Assembly: GCF_027921745.1 (NCBI RefSeq)
Contig: NC_079239.1
Span: 3,189,501-3,253,500, forward strand
Source: Schizosaccharomyces osmophilus
Lineage: Eukaryota; Ascomycota; Schizosaccharomycetes; Schizosaccharomycetales; Schizosaccharomycetaceae
DNA: 64,000 nucleotides
Direction of reading: 5' to 3'
The position numbers and the translations under genes were made by a program. Position 1 is the first letter of the stretch. Each line of letters starts with the position of its first letter. The notes below the pieces were generated by a model. That model was not told the DNA's origin, searched no databases, and worked only from the letters and a program-made list of their open reading frames with translations. Positions 1 to 64,000 of this stretch are shown piece after piece.

Positions 1-572
1 GTTCAAGGATACTCCTTAGCTTCACACTAGGCTTGAACACTTGAGGTCTTAAAATAGGCAAACAAATATTCCCTTCTGAATCAAACTATATATCTTGTTA
101 GTGTTTATAAAATAGAAAACTGCACATGTGCCTATCGCTTGCAGCTGCAACTCCTTGTAAATTCCATCAACCATAACGGTTGCAAGCTTAATACAACGCA
201 TACTTCAAAAAGACAGAAGAAAAGCCTAGATAAATGAGCACTTACATTGGGATGATATATTCTGGTTGTAAACTGAGCAGTTGGAGGTTGAAATGGGTAA
301 TCAGGACGAAATGCTAAGGTAAAATGGAATGTACCTCCAACGTACACAGAATCACGAGGCCCTGCAACTGCACAGTTCCACTGGTAAAGATTCTCGTTTG
401 CCAAAGAACAGCGTAAGTTGGAAATGGGATTTTCCTGTAAGTCTGCAAATTCCTATACCACAATGTGTCAATGTCAAAACTATTCTAAGTTTATATATCT
501 TTGAAAAGTTCTAATTAAATATAAACATACTTTGTTGATTCTTCGTACACTTGCTGATGAAGGAGATGTCAT
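1..572 (-). CDS. ubc14: Ubiquitin-conjugating enzyme E2, Ubc14 type, 3' part cut off by window edge
   Basis: This is an E2 that carries ubiquitin as a thioester and passes it to substrates with an E3. Three exons are visible: 572-531, 452-246 and 85-1, the last running off the window. The spliced frame starts MTSPSSASVRRINKEFADL and continues through the E2 fold. The HPN motif ends exon 2, and the catalytic cysteine follows in exon 3 in the context DSEGNICLPIL, as in active E2s. Donor and acceptor signals are canonical: GTATGT then TATAG, and GTAAGT then CTAAC and TATAG. The protein resembles S. pombe Ubc14, which from memory also lies next to snf21. The second intron is about 160 bases and rich in palindromes. 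The C-terminal portion is outside the window. Confidence 0.85.
86..245 (-). other. Palindrome-rich second intron of ubc14
   Basis: The intron contains a 7-base inverted repeat (137-143 with 181-187), a perfect 12-base palindrome at 139-150 and a 10-base palindrome at 122-131. It is about twice the length of most introns in this window. It might fold as a structured RNA, but I cannot assign C/D or H/ACA boxes with confidence. Confidence 0.35.
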
Positions 573-1081
573 TTGTTAAAGGCAAAGTTCAATTGAGTAT
601 TTAAGAATACTAAAAAATCATATATCAGGTAAAACGAATATTGAAAATGCTCTATATATAATGAATTTTGAAACTAATTCAATTTCTTCTGTTTAGATTT
701 CAACAGAGACGTTTCATTTCATCTTCATATAGGGGTCGGTTTTCAACACTACTATGTTTGACATCTAAATTGAATGACTAAATATTTTTATTATCAAAAA
801 TCGTCGGATTCTTTGACTATGGAACTTTCCAATTCCAAGCTACCTTCAAGCAGTTGATTTGTTTTACCACTTGTGTGTTATATTAAGAAATGGGCAACTA
901 CTAGAGTATAATACTCCTAAAGCAGTCGAGAATATCTCTTACACTTCATTTTTTTATCAATTTCTTCTGGATAAAAGCATACTTTTTTATTGCACATAAA
1001 CTCGGTAATTAAAACGGACAAACAACATCATAATAATCTTTCATAGATCGTTTCTTGCCTCTTCTAAAACGAATTCAGACC
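573..1081. other. Intergenic, ubc14 promoter side
   Basis: About 500 AT-rich bases upstream of ubc14 and downstream of the small minus-strand frames. I see no coding region, RNA gene or repeat here. Confidence 0.5.
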
Positions 1082-1198
1082 TTAACTGTCTTTACTTTGA
1101 TCTTCTTGGGCAGAAATAGCTTCCTTGTGGACGAATCCATATTTTGCAAAGATCATTCCGAGAACGAACGCTGTAGCGACTAATTTCCACTGACTCAT
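1082..1198 (-). CDS. Candidate 38-residue membrane miniprotein
   Basis: An ATG-started frame encodes 38 residues beginning MSQWKLVATAFVLGMIFAK, with one hydrophobic stretch (about residues 3-20) followed by a charged tail. That shape is common among small mitochondrial or ER membrane proteins. It lies in the same reading frame as the frame at 1244-1657, separated from it by a single TAG. It could be a separate small gene or the last exon of that neighbour, although I found no convincing splice pair joining them. I do not recognise the family. Confidence 0.35.
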   Translation of the reverse strand: MSQWKLVATAFVLGMIFAKYGFVHKEAISAQEDQSKDS

Positions 1199-1243
1199 AT
1201 CTGCTGAAGTTCTAACAAGATGGTTAATATACTGAAATGGGAT

Positions 1244-1657
1244 CTACTCAATATTCACTGACAACATGAACAAGCTGCTGAAGGTGAAAGTAGCCAGATT
1301 TCGATTAATTCCATTAAGGAAAGACTTTTTCGGCTCCTTTTCGGAAGGGTTTTGTTCTTTACAATCTTGATGATCGTTTGATTCTATACAAGCAGGATTT
1401 TCCACAGAAGCTGCTTCTTGAGCTAATGATTTCGAATTCGATTTCTTTTCAGTAGCATTAGTTGAACTTGGTTTCTTCTCATTTTGCTTTTCCTTTTTAT
1501 CTTTATTTCCAATTTCCTTTTGCTTTTCGACTTCTTCCTTTTGAGCGTCTTCCCATGGTTGCAAAACATTATATTCGTTGAATCGTGCATTGGCATATTT
1601 GAGCCATTCTTCAGGCGAGCGAGAAACGCCCTTCTTTCTGTTTATTAATCTAAACAT
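1244..1657 (-). CDS. Small charged protein of unknown function at the mug95 position
   Basis: The frame encodes 137 residues from an ATG at 1657. The N-terminus (MFRLINRKKGVSRSPEEW) is basic and has an ordered look. The middle (about residues 38-110) is low in complexity and rich in lysine and glutamate, and the end is a short hydrophobic tail. In S. pombe, as I remember it, the gene between snf21 and ubc14 is mug95, so position suggests that orthologue. I cannot recall its sequence to confirm. A TTTAG sits just after the ATG, so a 5' exon further upstream is possible. No function can be claimed. Confidence 0.45.
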   Translation of the reverse strand: MFRLINRKKGVSRSPEEWLKYANARFNEYNVLQPWEDAQKEEVEKQKEIGNKDKKEKQNEKKPSSTNATEKKSNSKSLAQEAASVENPACIESNDHQDCKEQNPSEKEPKKSFLNGINRNLATFTFSSLFMLSVNIE

Positions 1658-2027
1658 ATAAAAGCAGTTATTTTGTAGTATTCACGGGGAATATGTTTCT
1701 TTCATATTCACTTGTTTACTAAACTGGGCTGTATCAACAGACCATAGGACCCATAAACAATACACTTCATCACATTTACAAACAACTCCACAAAAATCAA
1801 AAGCAAACATATCAAATATGTAAATAGAAAACTAAATGTTTCTTTGGGTGGGTTAGACTCATTAACGATGTATTTATAATAATTAGTTTTATTAGTGTAC
1901 AAAAAAATTGAGCGATCATACAAAAGCCCAAATTATAACAAACTTTTATGAACATCAAAACTGAAAGAGATTCCTTGGAAATTCAAAAAATGATGTTTCG
2001 ACCAGGAAAAAAATAGTATGTGTGAAC
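1658..2027. other. Intergenic between snf21 3' end and small minus-strand gene
   Basis: 370 AT-rich bases. I see no supported gene; a 71-codon open frame here has no recognisable content. Confidence 0.5.
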
Positions 2028-5000
2028 CTATGCTTCATTTTCTATTCGGTCTTCTTGCTGTGAAATTGCCTCTAAATCCATTCCACGTAAAGTTGCAAGC
2101 GTGCCGTTCTCCTCAAATTCCTGAATCTTCTGCTCCATAGCAGCTTGCATATAATTGGCATCTTCATACACGAAAGAACCTTCCTCATTATATGTACGAG
2201 CATTATTAAACATAGTCATAAAGTCAGAAATCATTGCATCTAACGATTTATAATAAGTTCCGTTAATATGCTTTCGTATGATATCAAGAGCGATAGGTGC
2301 TTTAATAATTGAGTAATAGTCCGGATAGAGCTTCTTACTAGGAACTTCTAAAAACATGCCATTTACAAGTCTGTCATGTTCATCTTTCAACTCATAAACG
2401 GTATTATAAATTTCAAGACAAACACGACGAAGAAGAGATCTATGCTCAGAAGTCAATGTATCAGGTGCAGGGCCTCGCTTGCGCTTTGGCTTCCCGTTTA
2501 ATCCAAGCTGAACAGGTTCGTCAACTGCACTTGAGCTCCGCTTGGGCCTGCCCCGACCTGGCTTAACTTCTGGCTCCATTTCCATCTCGGTAAGCCACTG
2601 AGCATCTCTAGCAGTTTCGTCGTACACCACAGGAACACGACGTCGAGCACCACGTCCCAAATCTTCGAGAATTTGTGGCTCCTCTTCAACTTTGGCCGGC
2701 TGTTCTTGTTGATAAAATTCCGGAAGTTCCTCCACCTGGATAAGTCGCTCTCTGCCCTTGCTTTTACTATAAGGACTAATTTCATCATCCTCCTCTGTCA
2801 TCTTTCTATACAAGTCCAGCTCTTGATCACTACGCGCAAGCACTTCATTTAGTTCATCGTCGTCCAGTTCTCCCTTCTCATCATTATGTTCCTCACCATT
2901 TTCATTTTCCAATAGAGATCGCAAAAATGCGTCTCTTTCCTCTGGCGTAGATTTGTTGTCAAATTTACCAGCTTGAATAACCTTTCCGTCAATGTCTAAT
3001 TTGTATTGGGCCCGAGAAAGAATGTTCTCTTCCACAGATTTTTCTGTGATAAGCCTGTAAATTCTAACTTCCTTCGTTTGACCAATGCGGTGAGCACGAT
3101 CTTGTGCTTGTAAATCTTGGTGAGGATTCCAGTCTGAATCAAAAATGACGACTGTATCAGCACTCTGAAGATTCAATCCTAAACCACCTGCTCGAGTACT
3201 CAGTAAAAAAATTTGGATTTCTGCCGTAGGATCGTTGAACACACCGAGTAGCTTAGATCGATCATCAGCTTTTGTCGAACCATCCAAACGTAAGTAACGG
3301 AAATGCCGGTACTGTAAGTAATCTTCCATGATGTTCATAATTTGTGTCATTTGGAAAAACATAAGGACTCGGTGGCCCGCACGGAACAGTTTAGGAAGGA
3401 CTCTATCTAATAACTCGAATTTACCAGAGACCCTCCATAACATATCATAGTTTAGGCCAGTGGGATCAATCGACCGTTCAACATCTTCAAAAACGTAAGG
3501 ATGATTGCAAATTTTCTTTAACTGCATCACAGTGTTTTGAAGACCCTTAATACCTGCTCTACCTTTATTCTCATCCTCAACAAACAGAATACCATGCTTC
3601 TTCATTTGGTGATACAATTTCTGCTGTAATCCAGACATCTGACAGCGGATTACCTTCTCAACTTTATCTGGAAGCTCGGATTCAACGTCCTTTTTCAAGC
3701 GACGAAGCAAAAATGGACGCAACACTTTGTGTAAACGTCTAATCACCAGTAAAGACTCTTCTTCGGTTAGCTCTATTTTATCTTGATTCCCAGTATTAGC
3801 GAACGGAGTATTAAACCACTCATCAAAACTCTTGACAGACTTGAAAATTTTGGGAAGCACAAAATTAAGCAACGCCCACAGCTCAGGCAGATTATTTTGA
3901 AGTGGTGTTCCCGTCAAAATCAGGCGATATCGAGAAGAATAGTAGGTCATTAATGTGTTAGTCAATTTTGACTGGGTATTTTTCAATCGATGACCTTCGT
4001 CCATAATCATGTAAATCCATTTTATACGACTAAGAACGGGTCTATCTTTAATGATATATTCAAAAGTAGTTAATAAAACTTGGAAATTCCCGTGACGGAC
4101 TTGTGGCTGTAAAGCCTTACGAACCAAAGGTGGACCCTTGTAGACGATTTTTGAGATTGACGGAGCCCACCTCTCAAATTCCATAGCCCAATTCGTTAGT
4201 GTAGATAAAGGAACGATGATCAGGAAAGGGCCATTCTGACGCTTCTTCTCAATTAAATGAGTGACTAAAGAGATAGTTTGAATGGTTTTACCCAGACCCA
4301 TTTCATCAGCCAAAATACCGTTCAAATGGTTATTGTACAAGGATATCATCCACTGAAGACCGCGAACTTGGTACTCTTTCAGTTTACCACCGACTAAAAT
4401 AGATGGTTGTTCAAAAATAACCTCTTGAATGTTGTGAGCAACGTTATAATAATCAACCTTCTTCTCGCTTTCGCCGGCGAGAGAATCATCATAAGCAGCG
4501 CCACCCGATTGAGACTGCTGGTCCTTGACAGCGGATGCCAAAGAATCCAAATAGGTATCGGTTTGCCGAAGAAGATGAGTAATTCTGGTATCCTTAGCCT
4601 GGTCAATTAATTTTAAGTAAGCTTCCTCATCATCTTCTCGTAAAGCCTGTAATCTCTCTTTTGCGTTGCGTTCAGCACGCCTTTGTTCTTCTTTTTCAAT
4701 ATGTGAATGATATGCCAAAACAGCGCGATTCGATTTCTGGGCCCTAGCCTGAGCATTTTTGGTGCGAACGGCGAGTTCCCGCCCACGAGAACAAATATTT
4801 TGCAGATAATCGTATTGGCGTTGTTTCTGTCGGCGTTCCCGGTCACTACGTTGTTGCCGTTCCAAGGCCTCGGTAAGGCGTGTAGCTTGGGGAGCAGGTT
4901 TAGGAAGCTTGCAAGCGACGCGATCAGCTGTATTCAAAAGAACGCGCATATATGGTTTACAATGTCGGATTTGTGCATGTAAATCCTCTTGTCGCTTTGC

Positions 5001-5642
5001 GAGCCGCAGCATTTTTAGTTCCATCAAAGCATTCCTTTTTGTAGAGTGTACGTGCTGAGGCTTTTGGTCTCCGTCAAAGTAATGTAAACTAGGTATATCT
5101 TCAGTTGCCGCAGACATGCCTTCTAATTCATGTATTCGTTTCGTTAAACGAACATGAATAGCCATGTCCTGTAATTTCTGATTGTGTGCCTGGACTCTGT
5201 GTCGATAGGATAATGGCTGTAGGTATTCCGGTTCCACAAAACTGAAATCGTTTTTGGACATTGGCGACAGATTCGTCTGCACCTCCGACACTTCCAAATC
5301 ATTCCGGTCTTCTTGTTTCGTTTTTCTTTCTTCGTCTAATAATACTCTGAACACTTCATTGCCCGACACAGGCAAATTCAATGACAACTGACGATATGAT
5401 TTCACCATCTCCTTCAAAATTTTCTTTTCCACTTCCTCGTCGATAGAACTTGCATATTCTTTTAATAAGGCTTTTGCCTTTTTTTTAGCTTGAATGTTTT
5501 TTTGCACGTTCCTTAATTCATCACAGATTTGAGCGTACGCGACATTGTTCCGTTCCGTCGCGCCTGTTTCTTTTAATTTTTTCCATTTCTCTAACAGTTC
5601 TTCTGTATCACTCTTACTATACTCCTTCTCAACAAATGTCAT
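2028..5642 (-). CDS. snf21: RSC chromatin-remodelling ATPase Snf21
   Basis: Snf21 is the SWI2/SNF2-type motor of the RSC complex, which slides and ejects nucleosomes in the nucleus using ATP. The 1204-residue protein (S. pombe about 1199) has an HSA-like basic helical region near residues 265-345. A Snf2 ATPase core follows, with ILADEMGLGKT near residue 445 and DEGH near 549. The helicase C-terminal half includes STRAGGLGLNL and QDRAHRIGQ. An acidic linker leads to an AT-hook-like GRGRPKR and a bromodomain near 1075-1175 (YYSIIKAPI, YNEEGS). The open frame extends six codons upstream to a GTG; the first ATG, at 5642, gives the sensible start. There is no intron. The related remodeller Snf22 is the alternative, but position beside elp3 and ubc14 favours Snf21. 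Confidence 0.93.
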   Translation of the reverse strand: MTFVEKEYSKSDTEELLEKWKKLKETGATERNNVAYAQICDELRNVQKNIQAKKKAKALLKEYASSIDEEVEKKILKEMVKSYRQLSLNLPVSGNEVFRVLLDEERKTKQEDRNDLEVSEVQTNLSPMSKNDFSFVEPEYLQPLSYRHRVQAHNQKLQDMAIHVRLTKRIHELEGMSAATEDIPSLHYFDGDQKPQHVHSTKRNALMELKMLRLAKRQEDLHAQIRHCKPYMRVLLNTADRVACKLPKPAPQATRLTEALERQQRSDRERRQKQRQYDYLQNICSRGRELAVRTKNAQARAQKSNRAVLAYHSHIEKEEQRRAERNAKERLQALREDDEEAYLKLIDQAKDTRITHLLRQTDTYLDSLASAVKDQQSQSGGAAYDDSLAGESEKKVDYYNVAHNIQEVIFEQPSILVGGKLKEYQVRGLQWMISLYNNHLNGILADEMGLGKTIQTISLVTHLIEKKRQNGPFLIIVPLSTLTNWAMEFERWAPSISKIVYKGPPLVRKALQPQVRHGNFQVLLTTFEYIIKDRPVLSRIKWIYMIMDEGHRLKNTQSKLTNTLMTYYSSRYRLILTGTPLQNNLPELWALLNFVLPKIFKSVKSFDEWFNTPFANTGNQDKIELTEEESLLVIRRLHKVLRPFLLRRLKKDVESELPDKVEKVIRCQMSGLQQKLYHQMKKHGILFVEDENKGRAGIKGLQNTVMQLKKICNHPYVFEDVERSIDPTGLNYDMLWRVSGKFELLDRVLPKLFRAGHRVLMFFQMTQIMNIMEDYLQYRHFRYLRLDGSTKADDRSKLLGVFNDPTAEIQIFLLSTRAGGLGLNLQSADTVVIFDSDWNPHQDLQAQDRAHRIGQTKEVRIYRLITEKSVEENILSRAQYKLDIDGKVIQAGKFDNKSTPEERDAFLRSLLENENGEEHNDEKGELDDDELNEVLARSDQELDLYRKMTEEDDEISPYSKSKGRERLIQVEELPEFYQQEQPAKVEEEPQILEDLGRGARRRVPVVYDETARDAQWLTEMEMEPEVKPGRGRPKRSSSAVDEPVQLGLNGKPKRKRGPAPDTLTSEHRSLLRRVCLEIYNTVYELKDEHDRLVNGMFLEVPSKKLYPDYYSIIKAPIALDIIRKHINGTYYKSLDAMISDFMTMFNNARTYNEEGSFVYEDANYMQAAMEQKIQEFEENGTLATLRGMDLEAISQQEDRIENEA

Positions 5643-6235
5643 GCTAAATAAAAACTTCACTTCACACCATATAAGAAAAGCGAGTTTTTTACTTTTTTAT
5701 TTGAAATTGTTCTCCAGATAACTTGAAAGCCACCAATTTCGTTAGGCTTAGAATAGCTAATTTGCTGATTCTTGCAAATCGTTAAATTTCTGTAGTTTTG
5801 GTGGTTACCACCATACTGCCTCCGGTATGCATGGTGGTGTTGTAGGATAGTGCAGCGACCACGGTAATATTAATAATGATAGGCTTCAAGTACGGTAACG
5901 TCGATTGGGAGGACTAGCAAACCAGATGTTTTGATAAAATAAATGTATAAAAGAGGAATGACAATGGATTCCAAACGTTTGATTAGATTTTACTCAATGG
6001 ATAGTTCCCTCTTTACTAGAATGACTACAGTACTTGCTGATTCTCTTCAATATTCGTGGATGTATATGTAAACTTCTTTTTTCCATGTCTGCTATCTTTG
6101 TCTTACTCTCATTTTTCTAGCATCCTAGCATCCATAAAACTAAATAACAAGATCGATGTATTATGTATAGCTTTTACCAAAAATTAAATTCGTTTACCAA
6201 ATCAACCCATTCCAATTAAATATACAACGAACGCT
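5643..6235. other. Intergenic between snf21 start and elp3 end, with hairpin cluster
   Basis: 593 bases upstream of snf21. A nested set of inverted repeats lies at 5799-5838: TGGTGG-TTA-CCACCA at 5799-5813, and ACCACCAT (5807-5814) pairing with ATGGTGGT (5831-5838). The two hairpins share bases, so only one can form at a time. The rest is AT-rich with no supported gene. Confidence 0.55.
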
Positions 6236-7870
6236 TCAAAGCCATTTCGACATATAAGGTCCGTCCGACTCGTAGCCCAGCTTACGATAATATTTGCGTA
6301 CACCAACACCGGAAATTACACTCAATTTTTCACTGCCATGCTCTTCACGGGCTATCCGTTCGGCTTCCTCCAGCAACAATGTACCGAATCCTTGATGTTG
6401 AAACTTCTTTGGATCACGACTATGTAGAGGAACTGCGCTACCGTAAACGTGCAACTCACGCACCAATGAAGTCTGTTGTGGTTTTAATTCCGGACGATAA
6501 GTTGCTTCGGAGCATTTCCGAAGACGAAGTAAGCCAATCAAAATATCTTGCTTGGGATCTTCATACGACAAGAATGTTTCCCAACCTCCGTTGGCAGTGT
6601 AATCACGACGAAGCAACTCGACTTGTTCAGGATGAATTTTGTGATGGACTTCCTGCATACCAACTTCTCGTGCACGGATATCTCGGCATTTGGTGCCCAA
6701 ATCTTTCATTCGGTTCAAGGCCAATTCTCGAAGGTTACCAGTTTCAACCCCCGAACTAACCAAAGGCATAGGGATATCTCGTTGAATACGATAAATTCTT
6801 GTCCAAGGGGGTACAAGAGCCAAAATTCGTGCAATTAAATCTACCAAGGCATTGGGGGTATAGTTTTTGTAGCGACCCGTCTTCCACAACTCATAAAGTC
6901 CGGTACCACGAATCACAAGAGTGGGGTAGAGTTTAAGTCCATCAGTACGAAAAGCCGGGTTTTCGAAATATTCTTGAAACTGGAAAATGTCTCGTTCCAT
7001 ACCTACGTTTGGCAAATCAGGCATCATGTGAGTTACGACTTTGTACCCGACATCTTTTGCCTGCTGAAACGTCTCGCATACAGCCCTTACTGTATGACCA
7101 CGGTTCGTGTCTCGAGCAACGTCTTCATACACACTTTGAACACCCACCTCAAGACGAGTGCAGCCATAACGAAGCATTTCATCAAGATGTTGGTCCAAGC
7201 AATAGTCTGGTCTGGTCTCGATAGTAATTCCTACGCATTTAGTTTCTGATTGCTCAGAAAAACGAACTGCCTCATCCACATCCTCGGTAGTGGCACCCGA
7301 CAAAGCATTATGGAGATTGGCAATAAAATGATGGCGATACGATTCGGACAAAGACATAAACGTACCGCCCATAACAATGTACTCAACTTTGTCAACATTG
7401 TGGCCCAAAGAACGAAGTTGCTCTACACGCCCTCTTGCTTGTTCATAAGGGTCATAGCGAGCACGAATGGCTCGCATACTGGTTGGTTCGTAACCAGTAT
7501 ATGATTGCGTCGAATACTCAAAATCAGAGTCTGGTCCTCCCGGGCAGTAAACGCATACGTTACCCGTCATCGCAATATGAGGGCATCTGTGAGGCTTACA
7601 CATTACAGCAACGACTGCAATACCGGATGCCGTTCGCACTGGTTTCGCCCGCAGCTTTCTCATTAACGAATCCTTTAAATATGCATCTGGGGGAATCGCA
7701 GCAATAATATCGGTTAGTCTGGGGGACTCTGGCAATTGATGTTTCTTCGAAATTCTCATCTTTAACGCGTTTAAGTTGATAACCTTGTTTTGGTTTTCAG
7801 AGGCAATTAGCTCTGCAACAATTTCTGTGCATGCCTTTGCCTTCATAAAGGCAAGATTGGATGTAGACAT
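6236..7870 (-). CDS. elp3: Elongator catalytic subunit Elp3
   Basis: Elp3 is the radical-SAM and acetyltransferase-like subunit of Elongator, which builds the cm5 side chain on wobble U34 of tRNAs in the cytoplasm. The 544-residue protein equals the family length. A radical-SAM cluster motif C-x9-C-x2-C is at Cys96, Cys106 and Cys109 ([14 protein letters not shown]). It is followed by the SAM barrel with IETRPD and EVGVQS. The C-terminal third is a GNAT fold ([29 protein letters not shown]). The start ATG at 7870 is the only good one, and the gene has no intron. A TATA-like run lies just upstream on the minus strand. The gene is divergent from cta5. Confidence 0.95.
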
Positions 7871-8339
7871 CTTCCCTGCTTTATTTTTTTATAAATACCT
7901 CCTCAATGGAGGATATGGCTGAATGGTAGAATTTTGAACCAGATAGGTTGAAGGCATGTTACAACAAAAGCACCTACATTTTATCCTTCCTCATCTCCAG
8001 AGAACACTAATTACGATAATGATACGCTAAAGTTGCATATCTTACATTACGCATCTTAACGCATCGGTATCTACGCTTAAGTGTGAATATCACAACTACA
8101 GGTATATCAGCAATTCATACACTGTTAGTATTTCATTCTTTTCAGTACTGACTTTGTTTTGTATATAATACCAAAGCATTTTTTGCTTTTAAATTACATT
8201 CGTTCATTCGTCCTTTTTTCCAATCACGAACAATTCCACTGCTAGCAATTGGGCATCTACGTGTAATTCTCTGATGGGTTTCTCTTTCAGTTAGTTCATC
8301 CTAAATACAAGTTCATTTGATCGTGTTTCTGTGTAGACA
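7871..8339. other. Divergent promoter region elp3 / cta5
   Basis: 469 bases shared by two divergent genes. A TATTTATAAAA-type box lies about 20 bases before elp3 on the minus strand, and a TATAATA run lies near 8163 on the cta5 side. No gene is seen. Confidence 0.45.
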
Positions 8340-11300
8340 ATGGAGATACAATTGCAAAATTTAGGATCAGATGAATTTTCAGAATATACGTATACGTACT
8401 TACTGAATCAGAGATTGGTTTTATCAGAAGAAGAAAGCGTTGTTCTGCATCCTTATAAAGAAAGTTCTCAAAGGGCGCTTGTGTTAACCATATTAGAAAT
8501 TCTTTCTTTGGGACTTTTCAAATTATTCATCCTATGGTTTCCTCAATGTAGGGTCAGTTGGACCAGTCAGTCATGTGGGATCAAAGATATAGAGTATGTG
8601 GAAGTCATTGATCAAAAAGGGAATAGCTCTCTTCAGAAGGTGTATAAACGATCGTTTCAAGAACCGATCCCAGCCTCAAATTCGCAATTACCAACACAAA
8701 GATCCATTCCGTACTTCAACTATAAAAGCTTAAAGATATATTTAAACGTCGCAACGTTCAAATGGGTTTTGCTCTCATCGGAGGTACACGCTTTTCAGTT
8801 GTTCGCGTCTCAACCAAGTTATCTCAATTGGGGTCTCAATACTCAAACAGTCTCTAACCTTCGACAAATATATGGACAGAATTTGTTGAAGCTAGAAAAG
8901 AAAACGATAGCGAGCATACTTTTCCATGAGGTATGACTACCATTCCTTGGTTAGCGTGTATTGTTGAAATACTAATATACGTCTCTAGGTATTGCATCCT
9001 TTTTATTTATTCCAACTATTTTCCGTCATTCTTTGGCTTTTTGATAGTTTTGTCTTTTATTCCTGTTGTATTTTTATGATTTCGTTATGTAGCATATACT
9101 TTGCTATTAAAGAATCAAAAGCTTCTGATGCCCGTATACATTCGATCATAGGCGATTCTGATACGTTTACCGTGATTCGCGATAAAAGAAAGAAGAAATT
9201 ATTCGGAGATGAATTGGTAACTGGCGACCTTGTTTGCCTGACTAGCGACGACCGTAAAGTTTGCCCTGTTGATGGTATCCTACTTTCTGGTACTTGCATG
9301 GTAGACGAGAGCATGCTTACTGGAGAATCCGTACCTGCAAATAAATGTGCTCTTAAAGACCTGTCCTTAAAATCTTTCCTTAGTAACGCTGATAACGTTT
9401 TTTCGCCCCACGTACTTCATGCTGGAACAAAATTTTTACAAATAAATAGCAGAATGGAAATGCCTTGCTATGTTATTGCTATCCGGACGGGCTTTTCGTC
9501 CAGAAAGGGGCAGTTGATTCGGGATTTACTATACCCTCAAGCAAGAGTTTCACAGTTGTACAAAGATTCGATGTCTTTTCTGAAATTAATGATCATCTTC
9601 TCTCTTTTTTCTGTTTTCTTCCTTGCTCTATATTTATATAGGCACAAGGCTCATTTCAGTCATATCATTCTTCGATCATTGGATGTCGTTACCATTCTAA
9701 TTCCTCCAGCATTACCTGCTACCCTATCCATTGGAATCGCAAATGCTATATACAGGCTCTCTCAGAGATGTATATTAACTTCAAATCCGGAGTGGTAAGT
9801 TCGTATTTGAACTCAATCTTCATTTATTAACCAGTTTTTTAAAGCATATCCACCGCTGGAAATACCGATATATTTATTTTTGACAAAACAGGTACTATCA
9901 CAGAAGAAAATGTCCAGTTGTCTTGTACGTATATTAGAGATATACACAATAATTTGGAGATTGCTCAATGTGCTAACAATTTTTTAACACCACATTCAAT
10001 TATTTCAAAAATAAGCATTTGCTGTCAATCCTTACAAATAATTAATGGAAGTATTATAGGTGATCCTTTGGAACTAGCATTGTTTGGAGTTTTTCAAGGA
10101 CGCTTTATAAATTCATCTGAACTTGATATTGGAATGCGCAATGCTTTATTTACAGTAACAGATGGACAAAAAAGCCAAGAAAGTGTGTATACTGTAACAA
10201 GATCTCTTGAATTCGATCCTGTCATAAGGAGAATGTCTGTCATCGCTGTCGGTAATAATAAAAAACCCCCAATGCTCTTTTCAAAAGGTGCGGCTGAATC
10301 AATCTTGAGCATTTGTTCGCCAAAAACGATTCCAGGAAATTTTTTCCATTTACTAGAGGTACTTTCGTCGAAAGGGTTTAGAGTATTAGCATGTGCCTGG
10401 AAGCCTCTCAAAACCGACACGGACTTGCAACAGATATCTCGTGGGTCACTAGAAAAGGACTTAATTTTTGAAGGATTATTCGTCTTTGAAAGCAAAATAA
10501 AAAAGGAATCGCCTAGTGTGATGAATGTTCTTAATAAAGCAAACATTCACATTGCCGTATGCTCAGGTGATAGTTTATGGACTAGCGTGTACGTCGGTAG
10601 ACAGTCCGATGTTTTTGACTCCTCTTCGTTTGTTTATGTTGAGGATAACGAAGAAAATTCTGAATATGTCCAGTCGATCAACGACGAAGTAAAATTCAAG
10701 CTTTACAACGTCAAGGAGGATTGCTATTTACCCACTGCAAATCCTGTGAGCTTTAATTGTATTATAAACGATGATAACGCAGCTATGGCGATAACTGGGG
10801 GATTGTTACGAAAATTATCGGAGTGTCTTAATGAAGAAAAATTGAAAAGTATTATAAAGAAGACGAAAATTTTGGCCCGGATGTCCCCGATTGAAAAACT
10901 TAAATTTGTCGAGCTTTGTAGAATGTTTCAATTTAATGTTGGGTTTTGTGGTGACGGAGCAAATGATTGTTTAGCTCTTAAACGTTCTGATGTGAGTGTG
11001 TCTCTATCGGATACTGAGGCTTGTGCTGCTGCCTCATTTATAAGTCAAAAGAAGTCTATTTTTGACACAATTACAATAGTATTAGAAGGAAGGTGTTCCA
11101 TTGTCACCAGCTATCGTTGTTTTCAATACATGGTAATGAGTGCGGTTATCCAATTTTCGGGAACGTTTCTTTTATACCTAAGGAACTATAATTACAATGA
11201 CTCGCAGTTTCTATTTATGGATTTTGCAGTCGTTTTCCCTTTGTCTGCTGCAATGAGCCATTTTACACCAAGTGATGCACTTACTTCCAACGCACCTTCC

Positions 11301-11775
11301 ACAACTTTATTTAAGAAATCAAGCTTGAATTTTTTAGGAATACTTTCAGGAGTGATTATATTGTCGCAATGGCTACTGAATGTGTTTTGTATAAAGTTTG
11401 ATTCGACTGCTCTTCCAACATGGCAGGCCGGAAAATCAGATACAGAAAACGCCTTAGTTTCTTGCTCATTTTTATTAACTTGCTTACAATACATTGGAGT
11501 AAATCTTGTCATCAATCGGAAATCCGAGTTCCTTACTCCTACATGGAAAAACAGTAAGTAAAATTACGCGGCATTGTCATTTATTAACGATGTTTTTAGA
11601 GACTTATGTTGCGTCTTGTATAATTATTGGGATTGTTTGCCTCTTCATGTGCTTTTTAACCAGCAAAGTTTGGGTTTCTAAAGTGTTACACATTGTGTCC
11701 TTACCTATATCTTATCGGTTCATCGTCGTGTTTTTAGGTACAAGTCCGTTTTTAATTCTTTATTTTATCCTCTAA
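8340..11775 (+). CDS. cta5: P5B-type cation/polyamine ATPase Cta5 (Ypk9/ATP13A2 family)
   Basis: This is a P-type ATPase of subgroup P5B, whose animal members export polyamines from lysosomes; Ypk9 is the vacuolar yeast member. Four exons join to 1093 residues: 8340-8930, 8989-9794, 9845-11553 and 11600-11775. Introns have GTATGA or GTAAGT donors and TAG or AAG acceptors. Key motifs are the actuator TGES at residues 308-311, the membrane motif PPALPA near 436 (P5A enzymes have PPELP), and the phosphorylation site DKTGT with Asp479. The hinge GDGANDCLALK appears later, and several membrane helices follow. The N-terminal half of the frame matches the family's cytosolic and membrane lead-in. The length is close to S. 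pombe Cta5. It is convergent with prw1. Confidence 0.92.
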
Positions 11776-11904
11776 TTAACGGAGCGCATAATCCTCACGG
11801 ATTGTAAATAGTTAAAAACAAAATAGACTCCATATATAACCAGTATAATTTATTTAGACTTATAATTATAATCTCAAAATCAATTTTGAAGGGTACCCTG
11901 CTTT

Positions 11905-13323
<1,419 letters not shown>

Positions 13324-13382
13324 TTTGTTTTCCTATATTGTGTTTTATGGCAGTTGGTAAGTCGCGTCTCATCCACTGTTCT

Positions 13383-14330
13383 ATGAAGCAACAACCTAGC
13401 TAAATCTGTCTGGCCAGCATTGGACGTAATTCTTTAGTAAGTTTTAGTTTACTATCTTCATTGAAGAGTAAAGAAATCTTTTTCAATGGTGTCTTGGCCG
13501 ACCTGAGAAAAAGCCGTTCTATGTTCCCTAACGAATTTTACGAGCTCACTCTAAATGACTTACTCGAGGTTGTGAATTCGTTTTATGATTCAATAGAAAA
13601 CTTATTGTATTGATTTTTTCCTCTTCATCCATCATAGCGATCCTCGCGACATGTTGTTCTCGGATTTTGCCTTTGTTTTTGAACTATACGAGAAAAGCAT
13701 CTTTGAAACGGAACTGCAAGGACTTTTAATGAATTGTTAATTTTGAAGCTTCACGAATTGATAAACATTACGATCCTTAAAATTTTATCCTACATCATGT
13801 CCTCCGAAGGGTTTCTTCTAACAGAGGATACTGTTGCTTTTTTACAAATTGAACGAGAAATGCTGTGCTATATTGTGGTATATCATTGCTATGGAATAAA
13901 CTGCTTCATTCAGGAAAACTTGCCTGCGATGCTAAACTGACACATGCAAAGTCGACAGTCTGGTCCACCAAAACTCCGTGCTCAAAAACAAAAAACAATC
14001 CGCTTCTCACAGGATGTTCTATCAAATTGACACATTACTGGCAGACCTACGAAAATAATCACGTATATGATCAAAGTACCACACTGAGAGGTTCAAGAGA
14101 TTTTCATCACCCTTCCATTTGTTTGGCTTCCAAACGAAATGTTTTTAAGAATGGATTGCTTATTAGCAGTAGAATCTCAATGCTGAACTTCATCCTCTAC
14201 AATCTATTCAATACACTGGAAGCCTTCTGTACTTCTTTTACACAATTTCTGCAAATACCTTTATTTCAACTTCGTGAAATGTCAGTTGTTTATGGTTTTT
14301 TTTTTAGAAAATACATATATATATATAACG
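13383..14330 (+). pseudogene. Possible decayed or multi-exon gene of unknown family
   Basis: Several neighbouring plus-strand frames have protein-like, helix-forming composition but do not line up in one frame. One segment contains RSMFPNEFYELTLNDLLEVV (about 13515-13575). It can be joined across a weak GTATTG/TAG pair (13607-13637) to DPRDMLFSDFAFVFELYEKS. Next, after a one-base frame change, comes NELLILKLHELINITILKIL (about 13729-13790). Later pieces include TLLADLRK and EIFITLPFVWLPNEMFLRM in yet other frames. Composition differs from random AT-rich DNA. Either this is a pseudogene with several frame breaks or a gene with unusual introns. I do not recognise the family. Confidence 0.35.
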
Positions 14331-14463
14331 AGAGCAATTCATTCAAGCTATTTCTATGTCTGGCTTGACATCTGAATGTTTACGCCCATGACGTTGTTTC
14401 CTAATACATCTACTTTCAAGATTTCTCACGAACAACTCATACCCTTTTTGTCGACACCAAAAA

Positions 14464-15008
14464 ATGAATTTCTTCCGTTCTCAATTCTCTTCTTTGCCTC
14501 TTTTTTATCCTAGCTCAATTTTATGTGAGTCTGGTCCAACTGCTACTGCCGTTCGAACCACGAATCGCTTCAAACTGAACTACCGCCAAATCTTTACAGG
14601 AAGCTCACTTGGCCTAGCCGCTGGCTTTGCACTTGGTAAATTCGGTCAGCTCTTCATTGTAGCTGCCTCAAGCGTCCTTGCCACCATTGCTGTAAGAATA
14701 ACACCTTCAACTTGAAAGAGCCAAAAGGGTTCATGACTGGAATCCTTCCCTCAAGTCAAGCTATTACGGTAAAACACTAACTCATCGTATAGTATATCAA
14801 TACAAAAGGTCTGATAAAAATAAACTGGTCTCAAATTCAAAACAGGTTTATCGGCCAAACCGAACGTTTTGGTGACCTTGGTACCAACGTTTCAGAGCAT
14901 TTACCGGCTCAATCAACATTCACCAATATACGAAACTGGGCTTTGACGAACCCCTGTTTTAAACTGAGTTTCCTGTCGGCGTTCTACGTTGGCTTATCAT
15001 CTGCTTGA
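14464..15008 (+). CDS. FUN14-family mitochondrial membrane protein
   Basis: FUN14 proteins are small mitochondrial outer-membrane proteins; the animal FUNDC1 is a mitophagy receptor. Two exons, 14464-14691 and 14793-15008, give 147 residues. The start ATG at 14464 opens a basic, hydroxylated leader that may be a targeting sequence. The FUN14 core is clear: SSLGLAAGFALGKFGQLFIV in exon 1 and GLIKINWSQIQNRFIGQ in exon 2, including the glycine-rich membrane segment. The intron is 101 bases with CTAAC then TATAG. From memory it corresponds to SPAC29A4.17c. It converges on hal4. Confidence 0.85.
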
Positions 15009-15661
15009 TTAATTTCTTTTTAGTTGGAAGTTTTACATCCTATCTTTTTTTCATGAATTATGCTACGGAAGCTTTCCTTATTTTATGACATTATTTTTAC
15101 TCATGAGTTATTCATACATACCCTTTTACTAGTTGACAAGCAAAGAGAATTGTAGTGATGAATGAGCAAGTAGAACGGCCCTTCATTGCTTGGGCAAGGA
15201 ATGAACTATGTAAACGTGATTATTGCAGACAGAGGAATAAAAACGGAACCATTATAGTTTTTGAAAAAAAAAAAAGTGATCGTGCTTACTTGATTTGACG
15301 CTTCATAAAACGAATATCACAAGCAGGTCTGATCTGTAGAATTTTTTGTGCTACATTTATATGTATTTTTAAAGATATTCTACTTATACAAACAAATCTC
15401 AATTACTAAAAAAGAGTAACCATTTTTAAGAAGTCAGAAATAATGTCTATTAAATAAACTGAGTAGCGTTAAGATCATTGTGTATTCTCCAACAACGGAC
15501 AATGTACAAAATAAATATGTCAGTTGAAAACTCTCAATTGGCAAAAATACATTTATGCATTAACATATAAACAATAGAATAATTATAAGATAGAGTGCAT
15601 TTGCAAGGAATCAAAAAGGGGCAGTTAGTTATATTGGCAACATTTGCGATTTTCAACCAAT
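15009..15661. other. Intergenic between convergent FUN14 gene and hal4
   Basis: 653 bases of 3' flanking sequence from both sides, including a run of about 12 A residues near 15265. No gene is supported. Confidence 0.5.
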
Positions 15662-17650
15662 TTATAATCCAGCACTACCATATTCACATAACTTAATGGA
15701 TCGAACCCATTCACTTTTCATAATTTGTTTCGCGGTCAAACGATAGCTAGGATTAGGATGGAGAATATTATATAGAGTGTTTCGACACCGCGACCGTTCT
15801 AACATTTCAATCGGCTCGTATCCACTCTCATCCTTTCGATCCATCAAATACTTTGCATAAAATTCATCTTCACTTTTCTTTGCAACTCGCCATAAGTGTC
15901 TACCGGTGCGCATGGCCATATAAATAACACCACAAGCCCACACGTCTACAGCACGAGGGTCAAACTCATTCTCAGTATATTCCTCGGGCGCAATATAAGG
16001 AGCAGAACCACAGAGGCCACAGGTCATGTGTGCTTCTTTTTCCCAAGCCATTCGGAAACACTCACCATTACCAAAATCAGTTATTTTTATACTGCCGTTA
16101 ATAGTGAGCAATAAATTTTCTGGCTTTAGGTCTCGATGAGCAACACCCATATCATGCAGATAATCAACACCTCGCATGAGCTGTTTGAAAAAGCAGTCAG
16201 CTTCCATAGGCTCAAGCCGTCCAGCAGCCATAATTAAAGTATACAAATCACCGCCAGAACAAAGTTCCATAACTTCACAATAGTCACCTTTGTTGTCCTG
16301 AATCAAATCCAATGTATGAATGACATTGGGATGGCGCAAAGACGAAGATATACAAAATTCCGAAGTAAGACGTTTTGTATATTTTTTCTGTGATTCTGTC
16401 GGTTTACGTCTAAATTCCTTCACCGCATAAAGCAATTCCGACCTAGAATTCTGTGGATCAACTTTGTGAGATATCCGTACAACGCCAAAGGCGCCTCGAC
16501 CAATAACTTCCTGACAGCGTCCATACTTTTCTACAAAGCTAGCAGACACTTTGCCAAAATTTTTGTCAGCAAGTTTCTCCTGACCGTATCCATTTATCCA
16601 AGATTGAACCAAACTGAGCTGATGCTGAGAGTCAGCTGCAGCCTCTTTTGCGGCACGCTCCTCTTCGCGTTTTTTACTGCTTCCGGCAAGGAAGTCCTTT
16701 AACATCTTACCTAGCTTTTCCTGGCGCTTAGCAGGACGAAGCTGATGGGTATGGCTACCGTCATCATAAACAGTAAATCGAGATAGCTTTGCATTTTGGT
16801 TCGCACTGGAAGAGCTGTTCGGGACACCGGAGGCTCCAGTTTCGCTACCATTTGTGCTGTTTGTTTCTTCAGTATTAGTGTTCGCCGAAGGTTTGTTTTT
16901 ATTGTTCTGGCGATTAACAGACGATTGCGAAAAAATGCGTTGTAATCTAGAAACTGGATTTTTAGAAGGAGTCGCAGTGGTGGAAATAGGAGTCGGGGCA
17001 GGAACGGGTCCATTATTGTTGGTAGCACCATTTGGATTTGGTGCAGCTGTTGGTGTGGGCTTATGGGGGGTGTTGGAAGAAGAATTAGCCCGAGAGACAG
17101 ATGCAGAGGAAGCGGGAGTAACGATTGGAGAATGGGCAGCGCTTGTCTGGGGTTTGGAATGAGGAGGAGCACCCAACATAAAAGATGTAGGTGTGCGAGA
17201 GGGTTTCGTCGGGGGAGGCATGGCGGTTGGCTCTTTGGTTTTATTTTGGGATATCGGAGGCTTCGAAGTTGTATTGTGTTGTTGACCTGTTGCTGACGAA
17301 TTGGGTGCAATAGCATCAACAGAACCAATCCGACTAGGAGTTGCGGAGGGATCCGGTGAATGGACCATTTGAGCACCATAGTTGTCATTTGATCGAAGCT
17401 TGTCGCTTTCCAGTGGTTCTTCGTAATTCATCTGTTTCCCAGGATCTTCGTTATTAGCAATACCGTTGTTGTATTCAACAGGAACAGCATCCCCATTCGA
17501 AGATGATGATGCAGGCAATCGTTCAGCATTGGCATCTTCATCAGAGTGGTGGTGATGCTTAGGTATATCCACTACCTGCTTCGATGCATTTTTTACTGAA
17601 TCCACCCCTAAAGAAGCAACTTTGGAAGATATGTCTTCCACTCGATCCAT
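15662..17650 (-). CDS. hal4: Serine/threonine protein kinase Hal4 (Sat4/Hal4 family)
   Basis: Hal4 kinases support ion tolerance by promoting Trk potassium uptake at the plasma membrane. The protein has 662 residues. The first about 370 are low-complexity Ser/Thr/Pro/Asn-rich regulatory sequence. The kinase domain fills the rest: glycine loop GRGAFGVV near residue 383, catalytic lysine in AVKEF near 407, HRDLKPEN near 504, DFGNG near 522 and APE near 553. All catalytic residues are present. The family insert GECFRMAWEKEAHMTCGLCG lies in the activation segment. The start is ATG 17650, with no intron. The S. pombe protein is about 636 residues; the extra length lies in the disordered part. Confidence 0.9.
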   Translation of the reverse strand: MDRVEDISSKVASLGVDSVKNASKQVVDIPKHHHHSDEDANAERLPASSSSNGDAVPVEYNNGIANNEDPGKQMNYEEPLESDKLRSNDNYGAQMVHSPDPSATPSRIGSVDAIAPNSSATGQQHNTTSKPPISQNKTKEPTAMPPPTKPSRTPTSFMLGAPPHSKPQTSAAHSPIVTPASSASVSRANSSSNTPHKPTPTAAPNPNGATNNNGPVPAPTPISTTATPSKNPVSRLQRIFSQSSVNRQNNKNKPSANTNTEETNSTNGSETGASGVPNSSSSANQNAKLSRFTVYDDGSHTHQLRPAKRQEKLGKMLKDFLAGSSKKREEERAAKEAAADSQHQLSLVQSWINGYGQEKLADKNFGKVSASFVEKYGRCQEVIGRGAFGVVRISHKVDPQNSRSELLYAVKEFRRKPTESQKKYTKRLTSEFCISSSLRHPNVIHTLDLIQDNKGDYCEVMELCSGGDLYTLIMAAGRLEPMEADCFFKQLMRGVDYLHDMGVAHRDLKPENLLLTINGSIKITDFGNGECFRMAWEKEAHMTCGLCGSAPYIAPEEYTENEFDPRAVDVWACGVIYMAMRTGRHLWRVAKKSEDEFYAKYLMDRKDESGYEPIEMLERSRCRNTLYNILHPNPSYRLTAKQIMKSEWVRSIKLCEYGSAGL

Positions 17651-18914
17651 TTTTTGCTATTTCAGCACAAAAGTTCCTCCAAAAAAATAAATGTATGTGC
17701 TACTATATGAGAACAACTCGCAATTTTCGTCGGATTCTTGATTCGTCTCGTTCTTTTCAGAGATAAGAATCTCTTGAGACTTTAAGAAACAAGTTAAAAG
17801 GCAGAAAAAAGCCCTGAAAGCCGCTACAAACTGATTTTTTGGTGTTGCCAATAACTTAAGGTATGTAGTGAACGGATGACTGCAAGTTGCCAACCCAAGT
17901 CAAATGAGGCTGACGTTTACAAGCTGCACTGTATTTATGTATAATGCATTCGAGCGCGGTGCGGCTCGCTAATGATCTATGACAAAAGAAGTATGAAAAC
18001 AAAGACGAAACGAAGGTTTTCGTCAATTTCTGGCAGGTGGTTTAAAAAAACAGCAAGAAAATTGGAAAGAATAAAATTTGGTAATTCCAAGAACAATAAA
18101 ACCAGATACCTGTTTCCTAACGTAAACAAACGCGAAATTCAGATCCTAGTGACTGCTTTTGCGAACCAAACAAACGAAAAATCAGTAATAAGCGTTGCCA
18201 TTTGTTACGTAAATAATGAAAAAGAAAAGGTCGTAGCTTACGCAGCATAGGAATTGACTTGACTCTGAAAGACAACATAAAAAAATTTGGCAAAATATTG
18301 CTCTAAAGCATATTTCGCTTATACATTTCCCTTGGTTGTGTTATATATGGTTGGTTGTATAGTAGAATCGAGGTGCAAGTCACTGTTGTCGTTAATATAT
18401 ATACGATATTACTTCTGTTTTGATACGATTATTGTATAATTATATGGAATTCACTGTTGTAATGAATAAACAAAGAGTTAAAAGAAGAAAAAAGAGAATC
18501 AGAAAAACAAAGACATTATTATTGTGTCTCAAAATGCAGCACCGACGATTTCTTCTTAAAAATGACTATGAAAAGGGAGATCCTCAGGAAGCGATAAGGA
18601 CAACGAAGAAACAACTGCGGTACAATTGTAGGAAAATTGGAACTCGAGAAGCATCTTGAATAGAAGCCGTAGTAGTTTGCAATGATTTCCTTGAATCATT
18701 CGTGTGAAACAAGACCAGAGCAATGTCATAGTCATCTTGACATTTCTAACAGTATGCCAGCACAGTAAGCAACATACAACTATGAAAAAAAGTTATTTTC
18801 TACAATTAGTTTGGTTAATTGAAGTCCAATACAGTCGTCCCGTTCAATTTTAACATAAACTTCTACGTCTATAGGATATGCATATACATTTACTAAACCA
18901 AATTTATCCACAAA
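17651..18914. other. Long intergenic upstream of hal4
   Basis: About 1.26 kb. A GC-rich patch with a 5-base inverted repeat lies at about 17951-17968. Two lysine-rich open frames (17972-18250 and 18420-18659) follow purine-rich sequence and show no recognisable domain; I treat them as chance. The region probably carries the hal4 promoter and a long leader. Confidence 0.45.
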
Positions 18915-20267
18915 TTAGTTCTTTCCCTTTTTGGAAGTAGAGTTCTTAGGAAGCTCCTTGGTGAAAGGCAAGAAGGTCTTTCCACCCATATAAGGTTGAA
19001 GAGCCTTGGGAACATTAATACCATCAGGAGTTTGATAGTTTTCAATGATGCAGCAAATAGCACGCTCAGTAGCGCAAAGAGTGGAGTTCAAGCAGTGAAC
19101 GTACTTCTTCTCACGATCACCCATCTTTTTCACACCGCAACGGATTTCCAAATTACGGGATTGATAATCGGTGCAGTTGGAGCAAGAAACAAGCTCCTTG
19201 TACTCTCCTTGGTAAGGGAACCAAGCTTCCAAATCAAATTTCTTAGCAGCAGCATTGTTCAAAGCACCAGAGACAATGGAGACCACACGGAAAGGAATTT
19301 CCAAAGCTTTGTAAAACTCTTCAGCATGATTCATCATATCATCAAAGGCTTCCCAAGATTTTTCAGGCTCAGTTAAAACAAATTGCTCAATCTTCTCAAA
19401 AGCGTGGACACGGAAAATACCCCAGGCATCACGTCCGTGAGATCCAGCCTCACGGCGATAGCAAGTGCTATAGCCAGCATACTTGATGGGAAGTTGCTCA
19501 GCAGGCTTTTCAAACCATTCATTGCTGTGGTAAGCAGAGATGGGTTGCTCAGAGGTAGCAACCAAGTAGCGTTCCTCATCACCATCAACTACCTTGTACA
19601 ATTCTTCGTCAAACTGTTCCAGTTGGGCAGTTCTGGCCATTACGTCTTTGTTCAACATGGTAGGAGCCTGTAAGGCAGTGTAGTCGCGTTGATACAAAAA
19701 GTCCAAACCAAACTGGATCAAGGCCAAGTTTAGAAAGACACCATACTGACGGAGGAAGTAGCCTCTGTGGCCAGCAACCTTCACACCACGCTCAGGATCG
19801 TAACCGTCCAAACGAGTTAATACTTCGTGATGAGAAAGGCAATCTCTCTTTTCAGCAGTAACACCAGCAGGGGCCCAAGTGCGAATCACTTCGTTGTTGT
19901 CTTCGTCCATGCTAATAGGGACCGAATCATGAACAATGTTACCAATAGATTGAACAACAGTGAGCATTTCTTTATTCTTGGCGGTTTCTTGTTCAATCAA
20001 GTTCTTTTTTCTTTCAGTCAAGGCATTCTTTTCAGCCAAAAGCTCAGAGGCATCTTCCTTTGCCTTCATCTTCATACCAATTTCCTTCTGAGCACGATTC
20101 ATCGACTTGTTGGTATTATCGAGCTCAAAACGAAGAGCAACCCATTCCTTGTACATTTCAATAACACGGTCAACCACGCCAACATCAGCACCGCGCTTTC
20201 TTTGAGATTCACGGATCAACTCTGGGTTTCCTCCCTTTTCCGTTTGAAACAAGTTAATGTCCAACAT
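18915..20267 (-). CDS. srs1: Cytosolic seryl-tRNA synthetase
   Basis: This class II synthetase charges tRNA-Ser in the cytosol. At 450 residues it matches the family. It starts MLDINLFQTEKGGNPELIRE with a long N-terminal coiled-coil arm (about residues 30-110) that grips the tRNA variable arm. The catalytic domain has motif 2 (TCYRREAGSHGRDAWGIFRV) and motif 3 (LNSTLCATERAICCIIENYQ). The C-terminal lysine-rich tail (KNSTSKKGKN) is typical of eukaryotic cytosolic enzymes. The start is ATG 20267 and there is no intron. From memory it corresponds to SPAC29A4.15. Confidence 0.94.
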   Translation of the reverse strand: MLDINLFQTEKGGNPELIRESQRKRGADVGVVDRVIEMYKEWVALRFELDNTNKSMNRAQKEIGMKMKAKEDASELLAEKNALTERKKNLIEQETAKNKEMLTVVQSIGNIVHDSVPISMDEDNNEVIRTWAPAGVTAEKRDCLSHHEVLTRLDGYDPERGVKVAGHRGYFLRQYGVFLNLALIQFGLDFLYQRDYTALQAPTMLNKDVMARTAQLEQFDEELYKVVDGDEERYLVATSEQPISAYHSNEWFEKPAEQLPIKYAGYSTCYRREAGSHGRDAWGIFRVHAFEKIEQFVLTEPEKSWEAFDDMMNHAEEFYKALEIPFRVVSIVSGALNNAAAKKFDLEAWFPYQGEYKELVSCSNCTDYQSRNLEIRCGVKKMGDREKKYVHCLNSTLCATERAICCIIENYQTPDGINVPKALQPYMGGKTFLPFTKELPKNSTSKKGKN

Positions 20268-21044
20268 CTTCTTTTCAATAGTTTTCCGTAACTTCCAAAA
20301 CTTATCTAACTGTTACAAAGTCTCCCGATTATGGGTGTTTGAGCAATGAATCCCTTCGTTTGTATTCTACTTTGTTAATTTTTCTTCCTTTTAATATTAT
20401 TTCTTACGAGGAACGCTAACGCCTTGCTTTTAAAAAAGCCTACGATGTAAGGTGTTGTTGGTAAGGTCAACTGCTGGAAACCAAGGGAAAAGTTAAAGCT
20501 GAGTGACAACTTATTTAACACCTTGAATTCCTGTATTTTATAAGATATGTTATAGTTAACGCTTTTTACTGTTCCTCTAATTTCCATAAGAAAAAATTTT
20601 CAGAAGCCCTTTGGAAAAAATCCTTTTTTTTTTTTGTTGCACTCCTACTGTTGCCTTAGTAGACAGTACTTCTTAACAATTTAATTATTAGCAAAGATCA
20701 TCTTTCAATGTAGCGTTGCAACAGTTTTAGCATTTCTCGAACAGATGTTTGCTGAGAAGTCGCCAATTACCATAAAACTTACCAACCAAGTAAATCGTTC
20801 TTTTCCGGTGTCATACAACAAAAAAGATATCTAATAAGCTGTCACTGAAAGACTTGCATTGTTTCCAACCATCCTTCTGTTGGTGAGGTCCCTTTGACAT
20901 TGTAGGATCGGGACTCAATCTGAAGGATCCATCAAACGTTGTACCAAGATTGGAGATATTATTTCCTTTGAATAAAATAATTTGATTCTCCGTTGAGCTT
21001 GCTGATCCTGAAACCTTGCAGTAATTACACCAGTTCCTACCTTT
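20268..21044. other. Divergent region between seryl-tRNA synthetase and pex3
   Basis: 777 bases. A minus-strand stretch (about 20700-20820) contains a short frame beginning MTPEKNDLLGW followed by a GTAAGT donor, and downstream a helix-like frame VREMLKLLQRYIER. A tiny spliced gene is conceivable, but the phases do not join cleanly. A run of about 12 T residues lies near 20625. Confidence 0.35.
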
Positions 21045-22191
21045 ATGTCGCTTTCTAGACACGTAAAAAAGTGCTGCAACTTTGTCTTGGGAACATCAAT
21101 TCCAGTGCTGGCTCTTTGTTATGCAGATTCAAGTTTGAGAACAGCAATCGCCAAGCTTGCTGAGCAACGCGAATTGCAACTTTTGTATGTGTATAAAAAA
21201 AGGCTTGACTTAAACTAACCCTCTTCGTTCAGATACACTCAAAATTTTGAAAAAGCTCTTTCAGATGGTCAAACTAGTTCATGTTGCGTTTTTGATGCCA
21301 TAGCCAGTGAAATTGAGGAACAGCTTCCTTTAAACTCAATTGTCCAAAACCTCAGGAATTCTCGCTCCAGTGACCAAAATGGGGAAGAGAAGCTCTCATT
21401 GTGGAATGAGCTAAAGTTTCAATCCATTGTGCGACTTTTGACGACTTTATGTGTGATAGCAGAATGCAATACCCTGACCAAGACTTCTTTAACAATCTTG
21501 GGACGCAAAAACTTTTGTCTACATGCTTCCAAAAAATACGGTGCGACTTTTCATGATACATTCAAAAAAGAGTCGGTAGAAGATCCTGCTATTCTCATAG
21601 GGATCGTCTACGTACTGGTAAAAAAACAACTACCCTTTCTGATTGAACGTGTTTCTTCTTCTGTTCATAAACTCTTTGAAAGGTGCGTAAAAAATTATTT
21701 ATACAAAGCAAAGCTGACATATATCTAGTACTTCTCCTACAGACATAATGAAAGCAGATGATATTTTTGCATTATTAGAAGGGGCTGTTAGTGATTTATC
21801 TCTAAATTACGCATTTATATTTTCTCAAGATCGTGAAGGAATCCTTACTGAAATGTCAGAAAAGTATGCTGTCACGGGAGGTCTCTCCAAATTGTTGGAT
21901 GAACTCGAAGATTTTGTGACAGAAACAGATGCAAAAATCATCATTTCAAATCAAACAGAACTGTTGTTATTCCATTTAAAGACTTTTCTTCCTTCTAGCT
22001 CGGAAGAGGGCATTAGATTGGCCAAAATGTTAAGCTTTTTCACGAAGTTTAGTAGCACAATCACTGAACTGCCTATTAGAGAAAGTTTTTTTGAATCTAT
22101 TTCTCATGAATCTGAGGCAAAAACATTTACATCAATTGTCTATTCGAGTTTTGACCAGGAGCTTTTAGCTACTAAAGATTCTACTGTATAA
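21045..22191 (+). CDS. pex3: Peroxisomal membrane biogenesis protein Pex3
   Basis: Pex3 anchors Pex19 at the peroxisome membrane so that membrane proteins can be inserted. Three exons, 21045-21184, 21233-21682 and 21729-22191, give 350 residues. A basic N-terminus (MSLSRHVKKCCNF) precedes one hydrophobic helix (VLGTSIPVLALCY). The family core is clear in SLWNELKFQSIVRLLTTLC followed by LTKTSLTILGRKNF. The second intron uses a GTGCGT donor, with CTGAC and CTAG at its end; the later TACAG acceptor would break the frame. The last 27 bases overlap the ureF coding end on the other strand. No C-terminal targeting tripeptide is expected or seen. Confidence 0.82.
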
Positions 22192-22866
22192 CAGACTATG
22201 TCTCCCTTGCCACAGGTCTAATGGATACCAAGTTTGGGAAGTATCTTCCAAAGTTAGACTTAATGCAACTTTTAATGACTCTACCAAAAGTGTTTCGGTT
22301 TCGGGGTGTACTAGAGTGGACACATACTGGAAAGAACTTAATACGTCTAGTCGAACAGCAGCAGAACATATAGACTTTGCGTGATTTAATAAATATAGAT
22401 AACATGTCCTTTCTAAAGAAATTCCAAGTGTTTTGCATAAGATACCCCAAACCACTGGGAAGTGGCCGTGTGCCTTCCTATGTCGGACCAAGTAATCGTA
22501 ACTCATCAAATGTTTTGCTTCTTCATTTGAACTCATAATGCTAGAAAATGATTTTATCCATAATCCAAGTAAAGCTTTCCCTTGCATGGTCGATACTTTC
22601 TGACCGATCGTACAAATCTGGGTGCTTTCAAAGAATTCCTCTATTTCCTGGTAGTTTTCTGGCTTGTCCCATGTTTCTTTAACCGTTGGCAGGTTTGTGT
22701 ACAGCAATGAGTTCAATGACAATGGCAAAAAGTCAAAAAAAGCACTATTAGTTCTTTGAGGTTGATGCGATAAGTATGACTCGAGACCAAATGAATACGA
22801 AAATGAAGAGAGCGGAAAAGCAGCGTCTGATAAAATTAAAGATAGATGGTTTTCTGAAGTGCTCAT
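22165..22866 (-). CDS. Urease accessory protein UreF
   Basis: UreF helps load nickel into urease together with UreD and UreG in the cytosol. The protein has 233 residues. The family signature near the N-terminus reads DAAFPLSSFSYSFGLESYL, matching the bacterial FPxGxFxxSxGLE pattern with one serine in place of glycine. The remainder is helical, and VWGILCKTLGISLERTCYLY lies in the conserved middle. The start is ATG 22866, with no intron. It is convergent with pex3, and the coding regions overlap by 27 bases. From memory it corresponds to SPAC29A4.13. Confidence 0.88.
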   Translation of the reverse strand: MSTSENHLSLILSDAAFPLSSFSYSFGLESYLSHQPQRTNSAFFDFLPLSLNSLLYTNLPTVKETWDKPENYQEIEEFFESTQICTIGQKVSTMQGKALLGLWIKSFSSIMSSNEEAKHLMSYDYLVRHRKAHGHFPVVWGILCKTLGISLERTCYLYLLNHAKSICSAAVRLDVLSSFQYVSTLVHPETETLLVESLKVALSLTLEDTSQTWYPLDLWQGRHSLLYSRIFSS

Positions 22867-23684
22867 TGTCAGAACGCGTTTTCAAAGAGTCGAAATTAAA
22901 GTCCTTTTTAAACAAGTCTTAAGACAGAAAGTCAACATAAATTATAATACAGTATTAAAGCAGAATTGGGATTAAAAAGAAGGATGATGGAATTAATTTA
23001 TAGAGATTGGCATAGTTTCACCAAAAAATCTTTTAAAAGAATATCAGTTGCTCGTCTATGATCGGGGTGTTGTATCCATTAATATCATGGACAGTTGTTC
23101 TACAAAGATAGTTGTATTTCTTATTTTTCTACTTATACTTATACTTATACTTACATTAATATCTATATAGAGAAAGCAAAAGTTTCCTTTCTACACCATA
23201 CTACAAGTTGCTTGGCACACTAGCAGGAGAATCCATCAATCAGTATATTTAGACTAAACGTCGTAGAAGAAAGCACTCATGGAAAAGGAAACATCCTACC
23301 ATGCATGATTAATATTTATAAAAGTTGTTAAACTTGAAATAAAACGACCAGTGCTACGGGAAATGTTGTAAATTATACTTTTAGTATTCATAGTTATTTA
23401 TGGTAAAATTACTCGCCAAAAAATAAATAGATCTACTTCATGACATTTCGTTCACTCTTCAACTTCGAGTGAGGTATTTAAAAAAATCGCTTTTGTTGGA
23501 AAACACAAGAGAACAAAAAAAGTAGCAAAATAGAGCATACATGAGCGTCGGCGTTCCCATTCACAAGCAACAGAGAGGAAGGCTTCAATAAAACAATTTA
23601 TTTATTGATGAATTCATATACTTGCAATGGTCTAACTCAACTAAGTTTCTTTCCATCCTAGGGTATCCCAAATATATATCCCTC

Positions 23685-23755
23685 CTTTAGCTGAAGTCTG
23701 CTCTTCATACTTCAGCTAAAGATTGCATCAATAAAGTATGCTCTTCATTCTTTAT
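23685..23755. other. Tandem hairpins sharing one loop sequence
   Basis: The first hairpin has 13-base perfect arms, 23685-23697 and 23709-23721, with an 11-base loop. The second has arms ATAAAG (23731-23736) and CTTTAT (23750-23755), with three more pairs inside after one mismatch. Both loops contain TGCTCTTCAT. Arms and loop are seen directly; any RNA product is inference. Confidence 0.6.
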
Positions 23756-24531
23756 GGACTTATCCATAATTACATAAAAGACCGACTAATCTCATGAAAC
23801 TAACATTGAATTTGGACAAGAACAAGAAAAAACAAAAAAGGGCCTTAGAAAGTAATCAATTTTCCAATTTTGCATATGTCTCTCGTTATGATTACAATAC
23901 AATATGCATCATTCGATTCGTCTATTAAACCAACCTTTCTATACATTTACATTTACAAATGCAAAATTCTTATCATCAAAGAGGCCTTGAAATTGATCGC
24001 AACGACCAGCGTTCATTTATAGATACGTAGTCTCCATCCGGTATATAAAATCTCTCTATACTTAAAAATATTAACAAAATCCATTTGAAGCAACCAAGTT
24101 TTATAGATCTTCATGAAAAAAAGTAGAGGATTACACCTCATTAGACCATTTGAGTCTTCAATTGTTTCTTCTCTAAGAATTGATACTCATGATCTTAGTT
24201 TCGAGGGCGCATTCCAACGTAATCGGTCAATATGATTCTATATCTGTTATAACTTGTAAGTTGACGAAATATTAATTAAAATAAGATGAAAGCCAATCGA
24301 AAAGTTATCCCGTGATGGTAATGCATAGATAGATGTAGCACATACATCCTATTATAGACTGCAGCGATAGAAAATGAAAAATCCCGAGGTTCAAAATCCA
24401 AAACCATCAAGCTTGACAGAGATCATCAAATGAAAGGCGGATTATTCTCTTAATAATTCGCTACCTAATGAGAAAGATAAACATCGTAAAAAAAAATGCA
24501 CCCGGCTGTGAATTATTAGACGAACAAAACA

Positions 24532-24550
24532 CGGCAAGCTCAACTTGCCG
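24532..24550. other. Short GC-rich hairpin
   Basis: CGGCAAG and CTTGCCG form a perfect 7-base stem with loop CTCAA, in otherwise AT-rich sequence. Downstream is ACAAAATAAACA. It could be a terminator-like element or part of a non-coding RNA. Confidence 0.5.
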
Positions 24551-25187
24551 AGACAAAATAAACACTATACATCAATCATTTCATTCTCTTTAATAGAATC
24601 ATACCAATGCATTCATAGGCATCCTTTTTAACTATTTCCTATTGGAAAGGATCCTCTAACTTAGTCAACAGCGTAGCTAAATTGTAGCTTCAAGCAAGTA
24701 GCAATCGAACTGTATTGAGAAATTAAAGTTAATTACAAGAGAGTTGAAGGCGCTTATTTTAATGATTGGACTGACATCATGCTGAGCATATTCGTAAAGT
24801 GGAATCTTCTCCACAAGAGGCTAGTAAATTTGTAGCCAACATAAATAAAATTGTTGAATTTTAGAATAGAAAATGATTAACATTTTCTATGAACAATTTT
24901 CGGTGAATGCTTTGCCATACGTAGTTTCCTCCAACAAATGATGATTCGCTTTAGTATATACAAGTGTACTAGTAATCCTAGAGTGCCACAAAAATGCAAC
25001 AGATGACGATTGAGGTGATTTCGAAAAAATCATTCTTTCAAGAAATTCCTCATCTTTAAAGAGATTCCGAGAACTTATGTAGGCATGATGTTGGCCACAT
25101 CAGACATAAATACAGGTGTATGCCAAAACGAAATGGCATCTCAAGAATTTATACCTCCATTGATACGTGATATATATATAACAAGTA

Positions 25188-25595
25188 ATGGATCGATTCA
25201 CTTCTAACGAAGAATCTCGTATTGGAAAACGAGGGTCCTTATATAGCAGCCGGTCTGGATCAAGACTTAACGATTTCAATGAGTATCTCAACGAATTCCC
25301 AGAAGCTGGACCTCTAACTGAAGACGAAGAATACCAAACACTTAGTAAAAAAGAATCCTTGACCGATGAAGTCGGCGACGACTCTTCCCTTTCATCAAAG
25401 AAAAACTCTGGTGACCGCGGACGAGTACGTCTTATGTCATTCGACGCATTGGGAAGCATCTTTTCATCGAATCCTAAAAGAAAACAGACCCTATCAGGTG
25501 GGTCTACAGAAAACGCAGAGAAAAAAGATAGAGAGGAGGCTTCCAGAGATCGAAGCAACGATCGTGACATAAGTTTGCTAGGTAGTATATTCTAA
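25188..25595 (+). CDS. Small hydrophilic protein of unknown function at the mug108 position
   Basis: An intronless 135-residue frame begins with ATG 25188 (MDRFTSNEESRIGKRGSLY). It is rich in Ser, Glu, Asp, Lys and Arg, without membrane segments, and is probably disordered. The pentapeptide LGSIF occurs twice, in DALGSIFSSNPKRKQ near residue 90 and as the very C-terminus SLLGSIF. This hints at a short linear binding motif. In S. pombe the gene in this place is mug108, as I remember it, raised in meiosis. I cannot confirm sequence identity. It is preceded by the 2.3-kb gene-free region and converges on rga3. Confidence 0.6.
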   Translation: MDRFTSNEESRIGKRGSLYSSRSGSRLNDFNEYLNEFPEAGPLTEDEEYQTLSKKESLTDEVGDDSSLSSKKNSGDRGRVRLMSFDALGSIFSSNPKRKQTLSGGSTENAEKKDREEASRDRSNDRDISLLGSIF

Positions 25596-25857
25596 AATGA
25601 AAACATAATTGTTATGTGACGAAAAAAACTGACCAATGCAGATTATCTTTAATATCAATATCATCAAGAAACACCATGCAAAAAGTTGGTACCTAAAGGA
25701 ATTCATACGTTATTTTGCCAATTATGAACTCATTATCTTATAAATTAAAATCATATATCCTTTTTCCTTAAAATCTTTTCTTTTTTTTAACTGCAAAACA
25801 AACTTTAGTAAACCCTTCGTTCTACCGCAGTCATAGTTATGCATGACGCTCATTAGA

Positions 25858-28674
25858 TTAAGGGTCAGTAAAAAACTTTTCATAATTCTCCAATACGTAT
25901 TGCAGAATTCCGGTTCGCTTATTCACGTTTTTCAAATTAAGATGCATATCTGTTTCTCTCATGAGAGTTGGAGCGAAAACGGTAGCAAGATTTTTCCTAG
26001 TCATTAAATTCTTGTCTGCATTGTCAGCGACTCGCAAAAGGTGCTGAAGCAAATATCGAAAGATGCTAATGTGTTCAGCGGGAAGCTCTTGCAAAACCTG
26101 TTGAACCATTTCTGCCTTCGCAAAGTCATCATCAAGCTCCTCAGCGTTCAGTAGCTTCCTATAATGTTCATCTGGAATTGTTGGTGTTGGGAGCTTATGT
26201 AGATAAGTTTTTAGAACAGAGGTACAAGCAGTAATGTCAGAAGCTAAGCTTTCCACTTGTATGCTGTTTTGTTCAAACATATCAATGAACGCACGAATTT
26301 GGGAGGCGCTTCCGGATATGCGATATATACCCTCAATATGTAACCCGTGAGCATCGACACATTCTGCACATATCTGGACAACTTTAGGAACAAACTGCTT
26401 ATCAATCTTTGCTTGAACCTCTAAAGATCTACCGAACATTGAAGGAGAAGGCTCGGGAGGTGGTAGTCTGCTTGGCATTTCTGGAACGTTAGCATTATTA
26501 TTCTCTGTCTCGTCATCCGAAAAAAACTTTAGCTCCTCATTCCCCGAGTACAATTTTTTTAAACAACGTGAATGGCAAGCTACAGAACATTTCGTACAGC
26601 GCACTTCCGAGCCCCATATCGTCTCCGAACATATAAAGCAGCGAGATGGTTTGAAGATTGCATTAACCTGAAAGACATGTTGGCATACTGGCTTTTCGTC
26701 TACCATAACCGGATCAGCAGATTTAGATTTTGCATGAAATGATTTGAAATGACTTTTTCGATTGCTAGCTTTTCCAGAATTCAGCAGTTTTAATCCACGT
26801 AGTTCAAGTTTATTATTATAATTCGCTTGTAAAGGAGAAGTTGAGGGCTGGTAAGAATCCTGATTATCAATTCCGGAATCAGAAGAAAGAGGCTTTAAGG
26901 ATTTTGTGTCTAAGAATAATTTATTTGGCTCAGACTGGTTTTGGGGTGCGTCCCGTTTTTGGTGTATTTGTTTAGCCAGGTTATTATTCAAGTCAGCCAG
27001 TTCAAGGTTTTTGAAATTTAAGTGAACTGAGGCCTCTAATGATTCGTTAAGCAATTTTTGGGCATTAGAATAGTCCTGAAGGAGCTCACTTCGTCGCTCT
27101 AACAAATTCGAAAGTTCTTGTGAGAAATTATCACGTAACATGTTCATATAAGCATTCGCTGCGGCTACTAAGCTCTGATGGAGAGGGTCCTTTAATATAG
27201 GGTCATCGGCAACATCAGCAAAGGAAAAAAACTTTTCACATACGTCCAATTTTTGCATACGCAATGCATCCTTATTTTCAGTCAAATACAATGAACTTTC
27301 AGATCCAGAAGCATTAGACCTTGACGAGATGGATTCCGTTAAGTGAGTGAGTTTGTTAATTTGTAATTTTAAAGCTTCCATATCGATCTTGTAACTTTCA
27401 AAAAGACTGGAAGAATCGGAAGAAGGAGTATTACTATTACTTGTAGACGCTTTCGTCTCTGATGGAAGATTAAAAGGGGAAACGAGAGTGGGTAGCGATG
27501 AGCCAGAGCGAACATGAAGGGGCCCATTAGAATTTTTTCGTTCATCATTATCTGTAGGGATTGTCTCAGGGGAGGAGGCAAAATGGGGGAGTCCGTAAAC
27601 GTTTGAAGGTTGGGAAGATGACTTGCGGTGAACTTGCGACTTTGGGCTCAAAGTCCGATAAACATTAGGATAATCGTGAGGAGATAAAAATGACTGATGA
27701 CGAGAATCGCTCTTTGATTCATGAAAAGAATGTATGTTATGATTAGAATGAGATTTGTTAAGACGCGCAGTAAAGAAAGGTTGTTTTTGATGTGGGGCAA
27801 AGCCAAAGTCATTCATATAATCGTCAGTAAAAGGCTTTCTGCTAGATGAGGAAATGGTTTTGAAAGGAGAGGAGGCTTTCCTTTCCAAAGGATTATGGGG
27901 AGTAAGAGTTCGGTCGTTCGTGCTTACGGAGGGTCTGTGGAAAGGAGAAATGAATGGAGAAGGAGTCTCTAGATGAATGTCATCTTTTTTAGGCGGACTA
28001 AAGCTATTAAAAGAGGTTAGACTTCGATTTTTCTTGGTAAAAAAAGAGTCAACAGACTGAAAGGCTGGTTCGGTAGGAATGGTTTGGTGAATATGAAATG
28101 AAGGCTCACTATTGCCAGTAGATGCATGCTCGCTGGATCCATTTTCGGACACAAAGGACCCTGCCCTAAAAGGAGATGCCCTTTCGGGGATTGAGGAGTG
28201 ATTCGACTCGTGCGAAGACGTTTTTTCGAGACTTTGTGTTTTTATAGTACGTGAAGCCGAATTTTCCATTGTAGAAGACATAAACGAACGGTTTTGACTG
28301 CAGTCACCGCAATATACAGTTCGACCGTCTTTCACAAACTCTGAGTTATTAAAAACTTTCTTGCAATTCGAGCACCGAAAACAGTCGCGATGATACGAGT
28401 CGAACCCATTCATAAGAGCATAATCCTGAATCGTTTTTTGACAAACTGTGCAGGTGTGTGAGCAATCACTACAAACAGGTTTTCCATCGGATGTTTGTAT
28501 CAGCAATTGATTACTTTGCTCCAAATTATTCAAGCATTTTGCACATGTAAAACAACTACTGTGCCAAAGTCTCCCTCCGAACGAAATCGGTGTTTCTTTT
28601 CGCTGGAAATCACGTTCACAACGAGTACAGTAATTACCATTTTTTCCTAACGATGGAAATTTCCTAAACCCCAT
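25858..28674 (-). CDS. rga3: Rho GTPase-activating protein Rga3 (LIM-LIM-C1-RhoGAP)
   Basis: Rga3 stimulates GTP hydrolysis on a Rho-type GTPase and acts at growth sites. The 938 residues contain two LIM zinc domains: CTRCERDF with WHSSCFTCAKC near 17-70, and CTVCQKTI with YHRDCFRCSNC near 75-125. A long Ser/Pro-rich region follows, then a coiled-coil stretch near 500-590. A C1-type zinc finger (CQHVFQVNAIFKPSRCFIC, then CTKCSVACHSRC) sits near 665-710. The C-terminal RhoGAP domain has the arginine finger in GIYRISGSASQIRAF and the helix NLATVFAPTLMR. The start is ATG 28674, with no intron. The S. pombe protein is about 969 residues. Confidence 0.92.
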   Translation of the reverse strand: MGFRKFPSLGKNGNYCTRCERDFQRKETPISFGGRLWHSSCFTCAKCLNNLEQSNQLLIQTSDGKPVCSDCSHTCTVCQKTIQDYALMNGFDSYHRDCFRCSNCKKVFNNSEFVKDGRTVYCGDCSQNRSFMSSTMENSASRTIKTQSLEKTSSHESNHSSIPERASPFRAGSFVSENGSSEHASTGNSEPSFHIHQTIPTEPAFQSVDSFFTKKNRSLTSFNSFSPPKKDDIHLETPSPFISPFHRPSVSTNDRTLTPHNPLERKASSPFKTISSSSRKPFTDDYMNDFGFAPHQKQPFFTARLNKSHSNHNIHSFHESKSDSRHQSFLSPHDYPNVYRTLSPKSQVHRKSSSQPSNVYGLPHFASSPETIPTDNDERKNSNGPLHVRSGSSLPTLVSPFNLPSETKASTSNSNTPSSDSSSLFESYKIDMEALKLQINKLTHLTESISSRSNASGSESSLYLTENKDALRMQKLDVCEKFFSFADVADDPILKDPLHQSLVAAANAYMNMLRDNFSQELSNLLERRSELLQDYSNAQKLLNESLEASVHLNFKNLELADLNNNLAKQIHQKRDAPQNQSEPNKLFLDTKSLKPLSSDSGIDNQDSYQPSTSPLQANYNNKLELRGLKLLNSGKASNRKSHFKSFHAKSKSADPVMVDEKPVCQHVFQVNAIFKPSRCFICSETIWGSEVRCTKCSVACHSRCLKKLYSGNEELKFFSDDETENNNANVPEMPSRLPPPEPSPSMFGRSLEVQAKIDKQFVPKVVQICAECVDAHGLHIEGIYRISGSASQIRAFIDMFEQNSIQVESLASDITACTSVLKTYLHKLPTPTIPDEHYRKLLNAEELDDDFAKAEMVQQVLQELPAEHISIFRYLLQHLLRVADNADKNLMTRKNLATVFAPTLMRETDMHLNLKNVNKRTGILQYVLENYEKFFTDP

Positions 28675-29320
28675 CTTCCTATTCTTTTTTCAAGACTTAT
28701 TAAGGAACAACAAACTTCATGAAACGATAGAAAATTAGAAAACTACTATAAGCAACTAGAAGACGCGGATAAAACTATTCGTGTTTCAGGTTTCCATTGA
28801 TATTGCAAGAATTACAATATCTACCGAGGTATACTCGCAAACAATCAATTAATGATGGTGGGTGTAGTTAGTAAATTCACTCATATCATGAATCCTGCTT
28901 AAACACATGCTGGTCTTATGACATTATGCTCTATCATAGCATACCTTACAGTGTCGTATAGCTCGCTATTTTAAGCTTATTACTTTACGAAAATGGCAGG
29001 CTAAATATAGTAGTGAACAAAACTAAATAATATAGCTAAAAAGACTTTGAACAATAAGAACATTTGATTTTAAAGGGAGAACAAGGAATGTTGCTGCGTC
29101 TGAGCAGAAAGAGCGACGTTGTTTGATGTAAGCGGAAACCAAAAAACACACAAAAGAAAATAAACGAAATCCAGAATGTATTTAAAAAGGGACCAAAAAA
29201 AGTGCATGGAGGGATTCCAATATATGTATATTAACAGGTAGGAAAAATAAGTGATTCAAGAAAAAGATATGTTTTAAAAAAATGGATGTAAAGTAGAGAG
29301 CATTTGCCAAAAAGGTTTCT
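28675..29320. other. Intergenic upstream of rga3
   Basis: 646 bases between rga3 and rrn5, both on the minus strand. AT-rich, with no supported gene or repeat. Confidence 0.5.
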
Positions 29321-31036
29321 TTATAACTCAGGCCCCTCTTCGTTAGCTTCATCAGACTCAATTGAATTGGGGAAAGAATATTCCCAAGAAGACACCGGCT
29401 GAGCTAACAATTCGTGAGGATCCATCCGTTCCTGAAGGGCATCCAAGTCATAAGATATTAAACCAACATACTGCTTTTGCAAACGTTCAGAAGGATGATC
29501 CTCAGGGTTGGAGTCGATCAGCATAGGATCTTTATAGTAGTAGCAAATTGGCTGAATATCATCGTCAGAACCAGATTCCTCATCTACAGTATGTGAGCTG
29601 CGCGGATAGTCAACCGATGTATCATGATGGGTATAATCGCTTAAACTCAACTTGCTCACAAGTTCTTTTTGAGCAACTAATTCAAGCAAAGCGACCTGTT
29701 CACATTCTTCACTTAATGATTCGGTTTCTTTACACACCACACGGTCAATCAATAACTTTTCGTATGCCCTTGACTGCACCATATCATACGAATTGATATC
29801 GTCTTCTTCTTCGTCTTCCTCAACTGGACTGTCATCGCTCTCAGGCATAGTTGTGTGGCTCTCCACATTTACAGAGGTATCATCCACAGAGTCAGAACTT
29901 GCTTCAGGAGGAGTGGGAGGCACCACTGACTCCAAGTCAAGCAAGGGAGAGTCTTTGCTATTGGAAGACAACACTTCTTCCGAATCTATGTCATTTTTTT
30001 TCCTTAACCGTGCTCTTCCTTGTCGATGGCGAAGGAAGTCTTCATCTTTGCTCAGAATTTCAATGAATGTTTGTGGCTTCAGCCTTTTGTTCTGTTTTAA
30101 AACCCTCAGCTTTTGACGAAAAGGAAGATACTTCCAAAATCCAGGAATGTTGAAACGATCAAAACGAGATAATCTTGTTGACAGCTCTACATCTCGGTAA
30201 CGTATAGATGCCTGTCGGTGAAACACAGCGCTTGACTCCAGTTTTCCGAATCGCAGCTCAGCCAGAAAAGCTGAATTTAAAACCAATTCTTTTGTCTTTT
30301 GCTTCACTATTTTTAAAAGATCATCTAAAAGCGAGGAAGTTAAGAAACTTTCTGTTTTCTCTTCATTGTCCAGCCCAGACGTTTCATTATAGTACAATTG
30401 AGAGCATAGTTTTTCCATCAAAGGAACGTTAAACAAGTCTTGTGGCTTCAGCGGCTCATTATCAGAGTTTTCACCACTTGCTTCCACATTCACAGAGGAT
30501 TCCTTTTCCCCGTCCTCAGAGGCTATTTTATTCGAAGCGTCGATAAGTCGTTGAGAGCAAGCTTCCTCCCAGTCAATCCATTCAAAACTCATTTCCCAAG
30601 CAGCAGGAATGTCCTCGTACTTGATCAAACATTGACTCCGAACAGAAGAATCAACATGGTTTCTCAGCCAGCGTAATTCGGTGTCCAACGCGTCAATGTA
30701 ATGCTGAACATGCGAAGGGCTTTTGCTACCAATCATCGAAGATACTCTATCTATATTTTTCTTTCCACATCTCGCAAGTCCATGAAAAAAACCCTGTTTT
30801 TCATCCGAAGTCCAAAAAGTATTACCTACAAAAGATCCTTCTAAATTCCCCCATTCGGCTTCCTCCGAATTTGTTACGTCTTTTTTATTTACTTCATTGA
30901 AATATTTTTGTAAAACGTCCAGGTACCGCTCATATTGTTTCACGTAAAGGGACCTGCCTCTATCTCGCCCGCGAGTTTTTCTAGAATCACGACGATGCGA
31001 TACTGCGTGGCTCAGTTTTTTCAATGGTGAAGACAT
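29321..31036 (-). CDS. rrn5: RNA polymerase I upstream activation factor subunit Rrn5-like
   Basis: Rrn5 is part of the upstream activation factor that binds the rDNA promoter and recruits RNA polymerase I in the nucleolus. The protein has 571 residues. A SANT/Myb-type domain lies near residues 72-115 (FWTSDEKQGFFHGLARCGKK then VSSMIGSKSPSHVQHYI). A conserved basic stretch (FWKYLPFRQKLRVLKQNKRL) follows in the middle. The C-terminal 200 residues are acidic, with Glu/Asp runs near 400-420, as expected of an activation factor. The start is ATG 31036, with no intron. The assignment rests on the SANT domain with this architecture and on remembered position in S. pombe. Confidence 0.75.
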   Translation of the reverse strand: MSSPLKKLSHAVSHRRDSRKTRGRDRGRSLYVKQYERYLDVLQKYFNEVNKKDVTNSEEAEWGNLEGSFVGNTFWTSDEKQGFFHGLARCGKKNIDRVSSMIGSKSPSHVQHYIDALDTELRWLRNHVDSSVRSQCLIKYEDIPAAWEMSFEWIDWEEACSQRLIDASNKIASEDGEKESSVNVEASGENSDNEPLKPQDLFNVPLMEKLCSQLYYNETSGLDNEEKTESFLTSSLLDDLLKIVKQKTKELVLNSAFLAELRFGKLESSAVFHRQASIRYRDVELSTRLSRFDRFNIPGFWKYLPFRQKLRVLKQNKRLKPQTFIEILSKDEDFLRHRQGRARLRKKNDIDSEEVLSSNSKDSPLLDLESVVPPTPPEASSDSVDDTSVNVESHTTMPESDDSPVEEDEEEDDINSYDMVQSRAYEKLLIDRVVCKETESLSEECEQVALLELVAQKELVSKLSLSDYTHHDTSVDYPRSSHTVDEESGSDDDIQPICYYYKDPMLIDSNPEDHPSERLQKQYVGLISYDLDALQERMDPHELLAQPVSSWEYSFPNSIESDEANEEGPEL

Positions 31037-31509
31037 GCTCTATTGCAGAGTCATGATCGAAGAACTTGGATGCTTATTGATCCAGCAAAGCTAAATCCTC
31101 AAGTTAAGAAGGTTATGTGGTTGCCAAGTTGTTATACCAACAGGGAAGGGTGAGACTTTTTAGAGAGGGTAAATGTAAATGCCAAGAAAGGTTGCAGGGA
31201 TTGTATAAGAAAACAGAAGAAAAAAAAAAAAAAAAAAAAAAAAAATTCAGGTGAAGATTTGGAGGGTTGACAGAGATGAATTTTTGAAAGCTGCTCAATG
31301 AATTGATCCTGTTATGCTTCATTTATAAATAAAAATAACAATATTATATAAAAGATAACTACGAAATTTGCTTTTGGTTTACTAAGATGCATGAGAATGT
31401 TTCCATGTTCCATCCACACAAGTATTGCTTCTTCTATATTAACATAAGTACCCAACTAAAAAGAATGCTTAAATACCAGAATGATTTGTTCCCTAGAATA
31501 CCAAGTACA
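31037..31509. other. Intergenic with 26-base poly(A) tract
   Basis: 473 bases between rrn5 and rrp17. An uninterrupted run of 26 A residues lies at 31220-31245. A 69-codon frame across it is an artefact of low complexity. No gene is supported. Confidence 0.55.
31220..31245. repeat. Poly(A) tract, 26 bases
   Basis: A pure A run is seen directly. Such tracts are unstable in length and occur at promoters and origins in fission yeasts. Confidence 0.9.
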
Positions 31510-32258
31510 TTAATGACGATGACGGACGGCATGTTTTAGCTTTTGGATTTTGGATTTTCGCTGATTCAACTTCCTTTCTTCTTTGGACTCATAACGAAAC
31601 CTATTTTGCTTTTGCTTTTGCTTTTGTTTGTGAGGACGAATTGGCACACTTGGCGGAGGATCAGTTTGTGGAGTATGAAGTCCATCCGCCAGCTCCTCTT
31701 CATTTGGACTCTGATCCCCGTCATCTTCTAGAATAGTAACTGAAACGTGCTTGTCTTCATCTTCATATTCACGAGTTTGTGGTTCATCGTCGTCTTCTAT
31801 TACCACTTTATCTTCAGCTTCATCACCATCTGAACTTTCGTCCTCGGAGCTAGATTTATCTGCTGCTCCTAGTAATTCTCTGGAAGCTTGAATTCTCTCT
31901 TGAAGTTGCTGTTTTCTCTGTTGTCGGACCTAAAAGAAAACCACAGGTTAATAAATATTCGCATGAAATTGAGTCAGAAGCAAGTTCTTCGTCTTACCAA
32001 TTTTCGCATTTCACGCTTGTCTTCTTGTTGTTGCTTTTCAGCGACAGCTTGAGCATGTTTTTGACGCTCTACTTTTCGCTTGTGAAACCCAGTTAAATAT
32101 TCCCTAGTGCGCATTAGTTGACACTCAATGCTTAAATAATGTCTAATAACTTACTGTCTTTGTTCCTTGTCGAAAACAATTTCTTCCTGGCGTTGCTTAC
32201 GTCCGCGTTTTTTATTGTAGACATTATCACCACGCGTCAACAAAGCCGTATTATCCAT
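31510..32258 (-). CDS. rrp17: rRNA-processing protein Rrp17 (Nop25 family)
   Basis: Rrp17/Nop25 is a nucleolar protein with 5'-3' exonuclease activity in pre-60S rRNA processing. Three exons give 209 residues: 32258-32155, 32103-31998 and 31929-31510. The family core is in exons 1-2: [20 protein letters not shown], then [11 protein letters not shown] and EDKREMRKL. The C-terminal half is acidic and ends in a basic tail with a Lys-Gln repeat ([14 protein letters not shown]). Donors are GTAAGT and GTAAGA, with branch CTAAT in the first intron. The gene is divergent from prp19 across 333 bases. Confidence 0.87.
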
Positions 32259-32591
32259 TCTCAGCTTTTAATTATTAAACCTCGTGCCTTGAATCACTCC
32301 TGTTTTCACGTAGTTTATGAATTCTTCTTCCAGTGATATGCTAATGGGAAATATGTGAATAGATCAAAAATCTACCAGCTGGCATGACTCCTAAAGCCTC
32401 TTTGCTCTTCGCTATCTGACTTACCGCATTCTACATCTTCAGTATAAACAGTAGTTTCACCACTTCTAAAAACTTTTAGCATACTCTAACAATGCGAAAT
32501 ATACTCTTTATCGATATCGTTCAAACTCGTTGATTACAATCCTCAACGCTAGAAAGGTACTTTGCACAGAACGAAACTGTTTTTGAGCCGG
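32259..32591. other. Divergent promoter rrp17 / prp19
   Basis: 333 bases serve both genes. I see no clear TATA box and no other gene. Confidence 0.45.
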
Positions 32592-34354
32592 ATGTTTTGT
32601 TCAATCAGTGGAGAAACGCCGAAAGAACCGGTTGTTTCACGTGTTAGCGGTAAGAAAAATGACCCGTTGACTTTTTCTAACGCGTTTTGTAGGAAGCATT
32701 TATGAACGACGCTTAATAGAACAAGCAATTAATGAAACTTCCAAGGACCCTGTCACTCAGCAGGAGTGTTCGCTCGATGACTTGGTTCCTGTAAAAGGTA
32801 TGAGTTGCGCGATTTTGGATAAAAAACCAAATGGTGGAAACATGGGAGGAAGAATACTGAATGGGAAAGGATACATCAAACGCGTCCGCGGTTCTTCCTT
32901 GAGCCTAAAAGAAGGCAAAAGGAGGACGAATTTTCAAAAAAAGTTGCCTTTTGCATTTTCGATTCAAGGCGTTCTTTCTTCACCTATGCTTTTCCCTATA
33001 GATTCCTTGAAGACCTTCATTTAGATATATACTAACATTTCGTTTAGTACCCGACTTTATCAAGCCTCGTCCTCCTTCTGCGACTTCTTTGCCAGCCTTA
33101 CTTTCTTTGTTCCAAGAAGAATGGGATGCTTTGGCACTAGAGCAGTTCGATTTACGGAAAAAACTGAGTGAAACAAAGCAAGAACTTTCGACATCCCTTT
33201 ATTCACTAGATGCTGCTTTTCGAGTAATATCACGGTTGACCAAGGAACGCGATGAAGCAAGAGAAGCTTTGGCCAAGTTTTCCGATAACGTCTCTTCTAT
33301 GTCTCAGCCTGAAAATCTTGATGTAGAAATGAAGGACGGCAGCCAAGACACCAAAGCAAGCCTAAAATCTACAGTAGATGAAACTCTTAAGCAACTTTCC
33401 ACAAAAAGAAAGCAAACAAAATTACAACCTACTTGGGCAACTCCGGAGGTTCTTGAAAAACTTGCACATAGTTCACCGCTTCCTGTTTTACCTTCTGCTG
33501 AAAAGGATGTTAAAACTCTCTTAATTCCACGACCTGGAGGTACAGGCGTCTCTCTTTGCTTGGTTGATAGTCGCGTTTCTCTAGTTGATTGTTCTTCCAG
33601 CAAGCCCTTAAAATCCTTTGATTCATCTATAACCGCATGCTGCTGGTTGGATATTTCTAAAATTGCTCTTATGAACTCTGATACGAAGATGATTGAAGTT
33701 TATGATGTTCCTTCAGAAGTTGAATCAGTTTCTGAACCTTCATTTTCAATTCCTGTTGAAAATGAGAACGTAATGTTTTTATCTGCTCATTCAAGTGGAG
33801 AGTACATTGTTGCAGCTACGGACGCAACTTGTACTTTATATTCTATGAAAGAAAGTGTCTATTCTCTCAATATATCGGCTAAGATTACTGCACTTTCTTT
33901 TCACCCCGATGGACATATCTTTGCTGTTGGTTTAGAAAACGGTGAAATTCAATTCTTCGAGACAGCTAGTGGTGTTGTAGCTGCAAAATTCGGTCCTCAA
34001 GATGGTTCAATTGAGTCGCTGCAATTCGGTGAAAATGGGTACTGGCTGGCTGCAGTTGCTTCAAATGAAAAGGGAACCTCCATTTGGCATTTGGGAAAAT
34101 CCAAATTAGCTCACATGGTACCAACGGATGCCAGCACTACTGCAGCTGCGTTAGACATAACATGTCAACTTTTGGCATCTTCTGATGATAAGTATTTGTA
34201 CATTCATTCATTTGTTAAAGCCTCCAAGTCTTGGAACCTGGTGGGCAAGGTCGAAGCTTCTTTGGTTTCAAATTTAGCTTGGATAGAAGATCCACACAAA
34301 CTGGTCTACTCTACAAATCAAGGTTCTGTTTGTCTTTTGGAAAGTATTAATTAA
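32592..34354 (+). CDS. prp19: Splicing factor and U-box E3 ligase Prp19
   Basis: Prp19 is the scaffold E3 ligase of the NineTeen Complex, which activates the spliceosome. Three exons, 32592-32649, 32693-32797 and 33048-34354, give 489 residues (S. pombe about 488). The U-box opens at the N-terminus ([20 protein letters not shown], then [11 protein letters not shown]). A coiled-coil tetramerization region follows near 70-140 ([13 protein letters not shown]). Seven WD40-like blades fill residues about 190-489, for example [20 protein letters not shown]. The second intron, at 250 bases, is unusually long and contains an 8-base inverted repeat. All catalytic-face U-box residues that I can judge are present. 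Confidence 0.93.
32798..33047 (+). other. Long second intron of prp19 with inverted repeat
   Basis: The intron runs from GTATGA to CTAAC and TTTAG. GCAAAAGG (32915-32922) pairs with CCTTTTGC (32947-32954). It may be a splicing hairpin or a hosted RNA; no C/D boxes are seen. Confidence 0.45.
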
Positions 34355-34502
34355 TATGGCCTCTATAATAAATATCACTTAGAGACTGCAAGTCGTCCAA
34401 AATGCTCATAGTAAAACAAAATCAAAGCAATAGTTACGTTTAAGTAAAACATTCCTATATATAACGAATCGAAAAGCAAGTGAGGAATATTTAAGCAAGC
34501 TT

Positions 34503-34916
34503 TTAGCTTGCGACGTCAGAATTCATTTCATGAGATTCGGCTGTATTGTTAGCCAGGGAGCTTTTTACATCGAGTCCTATGTTTTGAAGTGAAGTCAGTT
34601 TTGTCTTTAGTTGCTCTAAATCTGTTTCGTTGTAGTGCAAACTTGGTACGGTGGTAGATGAAGAATTGCATAACCAGAACGATTTTAATTGCCTTGATAT
34701 ATCCAGTAGCTGTTCCACAGCACGAATCATCGAAAGAGTGTGACACTCAATTTGATATACCTCTGATGATACTGTATTTTTATCCTTTCCTTGGTTCATT
34801 GCAATATCTGCAATATCCTGAAATCGAGACAAAAGTGTTTGCGTAGCACCGTCTATGGAAGTATTGAGAGCATTTGTATGTTGAGTAAGTCGTCTTTGGA
34901 AGCTTTCCGACGACAT
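34503..34916 (-). CDS. med22: Mediator head subunit Med22 (Srb6)
   Basis: Med22 is a small helical subunit of the Mediator head that links activators to RNA polymerase II. The protein has 137 residues, equal to S. pombe within one or two. It begins MSSESFQRRLTQHTNALNTS with the family's first helix. The conserved part DIADIAMNQG and the hydrophobic heptads AVEQLLDISRQLKSFWL follow. The start is ATG 34916, with no intron. It converges on prp19 and is divergent from the NSRP1-family gene. Confidence 0.85.
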   Translation of the reverse strand: MSSESFQRRLTQHTNALNTSIDGATQTLLSRFQDIADIAMNQGKDKNTVSSEVYQIECHTLSMIRAVEQLLDISRQLKSFWLCNSSSTTVPSLHYNETDLEQLKTKLTSLQNIGLDVKSSLANNTAESHEMNSDVAS

Positions 34917-35283
34917 AATGAAATGAGTAGGACCCTTTCGGCGTACTTTACAAACGAACGCGATTAATGAATGAAGCTGTTTTACTTCCTATAACGCAAA
35001 ATCCGGCTGCCAAACTGTTACTAATTTGAATGCCTTTTAAAAGCAAAGTTTAATTTTATACAATTTGACGACAAAGTACTATGAGCTGTAAAACCTCAAC
35101 TACTCTTTTGGAAACGTTAGATATATGTTTCTCTTGCGGTACAACTTTCGCGTACAAATTTCTTAAAAGCTCCCAGTAAGGAATTTATATCTAATTCTTT
35201 TATTTATTATTTTTCTCTTGTTCAAAAGGTTTTGTTTCAGGTAAAACAAGAGCTACCAAATCTTATTTTTGATTCATTCCAAT
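34917..35283. other. Intergenic med22 / NSRP1-family gene, with possible leader intron
   Basis: A short frame starting at ATG 35081 (MSCKTSTTLLETLDICFSCG) reaches a GTAAGG donor near 35176, and a TTTCAG acceptor lies at 35235-35240. Splicing these would give a 32-codon upstream frame or a spliced 5' leader for the gene at 35284. No family is recognised. Confidence 0.35.
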
Positions 35284-36406
35284 ATGTCACATTCAGGTTT
35301 TCATTATGGGCTGAATTTAATGAAAAAGCCCAATCAAGGGAACAAAAATGCTAGAATAAACTTTATGGAAGAGGAAGAAGATTCTTCTGACGAAGAAGCT
35401 GTGCAGCCTTCCACTTTTCAGGCTGTTCAAGCGGTTCCAGTAGAGAAGCCTGAAAGGAAAGAAACTACAGAGAGCGATGCTTCAGGTATGTGCAAGTTAT
35501 CATTTCATTTTACTAATTGGCAACGCAGTTTATGGTTACGATGAATATTATGATTCTATGAAGAGTGCTGAGCGAGAACAACAGGAATTAAGAAGGGAGG
35601 AAGCACAAGAGCGACGCCCAAAATATATGGAAAAGCTTATTGAATCAGCTAAAACTAGAAAAAGAGATATGTTGATTGCTCGTGAGCGAGCGCTGCAAAA
35701 ACAACGAGAGTCAGAAGGTAATGATGGGTCTGAAAAGTTCGTCACAGGCAGTTATAAGTTGCACCGTGAAGAAATGGAAAAAGAAATTGAGGATAAGAGA
35801 AGAGAAGAGGAGGAGTTACAAGCTAAAAATTCCCGTGGTGGTGGTATGAAAGACTTTTATGCTAGTATGCTCGAGCAACAAGAGAAGGAGCATGAAAAAG
35901 CAATGCAAAGCACTGCATCACAAACCTCCAGCCAGCAACAGAATATTAGCGAAGAGAAATCCAACAAAGCTTCTTTGTTGGAGACTCAAAAGGCGGATAA
36001 ATCTCTTGAATTGAACGACAATAATGAAATTATTGATCAGAGGCATGTACTTTCAGCCGGTTTGAATATCCCAAAACCTCCGACTACGAAATCGTCTTTA
36101 CCAGCGTCTCGTGTCCCTACTGATGGGCCACGTCGAAATCAAGGGGCTTTTGAATATGAACCAAGAAAGAGCAGACATAATCTTAAAGGATCGAAAGATA
36201 TTTACTCTTTGGAGCAAGTTGGAGAACAAAAACGAAAGTACGAGGAGGAACAAAAGTTAAAGAAGGAAAAAGAAGAAGAAAAGCGAAGAGAAATTGCATT
36301 GAAATCTCATACGCCAAAGACAACGAGCCAAGATCAAGTTTTGTCTGCCCGCGAGAGATATTTAAAAAGAAAACGCGAAGCTGCCAAATCAGAAGGCGAT
36401 TCATAA
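35284..36406 (+). CDS. NSRP1/CCDC55-family nuclear splicing-related protein
   Basis: Nuclear speckle splicing regulatory protein 1 relatives are coiled-coil proteins that influence splice-site choice. Two exons, 35284-35485 and 35529-36406, give 359 residues. The family domain spans the exon junction and the long helix after it: VYGYDEYYDSMKSAEREQQE, then PKYMEKLIESAKTRKRDMLI and GSYKLHREEMEKEIEDKR. It ends in the conserved LSARERYLKRKREA. The apparent longer frame upstream begins with TTG; ATG 35284 is the real start. From memory it corresponds to SPAC29A4.06c. It converges on cam2. Confidence 0.85.
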
Positions 36407-36758
36407 AGAGTATATACCAAACCATTTCTTTTATATATTACAAAACTACAGGATTCCTGTGTCAATTTAGGTTATTGCTTGAAATGTTAAAAAGGTTAAA
36501 ACAAGGAATTATAATCATCTACACAAAGTATACATTTCAAAAAATTAAAAAGGTGATATGGAAACATAATTAATTGCCAATAAGAAAAGCAAAGGGACAG
36601 ATAGCATAAAGAAAAGTTCATAATTCATATAAATATAAATATGCAATCAATCGCACACGGAAGAATTTAAGGTAAAAAGACAAGTTTATAACGAAGGAAA
36701 AGTAAAAACGAATGCAAGCCTAGATCAGTAAGACACGCACCAAGGAGATTTTTGGTTT
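36407..36758. other. Convergent 3' region, NSRP1 gene / cam2
   Basis: 352 AT-rich bases of 3' flank on both sides. I see no gene. Confidence 0.5.
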
Positions 36759-37190
36759 TTACTTAGCCATGATGCGTTGCACGAATTCGTGATAATTGAA
36801 ACTACCTGAATTAGTAGGATCAGCTTCCTGGACCATCAGCTGGACTTCATGCTCAGGTAACTTTTCTCCTAAGGTCATCATGTACTCGGCAAATTTGGCA
36901 GTTTCGATGTAACCGCTATTGTCCGCATCAAAGACAGTAAAAGCTTTCACAAATTCTTCTTCAGATTCAGTCTCGTTTAATTTTAATTTAGCAAAATTTA
37001 TAAACTTCTTTTCATCAATAGCGTCACCGATCTCGCTGGATAACTTTGTTAATTCAGCATCTGAAACATTGATACCCAAGCTTCTTAGTACGGAGCCCAC
37101 ATGGCTTGAGGGAATAAGTCCATCTCTATCAATATCATATAGGGTAAATGCCTCTTTCATTTCATCCATCTGTTCTTTTGAAGGAGCCAT
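36759..37190 (-). CDS. cam2: Calmodulin-like myosin I light chain Cam2
   Basis: Cam2 is a calmodulin relative that binds the IQ region of the type I myosin Myo1 at endocytic sites. The protein has 143 residues, the S. pombe length. Four EF-hand positions can be traced, but their loops are altered. The first loop (DIDRDGLIPSSH) and third loop (DADNSGYIETAK) end in His and Lys where calcium loops need Glu. Calcium binding is therefore probably lost, as reported for this family. The open frame extends 65 codons upstream, but ATG 37190 fits the family start (MAPSKEQMDEMKEAF). Confidence 0.92.
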   Translation of the reverse strand: MAPSKEQMDEMKEAFTLYDIDRDGLIPSSHVGSVLRSLGINVSDAELTKLSSEIGDAIDEKKFINFAKLKLNETESEEEFVKAFTVFDADNSGYIETAKFAEYMMTLGEKLPEHEVQLMVQEADPTNSGSFNYHEFVQRIMAK

Positions 37191-38082
37191 CTTTCTATTC
37201 GTATACTTATTACGACTAAATTTCAAGTTCCTGAATCTGGAAACGCGATATATAAATAAGAACGTAAAGGAAATCCGATCAAGCTCTTTGAATAGGTAAC
37301 ACTTTCTGTTTCTACTGTTTAGAAGAAAGCTATAAGTTTCTGGCGCTAGTTGAGAGCAAGGTACGAAGGTGACGAAAATACCCAATCAAGGTAACATATA
37401 TGAGAGGTGTAAACAAACACGGAACTTTACTTCTATTTAAATGGTGTATTTACAGGTAAAACAAGTAGAAAGGAATGTATTTACTAATAATATAGAGCAG
37501 TTCAAAATTTAGAGAAGTCTTTTGTTGGTATTTTTCTTTCGGTACGCTGTAAAATGAGGGAATTGAAGGAAATGCTCAACAATTTCAATAGTAACGATTG
37601 AACAAACTAGTATGAAAGGGACTAGCAATTTTGAATAATAAAGCAAGCATCCATTAGAAGTTTTTTGAATTTTTGCAGAGGGAAAGATCGCACTGTGATC
37701 CTTGCATCGTAAATCCCATACAATACTATGCAGAGATTTATTGAACCCACATTCTACCACTTCAATAACAAAATATTAGAATCCCTAAAACAATATGAAA
37801 AGGAAAAGACGTCTTGAAATGCCCTAATTAAAAAAAATTCCTTTTTCTAAAAGAAACTCGTTTATTTACTAACGCAGTAATTAAAGAAGATTCTATTTCT
37901 CGTAAAACACAATTCCGCAGAAAGCAATTTCGGAAATTTAAATAGCGAGGAACAATGCGTCCGTGTTGACCATGGTAGTCACGACCTTACAACGACGAAA
38001 TATTTTCTGACGCCTGCCAACATCGCTGGTCTTAGGACAGATACATTAAAGAACCCGATTTTACCATCATTTCGATAGTAAA
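37191..38082. other. Divergent intergenic cam2 / cbf5
   Basis: 892 bases. A HomolD-like TAGTCACG lies at 37976-37983, about 105 bases before cbf5. An 83-codon minus-strand frame (37509-37760) shows no domain and is probably chance. Confidence 0.45.
37976..37983 (+). promoter_or_regulatory. HomolD-like box upstream of cbf5
   Basis: The octamer TAGTCACG resembles the fission-yeast HomolD element CAGTCAC(A/G), which replaces TATA at ribosomal and ribosome-biogenesis genes. Its distance of about 105 bases from the cbf5 ATG fits. One base differs from the consensus. Confidence 0.35.
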
Positions 38083-39537
38083 ATGGCAGAATCGAAATCA
38101 GAGACTGAATTTAAGATCCAGCCCGAAGCCATTTCGGCTAGCAAAATCAACACTGAAGAATGGCCTTTGCTGTTGAAAAACTTTGACAAGCTTCTTGTCC
38201 GTACTGGCCATTATACTCCTATCCCTTGTGGTAGCAACCCTTTAAAGCGCCCAATTGCTGACTATGTCTCCTCTGGTGTGATGAATCTGGACAAGCCAGC
38301 AAATCCATCTTCTCACGAAGTTGTCGCCTGGGTGAAAAAAATTCTTCGTGTCGAGAAGACTGGCCACAGTGGTACTTTGGATCCCAAGGTCACTGGTTGC
38401 TTGATTATTTGCAATGACCGCGCCACTCGTCTTGTAAAATCCCAACAAAGCGCTGGTAAGGAGTACGTCTGTATTTTGCGTCTTCACGATGCTATCGAGA
38501 ACGAGCGCAAGCTTGCTTCCTCTATCGAGACCCTCACCGGTGCCTTGTTCCAGCGTCCTCCTTTAATTTCCGCTGTTAAGCGTCAATTGCGTATCCGTAG
38601 CATTTACGAATCCAAGTTGGTTGAATTTGACGAAGATAGAAATCTTGCCATCTTTTGGGCCAGCTGTGAAGCTGGTACGTACATGCGTACCCTTTGTGTT
38701 CACCTTGGTCTTTTGCTTGGTGTTGGTGCTCATATGCAAGAACTTCGTCGTGTCCGTTCTGGTTGTTTGTCTGAAAACGACGACATCATTACCATGCACG
38801 ATATCTTAGATGCCCAATGGGTTTATGACAACACTCGTGATGAATCTTACTTGCGTCGTGTCATTCGCCCCTTGGAGTCTCTCCTTGTTGGCTATAAGCG
38901 TGTTGTCGTTAAAGACAGTGCTGTGAACGCTGTTTGCTACGGTGCCAAGTTGATGATTCCTGGCCTTCTCCGCTATGAGTCTGGCATCGAAGTAAACGAG
39001 GAAGTTGTCCTTATGACCACTAAGGGTGAAGCTATTGCTGTCGGTATTGCTCAAATGTCTACTGTTGAGCTTTCGACTTGCGACCATGGCGTTGTTGCCA
39101 AGGTGAAGCGTTGCATCATGGAACGTGATCTTTATCCCAGACGTTGGGGTCTTGGTCCTCAAAGCATGAAGAAGAAGAGTATGAAGAAGGATGGTAAGCT
39201 TGACAAGTTTGGCCGTCCCAACGAAAATACCCCTTCCGAATGGTCCAAGAGCTACATTGACTACAACGACCCTAATGCTCCTGCTGCTACTGCAGTGGCT
39301 GCCCCAACTCCAGTTCCCGAGGCTGTTCCTGAGCATGCTCCTGCCGTTGAAGCTGATGCCGAGAAGAAGGACGAGTCTTCTAAGAAGCGCAAGTCTGAAT
39401 CTGAAGACGATGACGCTGCCAAGAAGGAGGAAAAAAGACGGAAGAAGGAAGAAAAGAAGGAAAAGAAGGAAAAGAAAGAAGACAAGAAAGAGAAGAAGGA
39501 GAAGAAAGACAAAAAGGAAAAGAAAAAGTCAGAGTAA
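38083..39537 (+). CDS. cbf5: H/ACA snoRNP pseudouridine synthase Cbf5 (dyskerin)
   Basis: Cbf5 is the catalytic subunit of box H/ACA snoRNPs, which convert uridine to pseudouridine in rRNA and snRNA. The protein has 484 residues. The dyskerin N-terminal motif ([18 protein letters not shown]) leads into the TruB domain. There the catalytic aspartate is Asp100 in [11 protein letters not shown]. The catalytic block [12 protein letters not shown] and a PUA domain near 290-365 ([18 protein letters not shown]) follow. The C-terminal 100 residues start Ala/Pro-rich and end in a long KKE-repeat tail, typical of fungal Cbf5. There is no intron. Codon use is biased toward C-ending codons, as in highly expressed genes. 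Confidence 0.96.
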
Positions 39538-40100
39538 AGTTGCTGAAGGAGCGTGAATTTTCAATCACGTACAAGAATTGTTAATTCTATATTGTTTGGT
39601 TTAGGGGTCTTTTTTGGAAAATTCGCTTTTACAATCTTTCTAGCGATGTAAGTTTAATGGTGAAAAAACTTCTCCTTCTATAGCTTTTCTGTTTTGTCAA
39701 GATCACGAGGATCTTTTGTGTTTCTTATGCTCCTTTTGACTTATTAAAAAAGAAACATTTGAGTTAAACCTATTCACTAGTTATAATAACAATATTTGAA
39801 AGTTTTTGGATATTATACTTGGCATCCTTTGCGAAGGGCGTAGAGAATATGATCAAACGAACGACAAGAAAGATAATTCTTGTCAATAAGCCATATTAAA
39901 TTCTTTTATTCTTTAGTTTTTCATTTCTACAACTCAAGAAGGCATCATTCATTTCAGTCGGAGCACATCTATACATCCATTTAGCGTGTAGCGGTAGACT
40001 CCCCTATATATGGAAGGTGCTATTTACGCACTTTACGAACGACTTGGCAGGAGCAGCAATCATCTTTCTTTCAGATCTAAAATTGTGAAGGCTTAGTCAA
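39538..40100. other. Intergenic cbf5 / mitochondrial S9 gene
   Basis: 563 bases. A CTATATATGG run near 40003-40012 may be the TATA box for the next gene. I see no RNA gene or repeat. Confidence 0.45.
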
Positions 40101-40913
40101 ATGTTCCAAGCATTGACTCGCATAAAGGGTTTCCCAAGACTTCCTAAATACCCGGTGGCCCTGCCATTGACTCCAAAATGGAACTTTCGAGGGTTTCATC
40201 TTGTTCCGGAAAGCTCATCGTATTTTACGTCGAACGCGCGTTTTAATGAAGTTTGTTTGTATTTGGAAGATCTCCTAAAGTATGCTCCGAAAATATACGC
40301 GGAAGTAACCCCCGAAATACAATGGAAAACATTACGGCAATATCAAAACGACTTTTCAGATCCAAAAACGTCGAGAGTGGGCTATAGAAGGATTGTTGAA
40401 CTTCTTGATTCTCTGAATAAGATTTCTCCATCTTTTAGAACTGGATCGATTCAACAAGTGATTGATAGATTTACTCGTCCTTCTACCCAGGGACTTCAGA
40501 ATCAGAGGAAGGTTATGCCTGACGAAAAAGGCCTAGTTATGGCAACAGGAAGACGCAAAAGTAGTAAAGCAACAGTGAAGATTATTCGTGGGACTGGAGA
40601 AGTGTTCGTCAACGGTTTTCCCCTGGCCTCATACTTTCAACGCCTTGCACATCGACGACATGCCCTATATCCTTTGGTGGCTACCAACACTCTTACTAAA
40701 TACAATGTTTGGATGGTCGTCCACGGCGGTGGGCCGACCGGTCAGAGCGGAGCTATCCATTCAGCAGTATCAAAAGCCTTGAAGATTCACAATATTTTCC
40801 TAGAAGGTCCTCTTCGTGAAGCCGGTTGCGTCGAAAATGATAAGCGAAAGGTGGAACGGAAAAAGACTGGACAACCAAAGGCAAGAAAGAAGTATACCTG
40901 GGTCAAGCGTTAA
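40101..40913 (+). CDS. mrps9: Mitochondrial ribosomal protein uS9m
   Basis: This is a protein of the mitochondrial small ribosomal subunit. It has 270 residues. The N-terminal about 140 residues are a mitochondrial leader and a fungal extension (MFQALTRIKGFPRLPKYPVA, basic). The S9 domain starts near 150: GLVMATGRRKSSKATVKII, GTGEVFVNGFPLASYF and GGGPTGQSGAIHSAVSKAL. It ends with the diagnostic tail TGQPKARKKYTWVKR, where the final Lys-Arg reaches the P-site tRNA in S9 proteins. The start is ATG 40101, with no intron. Confidence 0.94.
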   Translation: MFQALTRIKGFPRLPKYPVALPLTPKWNFRGFHLVPESSSYFTSNARFNEVCLYLEDLLKYAPKIYAEVTPEIQWKTLRQYQNDFSDPKTSRVGYRRIVELLDSLNKISPSFRTGSIQQVIDRFTRPSTQGLQNQRKVMPDEKGLVMATGRRKSSKATVKIIRGTGEVFVNGFPLASYFQRLAHRRHALYPLVATNTLTKYNVWMVVHGGGPTGQSGAIHSAVSKALKIHNIFLEGPLREAGCVENDKRKVERKKTGQPKARKKYTWVKR

Positions 40914-41349
40914 AGCGGCTCTTTTTATTCAGTTCCTCCCTACTTATACCTACACTACAACACGTTTTCTCTGATCATTTCCCCTCTCCCTTTTCCTCTT
41001 TGTCATAACAAGAGGAAAGAAAATGTGCCGCTATCATGAATTTATTCACCCTCTTCTTGGACTTGTTCAAATTTCACCTCTGTTTTCATTACTATGAAAA
41101 AATTGTCATGCACTATTCAAATAATGCAGAATTTCATTTTTGTGAGTTTTTTTCTGCACTAAAACTCTTCATTTTCCTTTTCTCCCTCATACAACATCTA
41201 TTTCTTTTTTTTCCTTTTTTTATTTTCCGAGTGTTTATTTACTACTTTTTCGCGTTGCCACAACAACTAAAATTTGTGTCAACTTTTGCACCATAAAAGT
41301 TTTATTTAAAGGACTTTTCCCTTTTTTTTTTTACCACACAACTACCACC
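40914..41349. other. T-rich leader and promoter of eEF1B-gamma
   Basis: 436 bases, strongly pyrimidine-rich on the plus strand from 41160. ATAAAAGTTTTATTTAAAGG lies near 41292-41312 just before the gene. This is typical of strongly expressed fission-yeast translation genes. No gene is seen. Confidence 0.45.
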
Positions 41350-42816
41350 ATGTCTGTCGGTACTGTCTACGGAAATACTCTCTCTTTTCGCGTGGCTACT
41401 GCTATGTCTACCGCCGCTGTCGCCGGTATTAAGGTAGACAACAAGGAAGTTGCCTTTGGCGATTTCCCAGCTGACCTCGCTGCCAAATTCCCTCAGAAGA
41501 AGGTTCCCGTTTTCGTTGGTCAAGACGGTTACTTGCTTTCTCAAGCCATTGCTATTGCACTTTATTGTAAGTAAACACGTGTTTAAAGTCTCTTTTTAAG
41601 TAAATCGGTGATGAAAACCGAAGAAAACGAAAAGTTTTTGCGCGAGCAAAATTTTTGGAAGATTCCGAGAAGTTTTGTTTTATGATGAGAATAATTTTTT
41701 TACAGTTATCCCTGTCTAAAAAATAGTGTTGAGAATGGTAAATCTGAACATGCGTAAAAACTTTTTTGTTTTCCTTAAAAAACACTTTTTAAGTTTATAT
41801 TGGACTTTTTACTAACTTTTTTAGTTGCTTCTTTTGATAAGACCGGTGTTCTCCTTGGTCAAGCTGCTGAAGAAAAGGCCAAGATCTTCCAATATGTCTC
41901 TTACTTCAACACCGAGTTTGCAAGTGCTGGACTTCCCTGGACTCTTGGCCGTTTGATTGGACCCTACAACGCTAATGTTGAGAAGCAAGCTCAAGCCTCT
42001 GTCGCTGCTGAATTGACTGTTTTGAACGAATTGCTTGCTGACAAGACCTACCTCGTTGGCTCTCGTCTCACTTTGGCTGATGTCTTTGCTGTCAACTCTT
42101 TGAGCTGTGTCATTCGTTTTGTTCTTACCAAGAGCGAATTAGCCAAGTACGCTCATGTCCAACGCTACTACAGCACCATGTACCACCAATGTGGTTTGGA
42201 CAGCATCATTGGACCTCTCAGTTTTGTTGAGAAGATGCCCGAGATCCCTAAGCCCAAGGCTAAGGAAGAACCCAAGCCTAAAGAAGAACCCAAGAAGGAG
42301 CAAAAGCCCGCCGAAGCCGCCGCTCCCGCTCCTAAGCCTAAGCACCCTCTTGCTGCTCTCCCCAATGGTGAGTTGAACATTGAGGAATTCAAGCGTGTTT
42401 ATACCAACCAAGACACCCGTACTGGCTCTCTTCCTTGGTTTTTTGAACACTTTGATCCCGAGAACTACTCTGTTTGGAAGATTGACTACGCCTACCCTGA
42501 AGATTTGAAGCAAGCCGTCTTTATGACTTGCAACTTAATTGGTGGTTTCTTCCAAAGACTTGAAGCTTCTCGTAAGTTCATCTTTGGCTGCTGCTTGGTC
42601 ATTGGTGAGAACGGAGACAACACCATCACTGGTGCCTTCGTAATCAAGGGTCAAGATCACGTCCCTGCGTTTGAGGTTGCTCCTGACTGGGAATCTTACA
42701 GCTTCAGCAAGCTTGACGTTTCCAAGCCAGAGGACAAGGCCTTCATTGAAGACGCCTGGTCTTGGGACAAGCCTATGTTCGGCCGTGAAGTTGCCGATGG
42801 CAAGGTCTGCAAGTAA
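41350..42816 (+). CDS. Translation elongation factor eEF1B gamma subunit
   Basis: eEF1B-gamma is the structural subunit of the complex that reloads eEF1A with GTP. Two exons, 41350-41566 and 41825-42816, give 402 residues. A glutathione-transferase N-domain (residues 1-80, SVGTVYGNTLSFRVATAMST) is interrupted after IALYF by the intron. The C-domain follows to about 210. A Lys/Pro/Ala linker (KPKAKEEPKPKEEPKKEQK) leads to the EF1G domain (about 245-402), ending WSWDKPMFGREVADGKVCK. The intron, at 258 bases, is long and hosts a C/D snoRNA. Codon bias is extreme, matching high expression. Confidence 0.95.
41670..41763 (+). ncRNA. snR38: Intronic box C/D snoRNA, snR38 orthologue
   Basis: Inside the eEF1B-gamma intron lie a C box ATGATGA (41682-41688) and a D box CTGA (41744-41747). 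They are flanked by a perfect 7-base external stem, 41670-41676 with 41757-41763. Between them, CAGTTATCCCTGT (41703-41715) is perfectly complementary to the universally conserved ACAGGGATAACTG of 25S rRNA. A D'-like CTAA follows directly (41716-41719). The fifth base before it pairs with the middle G of GGG, which is G2815 in S. cerevisiae numbering. In S. cerevisiae, snR38 directs Gm2815 and lies in the TEF4 intron, the gene for the same protein, so host, guide and target all agree. The mature RNA is likely about 41677-41756. Confidence 0.88.
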
Positions 42817-43744
42817 GCAGACGAAACCCGAATCGAGTTTTTTGTTTCAATTGTATTTTAAGGAAAAGATATGTTAATTTTTGGCAGTTCTGAAAAGATG
42901 GATCAAGTTGCATTTCCGCGTGAAGTTCTTACCGATGATATTGTGTGGTGGTAATGTGCGTGAAGGAGGAACAGCTAGCTGTTGTGCGATTCAGAAGTTG
43001 TGTTTCTACAACATGTGCATAGTTTAGAAATGAAATGCACAAGGAAACGAACTAGTAGAAATGTCATTTGAAGTCATATTTCAGAAATGGAATTTAATAT
43101 TGTTTATTGAAGGATAAAAAAGTGAGGTTGATTTTTGTAGCATGGTGTAGCAGCATACATACCGTAATGAGGTAAAGAGATACAAGAAAATGAGAGAATA
43201 AGATGAACAAAAGCAAAAGCATACAAGCAAAGCAGCATTTTTAAAATTTGGTTTGGTTTGGTTTGGTTTATAAGTTTTAAGCAAAATCATGTATAGAAGG
43301 ACTTGGAATGGATGATGGATGAAAGAGTCACTTTTCTTTCTTGGAATTAGGTCAAACATATTCTTTAATTTCTGATCCTGTGTATATGAATAAGTTGTTT
43401 TATAAACATTGATTTATTTCTTCATAATTCCCTGCTAACATTTCGTTCTTTTCCTTTCTTTATTTAGTGGGTGAGTGGATGAATTCTTACTTCAATTACC
43501 GGTTGAGAAGCATTGCCTAAGAAAAGAGCGAATTCCAATAAAACTCATTGAAATTCGAGTGTTAACATAGACGGAACCAAAGAAAGTCAAGAGAAAGGAA
43601 AGCCTGACATCAAGGTGAAGTACGAGCTGGAAATGGTTACGTTTGGGTTGCATAATGTAAATAGATCTTTCAGCATTTAACATGGCGTACTAGTGTCAAA
43701 CGCAACAATTGAAATTGTTCCGGTATAAAATGATGATTTAAGAA
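42817..43744. other. Intergenic eEF1B-gamma / aif1
   Basis: 928 bases with a (TTTGG)4 run at 43247-43269. Minus-strand frames here lack domain content. I see no supported gene. Confidence 0.5.
43247..43269 (+). repeat. (TTTGG)4 pentanucleotide repeat
   Basis: Four and a half perfect TTTGG units are seen directly in the intergenic region. Confidence 0.9.
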
Positions 43745-45719
43745 ATGCAAGGACTATTGAAATTTACCAAATTCCAACCACTATACAGTTCAGGATACTC
43801 AAAAGCGAGATCGTTGGTACAACCATTACAACTTTTGATTCAGAGACGAAAATTCAGCATGAGCAATTTAGTTGGAAAGCAAGGAAAAGGCGTACAAGGC
43901 CGACAATACGAATTGGATTTTGACCGCACTACCGTCGCTAAGAATGGAACAAAAACAGAAGCCAAAGTGCTGGGTACTGCATTTAATGTTCTTTTAGTTC
44001 GAGCAAAAAACCAATACTTTGCTACTGCTGGAAAATGTTCACGTATGTAATCAAGATAGGAATTTATTTGTGGCTTGAAACAAGTCAGGCTTGTTTAAGT
44101 AATCTGAATGTGGTCAAGACATACAAGCAATTTCCTGGACTTTTTCATTGTTTCCTGCTATTTTATACGATACTAACAAATACCAATGATTAGATTATGG
44201 TGCTCCTTTGGTCAACGGCGCTGTGACTTCGAACGGTAGAATCGTGTGCCCTTGGCACGGTGCTTGCTTCGACAGTGCAACAGGAGACGTCGAAGATTCA
44301 CCAGCCATTGCAGGGTTACGTACGTTTCCAATTTCGTCGGCGGAAGATGGCCGTCTTTTCATTGAGGTGGAAGATCAGGGCGATGGTGGTTCCAAGTTTT
44401 TGCAGCCCGCGGGTTGTTGGAGAAACAAGGCCGCCGAGGTTTACGAAAAAGGAAGCGTCCAAACTCAAGCCGCTGCTCCCCACGTATGCATTGTAGGCGG
44501 GGGCAAAGGAGCTTCTGTAGCTGCAGAGTACCTGCGTGAACGTAACTATAAAGGAAGAATCACCGTTCTCACCCGTGAAGATGTGACTCCCTATGACAGA
44601 CCCAAACTGTCGAAAACGTTACTTCATGACCATTCGAAAATTGCTTTACGTTCCAAAGAATATTATGATGACCTAGACATTGAATTCCGTTTCAAGTCTA
44701 ATGTAAACAAAATAGATCCTAAGGCAAAAACTGTCCACTTTGGAGAAAACGAATCCTTGGACTACTCAAAGCTTATTTTAGCTACTGGTGGTGAAGCCAA
44801 CAAATTTCCCCTTCCCGGCCTCGATGCCTCCAACGTTTATTGTCTTCGTTCCCTGGCAGATGCCACCAAGTTGGCATCTGCAACAAACGAATCCGGCAAG
44901 AAGAAGGACATTGCTATCATTGGAAGTAGTTTTATTGGACTCGAACTTGCCGTTGCTTTGAAGGATCATAATGTTTCTGTTGTCGGAATGGAGTCCGCAC
45001 CTTTTGAAAAAATCATGGGCAAAGAAATGGGTAATGCCATTAAAGCATTACACGAACAGAACAATATCCACTTTTTCTTGGAGAATTCCATAAAGGAGGC
45101 CCAGAAGTCCTCAGCCGACCCTTCCATTGTGGACAAGGTTGTTCTCAAGGATGGCGAAATCATACCCGCCGAGGTTGTTGTATTGGCAGTTGGTGTCAAA
45201 CCCAATTTGAGCTACATAGCAGACCATGTTCAGCTTGAAAAAGACGGAGGAGTAAAGGTAGACAAGAACTGCCGCGTCGAAGGTCTTGACGACGTGTATG
45301 CCGTTGGTGATATCGCTCATGCCCCTTATGCAGGATTACCTGAGAATGGAAACACACGTATCGAGCATTGGGACGTTGCTGGAAATACCGGTCGCGTTGC
45401 TGCAAATCACATTCTACTTGGCGAAAACGCTGAATACACCACCAAATCCTTTACTCCCTTCTTCTGGTCTGCACAGGGCAAGCAAATCAGATACTGTGGA
45501 AACAACGCCGCAGAAGGCTTTGACGATATCGTGGTTCAAGGATCAGTTCCCGATTACAAGTTTGCAATGTTTTATACTAAAGGAGAAAAAGTCGTTGGTG
45601 TCAGCAGCATCATGAAGGATCCCACTGTTTCTCAATGCTCTCGTCTTTTCCTTACAGGAAGCATGCCAACCAAATCCCAGTTGAAGGAAGGATTTGATGT
45701 TTGTTCCATTGGACTGTAA
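43745..45719 (+). CDS. aif1: Aif1, Rieske-type NAD(P)H oxidoreductase of the apoptosis-inducing-factor family
   Basis: This is an AIFM3-like flavoprotein, probably mitochondrial. Two exons, 43745-44042 and 44194-45719, give 607 residues. The first 40 residues are basic and hydroxylated ([20 protein letters not shown]), a plausible import signal. A Rieske 2Fe-2S domain follows with Cys98-x-His100 and Cys118-x2-His121 (KCSHYG, CPWHGAC); the intron splits the His100 codon. The FAD fold starts near 155 ([18 protein letters not shown]). An NAD-binding fold follows ([17 protein letters not shown]), then the second FAD motif [13 protein letters not shown]. All four iron ligands are intact. S. pombe Aif1 is about 575 residues; here the leader is longer, and a later ATG (MSNLVGK) is an alternative start. 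Confidence 0.92.
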
Positions 45720-46460
45720 ATAAACTGCTTCTTCGCATGATACGATCCTTTTAGTTATGCCTTATGCTTCTTAATGATATTACGTTTTATATCAAATTGA
45801 AAGTTCAAACACATCCACTACAAACATAATTCACATCACATTAATTTTTATTTACTAGTATAAACAGTGAATCATTATCTTCACCAAAACTATTCTAAAG
45901 ACCTTTTGCAAATGCCATTCATTGTTCTATCATCTGTATAGTGTTAATAAAATTTGAAATCCAACAAGAAATGAAGAGAAAGAAATCTTCAGAAAAAAGG
46001 CAATATAAGGTTATCCTCAAACACCAAAAGGCATCAGAACAGGTCTGTAAATATTTTTTCATCATTCAAAGAAATCTTTTTCTTATATAAATAAACATAC
46101 CATTAGTTTATTAAAACATCTCGTTCCTGATACAGAACATAGCATACTGAAAATGAAGTAAACATAAAGCTCAAATTTATAGCTAATATTGTTTCGATTT
46201 GTGACTGTTTTTCGCTTATAAGCAGGTTTGCTAGCCATCTGTGATTTCGATAACGCAGTCCAACCGAGATTGTAATCTATTGAGGCATCTTGTTACCACT
46301 TGTTTTCGCAGAGTTGCTACTCGTAAGACGAAACTTGCCAAATACCAAATAATTGTTTGACAAGCAAAACGCCGGAATTAGCAGCTTTGCTTGTAAACAA
46401 ATAGGAGGAACGATTGTTCTGAAAATTCAATTTGAACTTTACGTTCTGTAAGTGTCCAGG
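45720..46460. other. Intergenic aif1 / leucyl-tRNA synthetase
   Basis: 741 bases. A HomolD-type box is at 46200-46207. No gene is seen. Confidence 0.45.
46200..46207 (-). promoter_or_regulatory. HomolD-type box upstream of lrs1
   Basis: TGTGACTG is the exact reverse complement of CAGTCACA, the HomolD core promoter element of fission-yeast housekeeping genes. It lies about 255 bases before the lrs1 start, rather farther than usual. Confidence 0.35.
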
Positions 46461-49400
46461 ATGGCAGCAACCGATGCAACTGTCGAACAGTTAGAAAACA
46501 AAACCGCGACGTTGAAGTTGGAAAACACAACTAAGCGTGATACACTTATTGGATGGGAAAAGGAGTATCAAAAGAAATGGGAAAATGAAAAGGTGTTTGA
46601 AGCAAACGCACCTTTAGAGGACATGACTCCTGAAGAATTGCGCGAAAAATATCCAAAATTCTTTGGTAACATGCCATACCCTTATATGAACGGAAGCCTT
46701 CACCTTGGCCATGCTTTCACCTTATCTAAGGTTGAGTTTGCCTGTGCTTTCGAACGTCTACAGGGAAAGCGCGTTCTTTTTCCCATGGGTTTCCACTGCA
46801 CTGGTATGCCCATCTGCGCTAGTGCTGATAAGCTCTCCCGCGAAATGGAAATCTTTGGTCCTAATTTCGTTATTCCAGAGGAACAAGAGCATGTTGTTGG
46901 TCCCAACCAAGAAACCGCCAAAAATGAGGACGTCACTAAGCATAGCGGTAAAAAGAGTAAGGCTGCTGCTAAGACAGCTGCCGTCAAGTACCAATTCCAA
47001 ATTATGGAATCTCTAGGCGTTCCTCGTCAGGAAATTAGCAAGTTTGCTGATGCCAAGTACTGGCTTGAATACTTCCCTCCCTTGTGTCGTAGAGACTGCA
47101 CTGGTTTTGGTCTAGGCATTGACTGGCGCCGTTCTTTCATTACTACTGACGCGAACCCTTACTATGACTCATTTGTTCGTTGGCAAGTTAACCATTTACA
47201 TAACGCTGGCAAAATTAAGTTTGGTGAACGTTATACAGTATATTCTATTAAAGATGGCCAGCCTTGCATGGATCATGACCGTAAAAGTGGTGAAGGTGTA
47301 GGCCCTCAGGAGTACACAGGACTTAAGATGCAAGTTTTGAACTTCCCTGATGCTGCCCATGAAGCTTTAACTTCCATTGATTTATCAATTAACAAGGTCT
47401 TCATGATTGCAGCCACCCTTCGTCCCGAAACTATGTACGGTCAAACAAATTGCTTTGTTGGTCCCAGCTTGACTTACGGTATTTATGAGGGCCTTGTCCC
47501 CGGAGAACTGTACATCTGTACCCGTAGAGCCGCTAGCAACATGGCCTTCCAAGGTCTTTTGCGTGAACGCGGTGTTGTCAAAGAGCTTGGTACTATTAAG
47601 GGACAACAGCTCGTTGGAGCTCGTATCAATGCTCCTTTGTCTGTTTATCGTGAGGTTTATGTCTTACCTATGGAAAGTGTTTTACCAACCAAGGGTACTG
47701 GTGTCGTTACATCTGTCCCTAGTGGCTCTCCTGATGATTATGCTACTCTTACTGAACTCCGTAAGAAAGCTGAATTTTATCACTTGAACCCAGACTGGAT
47801 GAAGTATGACGCTGTTCCTATCATCCGTACACCTTCTTTTGGTGACCTGACTGCCGAATTCTTATGTAAGAAGCTGAAAATCCAAAGCCCCAAGGATGTT
47901 AAGCAATTGGCTGAAGCAAAGGAATTGGCTTATAAGGAGGATTTCTATCACGGAGTTATGATTATCGGTGATTACAATGGCGAAAAGGTCGAGGTTGCTA
48001 AGCCCAAGGTTCGCCAAGATTTGATTAAGCAAAGCCTGGCTTTTGTTTACAACGAACCAGAGGGACAAGTCATTAGCCGTAGTGGTGATGACTGCATTGT
48101 TGCCTTGTGTGACCAATGGTTTTTGAACTATGGTGAGGCTAGCTGGAAGGCAATTACCGAAGTCGCTTTAGAACGTTTGAACACTTTCTCCCCTGAGGTC
48201 CGTAATGGCTTCAAGAAGAACTTGGATTGGCTCTCTCAGTGGGCTTGTGCTCGTTCTTATGGTTTGGGTTCACGCTTACCATGGGATCCTCAATTTTTGG
48301 TTGAGAGTTTGACTGACTCTACAATTTACATGGCTTTCTATACCATTGCCCACTTGCTTCAAGGTGCTCCTAACGGAAGCGTTCCAGGGGCTTTGAACCT
48401 TAAACCCGAAGAAATGACACCTGAAGTGTGGGATTATGTTTTTCGTGACGGTGCTAAGCCTACTAATACATCTATTACCGATGAGGCTTTATTCAAGCTT
48501 CGCCGCGAATTTCAATACTTTTATCCATTTGACATTCGTGTTTCTGGTAAAGATTTGGTACCTAACCACTTGACTTTTTGTCTTTACACACATACTGCCA
48601 TATTTGACGAAAAATACTGGCCCAAGGGTATTCGTGCCAATGGTCACCTTCTTATGAACGGTGAAAAGATGTCCAAGTCTACAGGAAACTTTATGACTTT
48701 ACACGAAGCTTCCAAGAAATTTGGTGCTGATGCTACCCGTTTAGCTTTGGCTGACGCTGGTGATACTGTGGATGACGCTAACTTTGAGGAAGCTATGGCT
48801 AATTCTGCCATTTTGCGTCTCTTTACTCAGGAAGCCTGGTGCCGTGAAATGGTTGAGAAGGCAGACGAATTGCGCTCTGGCCCTTATAACTTCCATGACA
48901 GTGTTTTTGATAATGAGATAAACCAATTGATTGAGTATGCATATGAAGCTTATAACGCTACTTCTTACAAGGTTGCTTTGAAGAACTCCTTTTACGATCT
49001 CCAGAATGCTCGTGATTGGTATCGTGAAGTTACGGCTGAGCGTGGGATGCATAGAGATCTTGTTTTGCGCTGGATCGAAATTCAAGTCTTGATGCTTGCT
49101 CCCTTCACTCCCCACTGGAGTGAACAGCTCTGGCTCGCTGTTCTTAAAAAGCCTAGCAGCATTCACGTATCTGGTAGATTCCCTCGTGCTTCTAAGGCTG
49201 TGAACACTGCTCTCTCAAACTCTTTGCAATACGTTCGTACCTTGACTAAAGTTATCCGTGAAGCTGAAGCTGGTCAATTAAAACGTCAAAGGAAGGGCAA
49301 GGGTATGCTTTTTGATCCTTCTAAGCCTAAGCGTTTGAGTATCTTCGTTGCTGATCAGTTTCCTGAATGGCAAGCTCAATACGTTTCTTTACTCCAAAAA

Positions 49401-49793
49401 TTTTACAACGAAGCCGAAAATAAATTTGATGATAAGGCTATTATCTCCAATGTCGACAAGAAGGCTATGAAGGTTGCTATGCCCTTTATTCAACAATTCA
49501 AACAATCGGTTATCAACCGTGGTGAACACGTTGCTGCATCATCTATTTTCAGTCGTGAGTTAGGATTCAATGAGCTCGACGTTTTGCAGGAAGTTAAGCC
49601 CTATTTAATTGGCAATGTCGGTATCAAGGAGCTACGCATTATTCATATCCAAAAGCGTACCGATGATTCTGCTCCCATTACTGGACTTGTCGAAAGCGGT
49701 CCCGAAGCTGGTACTACAATTGAAATTGCTGCCAATTTTGCAAATGCCGTTCCTGGACAACCCACCTTTTTGTTTGAAAACGTTACTGCTTAA
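46461..49793 (+). CDS. lrs1: Cytosolic leucyl-tRNA synthetase
   Basis: This class I synthetase charges tRNA-Leu in the cytosol. It has 1110 residues, the eukaryotic/archaeal-type length. The HIGH box is HLGH in PYPYMNGSLHLGHAF near residue 76. The editing (CP1) domain lies near 250-520 (ATLRPETMYGQTNCFVGP, TGVVTSVPSGSPDD). The KMSKS loop is GEKMSKSTGNF near 735. The anticodon-binding and C-terminal extension domains complete it. The open frame begins three codons earlier with GTG; ATG 46461 is the start. There is no intron, and codon use is that of a well-expressed gene. Confidence 0.96.
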   Translation: MAATDATVEQLENKTATLKLENTTKRDTLIGWEKEYQKKWENEKVFEANAPLEDMTPEELREKYPKFFGNMPYPYMNGSLHLGHAFTLSKVEFACAFERLQGKRVLFPMGFHCTGMPICASADKLSREMEIFGPNFVIPEEQEHVVGPNQETAKNEDVTKHSGKKSKAAAKTAAVKYQFQIMESLGVPRQEISKFADAKYWLEYFPPLCRRDCTGFGLGIDWRRSFITTDANPYYDSFVRWQVNHLHNAGKIKFGERYTVYSIKDGQPCMDHDRKSGEGVGPQEYTGLKMQVLNFPDAAHEALTSIDLSINKVFMIAATLRPETMYGQTNCFVGPSLTYGIYEGLVPGELYICTRRAASNMAFQGLLRERGVVKELGTIKGQQLVGARINAPLSVYREVYVLPMESVLPTKGTGVVTSVPSGSPDDYATLTELRKKAEFYHLNPDWMKYDAVPIIRTPSFGDLTAEFLCKKLKIQSPKDVKQLAEAKELAYKEDFYHGVMIIGDYNGEKVEVAKPKVRQDLIKQSLAFVYNEPEGQVISRSGDDCIVALCDQWFLNYGEASWKAITEVALERLNTFSPEVRNGFKKNLDWLSQWACARSYGLGSRLPWDPQFLVESLTDSTIYMAFYTIAHLLQGAPNGSVPGALNLKPEEMTPEVWDYVFRDGAKPTNTSITDEALFKLRREFQYFYPFDIRVSGKDLVPNHLTFCLYTHTAIFDEKYWPKGIRANGHLLMNGEKMSKSTGNFMTLHEASKKFGADATRLALADAGDTVDDANFEEAMANSAILRLFTQEAWCREMVEKADELRSGPYNFHDSVFDNEINQLIEYAYEAYNATSYKVALKNSFYDLQNARDWYREVTAERGMHRDLVLRWIEIQVLMLAPFTPHWSEQLWLAVLKKPSSIHVSGRFPRASKAVNTALSNSLQYVRTLTKVIREAEAGQLKRQRKGKGMLFDPSKPKRLSIFVADQFPEWQAQYVSLLQKFYNEAENKFDDKAIISNVDKKAMKVAMPFIQQFKQSVINRGEHVAASSIFSRELGFNELDVLQEVKPYLIGNVGIKELRIIHIQKRTDDSAPITGLVESGPEAGTTIEIAANFANAVPGQPTFLFENVTA

Positions 49794-50138
49794 TAAATTT
49801 AAATCTCTTAAAAAGAGTTGCATACATGCTCTGGTATTTGGTATAGATAGGAGTTAATAATAGCTGTTTGTTTTGTTGTACTAGATTTGGTCTATGTTTT
49901 TGTAATGAGTTGTAGATTATTAAACACTAGATAGAAGATCTAACATCTTAGTACTATGTACTAAAAGTTCAATTTCCTAAACTATATCTTATAAGATCAT
50001 GAATTGATGTACTTGGATTTTTACTTATTGGTTTTACCTTGATAACCCATTCGTACCAGGTGCAAAATTTTCGAGAACTTTGCATTTCCAAAATCCAAGG
50101 GAAGGTTGGTATAATTTACTGTGTTATTACAATTAAAT
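49794..50138. other. Intergenic lrs1 / hgh1
   Basis: 345 bases. A 7-base inverted repeat with a 3-base loop (TTAGTAC 49948-49954, GTACTAA 49958-49964) lies about 155 bases after lrs1. It may mark the 3' end or be chance. No gene is seen. Confidence 0.45.
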
Positions 50139-51289
50139 ATGTCGGAATTAAAAGAGGTAGGCAAAAATTGTAGAATATCTACTCACAAAGTTAGTTAGCA
50201 GGATTTTTGCATGATCAGAATCCACAGGTGAGAATGCTGGCTACTCAGCATTTACTCCCTTATACTGCAAGGAATAGCCCTCAATTTGATATTTGGTTTA
50301 ACAATAACTGTGAACCTGTGAAGGATTTGAAGGCTTTATTGAAGGATAAACCGCAGATTGCTAGCCAAGCCATTACCGCGTTGGTAAACGTATCTCAGAA
50401 TGCCTCAGTTCGGAGAGTTTTGATGGACGAGGAATTTCTAAATCTTGTTTTTGGCATTATCACTAATCCTGTGCACGGTCTCGCCGATTTGTCATGTATG
50501 GTTCTGTGCAATTTAGCTAAGGAGGAAGATTTTGTTCGCATCTTAGACATGAAGGTTCCTCTTCGCGAGTTTTCTCTTAGTAGAAATATTATTGATCAAT
50601 TGATGGACCTTTTTGTAAAGGGAACAAATCATGGTATAAATAAATATGCGAACTTTGACTTCCTTGCCAATGTGTTTGCAGATATGACTCGTTTTGAAAA
50701 AGGAAGGAAGTATTTCACTACAATCCAAGAATATGACAATGTTTATCCTGTGTCTAAATTGATTGTCTTTACGGAACATAACTCTATGTTGCGGCGCACA
50801 GGTGTATCAGCTATCATAAAAAATATTTGCTTTGATGCACCTTTTCACAAAACGCTTATGGACGAAGAAGGCGTAAATTTGCTTCCCTATCTTTTCCTTC
50901 CCTTGGCTGGTCCAGAAGACTTGGATGAAGAAGATATGGAGGGCATGTTTGATGAATTGCAATTGCTTCCCGATGACAAGAAGCGTGAACCTGATATGTT
51001 TATAATGAAAACGCATGTCGAATCTTTAATTTTGCTTTGTGCAACCCATGAAGGAAGAGAACACTTGAGAAGTCGCAAAGTGTATCCTATTATTCGTGAA
51101 CTGCATCTTCACGTTGAGGACGAGGATCTTCAAGCCCTTTGTGATCAGTAAGTATAAATCTTTGGGACATTTTTGGCTAACTATGACAGATTGGTTCAGT
51201 TGCTCGTCCGTGATGAAGCTACTGAAGAAGTAGAAAAAGCTACTGAAAACCCACCTGACGAGGAAGACGCTATTATAGAAGTCGATTAG
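50139..51289 (+). CDS. hgh1: Hgh1, eEF2-folding chaperone adaptor
   Basis: Hgh1 is an armadillo-repeat protein that works with the TRiC chaperonin in folding elongation factor 2. Three exons, 50139-50156, 50195-51147 and 51190-51289, give 356 residues. The first exon is only six codons (MSELKE). Its 38-base intron ends at the first of several TAG/CAG choices, chosen because only that one keeps the frame and yields LAGFLHDQNPQVRMLATQHL, the Hgh1 N-terminus. The conserved middle HGLADLSCMVLCNLAKEEDF and the late block KTHVESLILLCATHEGREHL are family signatures. The last exon ends in an acidic tail. Confidence 0.9.
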
Positions 51290-52013
51290 ATATATATTCT
51301 TTTTGAAAAGCGAGGAAACCGGTTGGGAAATGTGGTTATTATTAGGTTTTGACAAAAATGAATAAACTTTTGGACTGTGGGAGCACAAATAGAAGTAAGC
51401 ACTCGTCCAGAATAAAAGGGTAATGTAAAGTTATAATTTAATAACATTTACTTGGACACAACTTTTTTTTTACATATGGTTTTTTGGTTTGTTTAGAACG
51501 GCTTGTCGCAGATCTGCACACTTAATGTGGATACGGGAGGGATATGAAAATGGATCTAACGAAATTGGTATTTTGTTATGAAAATATGGCCAGCAGGGCC
51601 TGTTAAAAGGGTCCACCGAAAGGCATCGATATCCGCGAAAAGTTGCAGTTAATAGAGATCGATTCTTGGTCCGTACTGGTAGGTACAATTTGGCAAGATA
51701 GTCCATTTCTTCCAGAGTTGTTCTTTGTTGAAATGGGAAAATGTTAATAGTGGTCACGGATGAATTGGAAAGAACACTTCCTTGGTGAATTACGAGAAAG
51801 TAATGGGGAGAGAAAATAAAATATTTTGTTTGTTTTTTATGTTATGTTATGTAAGAAGAAGGAAAAAATGCACTTTCCTCGTCAATGGGAACGACCAAGA
51901 AAACATACTCTTTAATGGAATTTGAAGGTGCAATGAGCCAGGATGGTCTCTAGAGAAGCATAATTAAGATACGAAAGCAACGTCGACACGCGTTCTGCAG
52001 GGGGAGAAACAGA
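51290..52013. other. Intergenic hgh1 / wtf gene
   Basis: 724 bases. A minus-strand frame (open 51470-51838; ATG-started part 51470-51706) reads as fairly protein-like (MDYLAKLYLPVRTKNRSLL) but matches nothing I know. I see no 5S rRNA gene or LTR. Confidence 0.4.
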
Positions 52014-52690
52014 CTAGCTTCTTGTAGCTTTCTTGGTTTCACAAACAATAGTCACCACAGCTTCCTTGATGCCTTTTTTGCTAGAAAGAAAGGCAGACCA
52101 AATGCCACGCAGAGAGCAATGAACGCCTGTCTCTATGCCACTCGCGATGTTTCCCATAACTTCCTTGAAAATCTTGGTCCATGCTTCATAAGTCACTGTG
52201 GAATTAGTGAATGCATACAAACATCAAGTTGCAATCTTTCTTACCATATAGGATCCAGGAAAGAGATGCACAGTATACAAAGAAAAATCCAGCTAGGTAA
52301 GTGGAAGGATCCATGAACCGTGCCATGATCATGCAGGGCAGAGTCAATAGGAGAAATGCCGCAATACAAATTGGCAGTTTGATGTAGCAAGGAGAGGGAG
52401 GGTTTGCTGGAACATTCTCTTCATCATATTCTTGTGTTTCATGGGAAGTTTTCAATGTCTCTAAATAGAATTAGAATTCGTCTGCAATGCTTTCAAAAAC
52501 AACAGCATTTCCAATTCCGAAAAAAACCTTTTTATTAAGGAAGCGCATTTTTCTTACCTGAATAGGGAGGAGGTGGTATTTTTTCTTCAGAGACACTGGG
52601 TTCGAGGTATTCACCTATGTTGTTTTCATTGTCATCGAATGAATGCCAATTGTCAGGATGCTTTTGTAAACTTGTATATTTGTTTCTCAT
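52014..52690 (-). CDS. wtf-family gene (spore-killer meiotic driver family), long-isoform type
   Basis: wtf genes are fission-yeast selfish genes; known drivers encode a poison and a longer antidote from one locus. Three exons, 52690-52558, 52460-52245 and 52195-52014, give 176 residues with canonical GTAAG donors and TAG/CAG acceptors. The N-terminus MRNKYTSLQKHPDNWHSF resembles the wtf start. Exon 1 ends in a PY motif (EKIPPPPYS), as in the antidote-specific exon of family members. Two hydrophobic segments follow (IKLPICIAAFLLLTLPCMI and TYLAGFFFVYCASLSWILY). After them comes the family-like VTYEAWTKIFKEVMGNI and GVHCSLRGIWSAF. The model looks whole but short for the family. Whether it acts in drive, suppresses it or is inert cannot be read from sequence. 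I remember no wtf here in S. pombe, so the insertion is probably lineage-specific. Confidence 0.8.
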
Positions 52691-54882
52691 GATGAGAGGT
52701 TATGGACAGGACTCGGCAGTAGAATCATCAACAGAATCCCCAGCAGAGACGGTGGAGACCTTGCATCAACATTCAAGGACGGGTTCTTTGACTTTGAGAG
52801 TCAGCTACTAAGAGTGTCACTTGTCAGTCTATTCTTTAGGAGAATATCAGAGTACAAAACGAATCTCCAAAATTATCCAAACGCGTACATAATAAAATTT
52901 ATGTGATTTACGGTATCTGTTACTTGACATGGTTCCTTTATACAGAAAAGAACCAGATGAAAAGGTTGGTAAATTGTTTTTGTCTTTATTTTGAGGAGAC
53001 AAAAGTCATTTATTTCAAACTTACGTTAACCGTTTTGCAACAGAAAACAGGTTTCTTTCCAATTTTTTTTTTTAACCTTTCAAATTTAAACCATAGCACA
53101 TCCCTAACGAACACAAAAGAAATAAAAGAAAAAACACACACACTTTCTTTCCTAAATATTCTTAATCACTCTCTTTCTACTATTCTTGTTTATTTACTCC
53201 CTTTTCTTTATTTACCTTTAATTTTCATCGGATAAATCCTTTGTTTATTTACATTTCGTCGCACTCCCACACGCTTTCCTGCCTCGTCCCCTCTCCTACA
53301 ACATGACGTCTAGCGGGCCTTGCCAGCCTCATTTCGTCATTGAGTCTCGTCGAGCCTAAGATGACGCACTTGCACAACGTAAAATGACATCACTTATGAC
53401 ATAACTAACAGAATCTTGTTTCAAACTTTGTTTTCAGACTGATACCTTTTTTAGGCGGTCTCCTTTCCGACTTCACATTTTCTACAGTCTATAAATGGCC
53501 TTTTCAGTGTCGTTTCTTGACAGTAAAAAAATCTTTCTTTGGCTCTCTTTTTTTGCTCTTTTTTGCTCTTTTTTGCCGCCTCCTTTACCGAACCCCCCTT
53601 GTCACCTATGATCTAATTTAATTTGGTTTCCAATCAAATCTATTGCCACTAATTTTTGATGCAAATTCCTTTTTTTATTGGACCATCGCCCACTCATTAG
53701 CCTTTTAGATTTAGCTATTTTATAGCCCATTCTCGTTTTATTGAACACAAACCGAAGCTCGTGCTTCTAAGATTTTCGACAAACGTTGCTCCTTGCTCCT
53801 TGTGACTTGTTACGTGGTGCTGTCTCGCTTCTATTTACCGTTGATCGGTGGACTGCGTTGTGAAGCGAAACTCTTCTTTTCGTTTTGGATTTTTCTTTCT
53901 TCCAAAACCAAAACCAGCTGCGTTTTCTTCTTGAAATTTTTAATTCAAATTGAAGAATTTTCTATTTCTTTTCTAGTAGCTCTCGAGAGCTTTTGTATAT
54001 CACTGGTTTTTTGCTTCTTTGTTGAGTTAATTCTCAATTTCGTCGCGTTTAGGATCATTTCTTGGGTTTCTTTACTATTTGTATAGAAACGTCCCAGGTG
54101 GCTTTCATTTTCATTCTAATCACGTTTGATGGCAACATTTCCGTTGGGTTTCTTTCTTTCATTTAACTTTTCCCTTCTATTTCAGGATACAATGAGTAAT
54201 TGCTAAAACACATACTTCATTTGTTCCTTATTAAACTTCTACTTGGTTTGATTCTTAATTTGACATTCAACTTGGTTATCTGGAAATACCTTTGCTTTTT
54301 CTTTTATTTTTTTTCATTCATATTCATATCCTTGGTGTTTATCGATAAAGAACGTTACTTGGTTTGGTTTCTTTCTCTTTAATTTTCTTTTTTATTTTTT
54401 AAACCTTTTTTCCCATCTCGCCCTATCCTTTTTTTCCCTACTTTCTTTGTGCATTCAGTTCATTGGGACTTATTTCTTGTTTTTTCTTTTTTTTTTTTGT
54501 TTACAGGAACCTGATTGTTTCTTACTCATTTCTACCTTGTTATTCTTCCTTTTACTGATATCGTTCCTTACCAATTTTGTTTCCTCAATTCTTTTTTTGG
54601 TTACCCCCTTTTCGTTTCTTTTTTTAATACATCACAAATCTGCTAGTTTGTGTAACTTTTAATTCCGCATCATTCTTTGTTTCTATAATCCTACAGAGAT
54701 TGTATATCCAGGGTGTAAAGCATTGCCTTTTGTTTGTATAAACCTCTTTCCTTCCTAGTGGTAGATATCTTAAAGAGTTCCTTTACAGATTCTTCTTATT
54801 TTCAACCTAATTTCACGATCTTTCCTATTTCTGTTGCCTTTTTAATATACGCTTGAATTTTATCCTTGATAAAATTACAGAA
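52691..54882. other. 2.2-kb region between wtf gene and pyp1, T-rich pyp1 leader
   Basis: From about 53050 to 54880 the plus strand is very rich in T and C, with many (T)6-12 runs, giving chance frames full of Phe and Leu. This resembles the long pyrimidine-rich leaders of fission-yeast stress-response genes and the strand-asymmetric AT tracts of origins. Two forkhead-type motifs lie at 53186-53252. No gene is supported. Confidence 0.5.
53186..53252 (-). promoter_or_regulatory. Two identical forkhead/FLEX-like 12-mers
   Basis: TTGTTTATTTAC occurs at 53186-53197 and 53241-53252. Its complement GTAAATAAACAA fits the forkhead consensus GTAAAYA and is close to the Mei4 FLEX element. They lie about 500-560 bases upstream of the wtf gene, oriented toward it on the minus strand. 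Confidence 0.4.
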
Positions 54883-56541
54883 ATGTCTTCTTTTCAAAGT
54901 TCCGAAACAGCTACGCTTCACCCGACAACTCCGTCTGGTTCTTGTACGGCCATTTTGCCCAAGAGTTACCAGTCTACCAGCAAATATGTCACTCGTTCCT
55001 GCAGACTGCCCGATTACTATAGGAATGCGGTTAAACAAGACGACACATTAATTTTAGATCTGCGTCCTCTTTCGGATTTTTCAAGAAGCCGCTTAAAAGG
55101 TTCCTGTAATCTTACTCTTCCCGCCACCCTCATAAAGCGTCCTGCCTTTAGCGGTTCGCGAATTATCAGCACTCTTCACTATGCTGACGAAGCCTGCGAT
55201 CGTACCCAAAATTGGAAAGATCTTGCCTGTATCTTTGTTTGTCTTCCTGCTTGGATTTCAAGTCATATCGCAATTGCCGAAATTATTGGCGAAAAACTCA
55301 AAAAGGATGGCTTTTCAGGTTCGTTTGGCATTTTGGATCTCGACTACAACCGTCTTGCGAATGCTTTTCCTGATTTAATTGATAAAGTTCCCATTACAAA
55401 TAAAATGGGTATTAACACCGGCATGAAATCAAAATTAAGCTTTTCTGTTCCTCAAACCGCTCCTATATCTTTGTCAAGCGAGGGTGATGATTATTTTTCC
55501 AGTATACCTCGACCCAAAGAGAAAAAGAACATGTCTTCAATAAACAAGTTCTTTTGCCCCATGCCTGAAAAGTCTCAAATTAATGCCCCTCTCCAAACGC
55601 CCTCTCTTCATAGCATTCCAGATGCGTTCACGAACCCTAACGTCTCTATTTTGTATGAAAAATTCTCCAATTTGGAGTTTCGTGAGCAACAACGTTTGGC
55701 TTCTTGTGCAGATAAGGATTCCAAATGGTGCACTGTCGATTCCCTGTCGAATTTTACCTATAAAAAGAATAGGTATTCGGACATTGTACCATTTAACTTA
55801 ACTCGCGTTCACTTAAAACACAAAGACTCCAATCAAGGGAAGGATTATATTAACGCTTCCTATGTGAATACAAATACCGCAAATTATATCGCTTGCCAAG
55901 CTTCTCTTGCTCTGTCTCTGGAAGATTTTTGGGAAATGACTTGGGACCATTTCGAAGATTTTGGATCCGTCGTCATGCTTGGCTCGTTTTATGAAGCGGG
56001 TCGTGAAATGTCTGTTCCTTATTGGCCTCAGGATGGTGTCCTTTCTCAGCATACATACGGCTTATATACAGTGACGCTTTTGGAAACAAAAAGGATTAAT
56101 GCTAGCGGTTGTATTTTAAGAAAGCTTGATATTAAACGGGAAGGTTCCACAGGCTCAAAAGAAATAAACCATTTTCAGTATGAAAACTGGTCCGATTGTA
56201 ATTCACCCGAAAGAATTTCTTTGATGATTAATTTTCTAAAATTTGTTAATTCGTATGATCGTACTGGTCCTTTGATTGTACATTGTTCTGCCGGTGTTGG
56301 TCGTACGGGAACGTTTATAGTGTTGGATACCCTTTTACGACTCCCTGATGAATCTTTAAGAAACTTTTCCCTCGGTACAGAAATTTCAGAAGATGTTGTA
56401 TTTCAACACATTGATTACATACGAAATCAGCGCATGAAAATGGTCCAAAGTTTTACCCAGTTTAAATTTATTTATGACGTAATTGATCTCTTGAAGAGTA
56501 ACAACACAAATTTCCCAGTTTTATCAAAACTGAATTCATAA
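54883..56541 (+). CDS. pyp1: Protein tyrosine phosphatase Pyp1
   Basis: Pyp1 dephosphorylates the tyrosine of the stress MAP kinase Sty1/Spc1 and so restrains stress signalling and mitotic timing. The protein has 552 residues (S. pombe about 550). The N-terminal 150 residues form a rhodanese-like non-catalytic domain (LILDLRPLSDFSRSRLKGS). A Ser-rich linker follows. The phosphatase domain spans about 270-545, with NRYSDIVPFNLTRV, DYINASYVN and the signature HCSAGVGRTG carrying Cys468 and Arg474. The general-acid loop reads WSD where WPD is usual, a variation I believe Pyp1 relatives share. The longer upstream frame starts at TTG; ATG 54883 is the family start. The leader is long and T-rich. 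Confidence 0.94.
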   Translation: MSSFQSSETATLHPTTPSGSCTAILPKSYQSTSKYVTRSCRLPDYYRNAVKQDDTLILDLRPLSDFSRSRLKGSCNLTLPATLIKRPAFSGSRIISTLHYADEACDRTQNWKDLACIFVCLPAWISSHIAIAEIIGEKLKKDGFSGSFGILDLDYNRLANAFPDLIDKVPITNKMGINTGMKSKLSFSVPQTAPISLSSEGDDYFSSIPRPKEKKNMSSINKFFCPMPEKSQINAPLQTPSLHSIPDAFTNPNVSILYEKFSNLEFREQQRLASCADKDSKWCTVDSLSNFTYKKNRYSDIVPFNLTRVHLKHKDSNQGKDYINASYVNTNTANYIACQASLALSLEDFWEMTWDHFEDFGSVVMLGSFYEAGREMSVPYWPQDGVLSQHTYGLYTVTLLETKRINASGCILRKLDIKREGSTGSKEINHFQYENWSDCNSPERISLMINFLKFVNSYDRTGPLIVHCSAGVGRTGTFIVLDTLLRLPDESLRNFSLGTEISEDVVFQHIDYIRNQRMKMVQSFTQFKFIYDVIDLLKSNNTNFPVLSKLNS

Positions 56542-57333
56542 ATTCACGGTTGGCGGTTTTAAAACAAAAAATAATGATTTCTACCCATGGTGTCCCGTCC
56601 GTTCTCTTACATTTAAATTCATCTTTGATCATTTACCTCAACGCTTTAGGTGTCCGTGTGTAAAGGAAGGACTTAATTATGCACATTTTTGATTTTTCTT
56701 TTTTTTTTTTTTAATGTTTTCTACATGTATAGTTTGAGTTTAATATAATGATTGTATCCTCAGAGTTTCGTTTTTGGTGTTTAGATGGGTGAATATATGT
56801 AACCTTCATTCTCTAGTGTATTTTATTTAGTACTTTGTAGACAAGATAGAAATTGGAATAGTAACTTGAAACTAGTATAATAAAGCATAACAATAATACA
56901 AGTTTAGATGTTGCTATACCGAAGGGCCTTTTAAAGACCCTTTACGGCGTATATATTTAGAATATGAATTTACAAAGAAAATCAAACGCTAGCAACTATA
57001 TAATATACCTTTTGAAGCTATAGCTATAATAAAAACAGGGAATTGATCAATGAATAAATTATGAAACCTTCAAGTTACATTCGTTAAAAGTATCAATGCT
57101 TACCTAGTAAGGTTGGCGGGAGAAAATCGCAAAAATAAGAAGAAATTAATCTTTTCAAACACGTTCACATAAAAACAAATAAGGTGAATTATTCATCTTT
57201 GGTGTCGAATAGGTAAATGAACACCACTGGGCTGCTTTGCCATCTAAGGTGTCTTCATGTTTCATGTAGAGGTTTTACTAGCATGAAATGCAGTAGAATT
57301 GCAGATAAAGTATATGGAGCCGTTATGTTTCCA
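56542..57333. other. Convergent 3' region pyp1 / gyp51
   Basis: 792 AT-rich bases. A small inverted repeat (AAGGG 56932-56936, CCCTT 56948-56952) lies between the two 3' ends. No gene is supported. Confidence 0.5.
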
Positions 57334-60300
57334 CTATCCTTTATTAATACGATTCATCAATTGACTCCATTTTTGCAATGCCATCATATGCTCTCCATCC
57401 ATTGTAGCTAAATTGACTTTTGTTTCAGCAAGTCTTTTTTCCTTTTTGAAAAGTTCATCCTCAAATACTTGACCTTCTGACATAATTTTAAGATTTTCAG
57501 CGATTATGGCTTCCATTTCACCTTGGAAAGACCCTTCCACTTTGGACTTGATTTTTGAAAGCTGACTATGTAACGAGGAAATCTTTGACTCCATCTCACT
57601 TTGCTCTTCTGCTTGTCGCTTTAAAACCAACTTTTCTTCAACTAGCATACCATTCATATTCTCGTGCTCAGCATGTAATTTAGACATAGTTTCATTCAAC
57701 GTCGAAAAGTGATCATTCAATGATTTGTTAGTGTTCTTTGCATTTTCCAATTGCACATCGACTTCTTTCTGAGCCTTCAGCCACGTATCATACTCATTAC
57801 CATAAGTGTCTATAGCTGACTTTGAGGTTTGGAAAGTAAAAGCAAACTGTAACACTTTGTTGCTATCGTATTGGCCAGTCTCGTCCCCCAACATAAAAGA
57901 AGAAAATATATCGTCCTTCAGATATGTTATAAGTTCATCATTATTTAACAGCAAAAGGCTTTTTTCACTATTCTTTAACAACCCTAGACCAATGTTCAGT
58001 AAAATAGTAGAACCGTAAAAAAGTAATATATTGTAAATTTTGGCGACAACATTTAGAGGAAACTTATACGCAAACAAAGTAAGAAACCATTCAGAAGCAT
58101 AAGAACAAGTCTCAATCTCGTTTTTCTTTAAGTGTACAGCCAATGCGGGCATGAAATCTTCCACCAATCGAGTAAACTGATGCATGATACGACCCAGACC
58201 TTTCAACTCAGGAGAAAAAATGCTTTGTAAATGGTATTCCTTAAACAGTAGAACGAGCACTGAAAAGGCCTGTGGAGGAGGCAAATACATTAAAAGAGAG
58301 CCAGCAATCCAGGACATTCCTTGTGTATAACCGACTTCAGGGACAGCATTCGCAAGAGATCTCAAAACTCGGTGCAAATTTGCAATAGAATCAGCAACGG
58401 TATCGGGAGATTCTTGGCCACGGTTTGAAAAAAATCGTTTCAAGGTTTGAGGAGGAAATGTTCTATCCAAATCTTTGCATATAGCTTTATCAGACTCACA
58501 GCTCTTCTTTTCTAAATCAAAATACTCACGCTCATTATCAAAAGAGCACCAAGCAGAGATGGACTTCCATAAGACTGTATGTGCTCCCTGAATTTCATGA
58601 CTGAAAATCAAACGTTGGATCTTTTCCGACTTTTCCCTTAACACTTCTAGCGGATTTTCAATAAATTCAAGCAGAAGATTGTACACATCTGAAGGAATTA
58701 TGTCATGTTCACTTTCTAAGAAGCCTATGATCTTCTTTTTTCTGTTTTCATCGATAGAAGAAGCATTCTTCTCAAGGATTTCTTCCAAAAAGAATGTAGC
58801 AACTAAAGAATTCTCCGGACTCAAATCACTACGTTTTGAATTGAACCAAGAAATCGCAGAAGACACCGGGGAAGTTGCTCGGGAATAAAACGAATCACGT
58901 CTACCATGAGAAAGCTCTGTTTTTGGTCCCAAAGCATCGCCATTGCTGTCAGATTTTTCATTATTTATACTTTTAGGAGACCTTAATGTAGTATAAAGTT
59001 CCTGTTTTGAAAACCTACCATTCAAATTTGCAGTATCAGAAGCAGGATCAAGTACAAAGCTAGGTAATTCATCTTCGGTGTAATCCTTAAAAACATCTTT
59101 GGTCGGTTGCGGACTGCTGATATTAACATTTGTATTTGCTGGAAAACTCATAGATTCCTGGTTCTCAACGACATGTTCCGAAGGCTCTATTCGTGAAGCT
59201 GAATTTACGAAAAGGGTAGATGATGTAACTTGAGGCCTGGCATCTTCAGTTTCAAGAGACTCTAATGCCGGTGTATCCGGTTCCTTTGAAGCAATATACA
59301 AGTCCTTCATTCTTGCTTCCATCTCACGACTTTCAGCGCTCTCCATTTGTTGCTTTTCCCGAAGAAGATCACCGTTCAATTCTATTTTCGCTTCTTCAGC
59401 GAAAGATTTTTGCGATTCAATTGAGGATTTTCTTGAAGATTCCTCTGGATATTCAGAAGAGTTCTTTTCATGAAAAGCACTATCGCCATTGACTTCATTA
59501 TTTTGAGGACTAGCAATTTGCGGATCATAAGAAAATGCATTGACAGCGGATTTAGAAGAAGACGCTGAAGACGTTAATCCTTTCTCTGGTTCATCATATT
59601 TCTCAGCAATGGAGGAGCTTTCATCTTTCATTTTAGTCTCATTACCTTTTGTTATTTCAAACGATAGTTTTGCTTCATGTTCATTGGGATCCTCTTCATT
59701 CGCTTCTTCCTGTTTTTCTGTAGTAGTGGGCATGTCATGATAGAGTTTGAATGCATCATGGTCAGCAACGTTCTGTTCTTCTTTCTGTTCAATTGTTTCA
59801 TCTTCTCCGTGTTCAAACTTAAAGCCGTTTTCTAATATTGGTTGATCCACGCCGTCTTCCTTAGTGGTAACTTTATCCTGTCTTGAATCAGAAGCGTTCT
59901 CGTCTTCTAATCCATTCAACTCTTTTGAATCCACTTCCCTTGTATCATCTTCTTTCATGTCTTCTCCTGTCGGTTCATCTAAAGTTTCATTCTCAGCAGC
60001 CTTCAAACCTTCGTCTGCTGAAGCTTCTGATATATTATCAAATTCATCGTATACATCATCAGAAAATTCATCGTAAGAGTCTTGAGCAGTCATTTCTAGT
60101 ACATTATTGGTATCAAAGAATGAATGATTTCCACCTTTATACGAATCGCCGTTTGGTACCGAATCATCATGGGAATCATTTGTGAGACCTTTCACTTCAT
60201 CATTAAATTCATCTGCTTTCACCGTATTTTCATCAGGTTTCTCATTGACCATGCTTTGTCGTTTGTTGTGAAGATGGATGTCTGCTTGTTGCCTTTGGTT

Positions 60301-60369
60301 GTCACCATCATTATAAACAAAACGAAACTTTTTATTAGAAGCATCAAATACAATCATTTGTGTACTCAT
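57334..60369 (-). CDS. gyp51: Rab GTPase-activating protein Gyp51 (TBC domain)
   Basis: TBC proteins switch off Rab GTPases on endomembranes. The protein has 1011 residues. The first about 520 are acidic and disordered, with many Asp/Glu runs (DEFSDDVYDEFDNISEASAD). The TBC domain lies near 600-840: its arginine finger is in CKDLDRTFPP near 633 and its glutamine finger in GYTQGMSW near 681, so both catalytic fingers are present. A C-terminal coiled coil (about 880-1000) ends the protein. The start is ATG 60369, with no intron. From memory it corresponds to SPAC26F1.09, about 1031 residues. Confidence 0.9.
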   Translation of the reverse strand: MSTQMIVFDASNKKFRFVYNDGDNQRQQADIHLHNKRQSMVNEKPDENTVKADEFNDEVKGLTNDSHDDSVPNGDSYKGGNHSFFDTNNVLEMTAQDSYDEFSDDVYDEFDNISEASADEGLKAAENETLDEPTGEDMKEDDTREVDSKELNGLEDENASDSRQDKVTTKEDGVDQPILENGFKFEHGEDETIEQKEEQNVADHDAFKLYHDMPTTTEKQEEANEEDPNEHEAKLSFEITKGNETKMKDESSSIAEKYDEPEKGLTSSASSSKSAVNAFSYDPQIASPQNNEVNGDSAFHEKNSSEYPEESSRKSSIESQKSFAEEAKIELNGDLLREKQQMESAESREMEARMKDLYIASKEPDTPALESLETEDARPQVTSSTLFVNSASRIEPSEHVVENQESMSFPANTNVNISSPQPTKDVFKDYTEDELPSFVLDPASDTANLNGRFSKQELYTTLRSPKSINNEKSDSNGDALGPKTELSHGRRDSFYSRATSPVSSAISWFNSKRSDLSPENSLVATFFLEEILEKNASSIDENRKKKIIGFLESEHDIIPSDVYNLLLEFIENPLEVLREKSEKIQRLIFSHEIQGAHTVLWKSISAWCSFDNEREYFDLEKKSCESDKAICKDLDRTFPPQTLKRFFSNRGQESPDTVADSIANLHRVLRSLANAVPEVGYTQGMSWIAGSLLMYLPPPQAFSVLVLLFKEYHLQSIFSPELKGLGRIMHQFTRLVEDFMPALAVHLKKNEIETCSYASEWFLTLFAYKFPLNVVAKIYNILLFYGSTILLNIGLGLLKNSEKSLLLLNNDELITYLKDDIFSSFMLGDETGQYDSNKVLQFAFTFQTSKSAIDTYGNEYDTWLKAQKEVDVQLENAKNTNKSLNDHFSTLNETMSKLHAEHENMNGMLVEEKLVLKRQAEEQSEMESKISSLHSQLSKIKSKVEGSFQGEMEAIIAENLKIMSEGQVFEDELFKKEKRLAETKVNLATMDGEHMMALQKWSQLMNRINKG

Positions 60370-60841
60370 TGTTTTTTGAACTATCTTACTTAATCATAAT
60401 ATTATATTTAGACAAATTGAAACTATTTTGCACTTGTTTGAAAGCCCAATGCCGCTTCAATGTGTTTTGTTTACATTGGAATACGACGATATCATACAAA
60501 TACATAACCACTACTCAAGAACACTTTTTCAAAAAGCAACTCTTTAGTATTCATCATCATATAGGTTATATCTGAATATTAAGATTTCTGTATATATTAC
60601 AGAGAAAAATTTGGTAGTTTTTTTCGCTGTATGTACTGAATTCTCAATTCATGCATTGATCATAAAACTGACATTGTTTAAGGCATAATAAGCATGCTCT
60701 AAGCTGTAAGAACCCTCTTTCTCATCTTTTTATTGTCTACTTTCCGTACCTCACAGATCGCATTAATAATTGACGGGAAAACCTTTTCGTCGAATTTTCC
60801 TACTGTTCATTTCTTGTTTTTATGGGCTGTTGTAGAAATCC
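60370..60841. other. Divergent promoter gyp51 / FUSC-like gene
   Basis: 472 bases, AT-rich, with no clear element or gene. Confidence 0.45.
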
Positions 60842-63760
60842 ATGGGAATATTAAGCGCAGTAAACTTGAACTTGCACCGAATTCAGTTCTTTAATTCGCA
60901 ACGATGGAAATCAATTGCTCAAACACTTTATCTTCTGTTAAAACCAGTGGCTGCTCTGTTTATATGTCAATGTTTGGTCCTTATTCGACCGTTGAGCAGG
61001 AAACTTGGTAATTACCCATTTCTCATTATCACCATACAGACATTGTTTTATCCCATTCAAGCCACTGTAGGTGGCCAAATAGAAATAATTTATGAATCCC
61101 TGTTAGGGACCATTATTGGTTTAGGTTGGGCTGTTGGTTCAAAGTTTTTGGCAGTCATTGCAAATCGTAATGGCTATTCGGGTGCAGCCGTTTTGGCAAT
61201 TTTTCTTACCGTAGGTTCTTTCATATCAGGCTATATTCGTAGCCGATATGGGTATCGAAGCATGTGCATTATGTGGATTTTTATAGATTGTTTTCTAATG
61301 ACGATCGATCCCCGCGGAAAGACTGTTCCTTCTTCCTTTTATACTAGTCTTGTTTACCCATCACTAATAGCAGCAGGTGTGGTGTTTTTGGTTTCATTAT
61401 TTATTCCTCCAACTAGAATGGCATCAGATTTGGTGGGAAATTCCGCGCTTTCTTATTTAGATGAATTAATGAATTGTTTGAATGGATGTCTTCAGGGATT
61501 TTTCCCTTCAGTCGATACATCCTCCAGTTCGTATTCCTCGTCAGAAGAGTATCGCCTTACTAATTATCGTACTGTTCTCCGAGACCGTCTCAAGAAGTTT
61601 AGCTCGGATCTTCGAAATTCTCAATTTGAGCTGAACTTTTCTTTCATCCCTATAGGTGTTCTTAAAGACATAGAAAGCGTACTACACCGTACGTCTCTTG
61701 CTATGTCTGCAAATGTCGCGGCGTGTGTATCTTTGTACAGAGCATTCAACTTTAGTCATTACCACAATCATGCTGAAAGCAAGGTTTCAGAATCAAGCTC
61801 TTATTCTTTGAGGGATTCTTTCAATGGAATAGACTCCGATTTGTTTACGCCGCATTTTCGCTTACGAGGTAATCCTACTCTTCATTCGAGTCCTAGACCA
61901 CAACCAAGTAAAGATGTTTTCAAAATATATCTAGACTACTTTTCACAAAATGTGAATGATATTTCTAATCGACTCATGGCTTCTTTGCAAACATCCCGCA
62001 GCGTTTTGCTATGGTTGATTTCATCATCACCAGAGGTTCCAGACGAACAAATTTTGGAAAATATTTCCTCTTTAAGTGAAGAGAACATAAAAGAAAATGA
62101 GACTATAAGAAATGCTATCAAAATGGCATTTGAACTTAGTCGAAATAATCGAACTTTTACTGGCTTATACATGTTTGCTGCTGATGAAGATGTGTTTTCA
62201 ATTTCGTATTACATTTTTAACCTTTTTGAGGTTGCGAAAGAGATAAGAAATCTTTTAATTAAGCTATTGTTTTTGAAAAAATTTCGCACAAAACGACGGA
62301 AGTTCTACTTCCATACATTCAGCATACTCAAGGAAAGGGGAAGAGATCATGATGAACTTCACGTTCTCTCAACTCCTTTTGCCTCTCATGATATCCCAGA
62401 TAGCGGAAATTCCGTTGAAGAATTAGTAGCTCGTGGTGAAGAACATAATTGGGAGGATAATAGTAAAAACACGGAAAGTCTGAGTTTTAGTGGAAAAGTC
62501 AGGAAGAGATTGCCAAGGTTCCGTAGCCGATTATGGAAAGTGAGCCATTGGCTTATACAGTCGAAAGACGTGAAGTATGGTTTGAAGATGGCTGCTGGAA
62601 TTAGTTTGCTGAGTATAGTGGCCTTTCAGAAGTCTACGGCTCATGATTATGGAGAATGGAACGGACAATGGGCCCTGATTTCTACGTTGTTTGTGTTAGA
62701 GGTTACTGTTTCTGCTACTTTACGCGTTGGGTTCTTTCGAGCTTTGGGAACTTTATCTGGTGCTGTTTATGCATACGTGGCATGGGAAATTAGTCGTGGT
62801 TGGAGTTATGTTATTGCTTCCCTTACGTTTTTGGTATCCTGGCTGTCTTGCTATATCATGTTTCGTACCAGTTATGCTGGCGTTGCTACGGTTTTTAATA
62901 TCACATTTCCACCCATTTTGTATGGGGCTTACTTGGGGAATAAGAGTTCTTCTTTTCATTTGGCTGTATTCCGTTTCCTGGATGTGATCGTTGGTATCGG
63001 CATGGCTATTGTCGTAAATATTGTGGTCTTTCCATATCTTGCTCGACGTGTTCTCACCAAAGAAATTGGAAAGGCTTGTCAATTAAATTTACAGTTGTAC
63101 AATACAATGTCAGAATATATGCTGAGCTCGACACATCATGCGAGCACAAGTTTGTGCGATGATATGGAAAACCAAATTGTATTCCATTTGCTAAAGGCAG
63201 GTGATCTTTTATTACTTACCAACATGGAATTCCGACTAAAGGGACCTTTTCCAGGAAAGCTATTCCAGCAACTTATCGACAAGCTAGGTATTATGACCGG
63301 ACGGCTGGTGATATTGAATAAGGTAAGAGCACGCTTTGGGCCTTATCTTTACCAAGAAGTAGTGGAAAATGTTATTCGATATCGAAAAAGCTTGATTGCT
63401 TCGATATCGCTAACATTGTATATTTTATCTCATAGTATAATGGTGAAATCGCCGGTGCCGTATTTCTTACCATCTTCGCGGAACGCTCATTGGAATTTGA
63501 GGCAAGCCATTATGAAAGATATTCAGATTAAAACTGGCTTTAGCAGCGATAATCCAGACGACACATACGTTTCTGACGAATCCAGCCCGACTGCATTGTC
63601 GGCGGCTTTATGGCTCCATGGCAATGAAGGGGTGTTGTACTACTATGCTGAATGCCAAGTGATTGAGGAAATCGTCAATGACTTGGAAGATTTGTTAATG
63701 TTGGTAAAGCGAATTAACGGGGAAGAAAAGAAGCCCAAACTTTGGAACGAAAAATTGTAA
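60842..63760 (+). CDS. Large FUSC/aromatic-acid-exporter-like membrane protein
   Basis: This conserved fungal membrane protein has two blocks of helices, resembling the FUSC and aromatic-acid-exporter-like superfamily. It is also related to proteins linked to brefeldin A sensitivity. It has 972 residues. Block one (about 35-195) includes PLSRKLGNYPFLIITIQTLF and GGQIEIIYESLLGTIIGLGW. A long soluble part follows, then block two (about 580-740), with WNGQWALISTLFVLEVTVSA and RVGFFRALGTLSGAVYAYVA. A soluble C-terminus completes it. The duplicated layout is typical. The substrate is unknown. The start is ATG 60842, with no intron. From memory it corresponds to SPAC26F1.08c. Confidence 0.85.
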   Translation: MGILSAVNLNLHRIQFFNSQRWKSIAQTLYLLLKPVAALFICQCLVLIRPLSRKLGNYPFLIITIQTLFYPIQATVGGQIEIIYESLLGTIIGLGWAVGSKFLAVIANRNGYSGAAVLAIFLTVGSFISGYIRSRYGYRSMCIMWIFIDCFLMTIDPRGKTVPSSFYTSLVYPSLIAAGVVFLVSLFIPPTRMASDLVGNSALSYLDELMNCLNGCLQGFFPSVDTSSSSYSSSEEYRLTNYRTVLRDRLKKFSSDLRNSQFELNFSFIPIGVLKDIESVLHRTSLAMSANVAACVSLYRAFNFSHYHNHAESKVSESSSYSLRDSFNGIDSDLFTPHFRLRGNPTLHSSPRPQPSKDVFKIYLDYFSQNVNDISNRLMASLQTSRSVLLWLISSSPEVPDEQILENISSLSEENIKENETIRNAIKMAFELSRNNRTFTGLYMFAADEDVFSISYYIFNLFEVAKEIRNLLIKLLFLKKFRTKRRKFYFHTFSILKERGRDHDELHVLSTPFASHDIPDSGNSVEELVARGEEHNWEDNSKNTESLSFSGKVRKRLPRFRSRLWKVSHWLIQSKDVKYGLKMAAGISLLSIVAFQKSTAHDYGEWNGQWALISTLFVLEVTVSATLRVGFFRALGTLSGAVYAYVAWEISRGWSYVIASLTFLVSWLSCYIMFRTSYAGVATVFNITFPPILYGAYLGNKSSSFHLAVFRFLDVIVGIGMAIVVNIVVFPYLARRVLTKEIGKACQLNLQLYNTMSEYMLSSTHHASTSLCDDMENQIVFHLLKAGDLLLLTNMEFRLKGPFPGKLFQQLIDKLGIMTGRLVILNKVRARFGPYLYQEVVENVIRYRKSLIASISLTLYILSHSIMVKSPVPYFLPSSRNAHWNLRQAIMKDIQIKTGFSSDNPDDTYVSDESSPTALSAALWLHGNEGVLYYYAECQVIEEIVNDLEDLLMLVKRINGEEKKPKLWNEKL

Positions 63761-63784
63761 TTGTAGGTATTTTTACTTAGAGCG

Positions 63785-63807
63785 TTTTTTTTTTTTTTTT
63801 TTTTTTT
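63785..63807. repeat. Poly(T) tract, 23 bases
   Basis: A pure T run lies 25 bases after the stop codon of the FUSC-like gene. The final 190 bases of the window hold no gene that I can support. Confidence 0.9.
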
Positions 63808-64000
63808 CTGGCTAGGGTAAAAAACACGGTATTTCACGTTTAGTTTTTGTTGGATATTTAAGTGTACAGTATGGGAATTAATAAACGGGATTCAAAAAAT
63901 AAGAAGAATATATGTTTTGCTAAGTACTTAAAAAAAAGTAAAAGAAACTAAAAACGAAATACACGGGGTAAAGAATCAAGGACCATGCTACATTGCATAT

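What the first reader, a model, noticed from the sequence alone, without database searches (positions are those of the whole stretch)
52014..52690. wtf-family selfish gene inserted between hgh1 and pyp1
The spliced model combines a wtf-like start, a PY motif in exon 1, two membrane segments and the family's EAWTKIFKEV / GVHCSLRGIWSAF block. Flanking genes keep the S. pombe order, so this locus marks a gain in this lineage or a loss in S. pombe. It looks whole but, at 176 residues, short for the family. It could be a driver, a suppressor or a remnant. The family is known to be older than the split of the living species.
Basis: partly seen in the sequence, partly recalled or inferred. Interest (0 to 1): 0.82.

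Follow-up and report, generated by a model that had tools for sequence, protein, structure and literature searches.

The report
Shrunken wtf-like gene, probably no killer
A short fission-yeast gene between two housekeeping genes looks like a cut-down member of the wtf spore-killer family that keeps the antidote's sorting signal but lacks a usable start for the poison and seems to have lost part of its membrane section, so it is more likely a relic or a weak suppressor than a killer.

Summary
The three-exon model is there (minus strand; 52690-52558, 52460-52245, 52195-52014; 176 aa), with good splice signals; 1 of 400 shuffles gives as long a spliced frame. PPPY lies just before a phase-1 intron, and the last exon holds one near-unit of the published IGNXXXG repeat. 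An ordinary driver is unlikely: no ATG near the start of exon 2, an in-frame stop in intron 1, no FLEX there, three exons instead of five, two membrane segments instead of four to eight. Best reading: an antidote-layout wtf that lost exon 3 and perhaps exon 5, a relic or weak antidote. Species, gain or loss, and whether it is already catalogued could not be tested. Mildly interesting.

The parts
52558..52690 (-). exon 1 (133 nt), N-terminus MRNKYTSL...PPPPYS of the antidote-specific type
   Evidence: similarity to a WTF exon 1
52562..52573 (-). PY motif PPPY (aa 40-43), expected binding site of Rsp5/NEDD4-type ubiquitin ligases
   Evidence: role from PMC10721834 (passages)
52461..52557 (-). 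intron 1, 97 nt, phase 1; GTAAG donor, CTAAT branch, TAG; in-frame stop with no in-frame ATG between it and exon 2; no FLEX site with up to 2 mismatches
52245..52460 (-). exon 2 (216 nt), two hydrophobic segments; first Met at aa 88
52321..52383 (-). predicted membrane segment 1 (about aa 71-91)
   Evidence: hydropathy
52245..52305 (-). predicted membrane segment 2 (about aa 97-116)
   Evidence: hydropathy
52196..52244 (-). intron 2, 49 nt, phase 1; GTAAG donor, CTAAT branch, CAG
52014..52195 (-). exon 3 (182 nt with stop); read here as the equivalent of the repeat-bearing exon (exon 4 outside S. pombe), an inference
52137..52157 (-). MGNIASG (aa 130-136), one near-unit of the 7-aa repeat IGNXXXG
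   Evidence: consensus from PMC9562144

Best explanation
A short member of the wtf family with an antidote-only layout. It keeps the N-terminal sorting module (PY motif, exon 1), the first membrane hairpin (exon 2) and a C-terminal exon with a repeat-like unit, and has lost the middle exon (exon 3) and perhaps exon 5. Shown: the intact spliced frame, the PY motif, two hydrophobic segments, the absence of a usable poison start and of FLEX in intron 1. Inferred: the transcript gives one protein that enters the secretory pathway, is ubiquitinated through PPPY by Pub1/Pub3-type ligases and is sorted from the Golgi to the endosome and vacuole. Because it lacks the region needed for poison assembly it is not toxic; because antidote action needs co-assembly with a closely matching poison, it is at best a weak or very specific suppressor, and may be a relic on its way to becoming a pseudogene. 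(This overlaps in part with the first rival, so the odds add up to slightly more than 1.)
For: Exon 1 against a recalled WTF exon 1 that hits PF03303 at E 1.2e-19 over profile positions 1-46: global score 56, shuffles mean 9.1, sd 7.9, 0 of 20000 as high; first of the 474 ATG-initiated stretches of the window that are open for 44 codons, the next scoring 28. A single conserved PY motif in the N-terminal tail is published for the antidotes of the intact genes of three non-pombe species. Both introns are phase 1; from construct coordinates in PMC11892871, intron 1 of S. octosporus wtf25 and the intron before exon 3 of S. kambucha wtf4 come out as phase 1 too (my derivation). MGNIASG fits [IVLM]GN...G, a pattern chosen after seeing it, found in 0.11% of 50000 shuffles of the exon and once in 11799 residues of 20 long ORFs. 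The repeat region begins at nt 640 (aa 214) of the wtf25 antidote and at aa 130 here, 84 residues earlier (92 after allowing for the longer exon 1); S. kambucha exon 3 is given as 258 nt, 86 codons. No Met in exon 2 before aa 88, in-frame stop in intron 1, no FLEX in intron 1. Wtf4 poison lacking exon 3 is not toxic, assembles less and looks ER-like.
Against: No Pfam match for the protein, nor for exons 1 and 3; exon 2 only an unrelated DUF at 0.22, although the WTF model is in that library; no non-pombe Wtf was available as a positive control. No 5S rRNA gene in the window although 72 of 83 S. octosporus, 33 of 42 S. osmophilus and 2 of 5 S. cryophilus genes are associated with one. Exon 2 alone has a negative codon score. 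The IGNXXXG match is loose (M for I, one unit). No transcript data.
Confidence: 0.62

Rival explanations
1. A functional antidote-only suppressor: the short form is selected because it neutralises a matching driver elsewhere in the same species, as wtf18-2 does for wtf13.
For: Intact 176-codon frame with good splice sites; PY motif kept; lack of an alternative start is the published mark of antidote-only genes such as S. cryophilus wtf2 and S. osmophilus wtf16; suppression by antidote mimicry is documented in S. pombe (abstract).
Against: Functional Wtf proteins are reported to have four to eight membrane segments, here two; antidotes need close identity to the poison and co-assembly; loss of exon 3 reduced assembly of Wtf4 poison.
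Confidence: 0.25
2. A working poison-antidote driver using a non-canonical start or promoter.
For: 14 S. octosporus wtf genes without a confident FLEX hit still make short transcripts.
Against: No ATG near the start of exon 2; the first Met after Met 1 (aa 88) lies inside membrane segment 1; fewer exons and membrane segments.
Confidence: 0.03
3. Not a wtf gene: an unrelated lineage-specific membrane protein with a PY motif, for example a ubiquitin-ligase adaptor.
For: No Pfam match; PY plus membrane segments occur in other proteins (recalled); 6 of the 474 ATG-initiated stretches, this one included, contain a [LP]P.Y motif.
Against: End-to-end exon-1 similarity together with the intron phase and the repeat-like unit.
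Confidence: 0.13
4. A chance spliced frame in intergenic DNA.
For: One of 400 shuffles gave 178 aa; exon 2 has a negative codon score, and 7 of 86 other non-ORF open stretches score above the CDS.
Against: Frame preference over the whole CDS, consensus splice sites, exon-1 similarity.
Confidence: 0.02

Closest known systems
S. cryophilus wtf2 and S. osmophilus wtf16 (antidote-only wtf genes, PMC9562144)
   Same: [quoted passage not shown] single PY motif in the N-terminal tail; intact frame.
   Different: They belong to a set whose gene structure is described as like 5-exon wtf genes; this gene has three exons. Their sequences and places were not available to me, so it may be one of them, a listed pseudogene or an uncatalogued locus.
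wtf drivers such as S. octosporus wtf25 and S. cryophilus wtf1
   Same: Exon 1 with PY motif, phase-1 intron 1 (derived for wtf25), membrane segments, IGN-type repeat towards the C-terminus (wtf25).
   Different: Drivers have five exons, an ATG early in exon 2 and more membrane segments; here about 84 residues fewer lie before the repeat-like unit than in wtf25.
S. pombe wtf18-2 and other class 2 antidote-only suppressors (PMC6283613, PMC7032740)
   Same: Only an antidote-type product is possible.
   Different: Class 2 genes have five or six exons and suppressors match their driver closely; no matching driver is known here.

Membership tests
wtf gene family | Match to the family profile (Pfam PF03303 WTF) | tested here: not met
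   No PF03303 hit at E<=10 for the protein or its exons, with PF03303 present in the library. The most similar S. pombe - S. octosporus pair shares only 16%, so a miss was likely, but no non-pombe control was run. I therefore call it wtf-like, probably a member.
wtf gene family | Exon-1 N-terminus like that of Wtf antidotes | tested here: met
   0 of 20000 shuffles, first of 474; yardstick recalled but hitting PF03303 at 1.2e-19.
[quoted passage not shown]
   PPPY aa 40-43; rule.
wtf gene family | Five exons (non-pombe members) | tested here: not met
   Three exons; no consensus donor in exon 3; rule.
wtf gene family | Four to eight membrane segments in functional proteins | tested here: not met
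   Two segments by hydropathy; rule.
wtf gene family | 7-aa IGNXXXG repeats in exon 4 (many, not all members) | tested here: inconclusive
   One near-unit, MGNIASG.
wtf gene family | 5S rDNA or LTR neighbourhood (common, not universal) | tested here: inconclusive
   5S tested and not met: none in the window, no weak 5S hit in 51150-54860. LTR not searched by sequence; only short repeats in 51290-54850. No 5S association is reported for 3 of 5 S. cryophilus, 9 of 42 S. osmophilus and 11 of 83 S. octosporus genes.
[quoted passage not shown]
wtf driver (poison-antidote) | FLEX motif in intron 1 | tested here: not met
   None with up to 2 mismatches; not required for short transcripts in S. octosporus.
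[quoted passage not shown]
   Needs a cross.

The most novel reading that the evidence does not exclude
A stable mini-antidote: evolution has trimmed a spore-killer gene to sorting signal, one membrane hairpin and compatibility repeat, dropping the toxic middle, so that it sorts poisons to the vacuole without being able to become toxic itself. It would be a minimal natural suppressor.
Probability: 0.12. Interest if true: 0.65.

Novelty: new member of a known kind. Interest (0 to 1): 0.33.

Why it matters
If it is a decaying copy, it is one more data point on the birth and death of wtf genes. If it is a selected short antidote, it would show which parts of a Wtf protein are enough for antidote action, a question that the papers I saw approach with engineered deletions of complete genes.

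Tried and rejected
Profile search of the whole protein and of each exon in Pfam: nothing relevant. PDB sequence search: best E 0.22, taken as chance. Relatives in genome contigs and viral contigs: none confirmed; Hgh1 query in viral contigs: none confirmed. These collections hold prokaryotes and viruses, so the misses say little. Downstream ORF 51841-51473 (-) as a further exon or a wag remnant: codon score -0.12, no Pfam hit, rejected. Downstream continuation of the gene: among open stretches of 30 or more codons in 51285-52013 one, 51437-51345, is hydrophobic (1.83), the others reach 1.07 at most, and exon 3 has no consensus donor to join anything. 5S and tRNA genes: none in the window; LTRs were not searched for by sequence, only repeats. 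The three Rfam matches in 51150-54860 at E up to 5 are below their gathering scores; one, a lncRNA model at E 0.18, overlaps exon 3 and was taken as chance. Naming the species: not possible; GC 38.7%, the S. osmophilus mean is 38.27%, no help. Finding the locus in De Carvalho et al. by pyp1 or hgh1: no occurrence in the main text; supplementary tables were not open to me. A three-exon wtf in print: 'three exons' and 'three-exon' do not occur in PMC9562144, and the one 'three exons' in PMC7032740 means the last three exons of a class 2 gene; one search was read as a listing (10 of 12 papers). Structure prediction was not run, because the spliced protein is not a contiguous translation of the window.

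Papers (9): PMC9562144 abstract, sections 5-11 and 27, passages; PMC11892871, PMC10721834, PMC10085805, PMC6526906, PMC13160552, PMC7032740 passages; PMC6283613 and PMC12930445 outline and abstract.

Full report
Observation. On the minus strand, exon 1 runs 52690-52558, intron 1 52557-52461, exon 2 52460-52245, intron 2 52244-52196 and exon 3 52195-52014; the CDS is 531 nt and encodes 176 residues. Both introns have a GTAAG donor, a CTAAT branch site and a near acceptor. A mechanical search for the longest spliced frame returns this model, and 1 of 400 shuffles does as well or better. In-frame codon usage scores 0.041 against -0.137 and -0.136 in the other frames. That is within the range of the 20 long ORFs but low (4 of 20 are lower), exon 2 taken alone is negative, and 7 of 86 other open non-ORF stretches score higher.

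Surroundings. Of eight window ORFs scanned with Pfam, a leucyl-tRNA synthetase and an Hgh1-type protein (DUF383, DUF384) lie on one side, a protein tyrosine phosphatase and a TBC protein on the other. That this is the S. pombe order lrs1, hgh1, pyp1, gyp51 is recalled, not tested. No whole genome is held for the window, so the rest of the family in this species could not be searched, and the species is not identified; the octosporus group (S. octosporus, S. osmophilus, S. cryophilus, S. lindneri) is an inference from the wtf-like gene and the flanks. Rfam finds no 5S rRNA gene and ARAGORN no tRNA gene in the 64 kb.

Is it wtf? The plain test fails: no Pfam family matches the protein at E<=10, and no exon matches WTF. 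The most similar S. pombe - S. octosporus pair shares only 16%, so the miss is weak evidence against, but I had no non-pombe Wtf to prove that. Against the recalled peptide the window's exon 1 aligns from end to end with one gap: score 56, shuffle mean 9.1, sd 7.9, none of 20000 as high; of the 474 ATG-initiated stretches in the window that are open for 44 codons it is the best by far, the next scoring 28. Both ends carry the match (M-K/R-NKY..L and PPYS).

Further marks. The PY motif lies just before a phase-1 intron. The intact antidotes of S. octosporus, S. osmophilus and S. cryophilus are reported to have a single conserved PY motif in this tail (PMC10721834, passages). From construct coordinates in PMC11892871 (passages) I derive 109 nt for exon 1 of S. 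octosporus wtf25, hence phase 1 (133 nt here), and phase 1 for the intron before exon 3 of S. kambucha wtf4. The last exon holds MGNIASG, close to the published repeat IGNXXXG; the pattern [IVLM]GN...G, chosen after seeing it, turns up in 0.11% of 50000 shuffles of the exon and once in 11799 residues of the long ORFs. In wtf25 the exon-4 repeat region starts at nt 640 of the antidote CDS, aa 214; here the unit starts at aa 130, 84 residues earlier, or 92 after allowing for the longer exon 1. Exon 3 of S. kambucha wtf4 is given as bases 284-541, 86 codons. The simplest reading is that the middle exon is gone. If the introns on both sides of exon 3 share a phase its loss keeps the frame; the paper's coordinates for the end of exon 3 are ambiguous by one base, so that point stays open. 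The homology of the last exon with exon 4 is an inference.

What it can do. A driver needs a poison start. Exon 2 has no Met before aa 88, which lies inside the first membrane segment; upstream, intron 1 has an in-frame stop without an in-frame ATG after it; intron 1 has no FLEX site with up to two mismatches and no forkhead core. Lack of FLEX alone would not exclude a poison transcript. Two membrane segments are fewer than the four to eight reported for functional Wtf proteins, and Wtf4 poison without exon 3 is non-toxic, assembles less and looks ER-like. The N-terminal tail should still recruit Rsp5/NEDD4-type ligases (inference). Antidotes act by co-assembling with a closely matching poison, which such a short protein may do poorly. 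Hence relic or weak antidote; I put driver at 0.03.

Known or new. De Carvalho et al. (PMC9562144) report 2 predicted genes and 3 pseudogenes in S. cryophilus, 31 and 11 in S. osmophilus, 48 and 35 in S. octosporus, and two intact genes without the alternative start, S. cryophilus wtf2 and S. osmophilus wtf16. In S. osmophilus, four-exon genes without a fifth exon were called pseudogenes. S. cryophilus wtf4 shares its place with S. pombe wtf6, between ago1 and cyp9, so if this is S. cryophilus it is not wtf4. Whether the hgh1-pyp1 locus is in their tables could not be read. So it is a new member at most, and possibly catalogued already.

On rereading the calls I corrected the scope of the 16% figure, the count of controls, the frame argument for exon 3 and the LTR statement.

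Noticed in passing
53187-53252 (-): Three forkhead cores GTAAATA on the gene's strand within 56 bp, about 500-560 bp upstream of its ATG in the region shared with the phosphatase gene; two are one mismatch from FLEX. 0 of 3000 first-order Markov sequences of local composition had such a cluster; tested after the fact.
   Followed up: partly
52055-52069 and 52154-52168: Two copies of a 15-nt stretch (87% alike) 99 nt apart in exon 3, in the same frame (IKEAV / FKEVM).
   Followed up: no
45987-46069 (-) and 41674-41754 (+): C/D-box snoRNAs snR56 and snoR38 by Rfam, the latter just upstream of an eEF1-gamma ORF.
   Followed up: no
51473-51841 (-): Stop-free stretch of 123 codons downstream of the gene without coding signal or Pfam match.
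   Followed up: yes
about 21001-21810 (+): The longest spliced frame (211 aa, one intron) among the 144 non-ORF cases, perhaps an intron-bearing gene missed by the ORF list.
   Followed up: no
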